A stretch of 59,702 bases of DNA from Asterionellopsis glacialis (Eukaryota; Bacillariophyta; Plagiogrammaphyceae; Rhaphoneidales; Asterionellopsidaceae). Location: contig WKLE02004436.1 in the NCBI GenBank assembly GCA_014885115.2, positions 1-59,702 on the forward strand, read 5' to 3'. Both the position numbers and the translations under genes were made by a program. The notes under the pieces were generated by a model. The model was not told where the DNA came from, searched no databases, and was given only the letters and a program-made list of their open reading frames with translations. Shown in pieces: positions 1 to 59,702 of this stretch (positions are counted from its first letter, which is position 1; each line of letters begins with the position of its first letter).

Positions 1-55
1 TCTGGCCCGGTTAGTACTACGGTGGGGGACCACGTTGGAATCCCGGGTGTTGTTC
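1..55 (+). rRNA. 5S ribosomal RNA, 3' part, cut by the window edge
   Basis: The first 55 bases match the 3' half of eukaryotic 5S rRNA: the GGTTAGTACT block at 10-19, a GGTGGG..GACCAC block at 21-33, and a closing TGGAATCCCGGGTGTTGT stretch. A run of four T at 56-59 follows at once, as expected for an RNA polymerase III terminator. The 5' half lies outside the window. Recognised from the known 5S consensus by eye; no covariance-model search was possible. The gene stands next to protein genes. Whether it belongs to an rDNA repeat or is a dispersed copy cannot be seen from this side. Confidence 0.85.
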
Positions 56-59
56 TTTT
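56..59 (+). terminator. RNA polymerase III T-run terminator of the 5S gene
   Basis: Four consecutive T directly after the 5S 3' end; minimal but typical length for Pol III termination. Confidence 0.6.
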
Positions 60-353
60 ACCAATCAGCCAGCTTGATGTGCTTTTGATAAACCAGCCAT
101 GATGTATTTTCGTCAAAACGTCTTACCTGAAGTGGTTTAATTATCTGTTTATAATAAGTGGAGAAACATGGAAACATATATTACCAACTGCAAAGTAGCG
201 CTTCAATGTCAAACATATCGAGAGGGAAAGATAGCTAGTTGAATAAGGTACTTTTAAAATCATATTTTACTCATATATGATTGGCACTAGTGGACTATGG
301 TGGAGCTCAACATAATATCCGAACCTCTAATGAGTAACACTTACTCCATAGCT
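60..353. other. Spacer between 5S rRNA and the peptidase 3' end
   Basis: AT-rich, no coding signal on either strand. It should hold the 3' UTR of the minus-strand peptidase gene. Nothing else is seen. Confidence 0.5.
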
Positions 354-2894
354 TTAGAGATGTTCATCAAACCAATGTTTGATATTGATCCAATGATCTG
401 CTTCACTTACAACACCATCAATAGCGTGGTCATCTTTTTCATACATGAGTAGCTTGGTTTTAACACCTTTGGATCTGAGAGTGTAGAAGTATTCAAGACC
501 CTGTGACGGTGGAACGCGTTGGTCACTCATCCCTAAGGCGACCAATGTTGGCGCAGCAGCATTCTTCACGTGTGCAATAGGACTTGCCTTCCACATGGTA
601 TCCATTTCTTGATTAGTTGGTCCTTTAAACTCTTTCCAATTATACTTCCCATTCCCAAGGCCTTCGACATAACACCAATCAGGAATGTCTGTAGACGTTA
701 CCATCGAAGCAATGTTTGTCACAGGGTTTCGCATGGCTGCAACCTTGAACAAGTCGGGGTACTTTCCAATAAGATGACCAGTTAAAAATCCTCCATGGGA
801 TCCACCACATATACCGACACGCGCAGGGTCAACCTTTCCAGATTTGCAAACAAATTCAGTTGCCTCTACCATGTCTTTTACGTCAACCACGCCAATCTTT
901 CCTGGTAGCGAGTTCAATGGGCCTTCACCAAATCCAGTTGAGCCTCTATAATTCACATGAAGGATGGCATACCCACCTTGACTGCACAAAAATGCATAAC
1001 TTGGTATGAATGATGTCGACGAACAGCCATGTGGTCCACCATGGGGGACAACAATAAGTGGTGGGTTTTCCACATTCTTGGGACAAAGGAAGACACACTG
1101 TATATCCACGTCAGCTGCACCAGGTACTTGCGGTGCAGGAAGCGATAACACCTCTGTTGTAAATTTTTCTTCACTTAAAGAAGTATTTGATACAGCATCA
1201 GAGAAGGAACTCGCTGCAATAGCAGGCATATTGGAAAGCAGCTTTCCTATGACTTTCTGTGACGGATCTTCCATAGCAAGATTTTTGGGTGAAATGTATC
1301 CTACACATGCAACTTCATTTGGAGAACTCTCTGATATGACAAGCCCCCCTTTCTTTGTTATGCAGAGTAGCGACTGACTTGCATGGTCGTTTTTTGCCCC
1401 TTCTAAAGGGTGGATTTGTATATCAAGTGGAGTCACAACCCCGCTAGAGATTGATATTTGAACAACCTTTGAAACTGACCCCCATTGAGTCGTAACATAA
1501 ATATGTTTTCCATCGCTGCCAAAACAAGGAGACGGCAGTTTGCCAAGGTACAATCCGGGAAATCCCATTCTTGCCACCTTCAAGCCATCAGATGCTGGGA
1601 TATCTACGAGTCCAACAATTTCTTCAAAGTCAACCAAGTCAAGAACGCCATTTGAAACACTCCAATCAAGTGTGCATAACGTAACTGCTGCATTGTGGGT
1701 ATCGTGGCCTTCCTTTCGACAGAGAAAGGCAAGCTTCGATTTGCCAGAGTTATTTGGACCAAACACCGGTGACCGCGAGAGACAAGCATCAGATGTAAGA
1801 CAGATAAAGTCTTTTTCTTCCTCACCTACATCGTTGTCTTCATCCTCCATGTGATCTTCTTTAGTTTGCGCAAGCACATGAAGCAATTTTTCAACAGAAG
1901 AGGCATAAAGCTTGCAAGGGCGTTGCATACAATAGATCATCCCTAATCGTTTGGGCATTTCCATTCCACTACCCGCATCCCATCCAGTGTAAACAATGTA
2001 ACGACCGGAAGGATCAAACACAGCTTGCCCAAGCACGATACCACCGTCAGTTGTACCAGGATACTTTTCCGCACCTGGTACATTCTTAACCTGGCCTACA
2101 TTACCCGTGGTGACATCCAGACAATAAAGATCCAGAAGTGGGGCTAATTTTGTATACTTTTCTCCCCAAGTTTCTGCTTTTCCTAAACCCAAAGTGAATT
2201 GGCCACCGGGAATGTCCCCTTCCTTCTTTTCTTGATAGAAAAACGACGTTGTTGGTGGCGATTTACGTTCTGCGGGATAAACGATAGCACTTTCTTGTTG
2301 GTTCCAAGTAATGCCTCCAAACCATCCAGGATCATTGCAGACTTTTCCATGTAGAGATTTGGGTAAAACTATACGTCTTGACAGGGATTGACAGTTTTGA
2401 GTCCAAATTTCAATAACTTGTCTCGTTTCTTCTGCCCCTTCTATGGCTTCTTCTTTGTATAAAGCCATTTTTTCTCCTGAAGGCGAAGGAATGCGTGCCT
2501 TAATATTGGCAGCCAATTCGGTGGGAGGAATGGGGATAGAGGGATTGTCCATCAGTATGGAATAAAGGAAATTGCGTCTTTGGTTACAATCAATATCTCG
2601 AACTGATCGAATCGCCGTAAGAACACCATCGGATACTTCGGCGTTTGAAAGATCCACACTCTTCGACACCATCGCATTGTAAGCTTCTGCATCCTTTTTG
2701 GAGTTGTCGGCATCAGGAGCAATCGGTGACATTTTGAGAGGAAGTTTGATCCGAGACGAATAACTTTTGACTATGCCGGAGAATCCACATGATGTTTTAA
2801 CTAGGCATAACAGCAGGATACTAACGATTGAAACAGATAAGGGAACCAAAGAAGTCGAAGCGTAGCGACCTGAAGCCCCTGAATACTTTACCAT
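354..2894 (-). CDS. Acylaminoacyl-peptidase / prolyl oligopeptidase family S9, probably plastid-targeted
   Basis: Single-exon 846-residue protein of the S9 serine peptidase family, closest in layout to acylaminoacyl-peptidase (acylpeptide hydrolase), which removes N-acylated residues from peptides. An N-terminal beta-propeller-like region (about 130-560) precedes a C-terminal alpha/beta hydrolase domain (about 590-846). The catalytic triad is visible: S699 in a GGSHGG nucleophile elbow, D791 in MSDQRVP and H823 in DDHAID; the oxyanion-side HGGPHG motif is also present. The N-terminus has a hydrophobic stretch (about 16-33) followed by SCGF with Phe38. This resembles the diatom ASAFAP-type plastid presequence, then a Ser/Lys/Arg-rich stretch. 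Plastid location is inferred. The ATG at 2894 is the first in frame. The protein is longer than animal homologues mainly because of the leader. Confidence 0.9.
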   Translation of the reverse strand: MVKYSGASGRYASTSLVPLSVSIVSILLLCLVKTSCGFSGIVKSYSSRIKLPLKMSPIAPDADNSKKDAEAYNAMVSKSVDLSNAEVSDGVLTAIRSVRDIDCNQRRNFLYSILMDNPSIPIPPTELAANIKARIPSPSGEKMALYKEEAIEGAEETRQVIEIWTQNCQSLSRRIVLPKSLHGKVCNDPGWFGGITWNQQESAIVYPAERKSPPTTSFFYQEKKEGDIPGGQFTLGLGKAETWGEKYTKLAPLLDLYCLDVTTGNVGQVKNVPGAEKYPGTTDGGIVLGQAVFDPSGRYIVYTGWDAGSGMEMPKRLGMIYCMQRPCKLYASSVEKLLHVLAQTKEDHMEDEDNDVGEEEKDFICLTSDACLSRSPVFGPNNSGKSKLAFLCRKEGHDTHNAAVTLCTLDWSVSNGVLDLVDFEEIVGLVDIPASDGLKVARMGFPGLYLGKLPSPCFGSDGKHIYVTTQWGSVSKVVQISISSGVVTPLDIQIHPLEGAKNDHASQSLLCITKKGGLVISESSPNEVACVGYISPKNLAMEDPSQKVIGKLLSNMPAIAASSFSDAVSNTSLSEEKFTTEVLSLPAPQVPGAADVDIQCVFLCPKNVENPPLIVVPHGGPHGCSSTSFIPSYAFLCSQGGYAILHVNYRGSTGFGEGPLNSLPGKIGVVDVKDMVEATEFVCKSGKVDPARVGICGGSHGGFLTGHLIGKYPDLFKVAAMRNPVTNIASMVTSTDIPDWCYVEGLGNGKYNWKEFKGPTNQEMDTMWKASPIAHVKNAAAPTLVALGMSDQRVPPSQGLEYFYTLRSKGVKTKLLMYEKDDHAIDGVVSEADHWINIKHWFDEHL

Positions 2895-3386
2895 TTGGCA
2901 GCCAACTTATAGATAAAGATTTCTTTTCGTTCTTTTGTCTGTCGCTTTCTTGCTTACTGGTGTTCGATGTTTCCGAGCACACAGATTGTTCCTCCCTCTA
3001 TGGCTGGAGAGGGAATCCGAATGAGATGATCTTGTACATGATGTGATGTTTTTCTGCTGTTCCGATCTGAGATCTTTCTCGCTCAGTTTTGGTTTTGTGA
3101 CGATGACGACAGAGTTGAGAGTGGGCGTCGGGAATTTAGTTGATAAGGTTAGAGATTACTGGGTGTTGAAGCACGACTGACATGGCAACAGGACTGAAAA
3201 CTGAAACTTTTTAACAACTTGCAAAGCGGCCTGTATCCCAGGCTAATTACTTTCAAGCACAAAACAGAGGCGAGAAATGCAACCAGCTATAACCACGGAC
3301 CAACTTGATCGATTAGCTGCAAAACATTTATGAGCATCTGTCCTGAAACTTCTGCTAGTTGCTAACTTTTTCGCTGTGTGTTAAAA
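2895..3386. other. Divergent intergenic region
   Basis: About 490 bp between two divergently transcribed genes; it must hold both promoters and 5' UTRs. No clear motif or RNA gene seen. Confidence 0.5.
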
Positions 3387-3935
3387 ATGGATTTGTGCAG
3401 TATACCAACTGAAGTGCGACAGCATATTGCATCGTTTCTGAATCCGATAGATGCTTTAAAGTATTCTAGTATAAACAAGCATCATCAAAAAGATCTTAAT
3501 TTGTCGGTATTGCCACCAGTATACTTTTCTATTTCTGAAAACGACGACTCATTGTTTGAAAAGTACATATCTTGTTGGCCAGTATACGATGTAGCAATCC
3601 TCCCCATCTCCGTACCTCAGAAGAGCAGGATTCACTCAGTTGTATTGAGTTGCCTGTTTCGGGGTGACAATCGAGATCGTTTACCATATATTGATATTTT
3701 GGTAGAGTGCGACAACAAACTAAAAAGACCCACTTTTCAAAAACTTGTATTGGCCATAAACGCTGTTGATTCCGGAACTCCGGAACTCTTTGAAAAGAAA
3801 TTAATATTTTCCTTCAAGCCGAAAATGAACCAGAAATACTTTTTATGGTATCAAAAGGATGGTGGGTTACAAAAGGAACTCGATTTAGAGAGAATGCTGT
3901 GCCATCAAATTATTTTTGGTGATTCTACTGAGTAA
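3387..3935 (+). CDS. Small F-box-like protein of unknown function
   Basis: 182-residue open frame starting at ATG 3387; the frame opens a few codons earlier but only with GTG. Residues about 5-35 (LCSIPTEVRQHIASFL..DALKYSSINK) have the shape of an F-box: a Pro near the start, I/L-rich helix, and a conserved Leu-Asn-pro-ala-Leu turn. F-boxes dock substrates to SCF ubiquitin ligases. The rest has no motif I recognise. No signal peptide or membrane segment. It lies divergent to the peptidase gene and convergent with the ERO1 fusion gene. The F-box assignment is by eye and tentative; it could instead be a lineage-specific orphan. Confidence 0.55.
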   Translation: MDLCSIPTEVRQHIASFLNPIDALKYSSINKHHQKDLNLSVLPPVYFSISENDDSLFEKYISCWPVYDVAILPISVPQKSRIHSVVLSCLFRGDNRDRLPYIDILVECDNKLKRPTFQKLVLAINAVDSGTPELFEKKLIFSFKPKMNQKYFLWYQKDGGLQKELDLERMLCHQIIFGDSTE

Positions 3936-4208
3936 ATTAGTCACGACCACAATGGTTTCATTAACATCTAGATATGTCTTGCAAGAAATTGAATTTCTTT
4001 CTTTCATACTCAACAACTTCAGTTGGAATGATTAGCAAGATATAAATATAGTGGAAGTTGCACGCAAAGAATAGCACAGTCTACCGTAGAAAAGTGTAAT
4101 ACAGATGTTCACATTCATGTGTTTAAATTTCTAATATATTCACCTAAGTGTTTTGTCTACATCTGCCTCTCTACCTAAGGGACGTAAATTTATATTCTGT
4201 TATGTGTG

Positions 4209-7200
4209 CTATATCAGTTCTCCAATCTGAACGTCAATAAGACGGCCAAGCTTTTTCTTTTTGTGAACTTTATCAAAATCTTCTGTTCCATCTGCACCGG
4301 CATTGTCTGTGATGAATTCCGGGCCACCTGGGTGTTCCCTGGCAAATTCAGTCATATCATAGACATTCCCATGAAATGCAACCCAAAGATCTTCTGAAGT
4401 GTTATGCTGTTCTAATTCTTCCGTTGTTACCTGACGAGGACCGTCATCATCAGTCGTGGTACTATCATTGGTTTCTTCTTTTCCTTGTTCTGTTGGTACT
4501 ACAAGGTATCCAATAATTTCTTCATCAAAATCATCCATCATATTTTCATTGTGTACAGCACTAAATGCGGCAGTACCGTCCATTCCTGCAAGATCATGGA
4601 TAGACTTGGCTCCTGCTGGATGTTCTTCTGCAAATTCAGTCAAGTCATAAACCTTTCCGTGGATTGCAACCCAACAATCTTCTTCTGTATTATGCTTCAT
4701 CAATTCTTCAAGAGGAACATCACGAAGTTTCTTTTCAGTAGCCTGTTCCTGTGCACCTAGTGTTGATGTGGGTCCAACAGAAATCCTTTCCTTGATTGGA
4801 ATTTTCTTCCCCACAATCGTACCATAGACAGTACATTCCAATAAGGAATTACCTCCAAGACGATTATTACCATGTACTCCACCAGCCACTTCACCGGCTG
4901 CATGTAGGCCTGCAATAATTTGTTTTTCAGAATTCAATACATTTCCTTCTGTATCGATTGTAACACCACCCATGCAGTAATGTAAAACAGGTGTGATGGT
5001 ACCTCCGTAAAAGGTTTCATGGTCAAGGTCCTCTGCGGGTACACCACGGAATGATGTTTTACCCCATTCATCCGTGCCAGCTTTCGCACCTTTTTGGTAT
5101 TGCTGGAATGTAGATCGAAGTGTATCAACATCTTGACCCATCCATTCAGCTAACGATGCAATGCCCTCAAACTTTTGTAACAGGCCCTTGTGGGAATACA
5201 AATCAACATGTTTCTTTCCGTCTTGTGCTGCCGAGGAAGATAGGACAAGCGAAAATGTAGGAATTTCACTCTCCTTATTCCATACTCCATGCTTCGCATA
5301 ATATGGATCATGTGCTAACATCTTGTCGGTCACATAGGCACGTGTCCCTAATTCATTACAAAAACGTTTTCCTTGATTGTTAATAACAACACCACCCACA
5401 CCACGCATCAGCTCAGCTGCCAACATTTTACTAGGATTTAATGGGTCAGTAGGGTCAACCCATCCAGTAGGATGGATTTGAATTTTGTCCATATTGATGG
5501 TAGCAGCACCCAAGGACGTTGCCAACGATACACCATCACCGGTCGAAAAGGCACCTGCGGTTGCAGGCATTTTCATGAGTTCAGGTCGGTAATGTGATAA
5601 ATAGGATCCTTCACTTCGGTCAGCAGCAAAGCCACCCGTGGCAAGTACAGTATTGGGTGACTTGAGTTGGCCCTTTGTACCGGAAGACGAACCAGCTATA
5701 GTTTCATACTCTACACCAATCACTGCACCAGTTTGGTCATCTGTCATCAGATTCGTAACTTTGGTATCCATCATTATCTTCACCTTGCCAGACTTTTCGT
5801 AAGATTTGACTGCCTTTTGAATACCATAAATGATTTCAGCACCTGCCATTCCATTACTGGGTCGGTGAGTACGTTTGGAGGAATGACCACCTAATTGGGC
5901 GAGTAAGGACAAATCCACACCCACACGATCAGTTAAAAAGGATATAGCCTCACGACTATTCTTAACCAAGGTTTCAATAAGAGGAAGTTGTGCTGCATCA
6001 CCGGCAGAACGGATGGTATCATTTTTAAATGTATCCAAGTCATCATCACTAGTTTCATTGTTAGGACAACAAGCATTGATACCAGATGACGCTTTATTGG
6101 AATTACCACCAAGTAAATGTTCCTTTTCAATGACTACCACTGTACCACCACGATCTAATATATTAAGTGCTGCAGATAAACCAGCTAATCCACTTCCAAT
6201 CACAATAGCATCTGGTTCTTCTTCATAAGGTTCTCCACCTAATGACCCAATCGTACTCGATAAATGAAGAAATTTGGTAGGGTCTGTTTCGTAGTGCTTA
6301 ATCAATACAAGTAATTCAGCATTCCGTTGCAAGGCTAATTGTACAAGTTCCGCTTCACGTTCTGCACTAATCATCCCTTGATTGGCTAACGATGATATAA
6401 ATCCAACAGCTCCATCCAAGGATGATGCTGAGACTGTAGCACCAGATGGACCATCAATTACATCTTTATTCGTATTATGCTCAGCCCAATATAGTTGTGT
6501 AAGTTCTCGTACTTCATGGAGTGATTCTGAAAACTTGGCAATCGTATTGATGAATGCTACAATTTCATTCCGTTCAAATAACGATGCCTCCAAGGCAGAT
6601 TCCTTGGTGAATAAAATCTTGAGTGCTGTACCGTACCCCAGCATGGCCATTTTGCCATGCAGTTTGCATTGTTGACATTGGACACAATCCAATACGGAAC
6701 TAATGTTATGAAAGACACCCTTAAAGTTTTGTTGTAAGGAGGCACCAATGTCACTATCCAATCGGGCTTCCTTGAACATGAGAGACTCATCAAAGGCTGT
6801 GAAAACGTTTTGACAGGACCGTAAAATGGTGGAATCCAATAAACGTTTCAATAAGATAGATGCTGTTTCATCTTCAACAATGTTACCTGTTCGAATGTCG
6901 TAATTGTAGAGGAAGGGTGATGATTTTTGCAAGGCTCGTAGCAAGACCACATATGAGAAATGTAAATTACGGATATGATCTGGGTGTTCACCAAACTTAT
7001 CCATAAAGTATTGCGGATTGGCTTCCCAATCTTTACGATTCTTTCGTTTGGAGGGTGGATAATAGTTTTTGGCAATACTCAAGGTTGTAGAGGAATGCAA
7101 TCCAGACAAGAGTCTGTACAAGACACGTTCTTCATAACACATGGGTGCAGATGCTAATCCATCGACAGCTAAACAATTTTCTTCATAAATGGCTTTCCAT

Positions 7201-8396
7201 ATATGTGTTCCGTTGTATCCTGTATTCCGTTCTGGATTCAAGGCCAAATTAACCAATTTGACACCTTCTCCCACCTTAATTTGCGAACACATATCCATCC
7301 AAAAATTATGTGGTAATCCTGAATCATCACAGTCGGCACCATCCAAGGCATCGTCGTCGGACAATACAATGACAGGATCCGATGGTTTGGACCAATCAAA
7401 GGTTTGTTTTTGAGATTCCGATTCCCATCCACATAATTCACCGATGGATCGGAGAGCCGAAGAAATTAAATCATACAAGGGTGATTTGATTTCGAAATAA
7501 TCTTCTTTCAATTCGCATAGTGGTTCATCATCCTCATCCATTTCATCTGCCATATCACCACCATCGCATTCAAAGTCCTCCTCCTCTTCGTCGTCATCAT
7601 CTTGAACTGTCTCGTCCTTTTTATCATACGTATTGGCAGGTTCCGTGACAGGTTCCATGGTAGCCGGCTCTTCTTTCTTTTCTTCCAAAGGAGCAGGAGG
7701 TGAAGTTGAGAATGATGAGGATGCTCCTCCACCCATTCCTCCTCCCATGGAAAAAGGATTTTCATCCTCCTGTTGTACATGACAAGCAGGTTCTGCATCT
7801 TCATCTAAATCTGGTAATCCTCCTGCACATTGTCCTTCGTCGTTGGGTTCCATCATGCTGCTTGTTGTTGTAGTAGTTGTAGAAAAGGTGAGTGATGATG
7901 ATTCCTCTTTTGCTTTGGGTGGTGGAAGTGTATCTTCCTCTTTCTTTGTTGATTGGTCGTCGGTATCATTATCATGTCCTTTGCTATGATGTTTTTTATT
8001 CCAGGAAGCCAATGGACATCGATGATCTAAATCCACAGCAAAGGTACGAAAGAATGCTGTATGTTTCAATTCTTGTAAAATGATATGTAATTGTGAATCA
8101 TTGGCATCTTCTAATTGTTCTACATCACATGTTGCATCTTGAATGGGACCACCTGGCAAATGAAGATTATTACCATTGCCAATATTTCGTGTGAGTGCCG
8201 TCGGTGGAAAGGCCTTTTGTAATTGTTGTTGCTGCTGACTTTCATTGTTTTCTTGTGCAACTGCCAAACTAGCAGTACAGCAACACAGTAGTAACAGTGA
8301 CGAAACTACAGTGAAAACATTGGCTTTTCGTTTCATCATGATGGAAGATACTACTGATGAATGACGCCTTCGTCTCTGTTGCTGTTGTCGTGTCAT
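4209..8396 (-). CDS. ERO1 - fumarate reductase - cytochrome b5 - cytochrome b5 fusion protein
   Basis: Uninterrupted 1395-residue frame with four modules. (1) Signal peptide ending near residue 48; a start at M20 or M21 is also possible. (2) ERO1 thiol oxidase, about 88-660: NPER..TGY (387-394), YEENC, SGLH, LLRAL and the active-site CxxCxxC C571/C574/C577 followed by the GKM..GYGTALK segment. (3) Flavocytochrome-c-type fumarate reductase, about 725-1220: FAD Rossmann GSGLAG at 734, and the expected substrate and catalytic residues H975 (IHPTG), R1011 (RFCNE), H1139 (HYCMGG) and R1179 (NNRLGG). (4) Two cytochrome b5 domains, about 1225-1305 (haem His 1259, 1282) and 1320-1395 (His 1355, 1378). 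An acidic low-complexity insert of about 160 residues sits where ERO1 carries its shuttle cysteines. No KDEL-like tail and no membrane anchor. Domain identities are strong; ER-lumen location and electron flow from ERO1 to fumarate are inference. Confidence 0.92.
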   Translation of the reverse strand: MTRQQQQRRRRHSSVVSSIMMKRKANVFTVVSSLLLLCCCTASLAVAQENNESQQQQQLQKAFPPTALTRNIGNGNNLHLPGGPIQDATCDVEQLEDANDSQLHIILQELKHTAFFRTFAVDLDHRCPLASWNKKHHSKGHDNDTDDQSTKKEEDTLPPPKAKEESSSLTFSTTTTTTSSMMEPNDEGQCAGGLPDLDEDAEPACHVQQEDENPFSMGGGMGGGASSSFSTSPPAPLEEKKEEPATMEPVTEPANTYDKKDETVQDDDDEEEEDFECDGGDMADEMDEDDEPLCELKEDYFEIKSPLYDLISSALRSIGELCGWESESQKQTFDWSKPSDPVIVLSDDDALDGADCDDSGLPHNFWMDMCSQIKVGEGVKLVNLALNPERNTGYNGTHIWKAIYEENCLAVDGLASAPMCYEERVLYRLLSGLHSSTTLSIAKNYYPPSKRKNRKDWEANPQYFMDKFGEHPDHIRNLHFSYVVLLRALQKSSPFLYNYDIRTGNIVEDETASILLKRLLDSTILRSCQNVFTAFDESLMFKEARLDSDIGASLQQNFKGVFHNISSVLDCVQCQQCKLHGKMAMLGYGTALKILFTKESALEASLFERNEIVAFINTIAKFSESLHEVRELTQLYWAEHNTNKDVIDGPSGATVSASSLDGAVGFISSLANQGMISAEREAELVQLALQRNAELLVLIKHYETDPTKFLHLSSTIGSLGGEPYEEEPDAIVIGSGLAGLSAALNILDRGGTVVVIEKEHLLGGNSNKASSGINACCPNNETSDDDLDTFKNDTIRSAGDAAQLPLIETLVKNSREAISFLTDRVGVDLSLLAQLGGHSSKRTHRPSNGMAGAEIIYGIQKAVKSYEKSGKVKIMMDTKVTNLMTDDQTGAVIGVEYETIAGSSSGTKGQLKSPNTVLATGGFAADRSEGSYLSHYRPELMKMPATAGAFSTGDGVSLATSLGAATINMDKIQIHPTGWVDPTDPLNPSKMLAAELMRGVGGVVINNQGKRFCNELGTRAYVTDKMLAHDPYYAKHGVWNKESEIPTFSLVLSSSAAQDGKKHVDLYSHKGLLQKFEGIASLAEWMGQDVDTLRSTFQQYQKGAKAGTDEWGKTSFRGVPAEDLDHETFYGGTITPVLHYCMGGVTIDTEGNVLNSEKQIIAGLHAAGEVAGGVHGNNRLGGNSLLECTVYGTIVGKKIPIKERISVGPTSTLGAQEQATEKKLRDVPLEELMKHNTEEDCWVAIHGKVYDLTEFAEEHPAGAKSIHDLAGMDGTAAFSAVHNENMMDDFDEEIIGYLVVPTEQGKEETNDSTTTDDDGPRQVTTEELEQHNTSEDLWVAFHGNVYDMTEFAREHPGGPEFITDNAGADGTEDFDKVHKKKKLGRLIDVQIGELI

Positions 8397-9339
8397 TTGC
8401 CCTTTATGTTATAAAAAAATGGAATTGTCTCCAAATTTGAAATGAAAATTGACTCTTGGATGTGAGTCAATGCACCTTTGACACGGGTTTTATGATGTAA
8501 AATGGGAATACGTAGCTATTCCAATGGATGGATAAATGTCAATAGATACGATAGTGTATCTTCAGAACAAGAGAGTCTCTTCGAATGTTTATTGGGTTGT
8601 GTCGTTTCTCGTCTTTTTTTTGTGCAACACAAAATGACCGTCGAGGTAGACTCTAGAGCCCCGTTTCTCGCATCAAACGCTGGCGGGGGCTTCAAATGCA
8701 CAATAAGACTCATAAAGAGTTCCATGTATCGCGCGAGTTGCAGTACCACCAGTATCGGTTTTTTTGTGTCCCGCCGACGACCCAGAGCGCGAGAGAGCTC
8801 GAGCTCCTGCCTGTTTGTTTTCTCTTGTTCTGACGTGCATGAATCCACGAATGAAATGCCACGCGTAAATTTTCCTTGTACATTATGATTTGATGCTATT
8901 TTGTTTGGCGGATGACGGCCAGAGATATAACATCTACAGGGGTAGCAGAAAGTTGCAAAAATAGATCAATCACAGGATTCGGACAGAAGAACAGAAGAAA
9001 ACGATGGGAGAGCTGGCTGCGTGCTCTCGCGCGACCCCGCCCATTCCGCGATCTTCCAACAAAATCTGACCGCCAATCAGATTGGTGGAGAGAATCCACA
9101 GAACGCACGCCGCCGAGACAGGAGCCCAATGAATCTCTTTGGTTCGGACAAACTTTTTCATCACAGACACAGTGTCATTTCACGGTCCCAACCGGAGGCG
9201 GCAACGTAGTTACACAATACAGTAGGAAGCGTATCCATTTTCACCAATCTCAAGTACAACCCACAGACTCCCGGAGAGCCTTGTGGTCATTCGAGAAGAG
9301 CATCACATCAACATTTATAGTGCATAAAAAAAATCCATC
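8397..9339. other. Divergent promoter region between the ERO1 fusion and the splicing factor
   Basis: About 940 bp without a credible gene. A 169-codon plus-strand frame (8912-9421) runs into the splicing-factor start in another frame and has no recognisable content. Both flanking genes start here, so two promoters and 5' UTRs are expected. Confidence 0.5.
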
Positions 9340-10635
9340 ATGTCTGACGATCGTAGACGATCCCGTAGTCGATCAAGAGAACGCAATGAAGGACCACCCT
9401 ATGGTGGTGGTGTTGCAGTAGGAGGAGCAGCTCCTCCTTCCATGGTCTACAACGCTCCTCCCGCGGGCGCACTTCCTGGGTTACAACCTCAAATTCCAGG
9501 TGTACCGAATGTCTTGTTGAATGCACAACAGGCAGCCCAAGAAAAAATCAATCGCGAATTATTTGTGGGTAATACACCTCCAGGTACAACAGAAATGTTG
9601 TTGATGCAATTTTTAAATGGTGCCATGAGACGTGTAGGGTTATGCGATCCAAATGCAACACCCATTTTGAATTGTCGTGTCAATCAAAAATTTGCCTTTG
9701 TCGAATGTACGTCCGCCGAGGTTGCCAATAAAACACTCAACTTGAATGGCATTCCCTTTTTAGGTGCCTTGCTAAAAGTATCACGGCCATCGAAATATAC
9801 AGGACCACCGGTCGTAGCATCAACATGGCAACAATTGACAGGACAAGCCGTCCCCACCGATGCCATGATTGATTCCAATGCCGAAGATAAGGTTATGCGA
9901 GAATTATTTGTAGGCAATACAACTCCCGAAATGACAGAACAAATGTTGAAAGACTTTTTAGGCAATGCCATGGTACAGGTGGGATTGAATCAAACTCCCG
10001 GCAATCCTATTTTGACGTGTCGTGTCAGTGGTAAATTTGCCTTTATTGAATTACGTACCCGTGAGGAAGCGGCAAATGCCTTGAATTTGAATAACATTCC
10101 CTATTTGGGTGCTCAATTACGCGTTGGACGTCCATCGAAATATACAGGACCCATTACACAACATGGAAATTGGGAAGATATATTAGCCAAGTACATGTCT
10201 GGTGAATTGCAATTACCATCCCAAGGTGGTACCGGAGCTGCTGCCACAGTCCCTGCTCCAGCCACAGCCCCTGCTCCAGCCACAGCCCCTGCTCCAGGGG
10301 CAGGTATTCCTGCAGCTGCAGCTGCACCATCTGCACCTGCCTCACGTGTCGTGGAATTAAAGAATATGTTGTCCGAAGCGGATTTAGAAAATCCAGATGA
10401 ATATGAAGAAATTATGGAGGACACCAAGGGTGAATGCAGTCAATTTGGTGCTCTGAAAAATGTTATTATCCCACGCAAGGGTGAAGTGGGCATGACTAAA
10501 ATCTTTTTAGAATACATGACAACCGAAGATGCTGCCAAGGCTATTCAAGGTTTGGCCGGTCGTACCTTTGATGGACGCAAGGTAGCTGCCGCCTACTTTG
10601 ATGAAACCAAGTTTGCCAACAAGGATTATTCCTAA
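9340..10635 (+). CDS. U2AF large-subunit-like splicing factor with two RRM1-type domains and a UHM
   Basis: 431-residue single-exon protein. It begins with a short RS tract (RRSRSRSRER). Two RRMs follow at about 73-156 and 188-271, both opening RELFVGNT and ending in RPSKYTGP. Both resemble the first RRM of U2AF65 (FLN..M..VGL..GNPIL..RV..KFAF.E) and each other more than they resemble the canonical second RRM. A Pro/Ala repeat (about 300-325, PAPATA copies) leads to a C-terminal U2AF-homology motif domain, about 335-425, with the R-x-F loop at R408-T-F410. U2AF65 recognises the polypyrimidine tract and 3' splice site and recruits SF1 and SF3b155 through its UHM. Function as a 3' splice-site factor is therefore likely; the duplicated RRM1 layout makes it a variant rather than a plain orthologue. 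Confidence 0.88.
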   Translation: MSDDRRRSRSRSRERNEGPPYGGGVAVGGAAPPSMVYNAPPAGALPGLQPQIPGVPNVLLNAQQAAQEKINRELFVGNTPPGTTEMLLMQFLNGAMRRVGLCDPNATPILNCRVNQKFAFVECTSAEVANKTLNLNGIPFLGALLKVSRPSKYTGPPVVASTWQQLTGQAVPTDAMIDSNAEDKVMRELFVGNTTPEMTEQMLKDFLGNAMVQVGLNQTPGNPILTCRVSGKFAFIELRTREEAANALNLNNIPYLGAQLRVGRPSKYTGPITQHGNWEDILAKYMSGELQLPSQGGTGAAATVPAPATAPAPATAPAPGAGIPAAAAAPSAPASRVVELKNMLSEADLENPDEYEEIMEDTKGECSQFGALKNVIIPRKGEVGMTKIFLEYMTTEDAAKAIQGLAGRTFDGRKVAAAYFDETKFANKDYS

Positions 10636-11832
10636 AAAGAGCAAAAACAAGAAACAAGAAGAAGAAGAGACAACAAGATGAAGAAAATACCACCGAGATG
10701 ATCGAGAAGGGGTTCTCCAACAAAAGGGTAATGTCTCTTTGAACAGAAGGAAACAAAACTAAAAAGGATTTGTATTGGATGGGGGGAAAATCAAACATCA
10801 AGTTCATCATTTTCGTAAGAATTGTACTACCAATTGAGTTGAACACACACACATGGTGACAACTTTGATTGACTGAATAGTTGACTCGTTGATTTGAATG
10901 ATTATACATTACTTGATATTTATTTTATTTGACCCTTTTGCTCTACCCCCTCCCCCCCTCTTTTCTGTTTTTGTCTGCTCTTCTTCTGTTCCGTCTGTCT
11001 TACACATCATGATCAGGAATTACAGGTGGAAAGAAAATGGTATACATTATATACATCACGGCTTTACATCTCTTTCGTTTTTTCTGCTTTCCCTTCTTTT
11101 TTTGGTCTGTCTATCTTTTTTATTGATCAGGAAAATACGTTTGAGTACATCATGATGGTATTTGTCAAGTTATATATCAATGGCGCTGTCTTGATATTTT
11201 AGATGGGTTTGTAAGTCTGCTTACACCAGGTGACATTGCACATGCCAACCCGATAGTTGATTTTGTTTCCTTCAACATACCTTTCATCTGCTCTCCCTCC
11301 CTCCCTCGCTTCGTTTCCTGCTACTGCTTTAAAGCCCGCAGAAGAGTACTCTCCACATCGGAAGACGTATGATGCGCAATACAGTAAACGGTATGAATGG
11401 CTTCTTTTCATTATTTGTACATTCACCTTTTCTTTGTCTTTTTCCTCGTCACAATCATGTTTGTAAAGCAAAAGAAAAAAAGTTACGTCATTTTTGTCAT
11501 TCTATACAAATTCTACGAGGAAGCTGAATACAGTATGGTGAATCCTTCAGACACGTCAAGCAAATATTCTGTGGACAAGTTGACTGCCACGTCCCGACCT
11601 TTGGTGTATTATCAGTAGGACTTGTCCGCCATTGTTTGAAGTGCGATGAATCAATGGCACACCCCAAAACTAATCTCGTCCATCAATCAGTATGCAAAAG
11701 TTCAACCCCCAAAATTAGTCCACCAAAACAACAATCAGCAACACGAGCGAACTGTCACATGTAACAAAACTTGGAAAAGATAAAGATAGATCTTACTGTA
11801 ACAACTCTCTATATTGCATGTGCCATATTTAT
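10636..11832. other. Convergent intergenic region
   Basis: About 1.2 kb between two genes pointing at each other, so mostly 3' UTR and terminator sequence. Rich in pyrimidine runs around 10930-11130. Short frames here have no coding character. No RNA gene seen. Confidence 0.5.
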
Positions 11833-13581
11833 TTACATTGTGTCAAAGTCTGTATCTTCATTTTCTTCCATAATAGCAGTATTAGCTTGTTGTTGTTCAT
11901 CGGCTTGAGACATTAAAGGGGATGTATCAGTCTGCTGCGTGGATGACGACGATGCATCATCTTCCGAAGGAGGCCCACTGTGTTGTGGATGATGACCCTG
12001 ATTTAAAACACCCTCCTTGACACCACCACCATTGGGCCAAAAACATGCATACCCCATTTGTGATAATCCTGCAGGACGTGATGACCTACCCGTAATGGTA
12101 TCAACCACCATTTCAGTCCGATGTGTAGATGTGGATGGTGTATAGGTTTGTACCTTTTGATCAATTTTATAAAATAATTTGAATGGTTCAATAGGTGCCA
12201 ATGCATTGATTGCCGTTTTCATGGCCCATGGAGGAATTCCACCAGGACGTGCATGGGCACACAAGGCAAAACGTGTTTTGTTTGGATCATCTGGATCACG
12301 TGAAATAAAATTAGCACCTCGTAAGGCATGTGCACGACAACCACTATCCTTCCCCTCCAAGGGTACATCTGGATGGTCCACAGCTTGATTTACAACCACT
12401 TGTGTCCCATCACGTAACCATCGATGATGACAAAAGGTTACAAAATCTCTGGGTTGAATAAATAAAATTTTAGGTGTTTGTCCCCACGTAATTTTCGAAT
12501 GGGGTGATATTTCTTCCACATCACGATGTTTCACCACCAAGTCATTGTAATCCGGTAAATGATCCTCTTGTGACAGATACTCACAAACATCTTCTAATGG
12601 CGCATTAATCGTTGCAAAGACCTTAATACATGGATACTCCTCTTCATCATTGGGGGATGCCTCCTCACCTCGTGAATCCTTCATATACTACAATGGTATG
12701 ATTATTATCATTATTGAATGAATGAGGGTCGTTTGAATACAATATGAGAATACAATAATATCATAATTAACCAACAACAAGGTGGTTCACATTTAGCCTC
12801 AATGAATGTATCTTACCTTTAAATAACATCGAATCGTATTGTTTGGGTTGAATTTCTTTCGTAGATATTTTTGACAAAAAACTTCTGTCCAACCATCCTT
12901 TTCACCATCTTCTTCGAACAATATTTTTTCAGCCCATTTCTCTACATCTGAACCAATCCTATCAAATTCACGTTGTCGCATTCGTCGATGAACCATTGCA
13001 CTTAAACCACCTTCTGCTGTACCATGTTGTGTATCTCCTCCAATACCACCACCACCATCTGTACCACCCATGTTACCTTTCATTTGACGCATTTCTTGTC
13101 GCAAGGCCGCCATTTCTTCACGAAGCATTTTAAGTTCTTGTAATGTTTCCATCATGGTTTCATCACGCGTTGGTGGTCGTTTTCGCATGGTCGTAGACGA
13201 TTGCTCTTGTTGAGACCTTGATAATTCATTCCCTTGAATACCATAATATACACCTATTCCAAACTGATCAATGATTTGTTGTGTATCAATAGTAGGTAAC
13301 TTGGGTCTAGGTTTTTTGGTTCGTGTTGAAACTTCAATGGTGGCTAATTCACTATTCTTCTTGTCCCTCCGTGTGGTTGTAGTGGACAACGCTGGGATGG
13401 ATCGTGTAATTGTACTTGAAAGGGATGTTACAATTGCATGTCGTTCCAAAAAATGATTTGAATGTACTCCAGGAGTATACAGATTTATCAAAAATAGTGT
13501 CATACAAAATGATTTAGATGTCAATGTACGTAAAGGATTCAATCCTGTCGTCATTGACTTGCTGACTTGTAATTTCGTCAT
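11833..13581 (-). CDS. START-like lipid-binding domain protein, two exons
   Basis: Two exons. Exon 1 runs 13581-12817 (ATG 13581; the frame opens further upstream only with GTG). The intron is 12688-12816 (129 bp, donor AAG|GTAAGA, acceptor TTGTAG|TAT, phase 0). Exon 2 is 12687-11833. The spliced product is 539 residues. Exon 1 encodes an N-terminal region with a short hydrophobic stretch, then a coiled coil rich in Met, Glu and Arg (about 145-175) and a Gly-rich patch. Exon 2 encodes a START/polyketide-cyclase-like fold (KVFATINAPLEDVCEYLS, TWGQTPKILFIQPRDF, NFISRDPDDPNKTRF). START domains bind sterols or phospholipids in a hydrophobic cavity. The Ser/Gln-rich tail is disordered. Ligand unknown; assignment is by fold pattern. 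Confidence 0.75.
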
Positions 13582-14546
13582 GATGAAAAAATTCAATCTA
13601 TTCAAATTTTCTAAAGATATCGTCAACAAAAAGAAAACCCAACGAAACACTGCTCTCTATTTTCAATTAACCAAAAAAGAATAGTGTCGACCTCGCTAGA
13701 GAACAAGGAGAGAGAGAGCAATCTAGAGTGAACAACAACCTTTGTACACACAAATACAAACACGACACATGCAATGGAAAAGTGTTGTCGTGTTGCTACG
13801 CAATTCCTCTTAGCTATGGATTTTTTTCTTGTTCCACAAGAGAGACAAAAAGAAAGAGGGAACAAGACTTGCGCATCAACAAAAAAGTGTGTCTGCACCA
13901 GTCAGCGTGTACATGTTGTTGGGCAGGCGTCTTTTTCACATAAATACTGGTACATTAAAAACGCTAGTTGAAATCAATATGAAGGAACCCGGATAAGTGA
14001 TTGGTAAAAATAATACGTTCATTTCTACAAATGGAGATAGTTCAACTTGGACCTCAACGTACAACTGGCTATCCGTCTGTCTTCCACAATGCTGGGGAGA
14101 CGGACAGAGAGACCATCATTCAGTGAAACCCCAATTTATTAATTTTCTACGCACCATTATACCATTTTCAATATTTTTCAGTTACAGACAGTATCAGGTA
14201 CCTGTACGAGTACTTTTGTACCTTATATTTGTGCAGGTACGTACAAGTAGTCCTTTAGAGAGAGACAGACAGTTAAAGTACCAGGGGTAACTAAATTTGG
14301 ACTTAAGATTTCTGGGGTTTAAAAGGCCGGACCATAAAATGAGAACGCCGTCAAGACATGAAAAAGAAAATGAGAACCCCACCCTTCATGCCATCACTAA
14401 TTGTGTCACGTGCAAACTCCATGTACTACATTCTTTCCCTTTATCGAAGACCATTCCAACAACCAGTTGTATTACAACGTTAATCTAATTGCGTATAACC
14501 TGATTTACACTTACAAATAAAAAACTAAAATCTTTAAACTTACAAG
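13582..14546. other. Intergenic region upstream of the first membrane-protein paralog
   Basis: About 965 bp, no credible gene. It contains a CAGGTACCTG palindrome (14195-14204) and, upstream of the next gene, two GAGAAC motifs (14341 and 14372) that recur in front of the second paralog. Confidence 0.5.
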
Positions 14547-15275
14547 ATGGTGGTAACATACCATGCGACTGTTGAACTCGAAGAAGGTGTTGGTACTTCG
14601 CATGATAGCAAAGAAAAAGATAAAAAATTGGAAAAATGTAAAGTCGACACGTCCGAAGAAGATAAAAAAAAGAAGAAGAAGGAAACAGAGGAAACAGAGG
14701 AAACAGAGGAAAAATTTAAAGTCGACACGTCCAAAGAAGCCCAAATTATTCGAGAAATGATTCACCATGAGAATCAATATGTTAATGATCGAATGGGTTG
14801 GTTTGGTACACTTCAAGGTCTTCTCTGGGCATCTTTAGGTTTACTGCTCCAGGCAGATGCATATTATAAAGACATACCTGATAATAATGGAGGTAACTCT
14901 CCAAACAATACGGGAGAGGAGGATAACTGTCCAGTTGATATTAAAAAAATTCTTAAGGCCGTTGCTTTCTTGGGAATAATGGCATCCATTCATACTTATT
15001 TCACCATTCGAAATGCAGGCTTCGCTATCTCCAAGCTTGCAGAGAATCGCCAGGGTGAAGGCATAACTGGTTACCAACCCTACGACCATCCCTGGGAGAT
15101 TTGCAGGTGCGGAACGAGTTATTGGAAATGCAAGTGTTGCACATGTACTTCGAAGGGATGGCGTGAATGGTTTAGCTGGATTTATTACCCCTTTCCGCAA
15201 ATTTTATTGCCACAATACATCATGCCATTGGTCTTCACCCTGGTATGGAGTGTAGCGCTGAGAAGTATTAAGTGA
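14547..15275 (+). CDS. Small membrane protein, paralog 1 of a tandem pair, function unknown
   Basis: 242 residues. A highly charged Lys/Glu N-terminus (about 20-65) carries three ETE repeats and a duplicated KVDTS(E/K)E motif, coded by near-identical 23-bp blocks 78 bp apart (14639-14661 and 14717-14739). Then comes a conserved block IIREM..EN.YV..RMGWFGTLQGLLWAS.GLLLQ (about 70-108) containing the first hydrophobic segment. A second segment lies at about 133-152 and a third near the C-terminus (about 220-238). A Cys-rich loop (RCG..YWKCKCCTCTS) lies between segments 2 and 3. The same core is present in the protein at 16358. I do not recognise the family with confidence. The EN..xxRMxWFxxLQG pattern recalls small two-helix membrane proteins of bacteria, but that is only a recollection. 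Confidence 0.75.
   Translation: MVVTYHATVELEEGVGTSHDSKEKDKKLEKCKVDTSEEDKKKKKKETEETEETEEKFKVDTSKEAQIIREMIHHENQYVNDRMGWFGTLQGLLWASLGLLLQADAYYKDIPDNNGGNSPNNTGEEDNCPVDIKKILKAVAFLGIMASIHTYFTIRNAGFAISKLAENRQGEGITGYQPYDHPWEICRCGTSYWKCKCCTCTSKGWREWFSWIYYPFPQILLPQYIMPLVFTLVWSVALRSIK
14639..14739 (+). repeat. Intragenic 23-bp direct duplication
   Basis: TAAAGTCGACACGTCC(G/A)AAGAAG occurs at 14639-14661 and at 14717-14739, 78 bp apart, with one mismatch. Between them lie three tandem GGAAACAGA-type units. The duplication repeats the KVDTS motif that starts the conserved core of this protein. Confidence 0.85.
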
Positions 15276-16357
15276 CGAGAATAATTCATTTATTTATTGG
15301 TACCATGTCGCAAACGTATATGCATGTTTTATATACTTTAAGAATACTACATCATTTGAACAAAATCTGACAAGTGTAAAAAAATTCTTTATGATTTTCC
15401 AAAGAAACATCAGCATTCCTTACCGTTTGATCTCGGAAGTTTCTACAGTGGTAAACATTATGAATGTAAATCAAAACAAGATCTAGTAGAACTACGCAAC
15501 AACAGCGCATAGAAAAATGCATCTTCATGATTCCCAACACACCTGCATGCACTTTATTTTCCCATATAAATAATATAACTTGGGTGTAAAGCAAAGCATA
15601 ACACAAGAAATTCCGTGCATGAATATCCCAACTTCATTTTAAACCTATCCAATAATATTGACACAAGCGTGTCCATACATTACTGAAAAAAACGTTTTTG
15701 CATCAGCTAGAAGCTATGCCTATGGCACGTTCATTCTCCCCATTTTCATGCAGGAGCAATATTGCCATCGGTCTCTTGTTGGAAAAACAAATGTTTGAAG
15801 TGTTAGGTCAAAGCAATGATTGAACCAACCACAGAGTTTCACATTTGGAAGCAAGCACTTCATAGCTGATAAGAAATATTAATAAAGACTATCATTTATT
15901 TGGTTGAGTACTGTAGTTAGTAAGGTTGCGTGTGAAGAATAAGAATGGTGCCTACCCAGGCACCGTTATACCGATTTCAGAAGAACAAATAAGGTAGGAC
16001 CTACCACCCGAAGTAGAACCAAAGGTTCCTGGTGGCTTCAATACTAGCTGTACTGCATCAAAAAGTGATCATAGACAGGCAGACAGTCCCTGTGCTCTTT
16101 AAGCAAAATAACCGGTATCCTGATTCTGGGGAACTTGGATTTCCTGGGGTACAGACAGTGAATGAGAAGCGCCCCCTCTGCTCGAAAATGAGAACTCTCC
16201 CTTGACCATTTTTTCCACCTTGTTCTATTTACAACAGTGTTGAGAACTCGATATGCATTTTTCTTTACATGCGACCATTGAAGCAACGAGCAGTTGTGCA
16301 TGAGAACATACTACAAGATCTTTCGACACTCTCTTCATCATACGTATCTGATTTGCA
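15276..16357. other. Intergenic region between the two membrane-protein paralogs
   Basis: About 1.08 kb, AT-rich, no credible gene. The last 200 bp resemble the upstream region of paralog 1 (GGGG-rich patch, ATGAGAA(C/G) elements). This suggests the promoter was part of the duplication. GAGAACTC occurs at 16190-16197 and 16242-16249. Confidence 0.5.
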
Positions 16358-17050
16358 ATGACATTGAAGGCGACTGTCGGACTCGAAGTTGTCAACGACA
16401 GGGATCATCAGTATCTAACACTTATCAAAAAACATGAATCAAATGCTACAGATCAACAAGTTTGTAATCTTATTGAACAGGCTAAAGACGAAGCAATACG
16501 CAACCAATACTTAAAAGGTATCGCCATGGACTTTTGGGTGTCTATTTCACAAATTGAAGAACCGAATAGAAGCATATTTTTGAACCAACCTAATATTCGA
16601 ATCGACAATGTTACTCTTGAAAAGGGTACACACCTATTGAAGCTTCAAGCAAAAAGCTTTTGCAACCAGGATGGAATATTTATTGTCGATACTTCTGAAG
16701 AATCTAAAATCATCCGAGAGATGGTCTACAAGGAAAATGAATACGTCGATAATCGTATGGGTTGGTTTGGTACACTTCAAGGTCTTCTTTGGGCATCCAT
16801 AGGTTTACTACTTCAAATTGAAGGGGATGACTCCTCTGGTATTATCAAAATCATGACAGTTCTTGTTTGCTCGTTGGGGATAATGACATCATTTGCTACC
16901 TACCATACAGTATGGTATGCCGGTGTTGCGATAGACGATCTAGTAAAGAATCGCAAATACGAAGGCGTCATAGGCAAATATGACTTCGACACACCAAGGG
17001 AAAAAATTTCAAGCACATCACACACTGTAACAGAACCCACTTTATTATAA
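16358..17050 (+). CDS. Small membrane protein, paralog 2, probably missing its last membrane segment
   Basis: 230 residues. The N-terminal half (about 1-105) differs from paralog 1 and has no recognised motif. Residues about 110-190 repeat the shared core: VDTSEESKIIREM, RMGWFGTLQGLLWASIGLLLQ (first membrane segment) and a second segment SLGIMTSFATYHTVWYAGVAI. The frame ends at TAA 17048-17050. Directly across this stop, the -1 frame (17041-17106) reads a hydrophobic peptide containing AFILAWSVALGA. That matches the third segment of paralog 1 (VFTLVWSVALRS). So either a single-base loss truncated the protein, or the frame is shifted or spliced, or there is a sequence error. Function unknown. 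Confidence 0.75.
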   Translation: MTLKATVGLEVVNDRDHQYLTLIKKHESNATDQQVCNLIEQAKDEAIRNQYLKGIAMDFWVSISQIEEPNRSIFLNQPNIRIDNVTLEKGTHLLKLQAKSFCNQDGIFIVDTSEESKIIREMVYKENEYVDNRMGWFGTLQGLLWASIGLLLQIEGDDSSGIIKIMTVLVCSLGIMTSFATYHTVWYAGVAIDDLVKNRKYEGVIGKYDFDTPREKISSTSHTVTEPTLL

Positions 17051-17721
17051 TTGCATTCATTTTAGCGTGGTCGGTGGCACTTGGTGCTGTGTGTGTAATT
17101 TTATAAGAAGTTAATTAACCCAAATTCATTTTAAACTGATTTGTCTGGAAAACACTGAAAACTTTTATCAACTTTGTCCAAGAATGCTCCCATATTTTTC
17201 ATCCATCTGTTTGTACTTCAGATCAAATATTGTTCATAGAAAAGAACTTGCACACATATTGAAATTAATATTGCAGGTGCATAAGAGAGTGAGGTACGTA
17301 GTTGAGTTTCCAGATACCCTAGAGCTATACAATCGCAAAGACCTTCAAATAAATCACTGTCTTTTGAGGACAAATTCTTATTCTAAAATCCCGTTCTTTA
17401 CCTTTAGACCGCAGAACATTGATTTGTTTCGTATCCAAATTGGAAATAAAAGAGCTTCTGCAAAGCACCATATGCATTGCAGCAAGTAAAATATCTCATT
17501 TCTTTTCAAAATTCCTTTTCTATGCGAAATAGCTCATATCATCTCAAAATTCCTTTTCCATGCGAAATAGCTCATATCATCTCAAATTCCTTTTCTATGC
17601 AAAAGAGCTCATTTCATCTGTTTGCAATAGTGAAAAATCAAGAGCTTCTTTACGGTAGCAAGCTTAGTGACGATTGAATGAAATACATTCTGGAGAGTAC
17701 AACCGTCAACTGAAGTCTTCT
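17051..17721. other. Intergenic region with a short tandem repeat
   Basis: About 670 bp. It begins with the out-of-frame tail of paralog 2 (to 17106). The only other structure is the tandem repeat at 17490-17620. A 101-codon frame (17184-17489) shows no coding features. Confidence 0.5.
17490..17620. repeat. 38-bp tandem repeat, about three and a half copies
   Basis: Unit AGCTCATATCATCTCAAAAT followed by TCCTTTTCCATGCGAAAT. A divergent copy is at 17490-17530, a full one at 17531-17568, a 37-bp one at 17569-17605, and a partial one to about 17620. Seen directly; no function evident. Confidence 0.85.
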
Positions 17722-18165
17722 TCAAATCTTCCCCTGCTTGGTTGTCGTGCCTATCAGTTGTGGATCACGTGCATTCCATTTGTCTGTACATTCTCTCCAT
17801 AATTTCACAAGACCCTGACACATTTCTTGCTTATGATCATTCCGTGCCAAACACCATTGTACGTCCAATGTTTGTTTTTCGCACTTGCGTTCGGATAAAA
17901 TTGCATCATCATTATGTTTTTTTCCGGCACCTTGATATACAAATACACCACCCGATGCACCCTTTCGTGCCTTGGCACGTGCTGCTGCTCTTTCTTTAGA
18001 TTCACCACCCATTACCTTTTGAGGGATATTATTCGTTTTGGGTGCTTGTTTCTTTTTTTTCTTTTTGATTTTCTTGTTCACCATGCTTTTCGTTTCGATG
18101 CTGGCAGTAGTAATGGCATCCTTTTGTTCATTTTGCTCTAGTTTGCCTTCATGGTTGTTATCCAT
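17722..18165 (-). CDS. Twin CX9C protein, COA4-like, probably of the mitochondrial intermembrane space
   Basis: 147 residues, ATG at 18165. A Lys-rich, disordered N-terminal half (KKIKKKKKK near 31-39, then Ala/Arg/Lys) is followed by a compact coiled-coil-helix-coiled-coil-helix module. It has C95-x9-C105 and C116-x9-C126, separated by ten residues (VQWCLARNDHKQEMCQ). Twin CX9C proteins are oxidised and trapped in the intermembrane space by the MIA40/ERV1 relay, and many assist cytochrome c oxidase assembly. The VQxCxA..xD...xCQ pattern is closest to COA4 as I remember it. Family membership is firm; the exact orthologue is not. Confidence 0.8.
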   Translation of the reverse strand: MDNNHEGKLEQNEQKDAITTASIETKSMVNKKIKKKKKKQAPKTNNIPQKVMGGESKERAAARAKARKGASGGVFVYQGAGKKHNDDAILSERKCEKQTLDVQWCLARNDHKQEMCQGLVKLWRECTDKWNARDPQLIGTTTKQGKI

Positions 18166-19007
18166 TGCTAAATTTTGTAATTCCTTTTTACTTGTCTCCT
18201 GGAAAAATTGCGAACTTTTCGAAAATCTTCAGTGAAAAATCAGCTTGACAAATTTGCCGATAAGATGGTCTTTTTGAATGCCCTCAACAGAACGTTGTTG
18301 TGCTCAACCTAATTCAGTCTCTATTGAGTTTGGATGTTACGATGGGTGCCGACAGTGCTTCACTTTTAACTTGTTTGTCAGTTTCAGGTTGTGTTGGAGT
18401 GGAAAGCACGAGTTTCTTTCTCGTTTTTCCCTCTCTCTTCTGTGTGAACCAAAAAAAGACGGGAGTGACATCATACACGAAATCATACGGCTGTTCCCAT
18501 GGGTAAGCGGCCAGACTTGTTGCGCTTCCCACCTTTCTTTGTCTCTCACAATCGCGTGGACGGACTGTGTCACGGACCGGGACTGGTTGCGGCGGCGCCG
18601 CCGTCGAGAGCTGGCCCCATTTTGATGAGTGCGTTGTACTTTTCTAGGAAAATTCTTTGGATGGAGAAGAAGCCGCTGCAAGAGAAGAAAAAGGTTGATG
18701 TACTTGTCATTGGCGCTAAAATTCATAAACAAAACCACTGCAGTATCATTTTTTAAAGCTGTTTGAAAAACATGTATTTTGTCCATACACCCTGTGAGAG
18801 GCATCTGGATCTACCAATCAAGTCAGAACTGGAACCTCTCGGAGTCGCCCAAAAGACACTGCATCGTCAGCGGCGGCGCCCTGAAAATGCCGAAGAACAA
18901 TCATCAACGCCGCCGCAAAAATACATTTCTCTCATCTCATTTTTTGATCAGAGAAAAATAACACAACCTTGCTTATTATTGGAAAGTATTATTGCTCTAC
19001 ATTTACT
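18166..19007. other. Divergent region upstream of the PhoD-like gene
   Basis: About 840 bp. It contains a perfect 12-bp palindrome GGCGGCGCCGCC (18591-18602) and a second CGGCGGCGCC block (18871-18880). Short frames in both directions show no coding features. The PhoD frame itself opens at 18969 with TTG, but its first ATG is 19008. Confidence 0.5.
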
Positions 19008-22000
19008 ATGGAAGACAATCATACGAAAATCCTCTCTCTTCCCAACGAAGAAGATTCGGAGGAACGTGAATATGAATATGAATCAGAAATCGAGTCTCAG
19101 AGTACTATTCGCTCTTGCTCTTCAGTGTATAGCAATATTTGTACCACAGAGAATGAAGACGATCAAGTTAAAAGTATGAACGATATCGATGATATTTCCG
19201 TCAAGTCCGAGTTGCCGCGCAACAACGATGACGGAGGGGGGGATGACGTTGAAACACTGGACGACTCATCTCATTCTTTTCAAACGAATTTCTGGAATCT
19301 TCCAAGTCGAGAAAAGGAGGACTTTAATACATCCAAAGTGAACGTGGATGACGACGATGATGATTTTCATGATGATGATGATGATGATCTTAATTCAGAT
19401 GAATCATCTAGTATCGAAGATGATGAATCATCGTGTTGCGATTGTTCTGTAAATAGCAATCTTTCTGAAGCAGTTAAAGCGATTGCGGCAAAACTCGAAA
19501 GTGATCGCTTGGAAGATGAATCTATAGGGACCGTTGAAGACGACGAGGACGAAGATGATAAAAGCCATGCAACCAAGTTATTGGGCAGTAATGATAGCGA
19601 CGACGATGACGATAGCGATGATAATTTAGTTTCTTCTCTTTCATATTCTCCTCTGCCGATGGATGTTTCAACAGATAATGTTGTTCCAGAAGAAGAGCCT
19701 GATTCTGAATCAGAATCGGAAATGGAAAGCGGAAGACAATGGACTCCTACTTCTTCATCTACTTTGGCGCATCACAATCTTTCTTCTAAGGCCAATTCGC
19801 TTGCTGCTAAACTCGAGAATGACCGAATTGAAGATATGTATATGGGTTGTTCCAAGAGCAACGATGATCATACTCAAATTACCTATGAGTCAAAATTATC
19901 TTGCGACAGTGGAAGTGATACCTTTCATATTTCCCCAATACGCGAGAAAGAAGAACAAAATTCTTACGATTCTGAGCCAGAATCAGAAATGGAGGCTGGG
20001 TATACATCTTCTCCTTCTTCCTTCAACAGCAGAAACAACGGAGGTGAGAATTTGAATACCTGTAACGACAAGACGAGTGATATGGGGGAAAAGAAGATAT
20101 TCAAGAAAGGAAGAAGTGCTTCTCTCTCCTTCCTGCTATGCCTTGTGTGTGCTATGATTATAGTAATAATCAGCATGTGCATTGCTACCGTACTAGTTGC
20201 ACGCAAGCCAGACGAGAATTCTTCGGTTGCTGTATCATTGACCAATAATGGTGGCAATGTACCATCCACTATGCCCTCAATTTCGCATAGTGATGTACCT
20301 TCACTTATTTCATCAACACATCCCACCACAATTGCAAGCAATGTGCCATCTAATTTGCCATCACTGATGCCATCAACATACCCCACCACAATTCCAAGCA
20401 CTGCATCATCTAATTTGCCGTCACTTGTGCCATCAACTTACCCCACTACAATTCCAAGCACTATGCCATCTAACTATCCCAGTATGGTTCCAAGTATCTT
20501 TCCAAGTGATTTTACAAGTACAACGCCAAGTATGGTGCCTTCAGTAGCACCAAGTACAATTCCATCATCAAATCCATCTGCAATACCAAGTGCGATGCCT
20601 TCTACAAATCCTTCATTAGTTCCAAGTCGTCTTGCAACAACCAGTCCAAGTTTATCACCAAGCTCGCCGCCATCTGCCAGTCCTTCTACGACTCCAAGCA
20701 TCACACCTACTGCATATCCCACTGCCACAGTTACTATCGCACCTTCTAAAAATCCCACCACCACACCAACTGAAGCTCCATCTATGCAACCAACAACTGG
20801 ACCAACATGGTTTTCACTTTTTTCGGCAAATGGTGGTGAATTACCACCTATAGTCGAACCAAAGATTAAGTCAGGTCCAATGGTAGGTCATACGACACAT
20901 AATTCAGCTAAAATCTGGGCACTGCAAGGTGAAGGGAAAAGCATTATACTAGCCTATCAACGTTACGGGGATCCCAATATGAGAGATCTTGGTATGGTCA
21001 ATATGCCACCACGACGCGAAAATAATATGTCAGCATTAGGTGAAATTCATGGCCTTCAAGCTTCAACCAGATACACCTACCAACTTTATGTCGATGCTGA
21101 ACGTGTGGCAGATGGTGAATTTACTACAGCACCAACGCCGGGACGTCCTGTCAAGTTCCATTATGTCCTTACATCATGTATCAATGTAGGCAACTTCAAG
21201 GGATATCCGAATCAGCCTGTGTGGGATCACGTTTATGAAAAAGAACCGGACTTTACCATGTTAGCTGGTGATACAATTTATTTGACTGGTCAAGATTGGA
21301 ATAGTCAAGGTGTTATTTATGATCGTGTTTGGATCCGCAACATGGATCAGCGTGATGAAAAACACTTTGCTAGATTTATCAGTCATGTACCTACCTTCTC
21401 GGCATGGGATGATCATGAATATGGTAGTAACAATGCAGAACGTGGACAAAGGGGAAAAGAAAATTCTCTCAAGGCATGGAAGGATTTGTGGGCCAACCCT
21501 TCGTATGGGACCCCACAAATCAAAGGTAATTTTTATTCCTACTATTGGGGTAATGTTCATTTTATTGTCATGGATAATCGCTGGTATCGTGATCGTGGTC
21601 AACAAACTCAATTTGGCACTCAACAAAAGGAATGGTTATATAGACAACTTGAAGGATCGCAGGGGACCTTCAAGGTCATTGTGACTGGATGTGATATTAT
21701 GGAAGCTGGATATGAAAGAGACACTGATGACATTGGTCGATTCATCACGAGAAATAAGATATATGGTGTAATTTTCAATGCAGGAGATATTCATCGTAAT
21801 GAATTCAAAACACAAACCAAGGCGACATGGCCATACACAGTGACACAGTTTTCCTCATCTGGCATTGCTAGAGACAACTGGATGCGCCCATGGTCAATCA
21901 TTAATGTAAATACAGAATTGAGCGATCCAGAAATTACCGCACATTTTTATGGTGCAGACAGTCGCGAAGAATACACCACCTGGTCTAACGAACCAAACTT

Positions 22001-22106
22001 GAAATGTAGTGAAATTCAAGGTGTTGACCGATACAAAGAATCTAGATGCACTGAGACCATTCGCCTGAGTGATTTAACTCCTGCCGGAATTCAAGTTTCT
22101 TTGTAG
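19008..22106 (+). CDS. Membrane-tethered PhoD-like alkaline phosphatase with acidic N-terminus and PSxxPS stalk
   Basis: 1032 residues from ATG 19008. (1) About 1-365: very acidic, Ser-rich, with twice-repeated motifs AAKLE(S/N)DR(L/I)ED (near 160 and 265) and EP(D/E)SE.EME.G. (2) A single membrane helix near 372-395, preceded by basic KKIFKKGR, so N-in/C-out topology is expected. (3) A Pro/Ser/Thr stalk of PSxxPS repeats, about 415-600, typical of diatom cell-surface proteins. (4) A PhoD-type catalytic domain, about 615-1025, with an N-terminal beta-sandwich (GHTTHNSAKIW) and metal-site motifs LAGDTIY (D755), WDDHEYG (D801, D802, H803) and NAGDIH (D927, H929). PhoD enzymes hydrolyse phosphomonoesters or diesters using Ca and Fe. 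The protein likely acts outside the cell to free phosphate from organic compounds. Substrate and regulation cannot be read here. Confidence 0.9.
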   Translation: MEDNHTKILSLPNEEDSEEREYEYESEIESQSTIRSCSSVYSNICTTENEDDQVKSMNDIDDISVKSELPRNNDDGGGDDVETLDDSSHSFQTNFWNLPSREKEDFNTSKVNVDDDDDDFHDDDDDDLNSDESSSIEDDESSCCDCSVNSNLSEAVKAIAAKLESDRLEDESIGTVEDDEDEDDKSHATKLLGSNDSDDDDDSDDNLVSSLSYSPLPMDVSTDNVVPEEEPDSESESEMESGRQWTPTSSSTLAHHNLSSKANSLAAKLENDRIEDMYMGCSKSNDDHTQITYESKLSCDSGSDTFHISPIREKEEQNSYDSEPESEMEAGYTSSPSSFNSRNNGGENLNTCNDKTSDMGEKKIFKKGRSASLSFLLCLVCAMIIVIISMCIATVLVARKPDENSSVAVSLTNNGGNVPSTMPSISHSDVPSLISSTHPTTIASNVPSNLPSLMPSTYPTTIPSTASSNLPSLVPSTYPTTIPSTMPSNYPSMVPSIFPSDFTSTTPSMVPSVAPSTIPSSNPSAIPSAMPSTNPSLVPSRLATTSPSLSPSSPPSASPSTTPSITPTAYPTATVTIAPSKNPTTTPTEAPSMQPTTGPTWFSLFSANGGELPPIVEPKIKSGPMVGHTTHNSAKIWALQGEGKSIILAYQRYGDPNMRDLGMVNMPPRRENNMSALGEIHGLQASTRYTYQLYVDAERVADGEFTTAPTPGRPVKFHYVLTSCINVGNFKGYPNQPVWDHVYEKEPDFTMLAGDTIYLTGQDWNSQGVIYDRVWIRNMDQRDEKHFARFISHVPTFSAWDDHEYGSNNAERGQRGKENSLKAWKDLWANPSYGTPQIKGNFYSYYWGNVHFIVMDNRWYRDRGQQTQFGTQQKEWLYRQLEGSQGTFKVIVTGCDIMEAGYERDTDDIGRFITRNKIYGVIFNAGDIHRNEFKTQTKATWPYTVTQFSSSGIARDNWMRPWSIINVNTELSDPEITAHFYGADSREEYTTWSNEPNLKCSEIQGVDRYKESRCTETIRLSDLTPAGIQVSL
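20257..20810 (+). repeat. PSxxPS-coding repeat tract
   Basis: Degenerate repeats coding Pro-Ser/Thr-x-x-Pro-Ser/Thr. They include near-identical longer units around 20290-20470 (CCATCA..TACCCCACCACAATTCCAAGCA). They form the predicted extracellular stalk of the PhoD-like protein. Confidence 0.85.
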
Positions 22107-22523
22107 AGACTATGAATAGATATATAACTTGCATACGTCGTCGTAAACTTTAGGTATAGAGTATAGAATTTTAAAGAAAATGATTGCTGACATTGCTTCG
22201 ATGGTACTGAATTTCTTTTTATGGTGTATTTCCTCTCGAATTTTCCAAGGCAACAAAGATTTTGTGAGTGTTTGATGTGCTTTTTGGATCTGGTTACGAG
22301 GGTATAATTACCATATTCAATAGGAATGAAACGAAATTCACAGAGATGCAGTAATCTTGAAAACCTCATGTATCATTCCATAGTAGAAAGCAAACGGTCT
22401 TAGTATATTTAGTACCAGGCAGTTAGAACGTGTCACGGAATCTTGCATTATTGAAATTGGTGCTACGCAAGTGAGATTCATTCGTAATTCAATGTTGATG
22501 GAACATCTTGGAGCTTGCTTTGC
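22107..22523. other. Convergent intergenic region
   Basis: About 415 bp of 3' flank for the PhoD-like gene and the RidA gene. Nothing else seen. Confidence 0.5.
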
Positions 22524-23075
22524 CTAATTGAGCATTGCGATACAATCCATTTCAACAAGAGCTCCTTTGGGTAATGCAGCAACTTGAACGCATGATCTTG
22601 AAGGTGATACAGAATTTTCACTAAAGAAATCGGCATAAATTGTATTGACTGCACCAAAATCATTCAGATCCACTAAGAAAACGGTCATCCGCACAACATC
22701 CTTGGCAGAAGCGCCTGCCTCTTTCAATACAGCATCAAGATTCTTTAATACTTGTTTCGTTTCTTCTTCGACTTTTCCTTCCCCAACCAGACTTCCCGTG
22801 GAAGGGTCCAGAGCAATCTGACCAGAACAATATAACACTCCACCAGCTACTACTGCCTGTGAATAGGGACCCACCGGTTCAGGAGCCTCAGAACTTTCAA
22901 TAGATCTAATATCGGTGTCAATATCATTCCTTGCTAAATTCAACCAAACATTTCTTTTTTTTGGTACGGTGACTTTACTGTCCGTTGTCCGTTGGAGAGT
23001 TCCAGTACCAAAGGGTGCCAAAGAAAAGGCAACCCTCCATAGCATCATAGAGTACAAAATGCTTGAATACTTCAT
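22524..23075 (-). CDS. RidA family (YjgF/YER057c/UK114) enamine/imine deaminase, probably plastid-targeted
   Basis: 183 residues. RidA hydrolyses reactive 2-aminoacrylate and related enamines made by threonine dehydratase, protecting PLP enzymes. The domain spans about 58-183: GPYSQAV, LYCSGQIALDP, LKNLDAVL..AGA..KDVVR.TVFL, and the signature RSCVQVAALPKGALVEMD with the active-site Arg. The leader MKYSSILYSMMLWRVA ends at Phe17 in VAFSLAP. This matches the diatom plastid presequence pattern and is followed by a Thr/Arg/Lys-rich stretch. A plastid site fits the location of branched-chain amino-acid synthesis in algae (inference). The gene lies about 200 bp from the left end of the transposon, so its promoter may be affected by it. 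Confidence 0.93.
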   Translation of the reverse strand: MKYSSILYSMMLWRVAFSLAPFGTGTLQRTTDSKVTVPKKRNVWLNLARNDIDTDIRSIESSEAPEPVGPYSQAVVAGGVLYCSGQIALDPSTGSLVGEGKVEEETKQVLKNLDAVLKEAGASAKDVVRMTVFLVDLNDFGAVNTIYADFFSENSVSPSRSCVQVAALPKGALVEMDCIAMLN

Positions 23076-23271
23076 CCGCTATCAGTTTCAAAAGCGCTAT
23101 ACTTGGTTCGGCCTATGGTGCGAGGACAGCGAAGACCGCAGACGTGTATCGATTGCCATGGATAGATGTTGGCAGGTTCCTAGATCTGAACAATACGATC
23201 AAACGCCGCACAATTGATGCACGCGGATGGATATAAAAATCCAAAATTCCAATATCTTTCGCTTTTGTATC

Positions 23272-23274
23272 TTA
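23272..23274. repeat. Target-site duplication TTA, left
   Basis: TTA directly outside the left inverted repeat, matched by TTA at 28419-28421. Three-base TTA/TAA duplication is characteristic of PIF/Harbinger elements. Confidence 0.8.
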
Positions 23275-23334
23275 GGTCTGGTAGTCTCTCTAGATAGCAC
23301 TTTTGGTTCGGTTCAATTTTTGGTTCAATCCAAT
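23275..23334 (+). repeat. Left terminal inverted repeat
   Basis: 60 bp. It pairs with 28368-28418 with three mismatches, apart from a 9-bp insertion (TCTCTCTAG) after GGTCTGGTAG in this copy. Confidence 0.9.
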
Positions 23335-24231
23335 TTCGACCCGTACGACTAAAAAGTTGAACCAAAACACCTTTCAGTCCATACGTGCGATACTGTTCAA
23401 TTTTCGGATTAATTAAATCCGCAGCGCAAATCGATATATCAAGATTCCCTAACCAGATTGTATCCCAAAAAATCCGCGAAACACCTGGTACAATACAGTA
23501 CCACTACAAGTACGTTTGTACGAGTTTGGGCAAGAACAAACATGCATTGGGTTTATTTCAGAATGAGACTCTCTAGAGAGGACCTCTAGAGAGGCTAGGC
23601 CTAGAATGCTGATCACTGTCAATCATTCCGAGCAAACTAACAATGATGAATGATTAAGCTACACCCCCATCAAGGTATTGAAGTTTTGAATTACTACTGC
23701 AGCAACAAGTACCTGCTTTATTCGTCTACAGTAGTACCTACGCTTTTGAGTCTACAATTTCCTAGAGCTAAGTACACGTCGTTGACTATTACCTCGATAG
23801 GAGGAGTCATTGTCATTGTTACCTTGATAGCAGGAATCATGATCATTACCTCAATAGGCGGTCTGCAGTCATACACAAACGGTATGCCAACTTTCGCACA
23901 AAAATGATAAGTGAGTCGACGAAAGAAAAGAATCCCAAACAAATGAACCGATTGGACCGGTTCAATTGAACAAGAGCTCTACTCTTCGTACAAGTCAAAT
24001 GGATGGTGTGAACTCCCAAAACTGGGGGGGAAATTTCTGGGCGCACAGAATTTTCAATTTTTTTCTTTCCGATTCCATGCATTTGCATCGTCAAAAGTTT
24101 TGAAATTGACGATGACAATTTAACATGGTATTGTAGACGCAGCATAACAATACAGTTCTTCTGCTGTTGTCAATGTAATGAAGTAGTTCAGGTCTGCATC
24201 ATAAAGTGGTAGGAGTCTTTTGTGAGTTTTT

Positions 24232-25593
24232 TTAAAATGCTTTAAAACTGTGCAATATGTTGCATGGCCATTTTTGTGTGTGCTTTGCTGAGAATTTAGC
24301 ATCACTCTTTGCAAAAGTAGGTTGGAGAACAAACTCCTTTCCTTTGCGGCACGCCGTCAAGACAGACCTATACCCTTTATCCAAAATGTTTGTGAAAGAT
24401 ACCTTCTCTCCATGTACTTTGTCAATATTTGCATATTTATCCTGCTCTTCTAATATGCCACTTTGATTGAGAAACTCAGTGTCAGAGACAGCTCCTGTCC
24501 ATAAATCCCAAACTGTAATCCATTCACAAAGCTGAAGCACAATTCCACCTTTTGCCACATTTCCTCCGTAATATGATGAATAAGTGAGTCTTTGTAGCAT
24601 GCTGTCTGTTGGTTTTTGCATTTTAATGTCTGTGTTATCCCAAAATATAATTCTATGTTTTTTATATTGATCAGTATATTTCTTCTTCTGCATCTTCTCA
24701 TCTTCTTCATAAGATGCATACACAGGCAAACTTTTGCAACTTTTTACAACTAGTGAATTTTTTTTATGAAAGTAGTTTCAATTATTTTCCTGTCAACTTC
24801 ATACAATTCTGCTGCATCTCCATATTGTTTGCACCAGATCAACTCAAAGCATAGAAACCATTCCTCAAGCCACATGAGTCTAGTTTCTGTTTCTTCTATC
24901 TTTTCAAAGTCACCATTACAACAAATGGCAACAAATGCCAGCAAAAGGGATATGTCAAAAAACACAGTTCGTCTCTTAACCTCCTTTGCCAGCAAATTCA
25001 TGATATCAATTGTTGGTTTTTGTTGTTGGTTTTTGTGATCAGTTCTAGATGACTTTCAATGCAGTATTTTAAATGTTTTAGAACAAGGTTTGGTGGTTTG
25101 TTTCTGTGGCATGTGAACATCAAGTTTAGCTGTAGCTTTAACATTTTCATTCATAACATTGATCAAACTCATATCATTCTGTACTTCATGAATTTCTGCC
25201 ATTTGGTATAACATAAGAACTGCCTCTGCACAATTTGCATCTTTCCCTCCTCCATCTGCCTTATCTGACAAATTCTGTAATTCTTGTAATACCCAATGAT
25301 CATTTGCATTTCCTCTTGACCGTTTTGAAGGCAGGGTCCAAAAAGATTGTTTGTTCAAATTCACAAGTCTCATAAATTGTAGAGACTACTGATCCTGAAG
25401 CATCTCTGACTGCCACACAAACATTTTGGTTTTTTTTTTCTTTTGGTATACAGTTACAGAAATGTAAGTCTTTTGACTTCTGTAGCTCCAATGGCACACC
25501 AAGCCTTTGCATTGTTTCGTCATGAAAAAACTGCTTCTTTGCATATGTTATGGAAGTACGCCGTAGCCATTTCTTAGGCTCTGGAGGTATCAA
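24232..25593 (-). pseudogene. Decayed DDE_Tnp_4 (Harbinger-like) transposase region
   Basis: Pieces in two frames: 25593-25300, then 25373-25056 and 25001-24750 (a one-base shift), then 24729-24232. The first Asp is in FWDNTDI and the second in ILDKGYR. The following FAKSDAKF matches the segment that normally precedes the catalytic Glu region. I find no convincing Glu motif (typically NERAV) downstream before the left end, so the catalytic core is incomplete here or lies in an unrecognised exon. Confidence 0.75.
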
Positions 25594-25653
25594 AGGAACC
25601 CTGTACCAAGACTGTCCAAAATTACGATTGTTTTTTGAATAACCATGAGCACA

Positions 25654-26930
25654 TCACTTCTTTTTACATTGCTCCTTTGGAACACTTGGAGGTGATGCAT
25701 TCTCATCATTATTAGTCATACAAATTTGTGAAACAGGAGGAGATTGCATTTCAAAGCCAGAAGTGTTTGAAATGTTACTTTCTTGCAAAGTCAAACTATT
25801 TTCAAACAACCTTGTCCACAAGTTAGTAGAGGTTGTCCTGAGTGCATGCTCTGTAATAGATCCCAATTCACCAGCACAAAGTTGGAGCAATTTATGTCCC
25901 ACCACAGAGTTCTCAATTGTGTGTTTTGAAAATACTTGTTTCTTCTTTTTTAAACAAGATTTTTCTCCATGCAGTTTTTCCAGTGATGGTCTAATACTGT
26001 TCATGGCAGCTTTGATAGCTACATAATCTGGTGGTTTAGCTTGAACATTTATGGAACCCACTGAGGCTTGATTTTCTGTTTCATGTTGAGCCTGGCAAGG
26101 AGACTCTTCTGCTTTTTCTCTGACAGTATTTCTTTTAATTTTGGTAGCATGAGATTTGTAACAAAACTGTCAAATTGGACCAAGCTTTTCAGGATTTGGT
26201 GGCTTTGGAAATAGCTTAGGCTTATCTGTACCAACTGAGTACTCCTCTAACACCTTTGACAGCATGTTTTCTGCCATAGATGAACAATGTTCCTTTGATG
26301 TAGCACTAATTAATGAGCAAATAGCGTTCATTGCCTTTTCTTCATATTTGGGTAATAATGCTGGTTCTGACCTCCAAAGTGCTGCTAACTTGTACAAAAT
26401 ATGTTCAGCTAATCCATCGTACAGAAATATTGTGAGGCCTAACATCCTTGCACCAGCATGTACACAAACAATGTGGTCACCATGCTGACGTCCTCCAACT
26501 TTACAATGGCAGTGACAAGCAATTAAGTCAGCAGATGTAAATGCCACACTTCCTTTGTAACATTCATTGCGAATTGAAGCCTTCACATCTGCAGCAATTC
26601 TTATTCCAATCTTGTTAGATGTAGTAATAAATATAGCTCCTTGTTCATAAAATAAAGATGCTGTCCTAGAATCCATAGAGTGTCAAACAGCTCTTTGGCA
26701 CAACCTACCACCAGAATCTTTTCTGGATTCTTCTAAAAAATAGGCAACTTTTGACGGCAAAAGTAGTTGTAGCTTTGCAAGACCACTATCTTTGGAATCA
26801 ACACCATGCGCCATGCTTGTTGTTGCACATTTGCCACATCAAATGAACTCAGCTAAAGTGCAGATTACATCTACAAGCCGATTATTTGAAATACACTCAT
26901 CATGCAAAAACCCTGCACCATCCTGAAAAT
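25654..26930 (-). pseudogene. Central part of the transposon-coded protein, zinc-binding SWIM-like
   Basis: One reading frame from about 26930 down to 25302 lacks TAA and TAG but has TGA at 26839-26841, 26683-26685, 26170-26172 and 25654-25656. It contains CHCHCKVGGRQHGDHIVCVHAGA, a CxCx(n)CxH arrangement like a SWIM zinc finger, followed by LYDGLAEHILYKLAALW. This is typical of accessory regions in large Harbinger-related proteins. Broken, therefore called a pseudogene. Confidence 0.65.
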
Positions 26931-28107
26931 CAAATTTACAATTTCATGTACTTCTGTGTCAGTTTCCTTATACAAATGTTCTGTCAAGTAGATTGGGAAT
27001 TTCACATCCTTCTGTGCATAGTCAAACAAATTCATGTGTTTGTTAGTAATAAGAACCTCATATAAATCTTGTATTTCTGAAGCAGTGCCAGATGTATGAG
27101 CATCAAAATTATTTGCTTTAATTCCTTTCTCATGTCATTTATAGATATCTGTTCAGATTGATCAACATGTTATAAAACAGATGATTCTCCACAACAATAA
27201 TCAAGATAACAATTGTGGCAGAGTATGAAAGCATTACACAAAGAATGGCAAAACTGACAAAGATAGCTTTTGCATTTGTAGCACTCCCATTTCCCTTCAG
27301 TGGACATGAACACATGACTACCCTTGTTATCCTCATTTTTACTGAGTGGTCCTATACAAGTGTACAGTTCTGGTCCATCCTTGTGTATTTTAATATTATT
27401 GTTCCCATCAGGTGAAGCAAATTCTCTCACGTAGGAGTACAAAAAATCTGGTTCATTAAACATGTATTTAAATTCTGAAGGTGCAGAGCAATCTTCTGAG
27501 ATAATGTTTGCTGGTTTGTACAAAGGAGCCTGAACAAAGGCATCCACTACATGTTTTTTTTGGCATTGTTTGTCCTCTGGCATAGGCTTTTCATGTATCA
27601 TTTGAGACAAACTAATGATTTCAGACCTCGCTACTAAAGCATCTAACCTTGCCTTTTCACGTTTTGCACTCAGTGCTGTGCTGGCTCTTTTTGCATGACT
27701 CCAAGATGATCCATCAACACCAACAGTGACATGTATGTCTTGTTCTAAGAACTCTTTGACCAATTCAACTATTACTGGTACAGATCCACCATCTTTTGAT
27801 GACCATCTACATCCCCAGAGTTTACCTTTGATATCAACAACTGGATGATTTCATTCGGTATTCTTTGCTGCGTAGAGATGCTGAATCACTGCTGCAATAT
27901 CATCCAAACTTAACCCCATGACAGAGTAGCAGCATTTCTTACTGGCATTACATACACCCATTCTGAGATCTTCTTAAAAAGAAAGTGTTCTTCAGAAATT
28001 CCATTTTCATGATGGTCAAGTAAGACAGAACACGAGTCCGTTCTTGATGCTTTCAATTTGATTAGGTACTGCAGTAGGCAAGTCGCGAGACTTGCGCAAT
28101 ATGTCAA
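26931..28107 (-). pseudogene. N-terminal part of the transposon-coded protein
   Basis: Open pieces 28107-27910 and about 27915-27170 (with an in-frame TGA at 27851-27853), then continuing frames to 26931 after shifts. It includes a Cys-rich cluster (WECYKCKSYLCQFCHSLCNAFILCHNCYLDYCC) that could bind zinc. No family recognised for this part alone. Confidence 0.5.
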
Positions 28108-28130
28108 TCAACCGTAGTACAGATGGACCA

Positions 28131-28240
28131 TGACGCGATGACGTCACGGACTCAGACAGACAAGATGACGTGATGACATCATCAAGCAGACAGACGCAAA
28201 TGTGCAGTGACGAGCCGCGTTCATGCGAATGCTGACGTCA
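28131..28240. promoter_or_regulatory. CRE-like cluster (TGACGTCA) upstream of the transposon gene
   Basis: Two perfect TGACGTCA palindromes (28139-28146, 28233-28240) plus TGACGTGA (28166-28173) and TGACATCA (28174-28181) within about 110 bp, between the right inverted repeat and the coding region. TGACGTCA is the bZIP/CREB site. In Phaeodactylum, related TGACGT elements mediate CO2/cAMP response of a carbonic anhydrase promoter. Role in this element is inferred. Confidence 0.55.
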
Positions 28241-28367
28241 CAAGCGAAGCATATCAAATTCCACTCTGCAGTCAGCAGAAGCATGATGCGTCATGCTGGA
28301 ACATGGTGATGCGCTAGCCCAGTGCCCTCCAATTGGCTCCCCCAGATTTGGGAAATTTGCACTGTCC

Positions 28368-28418
28368 ATTCGATTGAACCAAAAATTGAACTGAACCAGA
28401 AGTGCTATCTACCAGACC
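28368..28418 (-). repeat. Right terminal inverted repeat
   Basis: 51 bp, the reverse complement of 23275-23334 minus the 9-bp insertion, three mismatches. Confidence 0.9.
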
Positions 28419-28421
28419 TTA
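28419..28421. repeat. Target-site duplication TTA, right
   Basis: TTA immediately outside the right inverted repeat, identical to the left flank. Confidence 0.8.
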
Positions 28422-28424
28422 CTG

Positions 28425-29333
28425 TCAAGAGTCCTCTCTAGTGGTCCAACCTGGTACCAGGTCCAAACAAGTATTGTGCATTGCATGGTCATTTTTTTTC
28501 TCTTTGGTAAGTGTCTCAGCAAAAAAATGGTTCACATCCACAGTAAATAACTGGATTGATTCCTCACCAACAACCTTGTTCTTACTCTTACTCTCTTTTA
28601 TCTTTACGGTTGCTGTTCTTCTTTGATATAGGCAAGCAAAATTGTTGAGTACGGCATGTCCATTTATTGAAGAATTTTTTGCCTCTATTGCCCTCAGATC
28701 AAGCTGAGCAGAAAAGTCTGTAAGTATGATTAGTGTGTCATTCACTAATGTTTCTATGTTAGTACATAGATTGTTTCTAATCCATTGGATGTCCTGATTA
28801 TGTGGCACACATATCTGCAGGGTTTTTATGAATCTGTTTATTATCGTAGAAATGGGTAAGTTCGATGGTGCCAGCTCACGTTGTTTATTTTTTTTACTAA
28901 CACCATTCCCTTGTTTCCTGTCCATGTCCTTCCATTCTTGAACCTCCCATTTCTCTTCTGATTCACATAGGAGGGGTAGCTGAAGAATAGGAAGCCTCTT
29001 GGTTATACTGCATTTGTTACAGTATCCATGAGTGCATTCGTAAGGAATTATTTTAGGCACATACTTTTCATTGTTTTGTTTATTGTATTGTAATTCTGGT
29101 TCTTCTCTTCATTTGCAGCATACTGCCTCACAAATATCCGTTACACTTGACGTACTAAATAAAGTAACAATGACATCATAATTAAGAGCAAAACAACAAT
29201 TATCCAATGGTTTGAATTCTAGAAGGGACTTCTTGATTGATGGTTGTCGTAAATAGGACAGAATAGCCCAAGCATAGTGTTGTACTGAACTTGTTTTTTC
29301 ATCAACACAGGATTCAGGAGTGGGATTACCCAC
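28425..29333 (-). pseudogene. Fragment of another transposon-like coding region
   Basis: Two open pieces, 29333-29109 and 29060-28425 (about 211 codons). The second has a Cys-rich start (CTHGYCNKC), a hydrophilic middle and KNDHAMHNTCLDL near its end. It stops four bases outside the Harbinger target-site duplication. No continuation is seen on the far side of the element. I do not recognise the family; the setting suggests an older mobile element into or beside which the Harbinger copy inserted. Confidence 0.4.
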
Positions 29334-29554
29334 TGACGGACAGAGGTGTTTTCGGAAAGAAGAAATTGCGATGGTGTGCCCTGGATGTTTCTGTTGGAAT
29401 ATAACTGTTTAGCAAACAACACTATCTAATTGTTGTATGTGCCACAACAAACAATTTTCTGGAAAAAAGCATTGGTTGATTGTTGTTTCTTCATAATCCA
29501 AATCATACATCTTGTTGATTGTTGTTATTGTTTTTGTGCTTCCAAAGATCAAAA

Positions 29555-31177
29555 ATGACATCCCAAAGTTCCAACGCAGCTCGTCTTGCCCATCTTGTTC
29601 CCAACTTCAACTTATCCAATAGTAACCTTATTTCTCGAATGTTGGGCTTGGGGGAAACTGATCGTAAGAAGACCCCCAGGTACAGTAGCTGCCAGTTCGT
29701 TACTGTAAAACAGGTACCTGGTACTGTCTTCCCAAAAGGTCATACGTTTCGTGCTAATTATGCTAAGTGGGTTGGAAGGCCAGGCGCCAATCCAAAACTC
29801 AGAGAGCTGGCCCAAATCAAGTGACACAAAAGAACACTGTTCCGCGCAACCACCACGTCAAGAACAGTTGTCTTGAAAATCACTTTCTCGAAGATATGAA
29901 GATGTGAACCTCCGGTTGTGGCTTGTACATGATAAGCTCTTGTTTTGCAGCACTGATCAGTTACGAACAAGACCCTATCACCAACAAACAGATTAATTTT
30001 CTTTTAGCCGCCTGGTAACTCATGGAGACTGTTACTACCTTTGACGATTTGGACTGGTTCTTGGCTTCCGTGGGGGGCAAGGACGTCACTCCTCATCCTT
30101 CTTCTCGTCCCTCTCCATCAGGTACGTTGTTGCCTGAGTTTTCTACCCCTATGTCGGGTGTGTCTCTTTCCACGGGGGGTTGGTACACGTTCTTCTTCTT
30201 CTTCTTCTTTGTCTGTCGGGTCTGCCAACCTGGTAGGGGACTTTCATTGTGAGACTCCTACTTCTTTCTGCGGAGGAGCGATTGGAGGCAGTGGCGGTAA
30301 TCATTTCTGCTGCAGACCTGCCATGCGCTGCTCGACACAAGTCCATTGAACTTCAAAAGTGCACCTGCTTGGGGGCCATTTATACGTACGTGGGCAAAAT
30401 CCTAATCAAGCCCTTGGATCACCTGCGCTGGACATGAAATACCTACCGGTTGACGTCTCTTTGGAACAATTTGTTATGATTGAAAAATCCCCGGATGTTA
30501 TGATCACTTACTTTGATAACCTCATCACTCAAGCGGACAAACTCAAACAATTTTCCCCGTCGGGTGCACCATCGGATGATTTGTGGGAATCTGTCAAACT
30601 CCCTTTGGTAGAGGATCTTGAAGGAGCAAAGCACAAGGTGAAGAAGCCTTGAAAATTGTCCATTGGGGCTTTTCTCTTGGACTCCATTGGAACTATCCCT
30701 GTTGGAGCCCCCCGTATGACCACGATAAATGATTCTACGGATGATATGGACCTGGGAACAGAAGTAGATGCTGTAGCTGCAATATCCGCCACATGGAAAA
30801 ATATTAACATAAACTTCTCAGAAATCAAACAAGAGTTCCATTGCAGAAGTCAAGGTGAACAAGTGTATCGGGAGTCATTGACTCGAACGTTACAGGACTT
30901 GCAGGGCTCGTTAAACAACACTGAAGCGAAAGTGCAGCTGCTTGTTGTGCAAATAGGCGGTGACAAGAATACTAGTCTCAAAGGAATGTCTACTCTTTGG
31001 GAATCCATTCATGGCAATCAAGAACAATTGGGAGCACTTATGGGACAGATGGAGGAACAACGAAAGGATCAAGATGCATCTGCAAATGACCTAGATAATC
31101 TAGCAAGGTGAGTGTCTGTTTTGAAGGATAGCTTCACCAATCTCTCGAAATCCTATTCGAGGTTTAAGATTAAGTAG
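29555..31177 (+). pseudogene. Degenerate coding region, possibly gag-like or an unrecognised multi-exon gene
   Basis: Coding-like pieces on the plus strand: 29555-29824 (MTSQSSNAARLAHLVPNFN), 30022-30252 (FDDLDWFLASVGG), and one frame from 30359 to TAG 31175-31177. The last piece is interrupted only by TGA at 30650-30652 and 31109-31111 and has a coiled-coil-like C-terminus (LQDLQGSLNNTEAKVQLL). The second TGA overlaps AG|GTGAGT, a perfect splice donor, so an intron is an alternative to decay. No domain recognised. Confidence 0.4.
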
Positions 31178-31873
31178 GCTCGAGAACCCAGGTATCGTCA
31201 CAATATACCGTAACCAGGTAGTCTGCACAAGAGAAACAGATGAAAATAGATTTTCGCAACGTCATCTTTCACTCTTAAAATAGATTGGATAGCAAAACAT
31301 TCGTGGTACCCGGGGAACAGTAACCGGTTTTCAACATAATAAAAATCCACGGAAAAGTCATGAGAAAGAAGTTGGCTTTTAATAATACTGTACTATTTCT
31401 TCAATAAAGAGGAACTTATAAGGTAGTCCTACTTAAGAATTATTTTTGCATGGAGGTACCCTAAGTAAAACTAGAACCAGTATAGGTAAGTATTTGAGAA
31501 TGTAAATAAGATCTGAATGTTCCTGTAGTCGTAAACTCTAGATTAAATTTTAATATGCGTTAAATAGAAACACTTTCAGGAGAAAGAACGTTTTTAATCA
31601 GCAGATGATGTCAATAGGGAGGCAATTCTTAAGAATACGAAGTGACACATACTGTATTTTCAAATAAATTGTCATTTAATGAGCATCTTTGAGCAATCAA
31701 AAACATTATTTAACAGATTTTTATGCTTTCCATGTTTCAAAGTGGAATCCAAGTTCAGCTGGCGGCGGGCGAGGAATCTGATTTTCTCTTCTAAACTATC
31801 CTACACATATTTTTGTTCTTATTTTCGAAGTGGTTCATTAGCAAAAACGTTGAATACTGTTGGGTTTTAGACA
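31178..31873. other. AT-rich spacer
   Basis: About 700 bp. No credible gene or repeat seen. Confidence 0.45.
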
Positions 31874-32392
31874 ATGGACAACCATCACATGTTTCATTCC
31901 AAAAGTAAACCTTGTCACCCAAGAGGTGAGAGAAGACATTTAAAGTCATCGCAATCCCTATCCAAGAAGGCTTTGAAAAGGAATCGTAAGATGGTAGCGC
32001 AAGATTCGATGTATGTTCTCAAGAATACGGAGAAGAAAATCGATTTGTCATTACATCAAGGACAAGGACTGTCACGAGATCAACAACCTGAACTTCCGTT
32101 CAAAGTTGAACAAAAGTCAATCAAGGAAAATGAACCAGAAGAAGACCTTAGTATCAGTGATATTCCAGATGATGTACCTCGTACAATCATCTTTGAAACA
32201 CCAACGTCAGGGCGATCTCTCTGCAGTCCCCATAGTTCTAAGTACGACCCCCAAGAACAATCGTCTAATGATAATGGTAGGCAGAAAATAGAAGGCATGA
32301 TTGAGCATCGCAAAATACTTGATGCCTTGACAGAGAAATTGAAACATATTGAAGAAGCAAATGGTCACTTTTTTAAAAATAACAATGATTGA
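31874..32392 (+). CDS. Hypothetical hydrophilic protein
   Basis: 172-codon frame from ATG 31874. Rich in Ser, Lys, Gln and Glu, no membrane segment. A short acidic motif EEDLSISDIPDDVP near 95-108 and a C-terminal helix (ILDALTEKLKHIEEAN) are the only structured parts. A hairpin (32442-32460) lies 50 bp after the stop. No homologue recognised; may not be a real gene. Confidence 0.35.
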   Translation: MDNHHMFHSKSKPCHPRGERRHLKSSQSLSKKALKRNRKMVAQDSMYVLKNTEKKIDLSLHQGQGLSRDQQPELPFKVEQKSIKENEPEEDLSISDIPDDVPRTIIFETPTSGRSLCSPHSSKYDPQEQSSNDNGRQKIEGMIEHRKILDALTEKLKHIEEANGHFFKNNND

Positions 32393-34284
32393 ACTAATGA
32401 GGTTAAAAAATAATTTTGAGACAAACAAGGAACCCCAAGATCAGCAGCTATCAGCTGCTGTTGATATTTTATAATGGAAATAGAATGAAGAAATTGGAAG
32501 GCAGATGTGGTCTGGTCTATTTCGAAACACTTTAAAGAGCTTGACCAATGCTCTTTGGTATTTATTATCCGAAAATAGAAAGCTTTCCAAGTAATTGATA
32601 TTAATGTTTCTAAAATCTATTCATAAAGCAACCATTCATGCCAACATCTCATTTTTTTTCTTTGGTTTCACAAATCGATGTATCGATGTGTGGTTTCATC
32701 TCGTCTATCCTTCCTGTTGGATTCTCACTGTGTTGAACCTTTACCAGGTAAGCATTTTTCACTCTTGCAGGCTGCCTCAGACGAAGCATACTACTGTATT
32801 TTCTCATTGAAAAAACAAAAACAAAACAAGAATCTCGCTTGCTTACCAAAAGGTACGTACAGTCAGTACTGCCAGTACCTGGTAAGTTGTTTATCTTCAA
32901 ACAAAAATACATAGGAATGAATATCAGTATTATTGTAAACGAAATGGGTGAAATGGAGGCTTCGAAGAAAAAGACTATCCTCATTACTGGACCAAAAACC
33001 CCACTAAAAAGAATACTGACGGCGGTTAGAGTACAGACATTTTGATGTTGCCTGAAGGAAACTGCATACAACATTGATCGTATATTTTTATTACTGTACT
33101 TCATAATCTGCGCCACTTCGCTTCTCCTTCCTTATATAGACTGCCTTTTCTAATATTGCATAACATTGAAAAAGATTTCTTCTCTTTCCTGCATATCAAC
33201 AGTAGGGGGGGAGGGTTAGGGTAGCAGGTCTATCCTACTAGTCATGACCAATGCATGATTTGTCATGACTCTCTCTTCAACCTTGCCAATTAATAATGTA
33301 TCTGGTAAGAAAATATCAGATACTTGACTTCAAGCTTTTTTATTTTCACTATTGATCCCTATTGTTTTTCTAATAGAAGGCATAGGTACTGTAATAGGCA
33401 ACAGAAGATGATGATGTTGAGTTCTCGAATTTTCTTGAAAACAGCGGCTATGTAGGAATATTATTTCTCTCGCTTACGGTCGTTACCAGACCAAGACTGG
33501 ACCAAATCGATAATTATGATTATTATTTTTATCTGGCTTACGTTCGTGACCAGACCAAGACTGGACCAAATTGATAATTATGATCTCTATAAGTAAATCA
33601 TGTAATTAACGCATATCCACACATATGTGATTTTCGAATACTGTATTCTCCGCTTGAAAAGAAGAAGTGTTTTTACGACCAAATAATACAGTACTAATTA
33701 CTACTGTGTAGTTTATTTCGTAACGGTTTTCAACGTCTATTTACTCCCTTGCGTTGTACACTTCTTTACATGCGATTTTCCGAAAAAATCATGTGAAAAG
33801 GAGTGTTTTGAGCTTTCCGTTTTTTTTTTTTCTTTCTCTTTTTTGGGGGTCAACCGCCACCGAGGGCACCGCCCCCCCTCGTGTTCAAAAGAACTAAAAA
33901 AAACTTTATTGGCGGCTTCCGCTGCAGGGTACGAGTACTTCTATTCGAACAACATCATTTTCTTGAATCGCTGGCGGCGCCTTCCGGCTTTGAAAGAATA
34001 TTCCACTTTTATCCCGTCCTGGGTATTATTAACCACCTTTCAACTTTAACGTTCAACGAAGACCGGCTTTTGTGAGACAGAGAGACTTGCTACACTGGAA
34101 ACTAGGACAAGACAGCAGAATAGAAAGAGATAGAACGGATCATTGGCGATTGAAACTATACAAACAGTCAGGATCGCAGTCCATCATAATATTAGATCAT
34201 TACATATCTTGTATCTTCGCATTCGACATACCAGAAAATAAAAACATTCATTCATTAGAGTCCCATTATCAATTATTAGTCATT
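32393..34284. other. Long intergenic region with a direct repeat
   Basis: About 1.9 kb. It holds a small hairpin (32442-32460), TACCTGGTA-type palindromes near 32850-32885 and the 50-bp direct repeat at 33471-33584. A GC-rich patch with GGCGGCGCC (about 33970) lies upstream of the PP2C gene. A 155-codon minus-strand frame (32649-33116) has no coding character. Confidence 0.45.
33471..33584 (+). repeat. Two-copy 50-bp direct repeat
   Basis: Copies at 33471-33520 and 33535-33584, each (C/G)GCTTACG.TCGT.ACCAGA followed by CCAAGACTGGACCAAAT(C/T)G and ATAATTATGAT, with a few mismatches and a 14-bp spacer. Confidence 0.85.
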
Positions 34285-35199
34285 ATGATTGTAAGCTTTG
34301 CAGAAGAAATGAATCCTACGAAACGGAACAATATGGAAGATACGCATGCTGTCGAACCTAATTTGTTACCGAATGTAGACTTTGTCGGTGTTTATGATGG
34401 ACATGGTGGACGTGATATTGCAGATTTTGTGGAATCAGCCTTGCATGAAAACATCAAGGAAGAATTACTGCACCAAGATGACAACTATGACGAAGATGAG
34501 GAGAATGAGATCGATAACGGCTTATTACAAAAACAACAACAGGTCAACGAAAAGCGAAATGAAAACGAAGGAGCTTCCATAGAAGAACGGATTGAACGTG
34601 CCTTCCTCATTACAGATATTCAAAGTCACATGGCGGGATTAACAACGTCTGGTGCAACAGCAGCAATTTGTCTTATTGATCGACGTTGTCCAAGAAAAGG
34701 ATTGTCAGATGATCCGTCATTATCATCATCTTCGGATAAGGTCACACTGTATGGGGCCAATGTAGGTGATGCTCGTGTCGTATTGTATCACGAAAACGCA
34801 CCCACACGGCTTACACATGACCATAAAAGTGATTCACCTGAAGAAGAAAAACGGATACAAGATGCTGGTGGATTTGTCTTGCGAGGGCGCGTTTTGGGTA
34901 TATTAGCCGTCGCACGATCCTTTGGTGATCATGGGATGAAACAATTTGTCATTGGTAAACCATACGTATCTAAAACAGAAATCACGTTACGACACGATGC
35001 TGATGGGGATTCAGATACATTCTGCATTTGTGCGTGTGATGGATTATGGGATGTATTGTCAGATCAGCAAGCTTGTGATTTTGTTTTGGGATGTTTGAAG
35101 AAAAAAGTTACACGCGATCATGTTGCACAAAAACTATGTGATGAAGCTATCAGATTGGGAAGTACAGACAACATTACAGTGATTGTATCATGGTTGTAG
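34285..35199 (+). CDS. PP2C-family serine/threonine protein phosphatase
   Basis: 304 residues. The frame is open further upstream but only from a GTG, so ATG 34285 is taken; it starts directly at the PP2C fold. Metal-coordinating motifs are all present: RNNMEDTHAV, VYDGHGGRD, ACDGLWDVLS and STDNITVIV. Also seen are GATAAI, ANVGDARVVL, LTHDHKSDSPEE..RI..AGG and LAVARSFGDH. PP2C enzymes are Mn/Mg-dependent monomeric phosphatases. An acidic, Gln-rich insertion (about 60-100) lies between the first two strands. No targeting signal or membrane segment, so cytosolic or nuclear. Subfamily and substrate not determinable. Confidence 0.93.
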   Translation: MIVSFAEEMNPTKRNNMEDTHAVEPNLLPNVDFVGVYDGHGGRDIADFVESALHENIKEELLHQDDNYDEDEENEIDNGLLQKQQQVNEKRNENEGASIEERIERAFLITDIQSHMAGLTTSGATAAICLIDRRCPRKGLSDDPSLSSSSDKVTLYGANVGDARVVLYHENAPTRLTHDHKSDSPEEEKRIQDAGGFVLRGRVLGILAVARSFGDHGMKQFVIGKPYVSKTEITLRHDADGDSDTFCICACDGLWDVLSDQQACDFVLGCLKKKVTRDHVAQKLCDEAIRLGSTDNITVIVSWL

Positions 35200-35378
35200 T
35201 ATAGATAAAAAAGAAGTCTTTTACTGTTGGTTGCTAAAATAGAGATGATACAGTGTTCGCCAATAGTGTATTAAAAAGTAAATAATGTTCACTGACACCA
35301 ACCTAGAATAGTTCATTTTGATCCTTTGCACATTCTTAAGAGAAGTCATCAAAGAGTTAGGCTTTGTCTCGTACTTTT

Positions 35379-38072
35379 TCACACCACGATGGACGCCCTA
35401 CTCTTGACTTCAGGTGTCAACTCTCCTACAACATGTACCGCAAAGAACAGTCCTGACTTGTAGAGAGCAGATTTTGTGGTTGAAAATGCAGTCATGGATG
35501 GACTGTCTTCAATAATTTCACGTATACATAGTTGCCCATCAATGGTGGGACATTTCAATTCCACAGCAACATATGCACCTTTACCAAACTGTAAAATATC
35601 ATCTCGAAGATTAGGTGTATCATTGGGATCATACAAACTTTTCATCATTTTGTAAGTGCCTGCTTCTACATTTTGGATAGAATGGACGTTGTGTTGATTT
35701 CCAATAGCTTGTACAAGAGCTTTAATAAAGGTGGCATTGCTAGATACAACCACTGCAGGTGTCAATGTCCTTGCAAAGTAAAAATCAATAATTTGTGACA
35801 ATTCTGATAATGTAGACGATGAAACAGATCCTTTCCAACAAGAGTCAGCGGCGGCGGCAGCAGCAGTAATTTCTTTCATTGCCTTTCCTACACGTTCATC
35901 AAATACTTGTGGAACAATAGGAAATAAATTTTCCATTGTCCCTACCTTTAAATCAATAGATTGGTCTCCAACATTCACAGTACACAACTGACTTTCGTTA
36001 TCGTTTTGTACTACATTCGCATGGATAGCCGTAGTTGTTGAATTGTTCGTTGTATTTTTTGTCATTAATGCACAAATATAAAATGCAATCATACGTAAAT
36101 GACGTACTAATGGACGAGTATCACCTGTACCCAAGGAAATGTTTAATTTTGTGGTAAAGGTACTTATAGTTGGAAATCGATCTTGTATACATTGTTTCAA
36201 ATAACAATGTGCAAATAGTATTCGATCTTTTCCATCTACAGCTGTCATGTGTATACATTGAAGATTCGAAAACATTTCTAATCGTTCAAGGGCTTCCTTA
36301 CAGGGTGTATCCAATACATAATTGGATGTAAATAGAGGTATCAAGGTGGCATCTCCTGATATACCACGTTTCGTTGAATTGCGTGGTGGTGCTGTACCAG
36401 TTCCCGTTCGGCCTCTTGATGATTCAGATGATTTGTATTGACTTTTACGTCCTGAAAAACGTTGACTGATGAGCTGGGATGTTTTCAATTGATTTGGATT
36501 TGCATCTACAAGATTAGATGGCATTTCTTCTAAATCAATCACCACTAATCCCGGTTTACTTTGTGTCATGGACATGCGACGTCCCTGGATAATACTCATG
36601 ACACTTAAATCATTGTTGTTAGGACGTAGCTCTAATTCTAACTCTAAATCACATTGGGGTTTGTTCAAATTCTGTTTCACGAATCGTACCAATAATTCTG
36701 GATCCATACAACGTTCAATTGTTTCATGTAACGCAGGTGTAAAGTTTCTAACCAAGGATGATTTCCCTGATCCAGCCTTACCGTACAAATAAAAGGATAA
36801 GGGATACGTAGGTGTAAAGTGTGCATTCAATAAGACAGGAATGTTTGGATCTTGTTGTATAATTCCAGAGACAAAGTATTTCTCTAATTCAGGTGAGAGT
36901 TGTTGTTTTAATTTGCATGTTGCAAAGTATCCATGTCGTAATAAATTATCCCAAAAGGTTACCATCATGATTTGTACAACTCCATGGACACCATGATCTA
37001 TCAGTTCACTTACACACGGTGTAAATGTAAATTGCGGTGGTTTGGAATAATCTAATTCAGAATCATACAAGTAAACAGTGATACGTTCATATTTAGGTAA
37101 ATGACTTTTTTTGAAATACACATCCTTGATACAACACTTTTGTGATTGCATAAAAAGTTGAACGTATACATTTGCCAATGTCGAATTCCATATGGTTAAA
37201 CGTTCGTACTCCCGTTCCAATTGCTCCACACGTACACCACGATCTATTTGAACAACAAGGGATATTAATTGCTGAAGCCGTTCGGATATATTAGTTTTGG
37301 TAAGTTGATTGTGTTCCGAAAAAGTTGTCACGAATTTTTCGATACTACTATTGCTGCTATTGCTGTTGCAATCCTCATCTGTGGATGATACGTCTTGAGG
37401 TGGTGATTGCTGTTGCTGTTGTTGAACTTTCATGGCCAGAGATTGACATATTTGTTCATATTCCACCATGTGTGTATTTACTGTTGTATCTTGACTAGCC
37501 TTGGGACAAATTTGTCGAATACGTTGACAAAATACTAAAAAACAATAGATATGTTGAAAGTTGGATGTATAACATTGTTCAATTGTGGTTTGATGAGGAT
37601 GCATACCCAACATGGTAATGAGGAATTCTTTCCCTTTCTGAATGTCCATCATTGTGAAAGTCTCCTTGTTTACAGTACAAGAATCTTTGTAAATGGATAA
37701 TGCTGCTCGCGGTGATGTAATCACAGATGTACGAAATCCATAATGATTGAATAAATTGCGTACCTTTTGTAAATCATTCCCTGTCGGAGTGAATGATTCA
37801 GTATGGAACCCTTTTGGAAGTACTTCATTATTTTTTTGAAAAAGTAGGTTGGAACATGTTGTGAATTCATCACCTTTTGTGGTACTTTCAGTAGTATCAT
37901 CAGTCGTTATTATTGTTTCGGTTGTTGCAGTTTCCGTTACTGTCGTTACAGTTGTGTCGTCATCATGAAGTGTCTTGATTCGTTTTGGTGCTGGTGATGG
38001 ATCATCATGATGAGTCATTGTACTGGTGACTTGCAAATCTTGTTTTGATGTGTTGGTAGGAGTATCGTCCAT
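35379..38072 (-). CDS. Large AAA+-like P-loop ATPase of unknown family
   Basis: 897 residues, one exon, ATG 38072. It starts with a Thr-rich disordered region (about 1-70). A Walker A GKAGSGKSS lies at 431-439 (preceded by FYLYGK), and GLVVIDLEEMP downstream could be Walker B. A sensor-1-like TSN in LIPLFTSNYVLD and a following ALERLEMFSNLQCIHM could be the Arg-finger region. The order suggests an AAA+ or helicase-like ATPase. A Ser/Arg/Thr-rich loop separates B and sensor 1. The N-terminal 350 residues and C-terminal 250 have no motif I recognise. No homologue can be named; it may be a lineage-specific protein. Confidence 0.7.
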   Translation of the reverse strand: MDDTPTNTSKQDLQVTSTMTHHDDPSPAPKRIKTLHDDDTTVTTVTETATTETIITTDDTTESTTKGDEFTTCSNLLFQKNNEVLPKGFHTESFTPTGNDLQKVRNLFNHYGFRTSVITSPRAALSIYKDSCTVNKETFTMMDIQKGKEFLITMLGMHPHQTTIEQCYTSNFQHIYCFLVFCQRIRQICPKASQDTTVNTHMVEYEQICQSLAMKVQQQQQQSPPQDVSSTDEDCNSNSSNSSIEKFVTTFSEHNQLTKTNISERLQQLISLVVQIDRGVRVEQLEREYERLTIWNSTLANVYVQLFMQSQKCCIKDVYFKKSHLPKYERITVYLYDSELDYSKPPQFTFTPCVSELIDHGVHGVVQIMMVTFWDNLLRHGYFATCKLKQQLSPELEKYFVSGIIQQDPNIPVLLNAHFTPTYPLSFYLYGKAGSGKSSLVRNFTPALHETIERCMDPELLVRFVKQNLNKPQCDLELELELRPNNNDLSVMSIIQGRRMSMTQSKPGLVVIDLEEMPSNLVDANPNQLKTSQLISQRFSGRKSQYKSSESSRGRTGTGTAPPRNSTKRGISGDATLIPLFTSNYVLDTPCKEALERLEMFSNLQCIHMTAVDGKDRILFAHCYLKQCIQDRFPTISTFTTKLNISLGTGDTRPLVRHLRMIAFYICALMTKNTTNNSTTTAIHANVVQNDNESQLCTVNVGDQSIDLKVGTMENLFPIVPQVFDERVGKAMKEITAAAAAADSCWKGSVSSSTLSELSQIIDFYFARTLTPAVVVSSNATFIKALVQAIGNQHNVHSIQNVEAGTYKMMKSLYDPNDTPNLRDDILQFGKGAYVAVELKCPTIDGQLCIREIIEDSPSMTAFSTTKSALYKSGLFFAVHVVGELTPEVKSRASIVV

Positions 38073-38808
38073 TGTGTTTGATATTTACAAAAAGAAAATT
38101 CAAAGACGCATGTAGTAAAAGAAAGTATACCGTATCGAAAGAAGAAAAATGGAGATATAAATTGAATTATTTGGAATGCCTTTGCAACTGACAACAGATG
38201 TGATGGTTGACGGTGTGTCTTGAGTTTCACAAGATTCAAAATGGTTGTCAGAAATGTTTGTGTGGCATGTGACAATGATGTATGTGGTGGTGATCTGTGA
38301 GATCTTGGGGTGTTGGTGTGTCTTTGTGTTCTCGTTTCAATTTATTAGAGTTAAAATTCAGTGTTTCGAGTTCGCACTCGAGATTAGAATATTGTATGTG
38401 TGAATATCCAATGAGCAACATATGTGAGAATATTTGAGTAGAAAAGCTATAGGAATAAAGGTGGAAATGATACTATTGTTGGCTTGTAAACTACGCCAAC
38501 GGAAAAATTCTAACGGTCGTCTGTGGATGCTTCTGTTTTGATCCTCCGAACTTGTGCCAACATACATCGTTTCTTTCAAAAATATCGAGCGTGGATGCTT
38601 GATGGAACGCACTGGACAGACTGCATGCACCGTAATGGTACCGTCAAGCACAGCGACCCAACACACACAAATTCCAACAGCTATTTAAAATTGATCACCG
38701 TGACCTCTTTCCTAACCATTCCTATTGACCATCGCCCATGACAGTATTTTTTAGCTAAAGAGAAAGAGAGAAAGGCATTATAAGACGATATATGATCTAT
38801 ATTAGAAA
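38073..38808. other. Divergent intergenic region
   Basis: About 735 bp between the ATPase and the channel gene. Both start here, so two promoters are expected. No RNA gene or repeat seen. Confidence 0.5.
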
Positions 38809-41800
38809 ATGGCGACAATACCTACGCAATATGAAAATGATCCTTTACCATTCCAACTTCCACAATGGATGTTTGATTTACATGAATATCGAAAGAATCT
38901 GATATTGACACATTTAGAACCAATTGTAGTGAAATACTTTGGACCCTTAGAAGAAGAACGACAGAATGAAACAATAACAGACAACAATCTCATGATGATG
39001 GATAGTTATGGTAACACTGATCATGTGGATTTTCAACATCGTCGTCTTGGTTTCTTACCAAGTTATGTGGAAGACGTGGGTTCCTTCCATGAATCTTCCA
39101 TGAGTTTTGCATCCTTGGCGATGCTTGTCATGGTAATGAGTTGTTTGTTTTTAGTATTTGTCAGTTGTTTTTATCATAATCAAAAGACAAGTCCATTGTT
39201 TATCAGTCCACGACGACATCGATTACCCAAGTTAGTACCACCACCTTTACCCGTCGACGGTTTCTTTAGCTGGGTGAGGGTGTGTTTCTTTTTAGACGAT
39301 GAAGAAATTATCAACCGCGTGGGATATGATTCACTAATCTTTTTACGATTCCATCGGTTGGCCTTGCGGTGTATTGTCAAAATGTCCTTATTTTCCTTTG
39401 TTGTCATTATACCACTTAACTTTACGGGAGGTGGTCATGCCAATGCAAGTGATTTGAAGGGTTATGTGGGGTCTTTGCTGTTTACCGACTTTTTACGATT
39501 TACCATGGCCAATGTTAGTGGTGGATCACCACGATTATGGGTCCATTGCTTTGCTGCCTACCTTCTGACGGGGATTGTTGTACGAGAATTATTAATTGAG
39601 TACGAAGCCTTTAATGCCATTCGTCATCGATACTTGCTAAGTCGTGAACCACATTTACGCAGTGTCTTGGTGACCAACATACCACGACATTTACGTGCCC
39701 CAGGTAAAATTGACAATTACTTTCGTCACGTGTATCCAAATGCTGTGAAATCAGTCACCATGTGTCAAAATTTAATTCGATTAGAATCGCTCATTAAACA
39801 ACGGACGGATATGTTGGCAATTATTGAACGGCAGGTATTACTCCTCTGTCGGTCTGAAAAACGAAAGTTATTTCAATACAGTCGCATTGAAAGTTGTACT
39901 TCCAACCTCATGTCTTGTGGATGTTTAGAAGATTTAGGTGTCATTGATGGGACGCAAGAACGACTCACCAGATTGTATAGTCGACTTGAAGAATTAAATG
40001 ATGAAATCGAACAAGAACAACGTCGTCGTCGCCGTGTCATGAAACGATTAGATAAAATGGAAGCATGGGATGGAAGACGTGACATTGATTATTTGTTGGC
40101 ATCACCATTCTTGACAGATGATCCAAAGCAACGACAAATACTTGGGTTAGGGAATGAAGGTAATCAATACCTACCACCCACCATTGGTGCTCCTCGTAAA
40201 TCTGATGGGTCCTTGCATGATATGGTCAACAGCACCACTGGTGATTCCAGTTCTCATGTTACCTTTGCTGAATCAGTACAACAGCATCCATCACAATTAC
40301 AATCGAATGGACCTGTACTGCGATCACAGTCACCTACACCTTCTATGATGCCAGATGTGTCTGTCCCTGTTACAGATAATGAAGGAGATGGTATTATGAA
40401 GGGAGATGATAGTAGCAAAAGAAAATCAAAGAAACCGTTTCAAAGAGCCAAACAAGCCATTCGAAGATATTCGAGACTTGCACGAGAGGTTACATTCTTT
40501 GGTCGTCGTATGGAATCCAATGCTCCTCAACCGTCTGACCTTGGCCGTGCTCATATTGAGGCTCATACGAATGAAGTTACGGACAAGGCATTTGTCACCA
40601 TGAATACATTTACGGCGTCAACCATTGCTATTCAGTCTATGCATTCCTCACGACCAGGATCTATGCAAGTGGCAACTGCACCTGAACCTCGAGATATATT
40701 GTGGGAAAACATATACGTATCCAAGGGTGCACATCGGACTCGATCCTATGTAGGGGAAGCATTAGTTCTTCTCATTATTGGATTTTATGTCTTACCCATG
40801 GCCATTATCTCTCTACTTGTCAGTGAATCAGCATTGGTATCGTCGTCACCACGATTGGCTCAGTTAGCCGAAGCTTCTGCATTTTTTTACAGTGCTATAG
40901 CTGTCGTACAACCATTATGTATCGTATCACTTCAACAACTTTTGCCACCCTTATTTATTTTGATTGGTAAGGCTGAAGGTATGCTGTCCTTCAGTGGTGT
41001 ACAACAGCGAGCATTTTCACGATACTTTTTATTCCAAGTGATTAATGTATTTTTAGTCACAACGATTGCTGGGTCAATCTTTGATACGATTGCGATAATT
41101 GTGGAAAATCCAGAAGCGGCCTTTGAGATGTTAGGGAACTCTCTTCCAAGGTTGTCATCCTTCTTTATAACTCTTGTGACTATTAAAACCTTTGTTGGAC
41201 TTGGTATGGAATTGGTCCGAACAATGAGTATAGTTCAAGCATCGTTGCGATACATACTGTTTCCCAACTCTACGTTACGAGCACAACGGAGTGTTCGATT
41301 GGGGATGAGAGCTATAGATGATCCTGGATGGTTCGCTTTTCACAAAATTTTGGCACAAGATATGCTTGTGGTTGTGATTAGTGTGGTATTTGCAGTTGTG
41401 GCACCATTGGTATTGCTCCCCTGTGCCGTATTTTGTTTGTTCAGTCGCATCATGTGGACACACCATCATTTGTACGTCTATGAAAGTGTCTTTGAAACAG
41501 GAGGTCAATTTTGGCCCAAGATATTCCGTCGGTTCGTCTTTGGTTTGATTATTGCACAAATGACAATTACAGGTCAATTTATTTTAAAGGAAGCAAGACA
41601 TGAAGCCTATGCTACGATTGCACTCATGTTTTTAACGTATTTTTTCCTTCGATCCACTCGAGCACGGTATGACCCATCCAGTTCAACACTGCCTCTTGAA
41701 GTGGCTACCATTATGGATATATCTATTGCACAAGAAAAGGAAGAAGCCATGCGTCGACAAAATCAGCAATACCAGCAGCAAATGTCATCATCACCAACAA

Positions 41801-42306
41801 TACAACCAGGAACAACCCCCTCACCATTATCGGATATGAGGACTCGTACAGCGAGTTCTGCTGAGAGTGAGACGGATACATTTGAACACCATTTGGGTAC
41901 ACGAATTGGATTTCATGATCCATTTGAAAAAGCATATGTTCAACCATCGCTTCGGGCAAATCCACGAGCCAAACCCGAACAGCCATTTCCACCTAATCAA
42001 CTTGGTAGAGAAGAAGCTTTGATGGGACATCATTCCAATTATGCAGGGGGCGGTGACACGAATGGACTTGACAATAGCTTTGGTAACATCAGTAATGATG
42101 TTTGTGATAGTGGTGCAACTGTAAGACTTAAAGCCTTGAATCAACAAGAGCGACGTCTCATCAATCGATGGTGGAGTGATCAACTACAACGTTGTGGAAA
42201 ACAAGATTTAATACCAATCTTAATGGGACAAGAGTGCGGAACCTTACGAATTGGAACAAGAACGAACCTTGTGGAATTAAATCCTCGTCAAGGTGAATCA
42301 GTCTAG
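38809..42306 (+). CDS. OSCA/CSC1-family (DUF221) mechanosensitive cation channel
   Basis: 1165 residues, single exon. N-terminal membrane helices (about 95-125, 195-215, 235-270) are followed by the cytosolic RRM-like domain opened by RSVLVTNIPRHLR (about 285) and a long coiled-coil/linker (340-600). The 7TM RSN1-type domain follows, about 630-950 (APEPRDILWENIYVSKG, the pore-region segments, LLPPLFILIGKAEGMLSFS, GMELVRTMS). OSCA/CSC1/TMEM63 proteins open on membrane tension or hyperosmotic shock and pass Ca and other cations. The C-terminal 200 residues are Gln/Ser/Pro-rich and disordered. Likely plasma membrane and osmosensing; regulation not seen. Confidence 0.92.
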   Translation: MATIPTQYENDPLPFQLPQWMFDLHEYRKNLILTHLEPIVVKYFGPLEEERQNETITDNNLMMMDSYGNTDHVDFQHRRLGFLPSYVEDVGSFHESSMSFASLAMLVMVMSCLFLVFVSCFYHNQKTSPLFISPRRHRLPKLVPPPLPVDGFFSWVRVCFFLDDEEIINRVGYDSLIFLRFHRLALRCIVKMSLFSFVVIIPLNFTGGGHANASDLKGYVGSLLFTDFLRFTMANVSGGSPRLWVHCFAAYLLTGIVVRELLIEYEAFNAIRHRYLLSREPHLRSVLVTNIPRHLRAPGKIDNYFRHVYPNAVKSVTMCQNLIRLESLIKQRTDMLAIIERQVLLLCRSEKRKLFQYSRIESCTSNLMSCGCLEDLGVIDGTQERLTRLYSRLEELNDEIEQEQRRRRRVMKRLDKMEAWDGRRDIDYLLASPFLTDDPKQRQILGLGNEGNQYLPPTIGAPRKSDGSLHDMVNSTTGDSSSHVTFAESVQQHPSQLQSNGPVLRSQSPTPSMMPDVSVPVTDNEGDGIMKGDDSSKRKSKKPFQRAKQAIRRYSRLAREVTFFGRRMESNAPQPSDLGRAHIEAHTNEVTDKAFVTMNTFTASTIAIQSMHSSRPGSMQVATAPEPRDILWENIYVSKGAHRTRSYVGEALVLLIIGFYVLPMAIISLLVSESALVSSSPRLAQLAEASAFFYSAIAVVQPLCIVSLQQLLPPLFILIGKAEGMLSFSGVQQRAFSRYFLFQVINVFLVTTIAGSIFDTIAIIVENPEAAFEMLGNSLPRLSSFFITLVTIKTFVGLGMELVRTMSIVQASLRYILFPNSTLRAQRSVRLGMRAIDDPGWFAFHKILAQDMLVVVISVVFAVVAPLVLLPCAVFCLFSRIMWTHHHLYVYESVFETGGQFWPKIFRRFVFGLIIAQMTITGQFILKEARHEAYATIALMFLTYFFLRSTRARYDPSSSTLPLEVATIMDISIAQEKEEAMRRQNQQYQQQMSSSPTIQPGTTPSPLSDMRTRTASSAESETDTFEHHLGTRIGFHDPFEKAYVQPSLRANPRAKPEQPFPPNQLGREEALMGHHSNYAGGGDTNGLDNSFGNISNDVCDSGATVRLKALNQQERRLINRWWSDQLQRCGKQDLIPILMGQECGTLRIGTRTNLVELNPRQGESV

Positions 42307-42978
42307 AAAAAGAAACAAACATAATATTTAAAAAAATATTCTACACGTAGACTCTACTAACCAGTCAAACTTGAAAAGGAACGAATAAATCCTTTTTTGT
42401 CATGACACTCTATATCTGGAAGATACTATAGCAAGAGGAACCTACTACTTGTAGATTGCTAGATTATTGCAATCAATGTACCAACATTCATTATTTCGTA
42501 GTTAAAGTAAAAGTTAGCACGTGTGAGTACAACAAAGTCGAGTTAATATTCTGTGAACAGAAAAAAGTGTAGTACTTTAGTTATTATGCTGAGATCAAAA
42601 TGCCGTGTGTGAATGTGGGTCAGAAACAATTACAAAGAATAATATTTGGATAGAGTAATGTTATTTGTTATTTTGCACTTTGGTATTAGAAATGTGTGCT
42701 GTAATCCATTCAATATCATGCTGTAGAATTCATTTTCGCAGGACTTTACCCCCTCCCTAGGATTTCTATTACTTCTAATTCTTGATTGCTAGGAAGTGGT
42801 GTCTTCGTATCAGCGTTCCATGTTCTGCGCAGGATACTGCGCAGAACAATTTTTTGGTTCAGTCATACCAGAGCACGAAACATGATGTTCAAATTTTTCA
42901 TCCTTGACCGCAAAATGACGCGAGACACGCGGTCGATCAATCTAAAATAATCATCAATCATCTTCCAGTTGCTTCACA
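42307..42978. other. Intergenic region with a strong hairpin
   Basis: About 670 bp. An 11-bp perfect stem with a GATA loop lies at 42822-42847 followed by a T run. Nothing else seen. Confidence 0.5.
42822..42847. repeat. Perfect 11-bp inverted repeat with T-run
   Basis: GTTCTGCGCAG (42822-42832), loop GATA, CTGCGCAGAAC (42837-42847), then AATTTTTT. It lies about 130 bp before the helicase ATG, probably in its promoter or 5' UTR. Confidence 0.8.
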
Positions 42979-45900
42979 ATGGCATCATTGATAAAGGGAG
43001 GCGGACGTGCGACTCTTTCGGAGGAAAACGTGAACCGCATTGTGGATCTATTGCGCTTACTTCGTGACCCAGTCAATCCTCTTCGACCTCGAGAACAACT
43101 ACTGTCGCCTACGACTGCCGATGCTGGTCACGAAACGAAAGAACAACAGTCCAAAGAATCATTATCTGATCATGAACTCAAGAGAGAGCGTAAACGTTTT
43201 TTGAAACGTTTGGTGGAACAATACGAACGTGCTGAGTTGCAAAAGAAGATAAATGGTATTGGCCCCACCAGTAGAACGGCAGCTCCTTTATCCTCATCAT
43301 CGTCCACTCCTGAACCGTCAAATAGGACTACCTCGTCGTCATTGTCGGCAGGAGATATCGCTACTAAAGCTCAGACATTAAGTATTTCAGATCTATCATC
43401 GACTGATGCAGAATTATTATCTGGCAACGTTAGAATCACATTAGTTGAAGCAATATATCCCAAAAATAAGGACGACGGCGGCGGCAGTAGCAAAAAGTCG
43501 AAGAAGAAAAGTAAAGATGATAAAAAGGAACATAAAAAGGACCAAAAAAAGACAGAATCTTCATCTAAAAAGAAGAAATCATCTACCTCTTGGAAGGAGG
43601 GGAATTCTCGAAAGACAATCGTATTCGATCGATCAGCAAGCATTAAGGAGTTGATGAAAGAAGCCAAGAACAAATTAAATATGAAAAAGCCAACTCGATT
43701 GTTCTTTGTTAATAGCAGAAACAAAATGGAGATAGATCTGACTACAAATCTAGCTGGATTGGAAGATGGAGCTGTTGTATATGCAACAAGCCATATAGTC
43801 AAGGTGGATGACGATGAGAAGAAGGAAGACGGTGTAGTCGCGGACGAAACAGCGATAAAGGAAGAAGAAGTTGATTTGATTGACCCTCTCGATGCCGTGA
43901 AGGAGGCATATGCTAAACGAAAAAGACTCAAATCACACAGTAGAAATTTGCAACGGAGCAATGGAGATCACGAAAAAAGGTTATCAAAGAAAGGAGCTTG
44001 TGAGCACCCCATCTTTGCCAATCATTTGGACAATCTTGAGCCTCTGTCACCTTCTCGCGCTACATTACCAGCATCTGCCTTCAGGACAAAAGTTCTCGAA
44101 TCTCTCGACACGTCTCGTGTTGTTGTCATTTGTGGTGCTACCGGCTGTGGGAAAAGCACTCAAATAAGTCAATTCATTTTGGAGGGAATGACAGCAGCAG
44201 GCAGATCAGATGATGCGCATATAATTGTTACGCAACCTCGCCGAGTGGCCGCCATTTCCCTTGCAGAGAGAGTTGCAAATGAACGCAACTCACCGCCTCC
44301 GGGATCTCGTGGTTCTGTAGTCGGGTACAATGTTCGTTTGGCTCGTCGTGTATCTGATGATGCCCAAATTGTTTACTGTACCGTGGGTATCTTGCTCAGA
44401 ATGCTGGTGAATCCATCCGAAGTTGATGAAGTTGAGTTATGCCCTTCTTCCGGCGAGAACCAAGAAGACCGCAAAGAGTCGACTCGATTGGCATCTGTTT
44501 CGCATATCATTATCGACGAAGTCCACGAAAGAGATCTGAATACAGATTTTGCATTGACTCTTCTTCGACCATTGCTTGCGCAGAATAAGTATATTCGTAT
44601 TGTCCTGATGAGTGCAACTGCGAGTGCGTCTCTCTTCGTAAACTACTTTCGTAGCTCGCGCCTAGGCATTGATCCGCTAGTTCTTTCAATTCCTGGCCGG
44701 ACATTTCCCGTAACTCATAAGTATTTGACTGATTGCGAACAGTTTGCAGGGGCGAGATTGTGTGGGTGGAAGGACCAAGTTGAGAAGGAATGTACAAGAA
44801 ATAGTCAAGGTGGTGAAGACGGAATTGAACTCTCTCCACGAGCCACCGCGCGGATCGACAATGATTTTATTTGCAGGCTAATTGTTGCAATTGTTGGTAA
44901 GCAGCAGCAGGATGGTCACCTAACTGCCGATGTTGCTGCTGGATCGAATGGATTTCGAGACACAGGTGCAATTTTAGTGTTCTTACCAGGAAAAGGAGAG
45001 ATCGAATCTCTCGCAAGGACATTGCGAGACGACCCTTTCGTCGGCGACATTCGTTTGTGCAATATTCTCAAGCTTCACTCGACTGTACCAGCATCGGAGC
45101 AACGCCAAGTTTTTATGAAGGCGAAGGTGGGAACTGTCAAGATTATCCTTTCTACCAATGTCGCTGAAACTAGTGTGACGGTACCAGATGTCTCAGAGAT
45201 TATCGACTCGGGCAGAGTGAAGGAAAGTCGCTTCAATTCATCAAGCAGAATCAAAGAGTTGGTGACAGTATGGACAAGTCAGGCATCTACAACACAAAGA
45301 GCGGGCCGAGCGGGAAGGACTGCGCCTGGTGTATGCTGGAAGCTTTATTCCGAACAATTCTGCGTCGAACATATGCCGCATCGAACATCTCCTGAAATCG
45401 TTAGGACGCCATTGGATGAGCTTATTCTGCAGTGCTGTCTCTTAAATGAGCAGCATAGTGGAAGTGGTGGCAGTATGAATAGACCTAAGGGCTGCAATGT
45501 GGTCAAGTTTCTTGAACAAGCACCCGAACCACCTCCTATTGATGGCATTATGCACGCTTGCGAACATTTGTTGGAAGTAGGGGGACTTGATCTGATTGCG
45601 ACTGAGCCTGATCATATTCTGAGACTGACACCTCTTGGCTTCCATTTAAGTCACATGCCGCTTGATGCAAAGGTGGCAAAATGTCTAGTTGTTGGTTGTA
45701 TTCTTGAATGTATCGAACCAGCGCTTACAATTGCTGCATCACTGTCTCATACCAAGTCAATATGGCTCCCATATCTACCAGGCTCTCAGGCAAGCAAAAA
45801 AGAGACTCGCGAGGTTCAGGAGCGACTGGTTGAAGGAGGTTTCGGAGGGAAGAATTGGCGAGGGGGCACGGTCAAGGGCGACCTCATTGGAGTCATTGCG

Positions 45901-46638
45901 GCCTTCAATGGTTGGTCCGCCTGCGACAAGGAGAAAGATCGCCGCAGATTTGCATCAAAGCACGGTCTTGATCACAATGTGTTGCGAGATCTGCAAAACT
46001 TGCGATCTCAATTCTGCGACGCTCTTATCGATGCCGGCTTTTTGGATAGCCGAAACAAATCAAGCTGGGATAGCTCACATGACGATGCCCTTTTTACTAG
46101 CTGCTGCCTAGTCGCCGGGCTTTATCCCAACATCTCAACTTTGATGCGTCCTCAGAAGGGCCGTGGCAAGCTTCGTGGAGGCCGTCTCATCACCAAAGAC
46201 GGCGACATGTGCAAGGCTAGCTCAAGTAGCTTTCAAGCCAATCGTCTATGGAACGCCAGCAGTGACGGTCGAGACGCATATGCCGTATATCATGAAAAAC
46301 ATCGCACTGTTGGAACGGTTGGTGTTGATGCCAAAGCTAATGCGCAAATTGATGTTTATTTGAATGAGATCAATTTTGTGTCTCGCTTCGCCCTTTTACT
46401 CTTCGCCGGCAATATCGAGACACGTGACAATGCTATTATTCTGGACGGTTGGTTGAAATTCAAAGTAGGCGAAAAAGCTAGAACAGGAGCGATTCTCATC
46501 ATAGAACTTCGTAAGGAACTTGACATGATCATGACGAAGCGCGTTATGAGGGGCGATGTCCCAAGTAAGAAGGTAGTCGAAGAATGCCAGGAAATTATGT
46601 GCGTCATTCGTAAATTGCTGGAAGATGAGAGCTGCTAG
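42979..46638 (+). CDS. DEAH/DEVH-box RNA helicase, DHX29/36/57-like, with ubiquitin-like N-terminal domain
   Basis: 1219 residues. Helicase motifs in order: GATGCGKST (386-394), TQPRRVAAISLAERVA, DEVH (513-516), MSAT, the STNVAETSVTVPDV region and QRAGRAGR. HA2/ratchet and OB-fold domains follow (LIGVIAAFNGW, LRSQF, GLYPNIS.LMRPQKGRGKLRGG). This is the DHX (DExH) family, which remodels RNA or RNP using ATP. The N-terminal third has an RK-rich tract (KKSKKKSKDDKKEHKK), and a segment at about 210-265 (KTIVFDRSASIKELMKEAKN..VVYATSH) looks like a ubiquitin/DCX-type beta-grasp fold. That assignment is tentative. Ribosomal or mRNA role is likely but cannot be chosen from sequence. Confidence 0.92.
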   Translation: MASLIKGGGRATLSEENVNRIVDLLRLLRDPVNPLRPREQLLSPTTADAGHETKEQQSKESLSDHELKRERKRFLKRLVEQYERAELQKKINGIGPTSRTAAPLSSSSSTPEPSNRTTSSSLSAGDIATKAQTLSISDLSSTDAELLSGNVRITLVEAIYPKNKDDGGGSSKKSKKKSKDDKKEHKKDQKKTESSSKKKKSSTSWKEGNSRKTIVFDRSASIKELMKEAKNKLNMKKPTRLFFVNSRNKMEIDLTTNLAGLEDGAVVYATSHIVKVDDDEKKEDGVVADETAIKEEEVDLIDPLDAVKEAYAKRKRLKSHSRNLQRSNGDHEKRLSKKGACEHPIFANHLDNLEPLSPSRATLPASAFRTKVLESLDTSRVVVICGATGCGKSTQISQFILEGMTAAGRSDDAHIIVTQPRRVAAISLAERVANERNSPPPGSRGSVVGYNVRLARRVSDDAQIVYCTVGILLRMLVNPSEVDEVELCPSSGENQEDRKESTRLASVSHIIIDEVHERDLNTDFALTLLRPLLAQNKYIRIVLMSATASASLFVNYFRSSRLGIDPLVLSIPGRTFPVTHKYLTDCEQFAGARLCGWKDQVEKECTRNSQGGEDGIELSPRATARIDNDFICRLIVAIVGKQQQDGHLTADVAAGSNGFRDTGAILVFLPGKGEIESLARTLRDDPFVGDIRLCNILKLHSTVPASEQRQVFMKAKVGTVKIILSTNVAETSVTVPDVSEIIDSGRVKESRFNSSSRIKELVTVWTSQASTTQRAGRAGRTAPGVCWKLYSEQFCVEHMPHRTSPEIVRTPLDELILQCCLLNEQHSGSGGSMNRPKGCNVVKFLEQAPEPPPIDGIMHACEHLLEVGGLDLIATEPDHILRLTPLGFHLSHMPLDAKVAKCLVVGCILECIEPALTIAASLSHTKSIWLPYLPGSQASKKETREVQERLVEGGFGGKNWRGGTVKGDLIGVIAAFNGWSACDKEKDRRRFASKHGLDHNVLRDLQNLRSQFCDALIDAGFLDSRNKSSWDSSHDDALFTSCCLVAGLYPNISTLMRPQKGRGKLRGGRLITKDGDMCKASSSSFQANRLWNASSDGRDAYAVYHEKHRTVGTVGVDAKANAQIDVYLNEINFVSRFALLLFAGNIETRDNAIILDGWLKFKVGEKARTGAILIIELRKELDMIMTKRVMRGDVPSKKVVEECQEIMCVIRKLLEDESC

Positions 46639-47283
46639 AAAAAAAAATCTATATCTATCTATCAAGAAGTGTGCACATGTGCTCATGTTCCTTCATGTTT
46701 CTGGAGAGGCAAGATGTTGTAAACTAAGTCTTGTTAGGATTTTTTTGGCTAGCCTTCAATTTACAAAACAAAGTATCAAGTTTTGCGTGTAACGAGTATT
46801 TTGAGTATGTTCGACACCCAAAAGGGAGGACCCGTCATGAGTGATTTACAAGGAATGACAACGAAGCGTTGCAAATGCGAATATGAATTATGTCGAAACA
46901 TCCCAATATGTTGGTCAGTATTTCGGTGAAACGACTAGAAAATCCACAATGAAATAGTTTAAAATCGAGTCTTGCTATAACAAATCTAAAACTAAATTTA
47001 CGAACTTTGACTGCAATATGTAACCTGCGGCATATAGTATCGGGATGCACGCTTTCGGCCATGAGTATTAGAACAAACGATGTATAGATATTGCGCGATG
47101 TCTTACTGCAATCCGGTGATATGCAAGGTACCATGCGAGATGCAATTCTGCTAAGTAAGGTACTTATATGTAGACTCCCTAAGCTTCGCCGTAACTAAAT
47201 GAAGCGATGGATATTTACACTATGAAAAATGAAGATGCCAATGAGTCCAGTCTGGTGGCTGAATCCGAGAACCCTTGAGGCAT
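46639..47283. other. Convergent intergenic region
   Basis: About 645 bp of 3' flanks; nothing seen beyond short spurious frames. Confidence 0.5.
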
Positions 47284-48577
47284 TTAAGTAGAGCAACATC
47301 CACCATTTGAAGAAACCCCGAACCACATGGTATTCACATAGTCTGTCGTCCAGTAAAGAAGGATGAGAAAAGCACTAACCGTAGCAAAGTAGAGGTTATT
47401 CACGAACTGCCCAGGTCCATTCTCAAACGTGATGACGCCGAGACCGACACAGTAGAGAATAAAGCAAATGCAAACTCCTCCCATCTCTACCATTTTGGGA
47501 AACTTGTCCGATTCAGAAAGGACAACTGCTGGGAGAGTAAGAAGAAAACCAAAAACTCCAACAAAGACGGCAAAAGCCGTACGCCTGCAGCCTTCTTTGA
47601 AATCACCTGGTGCATCGCTGCATCCTCCAAGATATTTCAAAGCATCATTTAAGTCGTGGTAGGCGACACTTGCAGACCACATTAGAACAAAACTAGCTAG
47701 CAAAAGGATATACCAGAATATCGTGTTGCGAGTCATTCCTGAGTAATCCTCGTTAATTTTACTTCGAACTTCGTGAATATAGGAAGAGCATAAGTATAGA
47801 CACGTCAAAAGTGCACCCCATGCTGAAAAATAAAGGTGGGCAAAGTATGGATTCGCAACGCTTACGAATTGGCTGTCTTGGCCGATCGTGTTTTCATTAT
47901 CCATGAGAACAGGTAAGACAGCAGACCAGAGAGCTAGGCATAATAATGCAACGACACCTTCGATGACTTTTGTCACATAATATTTCTTCATCACAAAGTG
48001 AGCTGCGACAGAAAAGAAAGATATGATCATGACGAGGCTTGTTCCGCCCTTTGCAGCAAAAAGATGAATACATCAGCGGTATCTATTAGACTCGTAAGAA
48101 AATTGAGGAATGACATCGTTTGGTCTTTCAACTTACAGATATCCACCTTTCATCAGAGTCCATGTCATCCGTGTCATTTGACATAGAAGAGTCCGTGTCA
48201 TTTGACATAGAAAAGTCCGTGTCATTTGACGTAGAAATAAGATCAATAGGATCACCAAGTCTGCGATACCATACATCCTCCTTCATATCAAACCACTTCT
48301 CGTTGGAGGCGAGAACAATAGCAGACAAAACTGTAAGAAGGACCCATCCAAAGAAGCGTTTGGGAATATCAGTATCAGTTTCATCTTCGGCTTCATTTTT
48401 GATGTTTGTGCCTGGTGTGTCTTCTTGCGATTTAAGAGGCGGCTCGACCCTTGTGATTTGAGGTGCCTTAGTATTAGCGCCAGCTTCGACACCAACTTCA
48501 TAATTAATCTGATCTAGAGTCGGCGCCTGCGCAATAGGTTCATCCTCAATCTTGATTTTTGTGGCAATGCCATACAT
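47284..48577 (-). CDS. Multi-pass membrane protein of unknown function, two exons
   Basis: Exon 1 is 48577-48137, intron 48049-48136 (88 bp; donor TCT|GTAAGT, acceptor CAAAG|GGC, phase 0), exon 2 48048-47284; product 401 residues. Exon 1 codes an acidic N-terminal tail (about 1-75), a first hydrophobic segment (RFFGWVLLTVLSAIVLAS) and a loop with three SxSNDTD units. Each N-D-T is an N-glycosylation sequon, which suggests a lumenal or extracellular loop. Exon 2 codes seven further hydrophobic segments with a Cys-containing loop (GGCSDAPGDFKEGC). No family recognised; the four-helix spacing is somewhat MARVEL-like, but that is only an impression. No catalytic motif seen. Confidence 0.78.
48169..48240 (-). 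repeat. 24-bp tandem repeat coding SNDTD units
   Basis: GTCCGTGTCATTTGACATAG plus AAGA (plus-strand view) occurs three times with minor changes. It codes the SMSNDTD repeats in exon 1 of the membrane protein; an in-phase repeat, so copy number could vary without breaking the frame. Confidence 0.85.
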
Positions 48578-49707
48578 TGTTAATGGATTCTGCTGTGTTT
48601 AACTTTTCAAATTAGAAATATAAACAAATGTGATCTTTTTCCAAAATTGTAGAAGTTTGTTAGAAAAGAAGTTTACAAGAACGAAGAAAAGAAATCAGGA
48701 GTGTGTCAATAATACAGATTCAATCACGTTCAGAATACGAAGGTTTCGATTAGAACTTACAGAGCTGTGTTTCGAACGTTAAATCTTGCAAAAATTGTTT
48801 AGGCTTGCTACTGTCTTTCCATGCAACCAATCTATTTCCGTTTTCCTGTTATGAGGCTCGACAAATGGTTCACTATTTTGATTTGTGGGCGAGATAAAGT
48901 CCTTTTGCAATTTGAAATGAAAATATGAGAACTCTGTGAATTGTTACTCTTTCCTATTTTTCAATCGTATTTGTTCAAAGAAGCTTGTTGAAGTCAAAAA
49001 CGAGAACTCCTGTCCTGGAAGCATTTTTTTTCCCAAAAAAATCTTTGGTTTTTCTAAGCAAAAGCAAGGGAAGGCATGATTCATGTCGTTGTGACATGTG
49101 CATAGCAATGTTGTGATCAGCTTGTTTGGAGCAAGAAGAGTAGGTCCTAGTCCTCTCTGAAGTAGAGTGTCACTATTGCTTCAATAAGACATGTCGTTAG
49201 GAATGATCTCTCTAGAGTTCTCTCTAGGACTACGAGTACTTAGTCCTCTAGTTGGTAAGGTACTTAGGGAGAAGGGCAATACTATTGGTCACACGACTTG
49301 TACGACTGGAACGTGACAAGTACTTTGGACAAAAATTTTACTTGAGGATGAACTTTTGTTATGTAGGAATAATCCTACTTGGGCACCACCTTTTTCGCTT
49401 TCTCGCTTCAAAACTCGGGTCGGGGTTGAGCTGATAGCCCGCCGCCGCTCTAGCGGCAATCTAATGGAACAGGCTCTATCCACGGGATTACAGCAACAAC
49501 TCGTATTGATCAAGTTGCTGGCTATAAAGCGGCACGATTACTGGATCCTAGGCAGGCAAGATATGCGAAATTTGATTTTTAACCCACCGAGCCAGAAGAT
49601 TCAGAGAATTTCGCATTCGTGAGGTGTTATATGATGTATTAGTACCTGTCGGTTTATGTATTAAATCTATTTTGACCTATAAAGAAAGTAGTGTCGCGTA
49701 ATCTCTA
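48578..49707. other. Intergenic region
   Basis: About 1.13 kb. GAGAACTC occurs at 48927-48934 and 49002-49009, upstream of the membrane-protein gene. A patch at 49140-49265 is rich in CTCTAG/TAGTCC direct and inverted copies. No credible gene. Confidence 0.45.
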
Positions 49708-52199
49708 TTACTCGGCAACTCTGTCACGCTTGTTGACTCTGCGAAAGTCGCCATAGTTTTCCGATACAAAATCCATATGAAATTCCTGACCCACCATGGC
49801 AGTTAACACATCGACACCAATTTTTGCCTCCGAAATGACAGACGACAAATGAGTGGAGCCACAAAATGCCAAGAGACTGTAAGAAGTCTGTTTACCTTCA
49901 ATTTCGTCGTTGATTCGGTCGATCGCGTGATCTTCAATTATTTGTGGAAAATTTGGTCGTTCAAAGTGAAAACATCCCGATTTGAACAGAGATGAACCGG
50001 ACAGCTCACGTCTGAGCTGAGAACAAGATTCCTTGTCTTTATCCGTAATATAAAACGAGATCTTGCAAACTTTTGATGCATTCTTTCTTCCCCATGCGGC
50101 AACCAACCTATCATATTGATCGATGAGGTCTGGAACGATTTGCAGAACATTTGTAGCCGACCTAGTTACCCAAATGAAATGAAGCTCGTCTAAAATCGCA
50201 CGATCCCCGGTAACTGTACTTCTTGCGGACTGATGTCGGGGCTTCACAGATGAGTACCAGAGCCTGCTGGTCATATAACCATGTAAAAGGAGATAAACAA
50301 ATTGATCGTCTGTCTCGAAATTACCCCACGTGTGCTTTTCAAACCAGTACCAGTCAACAAAGACGCTGAGGACAACCATGGTCAGATCAACGTTTACAAG
50401 TAAGGAATTGCAATCCCAGAAACCAGTAGCAACAATTGCGAACATAACTTGAAAGGCAATCGTTCCAGCCTGAAGAGCCTCCGTCATACCATCGTAGAGT
50501 TTGAATGAAAGTCCGTTCCAAGAAAGTGTAAGGGAGTTTACAAGGATCCCGAATACAGGTAAAAGACAAAGTAAAACTACACCATATACAGGTGCAAAAG
50601 CCTTCCAAGCAGCTTCTTTCATCCTTTTTGAGTTTGCAAAGATGGCTGATTTTGGTACGTAAGAGTTCTCCTGCGCTGAACTACCTGTTATTTTGCCGCA
50701 GAAGGTTCCTCTAATGGCATTTTTTGCCTTTTCAACTTTTAGGATGAATTTATTGTTTTCGTCTTCTTCGTGGAAGTAGGCTTCCGGGTTGAGACGTAGA
50801 AGCTGCCGGATGTGATCTTTGCACATACTAACTATTGGAACAATTCCAGTCCCACTACCTACTACAATGGCATGCGAATAACTCTGAGCATTTCCTAGCC
50901 TTGTTCCGTAAGGCCCCATGATTTCAACCTTGATTTCATCCAAATTCCATTCTCGAAACAAAACTCCTTGGTCGCCAGAGGTGCCTTCGTCCTTAGCTGC
51001 TAAAGATTTCTGACGTAACAAGGTCCAAAGATTATCTGTCCATGAGTGTTCTTCCTGAACTTCAATGTAGAATTCCAGGTGATCGTGGTTGTTTGGGCAA
51101 CTTGCAATGGAAAATGGGTGCCAGTGAGGGTCAATCTCGGGAAACTTGATGCATGCGTATTGTCCAGCCTTGAATTGGAAAAGTGCAGGCCTGCGTGTCT
51201 TCATCGTTATCATTCTCGATCCGGTGTCTTGGCCGATTAATTTACTTTCTAGGACATTCGTAGTGTAATTGTTGTGCATGTGCATGGCGAGGCGATCACA
51301 CATGTAGTAGAGCAATGGGGCTGAAAACCATATGAAGGTTTGACTACGGCTAGAAACATCTTTACGCCCCTTTTCACCATCCAGGGTGTGAATCACAGAA
51401 AGTGCATACATGATAAAAACTAAATGATGGATGATGTAAAATACTTCGTAGGGTATGAAATCTCGAAGGAAACTGGTTATAGCTATAACCACACAGGTAG
51501 CCATAATGACGAGACCTGTGATAAAAATCTCAGAACTGAATTTGTCACAAAATGCCTGTTCTCCTCCAGCACAAAGTTTTCCAAAAAATATAAAGAAAAA
51601 AATTGTTGCAACGATAACAATAACTGCCCAAGTGTATCCGAGATGAATATGAATTCGTTGGCTGCGATTGAAAGGGATGAAATTGTTGAGAGCCGTATTG
51701 GAAGCACGAGCGATTGTGAGTCGTGACATGGTTGCTGGAATAATCGCCATCTGAAATAGAATGGCATGCATGGCTCCAAATTCTAAGGAAGGTCCCAAGC
51801 GTTTCCACCAATAAAAGGGTGCTTCCTCGGGTACCATTGTTTTCTGTAAATGGAATTTTTCCATAAAGAAATGAACTACAGTCGTGCAAAAAATAAAATA
51901 AAAATCAACGAGCAATCGTGAAAATGAGAATGCGAATCTATTTTTTTACAAAATATATATATTTTTTATATCTTACCATAAACTACCATTGTCGCAATGA
52001 AATGGACGAGTGTTATCACTAAGAGCTTTCGCTCAAAGTATAATTTAGTAAAAAATCTTGATAAAAACTTTGGCTTCGCATGGTGCCTGATTTTATCCAA
52101 AGTAGCTTTCTTCAATTTCACTGGATACTGTTGTAGCTTTTTCTTCTTTTTCGCGTTTTGCCTAGATGGCCGAGGATCCTCCGGTTGCGGTGGTGCCAT
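49708..52199 (-). CDS. NOX/ferric-reductase-like transmembrane oxidoreductase, two exons
   Basis: Exon 1 is 52199-51977, intron 51876-51976 (101 bp; donor TATG|GTAAGA, acceptor with a T-rich tract, CTGTAG|TTCATT, phase 1), exon 2 51875-49708; 796 residues. Ferric-reductase transmembrane domain, about 55-265, with haem-ligand candidates in IHIHLGYTW and HHLVFIMYALSVIH. FAD-binding domain with HPFSIAS (about 355) and NAD(P)H-binding motif GSGTGIVP (about 445), ending in FCGSTHLSSVI and FHMDFVSENYG. Between GSGTGIVP and the later NAD(P)H-domain strands (LHFIWVTRS) lies an insertion of about 170 residues with three to four hydrophobic segments. The second expected TM3 histidine is absent. It probably moves electrons from NAD(P)H across a membrane to oxygen or Fe(III); acceptor unknown. 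Confidence 0.85.
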
Positions 52200-52836
52200 G
52201 GCTTTGGCTCTAAAAGGTATTCAAACTATTGTAGCAAACTGTTTCTAAACTTTTGATTCTAGCTAATTCTAAATATTATATGAAGCAAATTAAAAAAACG
52301 CGGGTCTGTTCTCTTTCGGCGGATAGCACTGTTTTTTTTTCAGTACATTGATGTACACCTCTAGGAGTTGGTAAGATTAGTCCTCTAGTATGTAGGACTA
52401 GGACTCTAGGACCTTGTGTAGGTGAGAGCCTCTGACGCGTGTTCTCAAATTCTCCGATAGGCTGTTATAAAAGCCTAAGACGTTGCTTGTCTTCGTGTGT
52501 ACACTGGCGAACACGATTGAAAGTTCCCGTACGCCGTTCCCCAAAATTTATCCCTTTCGATAGAGGGACCGATAGAATAACAATCTTATCATTGATCGGG
52601 GTTTTCTTAGTTTTGAAAGTTTTGACTACAAATATATTGCCATGGATAGTCTATTAAAGAAAAATAAGTTAGAAAGCTATCAATATTTTTTGCAGGCCAA
52701 GGGATATAACTAAATTTAAAGGTTTGGTTGCTTAACAAAGTGTATTCTACTGTGACGATTTGTGACAGGAACTAAGTCAGCATGTTGATGATTCCGAAAT
52801 GTAGATGCTACCAACTGTTATGTCATGGCGATAGGC
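52200..52836. other. Intergenic region
   Basis: About 640 bp between the NOX-like gene start and the RPB2 3' end. The stretch 52350-52430 repeats CTCTAG/TAGGACT motifs like those at 49140-49265. No credible gene. Confidence 0.45.
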
Positions 52837-55800
52837 CTAATAAGAGCTATCCCGAGTAGGCACGAGCTCCGTGTAAATTCGTGTGCTAATGCACATGGAC
52901 TGCATTTCTTGGAGCAAAAGCTTACAGGCATAAGGGATTTCAACTTGACAGATTTTGTAGGGTCTTCCCACACACTCGGGGGTACGACACTCGTAAGTCA
53001 TCTTCTTCAAGTTCGATTGTGCTGTAAGACCGCAGCGCTCGCAAATATGTATCCGGTATTGATCCGAGTTGCAAAAGAATCGATCACGCATGAAATTAGC
53101 ACAACCATGTGTAATTAGACAATCACGTTCCATTTCTCCCATACGAAGACCTCCATCACGAGAACGACCTTCAAGAGGTTGGCGAGTGAGCATGGCCACC
53201 GGACCACGAGCTCTTGAATGAACTTTGTCATCGACCTGAAATGATTCAGAGAAAATGGATGAGATCTCAGCAGAACATCAAGGAAACTGCTGTCATTTTT
53301 TTCAAAAAAGATCAACGAAACTTACCAAATGCTTCAAACGCTGGTAGAAAGTGGGTCCAATAAAGACGCGTGCATTCATTGGTCTACCTGTATGGCCAGA
53401 GTAAATAGCTTCATTACCATGCTTTTGGTAGCCCATGGCATGGAGACGCGTACTGATATCTTCCACTGTGACATCAGTAAACGGAGTGGCATCACCTTCG
53501 CATCCTTGGAAAACAACGACTTTACCGAGAAGACATTCAATCAACTGCGCGATAGTCATACGTGATGGAATAGCATGAGGGTTTACAATGATGTCTGGAA
53601 CAATTCCTTCTGCAGTAAAAGGCATGTCTTCCTGACGATATGTCATACCGATTGTACCCTTCTGACCGTGCCTTGATGCCTGCAGGGGGGTTTATGGATT
53701 CGAAACAAAACATTAGTACAGAAGAAAAGGGAAAGCGTCGCCCATCGAGACGGATAAAGAGAGCACTTACAAATTTGTCCCCAACTTGAGGAATTCGAAC
53801 GTTTCTTATACGAACTTTCGTGAATCGGTAACCCTCCTTGGTTGTACTGATCAAAACGTTGTCAACGATACCATTCTCGTTCGCTTTCATTGATGTACTG
53901 CAGTCACGCTTGGTGTATCTTGACGGCATACCAGCAGTTGAATCGAGAGGAGCAGACTTTCCGATCAAAATATCATCCCCTGATACTCGAGTTCCGGGTG
54001 CGACCAGACCATCTTCGTCCAATTTTCCGTATTCGCCATGCTTCATACCGCGGGTGTTGTCTTGTGAAGGCTTTTCAAAGAGTTCGGAGGTGAGAGATCC
54101 TACTGTTCCTACATTGCTAGCCTTTTCTTGATCAATGTAGCAACGATAGTAAGAAGAACGGAACAATCCTCTGTCGACGGCTGACTGGTTCATAATCAAG
54201 GAATCTTCCTGGTTGTAACCGGTGTAAATCATAATAGCGACAACACAGTTCACACCACTTGGCAATTCACGGAAGTGAAGGAATTCCATCGCTCGAGTCG
54301 TACAAAGAGGCTTTTGAGGATAATGTAACACGTGAGCCATCGTATCCATCCTGACTTGATAATTTGAAGCGTAGATACCCATCGCCTGCTTTCCCATCGC
54401 ACTCTGGTAGGTATTACGAGGACTCTGGTTGTGATCGGGGAAGGGAATAATGGAAGCACAAACACCCAAAATCATGGAAGGGTGAATTTCACAATGAGTA
54501 TATGTAGAGGAATAAGAGTCATCGGAATCAAGATCCTTGGGCTCCATGGCAATCATGGTGGTTTCCTCTTCCTCAGTATCAATATATTCAACGAGTCCTT
54601 CCATAAGAAGATCGGTCCAAGTGAGTTTCTTTTGATCATTGGAAATGCCCTGCAGTTGAGAAATATGGTGCTTCTTGATTACTAATTGTTGGTCCGTAAC
54701 AATGAATAGAGGTCTACAGATACGTCCAGCATCTGTGTAGATTCGCACCTCTTGTGCAGAAATGTCGCGTACAATACTAACTTCGGCATCAATATCCACC
54801 ATACGACGAAGAGAGCGGAACGTATCAACAAGAGCATTAGGATCGCGATGGATTCCAACCCAGTTACCGTTTACAAACACTTTACATGTGGACGGCTCAG
54901 CCATGACAGAAGGAAGAATATCAGTGAGATTCTCTGTACTAAATTCTTCGAGGAACTCCAATACAGGAACCTGCGCTGTACCAGTTGTAATGTACGCCAT
55001 TAACGCTAAATTCTTTACAAGACCGACGGCCTGACCCTCTGGAGTTTCAGCAGGACACACCATTCCCCAATGTGTGTTGTGCAGTTGGCGTGGTTTTGCT
55101 TGTTTACCGGTACGAGCTAGCGGTGTGTTACACCGTCTTAAGTGCGATAACGATGATGCATACGTAAGCCTGTTGAGAACCTGTGAGACACCTGCCTTTG
55201 ATGCTGCCCCTGCACCCTTATCACCCCCTAACAACATGCAAGAAAAGTTTTTGAAAGATGAGAATAAATCAGTCTACGTGTGATAAAAACAGAGCTTCCG
55301 CCCATGCGATAATGATGAGACGACTTACAATTTCCTGTTGCGAGACTGTATTTGAGTCCATCTGTAATGTGATTACTCTTGATAGCTGTTCCAATGTTGA
55401 AATGTTTTCCCTCGTCAAGACAGCGCTGCAAATGCTTTCGAACGTCCTTGGTAAGTTTCCGGAAAAGAAGACGGAATAGGCCACTTAGTAAAGGTCCAGC
55501 CAAATCGAGACGTTTCTTTCCAAAGTGATCACGATCATCTTCCCCAGCTCGACCCAATCTACACATGAGAAGTTTATGCACAGAATATCCCAAAAAGAAA
55601 CCCTTTTTCGTCTCACAATGTTCTTCTGTACCGACGTGAGGCAAAACTTCTTTCTGTAGAATTCCAGATGCATATCTAATACGGTCGTCTTTGGTAACAT
55701 CTCTCGCACTACCTCTCCTACCGATGAAATCAAGAGCAACGTCTTGCCGTTGGATGACAAAGGCTTCTTCTAAACTGGGTCGGAAAAGATCCATCATTTC

Positions 55801-56978
55801 TCCGTCCGTCAAATCATATACCACATGCTCAATAATGTCACGATCTGCCACATACCCAAGTGCTCGGAAGATAATTACGACAGGAATATCAGTTCTAATG
55901 TAGGGTAATGTACTTCGAATTTGGTTTCCTTCAATAGAACCCTTTCCTCCCTTTTCATACATTTGAATGTAGAGTGTACTCACAGGTCTTGTGGAGTTTT
56001 CAACTTGACTCCTAGTTTCAATGACCCATGAGAATTTGCTAGGTTGTTTCTTCTTAAAGGCATAAACGTGATTGTTACTCAAACGTTCTTGTGCAACAAT
56101 AACCTTTTCACTTCCATTAATTACAAAGTATCCACCCTGATCGTAAATACATTCCCCCAAATCAGACAAATCTGCATCATCCTTATCAGATAAAACACAA
56201 AAAAGAGATCTCAACATGATGGGAACGTAACCCAAAAACTCCTTCCTTGCATGTTCCGTCGATCGTGGTTCACCGAAATCTTCTGTTGGATCTCCAACAT
56301 TGACTTCTTGCGCTACTTCGTACGTATTCATCGTGACATCCACATACAGTGGTGCAGAGTAAGTTAAGTTTCTCAAACGTGCCTCGTGAGGGAACATATT
56401 GGTAACTGTCCCATCCTTCTCCACATTGGTAGGTTTTGACAAATAGACTTGTCCAAATTGAATTTCAAATACTTGTTTTGTTGGACTATGAGCTGCGTTA
56501 TCAAAGGCTTCTTCGTCGTAATAACCTACAGTGTGCTGCATTTCGGGTGTGACACGAATATCACCTGAATCATCAACCAATTCTTGCATTGTGTTTTGAA
56601 TAAATTGATCAAATGAATCCAATTGTTGTCGCACCAAACCCTTTTCTTCAAAGTAGGAACTGAAATCATCATAATGCGTTGATTGCAAGTGTGGAAGATA
56701 TCAAGTATGACAGAGAAAAAACAGACAAAAAGTTGTCAACAACATCATACACAGTATGGACTTTTTGCTCGGCTGTCGTACTGTTTGTGAAAAGTTGTAC
56801 GTAGACTGCCGTAGAAATCCAGTACAAAACACCAAAAAAATTACCTAATGACGGCCCAAGCATCCTCTTGTGTAACGGGAACATCGTCCATATCCATTCC
56901 TTCGTCGCCTTCCACATATTGTTGCTCTTCCCCCACACCTTCTTCGTAGTGTTGTGGTTGTTCTTCGTACTCCATCAT
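52837..56978 (-). CDS. RPB2: DNA-directed RNA polymerase II second-largest subunit RPB2, five exons
   Basis: Exons 56978-56845, 56659-55329, 55227-53771, 53679-53326 and 53235-52837; introns of 185, 101, 91 and 90 bp, all GT-AG and phase-consistent. Spliced length 1224 residues, as in yeast. The N-terminus ..[26 protein letters not shown] and the motifs [37 protein letters not shown] and [15 protein letters not shown] are diagnostic of RPB2 rather than RPA2 or RPC2. The C-terminal zinc ribbon is CERCG..ECRTPEC. RPB2 forms half of the active-site cleft of RNA polymerase II. Two in-frame ATGs start the gene (56978 and 56975). Introns break very conserved segments, which made the junctions certain. 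No oddity seen. Confidence 0.97.
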
Positions 56979-57922
56979 GATGATAGGGTACTCAGTTGAA
57001 ACTTAAAAAGTGAAGCTATCTTACAACCTACAACACGGATGCAATGCACAAACCGCACTACTTGTGCAAACCCCTCTTTATTTTGAAGACCTAATTGGAG
57101 GAAACAAAATGCGACCGAGCTAGCGACAGACATGCTGGCAGAGGCACGCAAAAACGAGTCAAACAAGACGCATGTGGAAAATTGTCCGGTTCTCGTACGG
57201 TCTGTATTCGTACGATAAACATCCAAAGAGATTATCTTGCGGTCAAAAAGATTTGAACCATGTCTTAGGACACTCTAATGTTTGTGAAAAATAATGTCTT
57301 GTACACATTATATAGTATATATGAGAATCATTATTAGGTTGTAACTGGTATAATTACTTGATATGATTATCTCGTACATACGAACGGAGGCGGGTTCGAA
57401 GATCTCGGGCGGATCTATTTTTTTTGGCTCCTCATTGTTGTCACTTCTTGTCACACACGCAAGACGAGAAAACCTGAACTAGACTGCCAGTGCATTAGAC
57501 GCACAGCGAAGCTAGTGCCACATTCAAAAGACAAACCTCCATCAGCCAACACATCAAAAGCATTTGCTTGTTTGGTTTTAAAATTGTCTGAGAGGAGAAA
57601 GTTCCCCTCTACTATTATCTAGAAAATTAAGATTCATACAAATATAGGCGTTTCTCTGTTGTGCTTCCGTTCAAGGATCGGCACACTGACTTCTATTCAA
57701 CGGTTGGGTTTGACAAGCAGTGGTGTTTTCGGCCGTCAACCAGACCTTAGTTCTATTCTTGGTCAACGAAATTATCATCGAGGGATCAGTGAAACAAGTA
57801 GGCTTATATCCTTTATTCCAGCTAGAAATTTCACAACCGTTGGTAGACGACAACATCAATTCCAATCTCGAACTAGTACAATTTTTCAGAATTCAACAAC
57901 AAAGAACAAAAGTGCTGCCGCC
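56979..57922. other. Divergent region between RPB2 and the folate cyclo-ligase
   Basis: About 940 bp with both promoters. The last 260 bp are open in frame with the cyclo-ligase and code an Arg/Ser/Thr-rich stretch without Asp/Glu excess, but no ATG lies in that frame. An upstream exon or a non-AUG start could add a mitochondrial leader. Confidence 0.5.
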
Positions 57923-58719
57923 ATGTCATCAACGACAACGCCAGCAACAACGGAATCGGATGATATTCGTCAACAGAAACAGCAACTTCGTAAAAAAATA
58001 AAAGCTGATTTAAAACTATTGACAGTGGAAGAAATACAATCTCAAAGTACACAAGTATGGAATACGTTAATTACCTTACCAGAATATCAAAGTGCCAAAA
58101 CTGTGGGTGTCTTTCTGTCCATGCCCAAAGGTGAAATTAATACTGATTTTATGTTGAACCATGCCCATAAACATGGGAAAACCTTGTACATTCCTGAAGT
58201 TGGACAAAATTTTGAACAATCAGATATGGAACTAGTCAAGGTTGTTGTGAATTCTGATAATTTAGAAAAAGGGAAACCAGTACATTACAATTGGCCCCGA
58301 AATAAGGTACGTGAATAAAATCTTGATGGATTTTTCAATTCGTGTTCAAGTAATTATATTCACTTGTTGTTCTTGTTGCTGCTTTTTCATTTTTTTTTAA
58401 ACAGTGGGGTATACCAGAACCTCCTCCTGATATGCCTCGTGAAGCTGCTCAACCAGGAGATATTGATTTACTTCTCGTTCCGGGAGTTGCATTTGATAAT
58501 GCAGGAAGGAGGATAGGCCATGGGAAAGGATATTACGATCGATTCATTGCACGAATGCGGCAGAAAACTGAGAGTGCAGAAGGACCATTGAAACCAGCAC
58601 TGATTGCAGTTGGAATGACTCCAAGTTATGTAGATAATGTTCCGGTGTCTGCCAACGATTTCATGATGGATAAAGTTATCTTTCCACATGAAATGTTCAC
58701 ATTTGATAGGACAATCTAA
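57923..58719 (+). CDS. 5-formyltetrahydrofolate cyclo-ligase (MTHFS), two exons
   Basis: Exon 1 is 57923-58306, intron 58307-58404 (98 bp; AAG|GTACGT, TTTAAACAG|TGG, phase 0), exon 2 58405-58719; 232 residues. The enzyme converts 5-formyl-THF and ATP to 5,10-methenyl-THF. Seen: N-terminal RQQKQQLRKKI, FLSMPKGEINT, WPRNK|WGIPEPP and the signature VPGVAFDNAGRRIGHGKGYYDRF. The start ATG 57923 lies in GCCGCCATG, an excellent initiation context. The frame continues open upstream to 57623 without ATG and reads like a mitochondrial presequence (ARNFTTVGRR), so a longer organellar form from an upstream exon is possible. Confidence 0.93.
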
Positions 58720-58735
58720 ACAAGGGGTAACTCGA

Positions 58736-59400
58736 TTCTATGTTTTAAGAATTTCTGCGACTGTCCCTCTACTTTGTAAAACAAATAAAAGTATTACATC
58801 AAAAATTTTGCATTCGCTACCAATTCAACATGATAGTATGCTTGGAAAACATGAAACCCGAACATTATTTATAAAAGTGAAACAGCATGGTTCTATGGTT
58901 TAAGATTTTCTGCTAATGCCCCTCCACTAAGTAAAACAAATAAAAAAATGATATCGATTTTTTTGTATTCGCTACGACTTCCAACTTGAGAGTATGCATT
59001 TCGCTTGAAAAAATGAAACCCGAACAATATTTATAAGTGCAACAACCTGGTTCTACGGTTTAAGATTTTCTGCTAATGTCCCTACACTAAGTAAAACAAA
59101 TAAGAACATTACATCGATTTTTTTGATTCGCTATGACTTCCACTTGAGAGTATGCATGGCACGCAGCGACATGCATAGAGGAAAAAAATGAAACCCGAAC
59201 TTATTTTACTAAGGGAAACAACATGGTTCTGCGTTTTAAGATTTTCTGCTAATGTCCCTCGACTTCACAAAACAAATTTAAAAAATAAAATATTACTGCA
59301 CATCTAATTTTTGTATTCGCTACGACTTCAACTTGGGAGTACCTAGTAGTATGCATGTCGCTGAAATGAAAGCTGAACATTATTATGAGCAATAGGATTG
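58736..59400. repeat. Satellite of about 155-175 bp, four tandem copies
   Basis: Copies start near 58736, 58891, 59051 and 59227. Each has GGTTCT..(G/T)TTTAAGA(A)TTTTCTGC, a TAAAACAAATAA block, ATTCGCTACGACTTC, GAGAGTATGCAT and ATGAAACCCGAAC. Period 155, 160 and 176 bp; divergence increases towards the right. The array starts 16 bp after the cyclo-ligase stop, so the first copy probably serves as its 3' UTR. Confidence 0.9.
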
Positions 59401-59702
59401 TTGTTAGTAATTTTGACCAATTGCCCAATATGACAAAATGGTGTAGTAGAAATACAATGCGATTGCGCGATTCTCTTCTCAGTAGTAATTATGTGCTTCC
59501 TCTATCTGGGTGAAGTCTAAAAAAGATATGAGCAAACTACCAGGTACGTACCTGGTACCAGGTACTGTAGTCACCATCTTCAATACCGGTATCCTGTACA
59601 GTTACCAGGTACAGCAAGGAAACAACATGGCTCCCCTACTCTTCGTGTTCCTAATGCTAGCATTCGCGGACACACTAGAAGAGAAATGGGAAGAAGAATG
59701 GA
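59401..59702. other. Window end, palindrome-rich spacer
   Basis: No gene. It contains a dense run of TACCAGGTA/TACCTGGTA palindromes at 59538-59612, the same motif scattered elsewhere in the window. Confidence 0.5.

Follow-up and report, generated by a model that had tools for sequence, protein, structure and literature searches.

Disulfide formation without oxygen is an open question, and in yeast it is explained by two proteins that bind each other only weakly. A locus on contig WKLE02004436.1 of the diatom Asterionellopsis glacialis, which we analysed as a window of 59,702 nucleotides, raises the question of whether these two enzymes, an ERO1 oxidase and a fumarate reductase of the Osm1 type, have become one chain, and whether thiol electrons reach fumarate within it.

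One frame for ERO1, fumarate reductase and cytochrome b5

The locus is a single uninterrupted frame of 1,395 amino acids in one exon (window positions 4209-8396, minus strand, as are all features below). Along the chain, a hydrophobic N-terminus is followed by ERO1, a linker of about 60 residues, the Osm1-type reductase and two cytochrome b5 domains. Pfam profiles matched ERO1 (4e-84), FAD_binding_2 (4.7e-74) and, in two stretches, Cyt-b5 (1.9e-44). The best solved relative is Osm1 (5glg), at residues 730-1196, and the ERO1 structures 3ahq and 3m31, from yeast and human, match from about residue 376 to 636. The single-frame fusion proposed in the first-pass annotation is thus confirmed by these Pfam matches, by an NCBIfam match and by homologues with the same architecture.

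The fusion is shared by diatoms

We searched for homologues with residues 300-1395 of the window protein and obtained 314 with E ≤ 0.001, of which 120 were listed; the counts below refer to these 120 or, with the window protein, to 121 sequences, the other 194 being outside them. Among the matches listed, the best relative is the A. glacialis protein P0002 (81% identity), which is collinear through the linker, and all rows with readable organism names are diatoms. Profile searches recovered the order ERO1-linker-reductase-b5 in all 121 sequences. Since these profiles were built from the same sequences, the independent evidence is the precomputed Pfam column, in which PF04137, PF00890 and PF00173 are all present in 120 of the 120 homologues.

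These data bear on whether two adjacent genes were fused by an error of assembly or reading, or are expressed as two transcripts. Some models resemble such errors: a shortened ERO1-only model (P0160) stops within the linker, a transcript (P0168) whose number adjoins that of P0027 and which shares its start stops before CxxCxxC, and chance gene models that fuse ERO1 to other proteins occur (e.g., P0126). Against this stand the architecture common to all 120 homologues from several sources, the collinear linker in Asterionellopsis and the transcriptome labels of 11 of the 120 rows. We give an artefact next to no chance, and the full-length transcript-labelled homologues refute it in practice. 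The fusion is real, old and conserved, neither unique nor an assembly error, and in other diatoms it is transcribed in one piece. The linker itself (residues 655-715; 6252-6434) is a conserved domain whose own profile matches 121/121 fusions and none of 14 fungal, plant and other long or unfused ERO1 rows; in Pfam it matched CtsR_C alone, at 0.0096, under the cut-off of that profile.

An ERO1 with an unusual outer cysteine pair

The ERO1 domain (residues 84-636; 6489-8147) scores 283.2 bits with PF04137, for a cut-off of 27, and carries long acidic low-complexity inserts at about residues 135-350. Its inner active site, CVQCQQC, lies at residues 571-577 (6666-6686). The three cysteines are identical in all 121 aligned sequences, as are T392, Y394, W400, S431, H434 and R487, which, with R390 (kept in 115), we take to be the residues of the ERO1 flavin site. 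The domain had been described as a complete ERO1. This holds for the inner and flavin sites; the outer CxxxxC typical of ERO1, however, is absent from the window protein and from 118 of the 121 sequences overall (present in 3). The outer-pair region has instead an invariant C-x11-28-C (121/121), with 14 residues between the cysteines in 62 of them. In the window protein this is ECDGG...EPLC (residues 277-294; 7515-7568), a candidate shuttle pair of unusual spacing. An optional second copy of this acidic C...C element occupies residues 190-205 (7782-7829), both its cysteines being aligned in 77 of the 121. As judged from its sequence, the window protein is therefore an atypical ERO1 in its outer shuttle pair.

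A probable location in the ER lumen

Residues 1-48 (8253-8396) form a basic N-terminus with a hydrophobic stretch that resembles a signal peptide, with AVA before Q49 (cleavage read by eye); F, W, Y and L are absent after it. The hydropathy of 19-mers exceeds 1.5 at starts 24-31 and elsewhere only at 729-730. By a crude hydropathy rule, 71 of the 107 homologues starting with M have a signal-like N-terminus and 36 lack it. The fusion protein is probably ER-luminal. Beyond the fusion, the draft genome encodes a single ERO1, which is divergent (28% identity), and no further reductase above the TIGR01813 cut-off. It also contains matches to two QSOX-like, one further Erv-like and two VKOR-like proteins, other possible disulfide makers, because of which we dropped the idea that the fusion is the sole ER disulfide maker of the organism.

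A fumarate reductase that has lost most of the free-FAD pocket

The soluble Osm1-type reductase (residues 728-1200; 4797-6215) matches PF00890 and belongs to the NCBIfam flavocytochrome c family (TIGR01813; 358.7 bits, cut-off 285.45). The claim that it has all expected catalytic residues holds in full: the six located by alignment to 5glg (H975, E995, R998, R1019, H1139 and R1179) are identical in 121/121 sequences. The same is true of the counterparts of the seven fumarate contacts of Osm1 named in PMC6242907 (S770, S771, H975, R1019, H1139, R1179 and G1182). This bears on the acceptor. The coupled reaction could be real with a reductase half that uses another unsaturated acid or serves as a succinate-independent sink, as urocanate reductase and further enoate reductases also belong to the flavocytochrome c family (6t85 is among the matches). 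We find this quite improbable, given the invariance of the seven contacts and of E995 and R998, and the score of Osm1 as best solved match (260 bits, versus 178 for urocanate reductase).

The pocket that binds free FAD in Osm1 has fared differently: four of its nine residues are kept (K768, S770, L992 and Y1067), and the fusion does not qualify as having this second pocket of Osm1. In Osm1 numbering, W295 is replaced by S, T, G, N or Q, F297 by I, V, T or M, N359 by H and F362 mostly by L or H, and P162 aligns to a gap. We dropped a lysine considered as the replacement of P162 because the latter sits in a one-residue gap of the alignment. Vicinal cysteines 776-777 were not adopted as a redox relay: they occur in 103 and 105 of the 121 sequences and are missing from 5 of 9 more distant fusions. 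According to PMC6242907, the free-FAD pocket is critical for Osm1, and its loss argues against an exact copy of the yeast route. Degradation of the pocket is, however, expected of an enzyme with a tethered donor. In this respect the reductase half is not an Osm1 ortholog, even if it is predicted to work like Osm1.

The pocket also bears on whether the fusion merely sets stoichiometry and location. ERO1 would then pass electrons to oxygen as usual, and the reductase would be fed by another donor, either free flavin or a b5 that receives its electrons from some external partner. The four kept pocket residues fit this scenario, as does the fact that b5 domains commonly accept electrons from a reductase. 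We nevertheless consider it unlikely, since the pocket has lost its aromatics W295 and F297 and very nearly F362, the pairing is kept with its conserved linker across the 121 sequences, and the yeast enzymes couple even as separate proteins (PMC6242907).

Cytochrome b5 and the proposed route of electrons

The first b5 domain (residues 1225-1299; 4500-4724) matches PF00173 and is predicted to bind haem through H1259 and H1282, both identical in 121/121 sequences. The second (residues 1321-1394; 4215-4436; HPGG at 1355-1358, H1378) is the other PF00173 stretch. The two b5 domains reported for the window protein are thus present, but one is usual (110/121) and two are found in 11/121. Rather than a rare four-module protein, the fusion is a lineage-wide three-part enzyme.

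We infer, with a probability of roughly 0.6, a single-chain and probably ER-luminal disulfide generator in which electrons would pass from thiols to the ERO1 flavin, the Osm1-like flavin and fumarate. PDI-type thiols would reduce the outer pair, probably C277-C294, which would pass electrons through C574-C577 to the ERO1 flavin. This would in turn reduce the attached Osm1-like flavin, rather than oxygen alone, and fumarate would be reduced to succinate; oxygen may remain an alternative acceptor. The C-terminal b5 haem would probably relay or buffer single electrons between the flavins. The step from ERO1 to fumarate is modelled on yeast; the role of C277-C294 and the b5 relay are our own proposals. 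Since b5 potentials lie near 0 mV, the step from haem to flavin would be uphill, which counts against such a relay. In docked yeast Ero1 and Osm1 the flavins are more than 20 Å apart, and the authors acknowledge that some mediator could have escaped them (PMC6242907). If our reading is right, the haem domain suggests a route for electron exchange between two such distant flavins.

A broader proposal, which we put a little short of even odds, is that in diatoms, and probably bolidophytes and haptophytes, this one-chain enzyme takes electrons from proteins as they fold and hands them via a luminal b5 to fumarate, that oxidative folding in the ER need not use oxygen or yield peroxide, in light or dark, and that the mediator left unidentified in the yeast work is b5. 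If the single-chain route holds, diatoms and some other algae, a large marine group, could fold their secreted proteins with no need for oxygen and no peroxide made.

Distribution of the fusion

Partial ERO1-reductase fusions were also found in Triparma (a bolidophyte) and Emiliania (a haptophyte); no b5 was seen in these partial proteins. In an ERO1 tree of 69 hand-picked rows, including a sample of the 121 (midpoint root only, bootstrap not settled), both join diatoms in a group of 58 rows with 99/99 support. Within this group, 20 rows are ERO1 alone and 6 are ERO1 with linker, either short models or true stand-alone proteins. The reductase is absent from all 11 tree rows outside it; oomycete, brown algal, alveolate and other ERO1s were not sampled by name. 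A search far from diatoms with the yeast Ero1 core gave 9 matches among 680 candidates, with one fusion (P0130) that groups with pennate diatoms; it shared too few words to speak to absence. Scans with two short reductase-half patterns, hence weak as negatives, gave four loci in prokaryote contigs and no match in viral contigs. Three Shewanella loci match only query residues 571-1034 (28-29% identity), and the matches of a bacterial MAG locus (L016) were confined to the reductase. The named carriers include planktonic centric diatoms, and partial fusions occur in Triparma and Emiliania; anoxic sediment, suggested by the first-pass annotation as a driver, is therefore improbable as the sole reason for the fusion.

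Comparison with known systems

The fusion shares CxxCxxC, the flavin-site residues and, by sequence, the fold with yeast Ero1p and human ERO1-alpha, but has C-x11-28-C in place of the outer CxxxxC, acidic inserts, and an attached reductase and b5. The flavocytochrome c3 fumarate reductase of Shewanella (1qjd) likewise attaches a haem electron donor to the reductase domain; it has no ERO1, and its haems sit in an N-terminal multi-haem c domain, whereas the b5 of the fusion is C-terminal. In fungi, fumarate reductases that end in a b5 have the same order of reductase and b5, and are not known to include an ERO1.

The closest precedent is yeast Ero1/Osm1, and the earlier statement that it had been proposed is borne out in print. 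The literature we searched, with bioRxiv and most subscription journals outside its scope, yielded only this two-protein version, in line with the impression that the fusion had not been described. In PMC6242907, the two yeast proteins use fumarate to oxidise thiols once oxygen is depleted from the assay, and the proposed path runs from thiol through the flavins of Ero1 and Osm1 to fumarate. The yeast enzymes, of the same two types, are separate and in weak contact (Kd about 150-200 µM), with a free-FAD pocket and no haem domain. The fusion, by contrast, is one chain with b5 attached and the free-FAD pocket largely lost. That the same two enzymes were joined, and have stayed joined throughout the diatoms, is evolutionary evidence of an independent kind that transfer from ERO1 to fumarate is real, and the fusion offers a single protein in which it could be measured.

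The ERO1-fumarate reductase-cytochrome b5 fusion is conserved

The fusion gene (4209-8396, minus strand) translates into an uninterrupted frame of 1395 residues. Pfam assigned ERO1, FAD_binding_2 and two Cyt-b5 stretches to this protein, which also exceeds the curated cut-off of the NCBIfam flavocytochrome c model, in agreement with the single frame described by the first-pass annotation. The closest solved structures are human and yeast ERO1 for residues ~376-636 and yeast Osm1 for residues 730-1196. A hydrophobic stretch starts near residue 24, and the hydropathy threshold is exceeded elsewhere only in the flavin-binding segment at 729-730. The window also encodes a ferric reductase/NADPH oxidase-like protein (49708-51915, minus; Pfam) and two ordinary neighbours, an acylaminoacyl-peptidase-like protein (354-2894, minus) and a calcium-dependent channel (RSN1_7TM) protein (38809-42306, plus).

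We searched for homologues with residues 300-1395 and found 314 proteins (E <= 0.001), of which all 120 listed carry ERO1, FAD_binding_2 and Cyt-b5 in precomputed Pfam assignments. ERO1, linker, reductase and b5 occur in identical order in 121/121 sequences, as scored by custom profiles made from these very sequences. The nearest listed homologue (81% identity) is labelled Asterionellopsis. Other readable names include Stephanopyxis, Detonula, Leptocylindrus, Skeletonema, Cyclotella, Stephanodiscus, Thalassiosira, Nitzschia and Cylindrotheca; three taxids checked were all Bacillariophyta, and we take the remaining named genera to be diatoms. Eleven of the 120 listed proteins bear MMETSP transcriptome labels (P0002, P0009, P0016, P0017, P0022, P0027, P0029, P0041, P0054, P0108, P0119). 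Two sequences are counter-evidence: the transcript P0168, numbered beside P0027, stops before CxxCxxC, and P0160 of Nitzschia inconspicua stops inside the linker. We read both as truncated models. The fusion is confirmed and widespread.

The conserved linker (~60 residues; 6252-6434, minus; custom profile) marks the fusion even in truncated models. Its profile matched none of the 14 fungal, plant and other ERO1 checked, and no Pfam family scored above its cut-off.

Catalytic residues and cysteines

The ERO1 motif placed at residues 571-577 by the first-pass annotation is found exactly there (CVQCQQC). CxxCxxC, T392, Y394, W400, S431, H434 and R487 are invariant in the 121 sequences, and R390 is kept in 115. 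The expected reductase residues H975, E995, R998, R1019, H1139 and R1179 are likewise present in 121/121, as are the haem histidines of the first b5, H1259 and H1282. The parts present in nine more distant fusions agree, save for changes at R390 (P0182, P0188, P0234) and Y394 (P0178). The ERO1 had been called complete: this holds for the inner motif and the flavin site, but the usual outer CxxxxC occurs in only 3/121. Compared fungal ERO1 have CxxxxC, whereas the fusions have instead C277 and C294, invariant in 121 sequences, 11-28 residues apart within an acidic element that has a second copy in 77/121. Similarly, both b5 domains are present in the window protein (Pfam), but the second is found in 11/121 sequences. 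Vicinal cysteines lie at residues 776-777 (~6066-6071, minus), just past the SSGIN flavin motif (C776 in 103/121, C777 in 105/121, the pair in 4/9 distant fusions).

Spread beyond diatoms

A search with the ERO1 part, limited to 309-982 residues and so biased toward fragments, gave 126 matches. Among the 120 listed, custom profiles identified ERO1, linker and reductase in 60 (10 also with b5), ERO1 and linker in 9, and ERO1 alone in 51. Two named matches are not diatoms: P0182 of Triparma retinervis (Bolidophyceae), whose reductase is split in two pieces, and P0187 of Emiliania huxleyi, whose reductase match covers the first 58 of 414 FAD_binding_2 positions. P0188 clusters with Emiliania (100/98; 264 of 414 positions) and P0185 with Triparma (99/95), the latter with reductase and b5 complete in key residues.

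In a 69-row ERO1 tree, rooted only at midpoint and with bootstrap still unsettled, all fusions fall within one 58-row group (99/99). The reductase is present in 32 of these 58, the linker without a reductase in 6, and neither part in 20; the reductase is absent from the 11 rows outside. The simplest reading is a single old fusion, inherited vertically or spread among algae. P0219-P0227 and similar rows, marine metagenome ERO1 clusters of <=252 members, end 12-14 residues past the ERO1 domain and are either true stand-alone ERO1s or exon-limited models.

Other possible disulfide makers in the genome

The draft assembly (40.3 Mb, 1503 contigs) encodes one other, divergent ERO1 (28% identity; two exons on contig C326, 24443-25530; 413 residues as joined), which keeps CxxxxC as CYSETC. 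Its N-terminus (HAFMRPAP), read by eye, resembles a diatom plastid targeting signal, making a plastid ERO1 possible. The assembly holds no further reductase above the TIGR01813 cut-off. Two frames (contigs C1034 and C1159) combine thioredoxin and Erv1/Alr domains, QSOX-like, and there are one additional Erv-like and two VKOR-like matches; the fusion therefore need not be the sole disulfide maker of the secretory pathway.

Comparison with yeast Ero1 and Osm1

In the literature searched, no fused protein was apparent in papers on Ero1, fumarate reductase and fusion, and nothing joined diatom, Ero1 and fumarate reductase, or fumarate reductase, cytochrome b5 and Ero1; the passages of PMC6715215 examined mention Emiliania Ero1 but not fumarate. 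The fusion is apparently undescribed within this literature, in line with the first-pass annotation, which knew of no description.

Electrons would pass from PDI through the outer cysteines and C574-C577 to the ERO1 flavin, which is ordinary ERO1 chemistry, then to the reductase flavin, directly or with b5 as a putative relay, and finally to fumarate. Both the residues and a precedent in yeast lend good support to this proposed chemistry, short of proof. PMC6242907 describes assays depleted of oxygen in which yeast Ero1 together with Osm1 uses fumarate to oxidise thiols. The docked flavins lie >20 A apart there, a missing mediator is one possibility that the authors name, and they consider a free-FAD route sufficient. 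Five of the nine residues of the Osm1 free-FAD pocket are changed or missing in the algal protein, which cuts both ways, arguing against the very route thought sufficient in yeast. All seven Osm1 fumarate contacts are kept. From the coupling seen in yeast, together with these comparisons, the covalent contact and the haem domain, we infer a PDI-to-fumarate path. The fusion is a variant of the ERO1-Osm1 system: in yeast, as that text describes, two proteins in weak contact; in the alga, one covalent protein with a haem domain attached.
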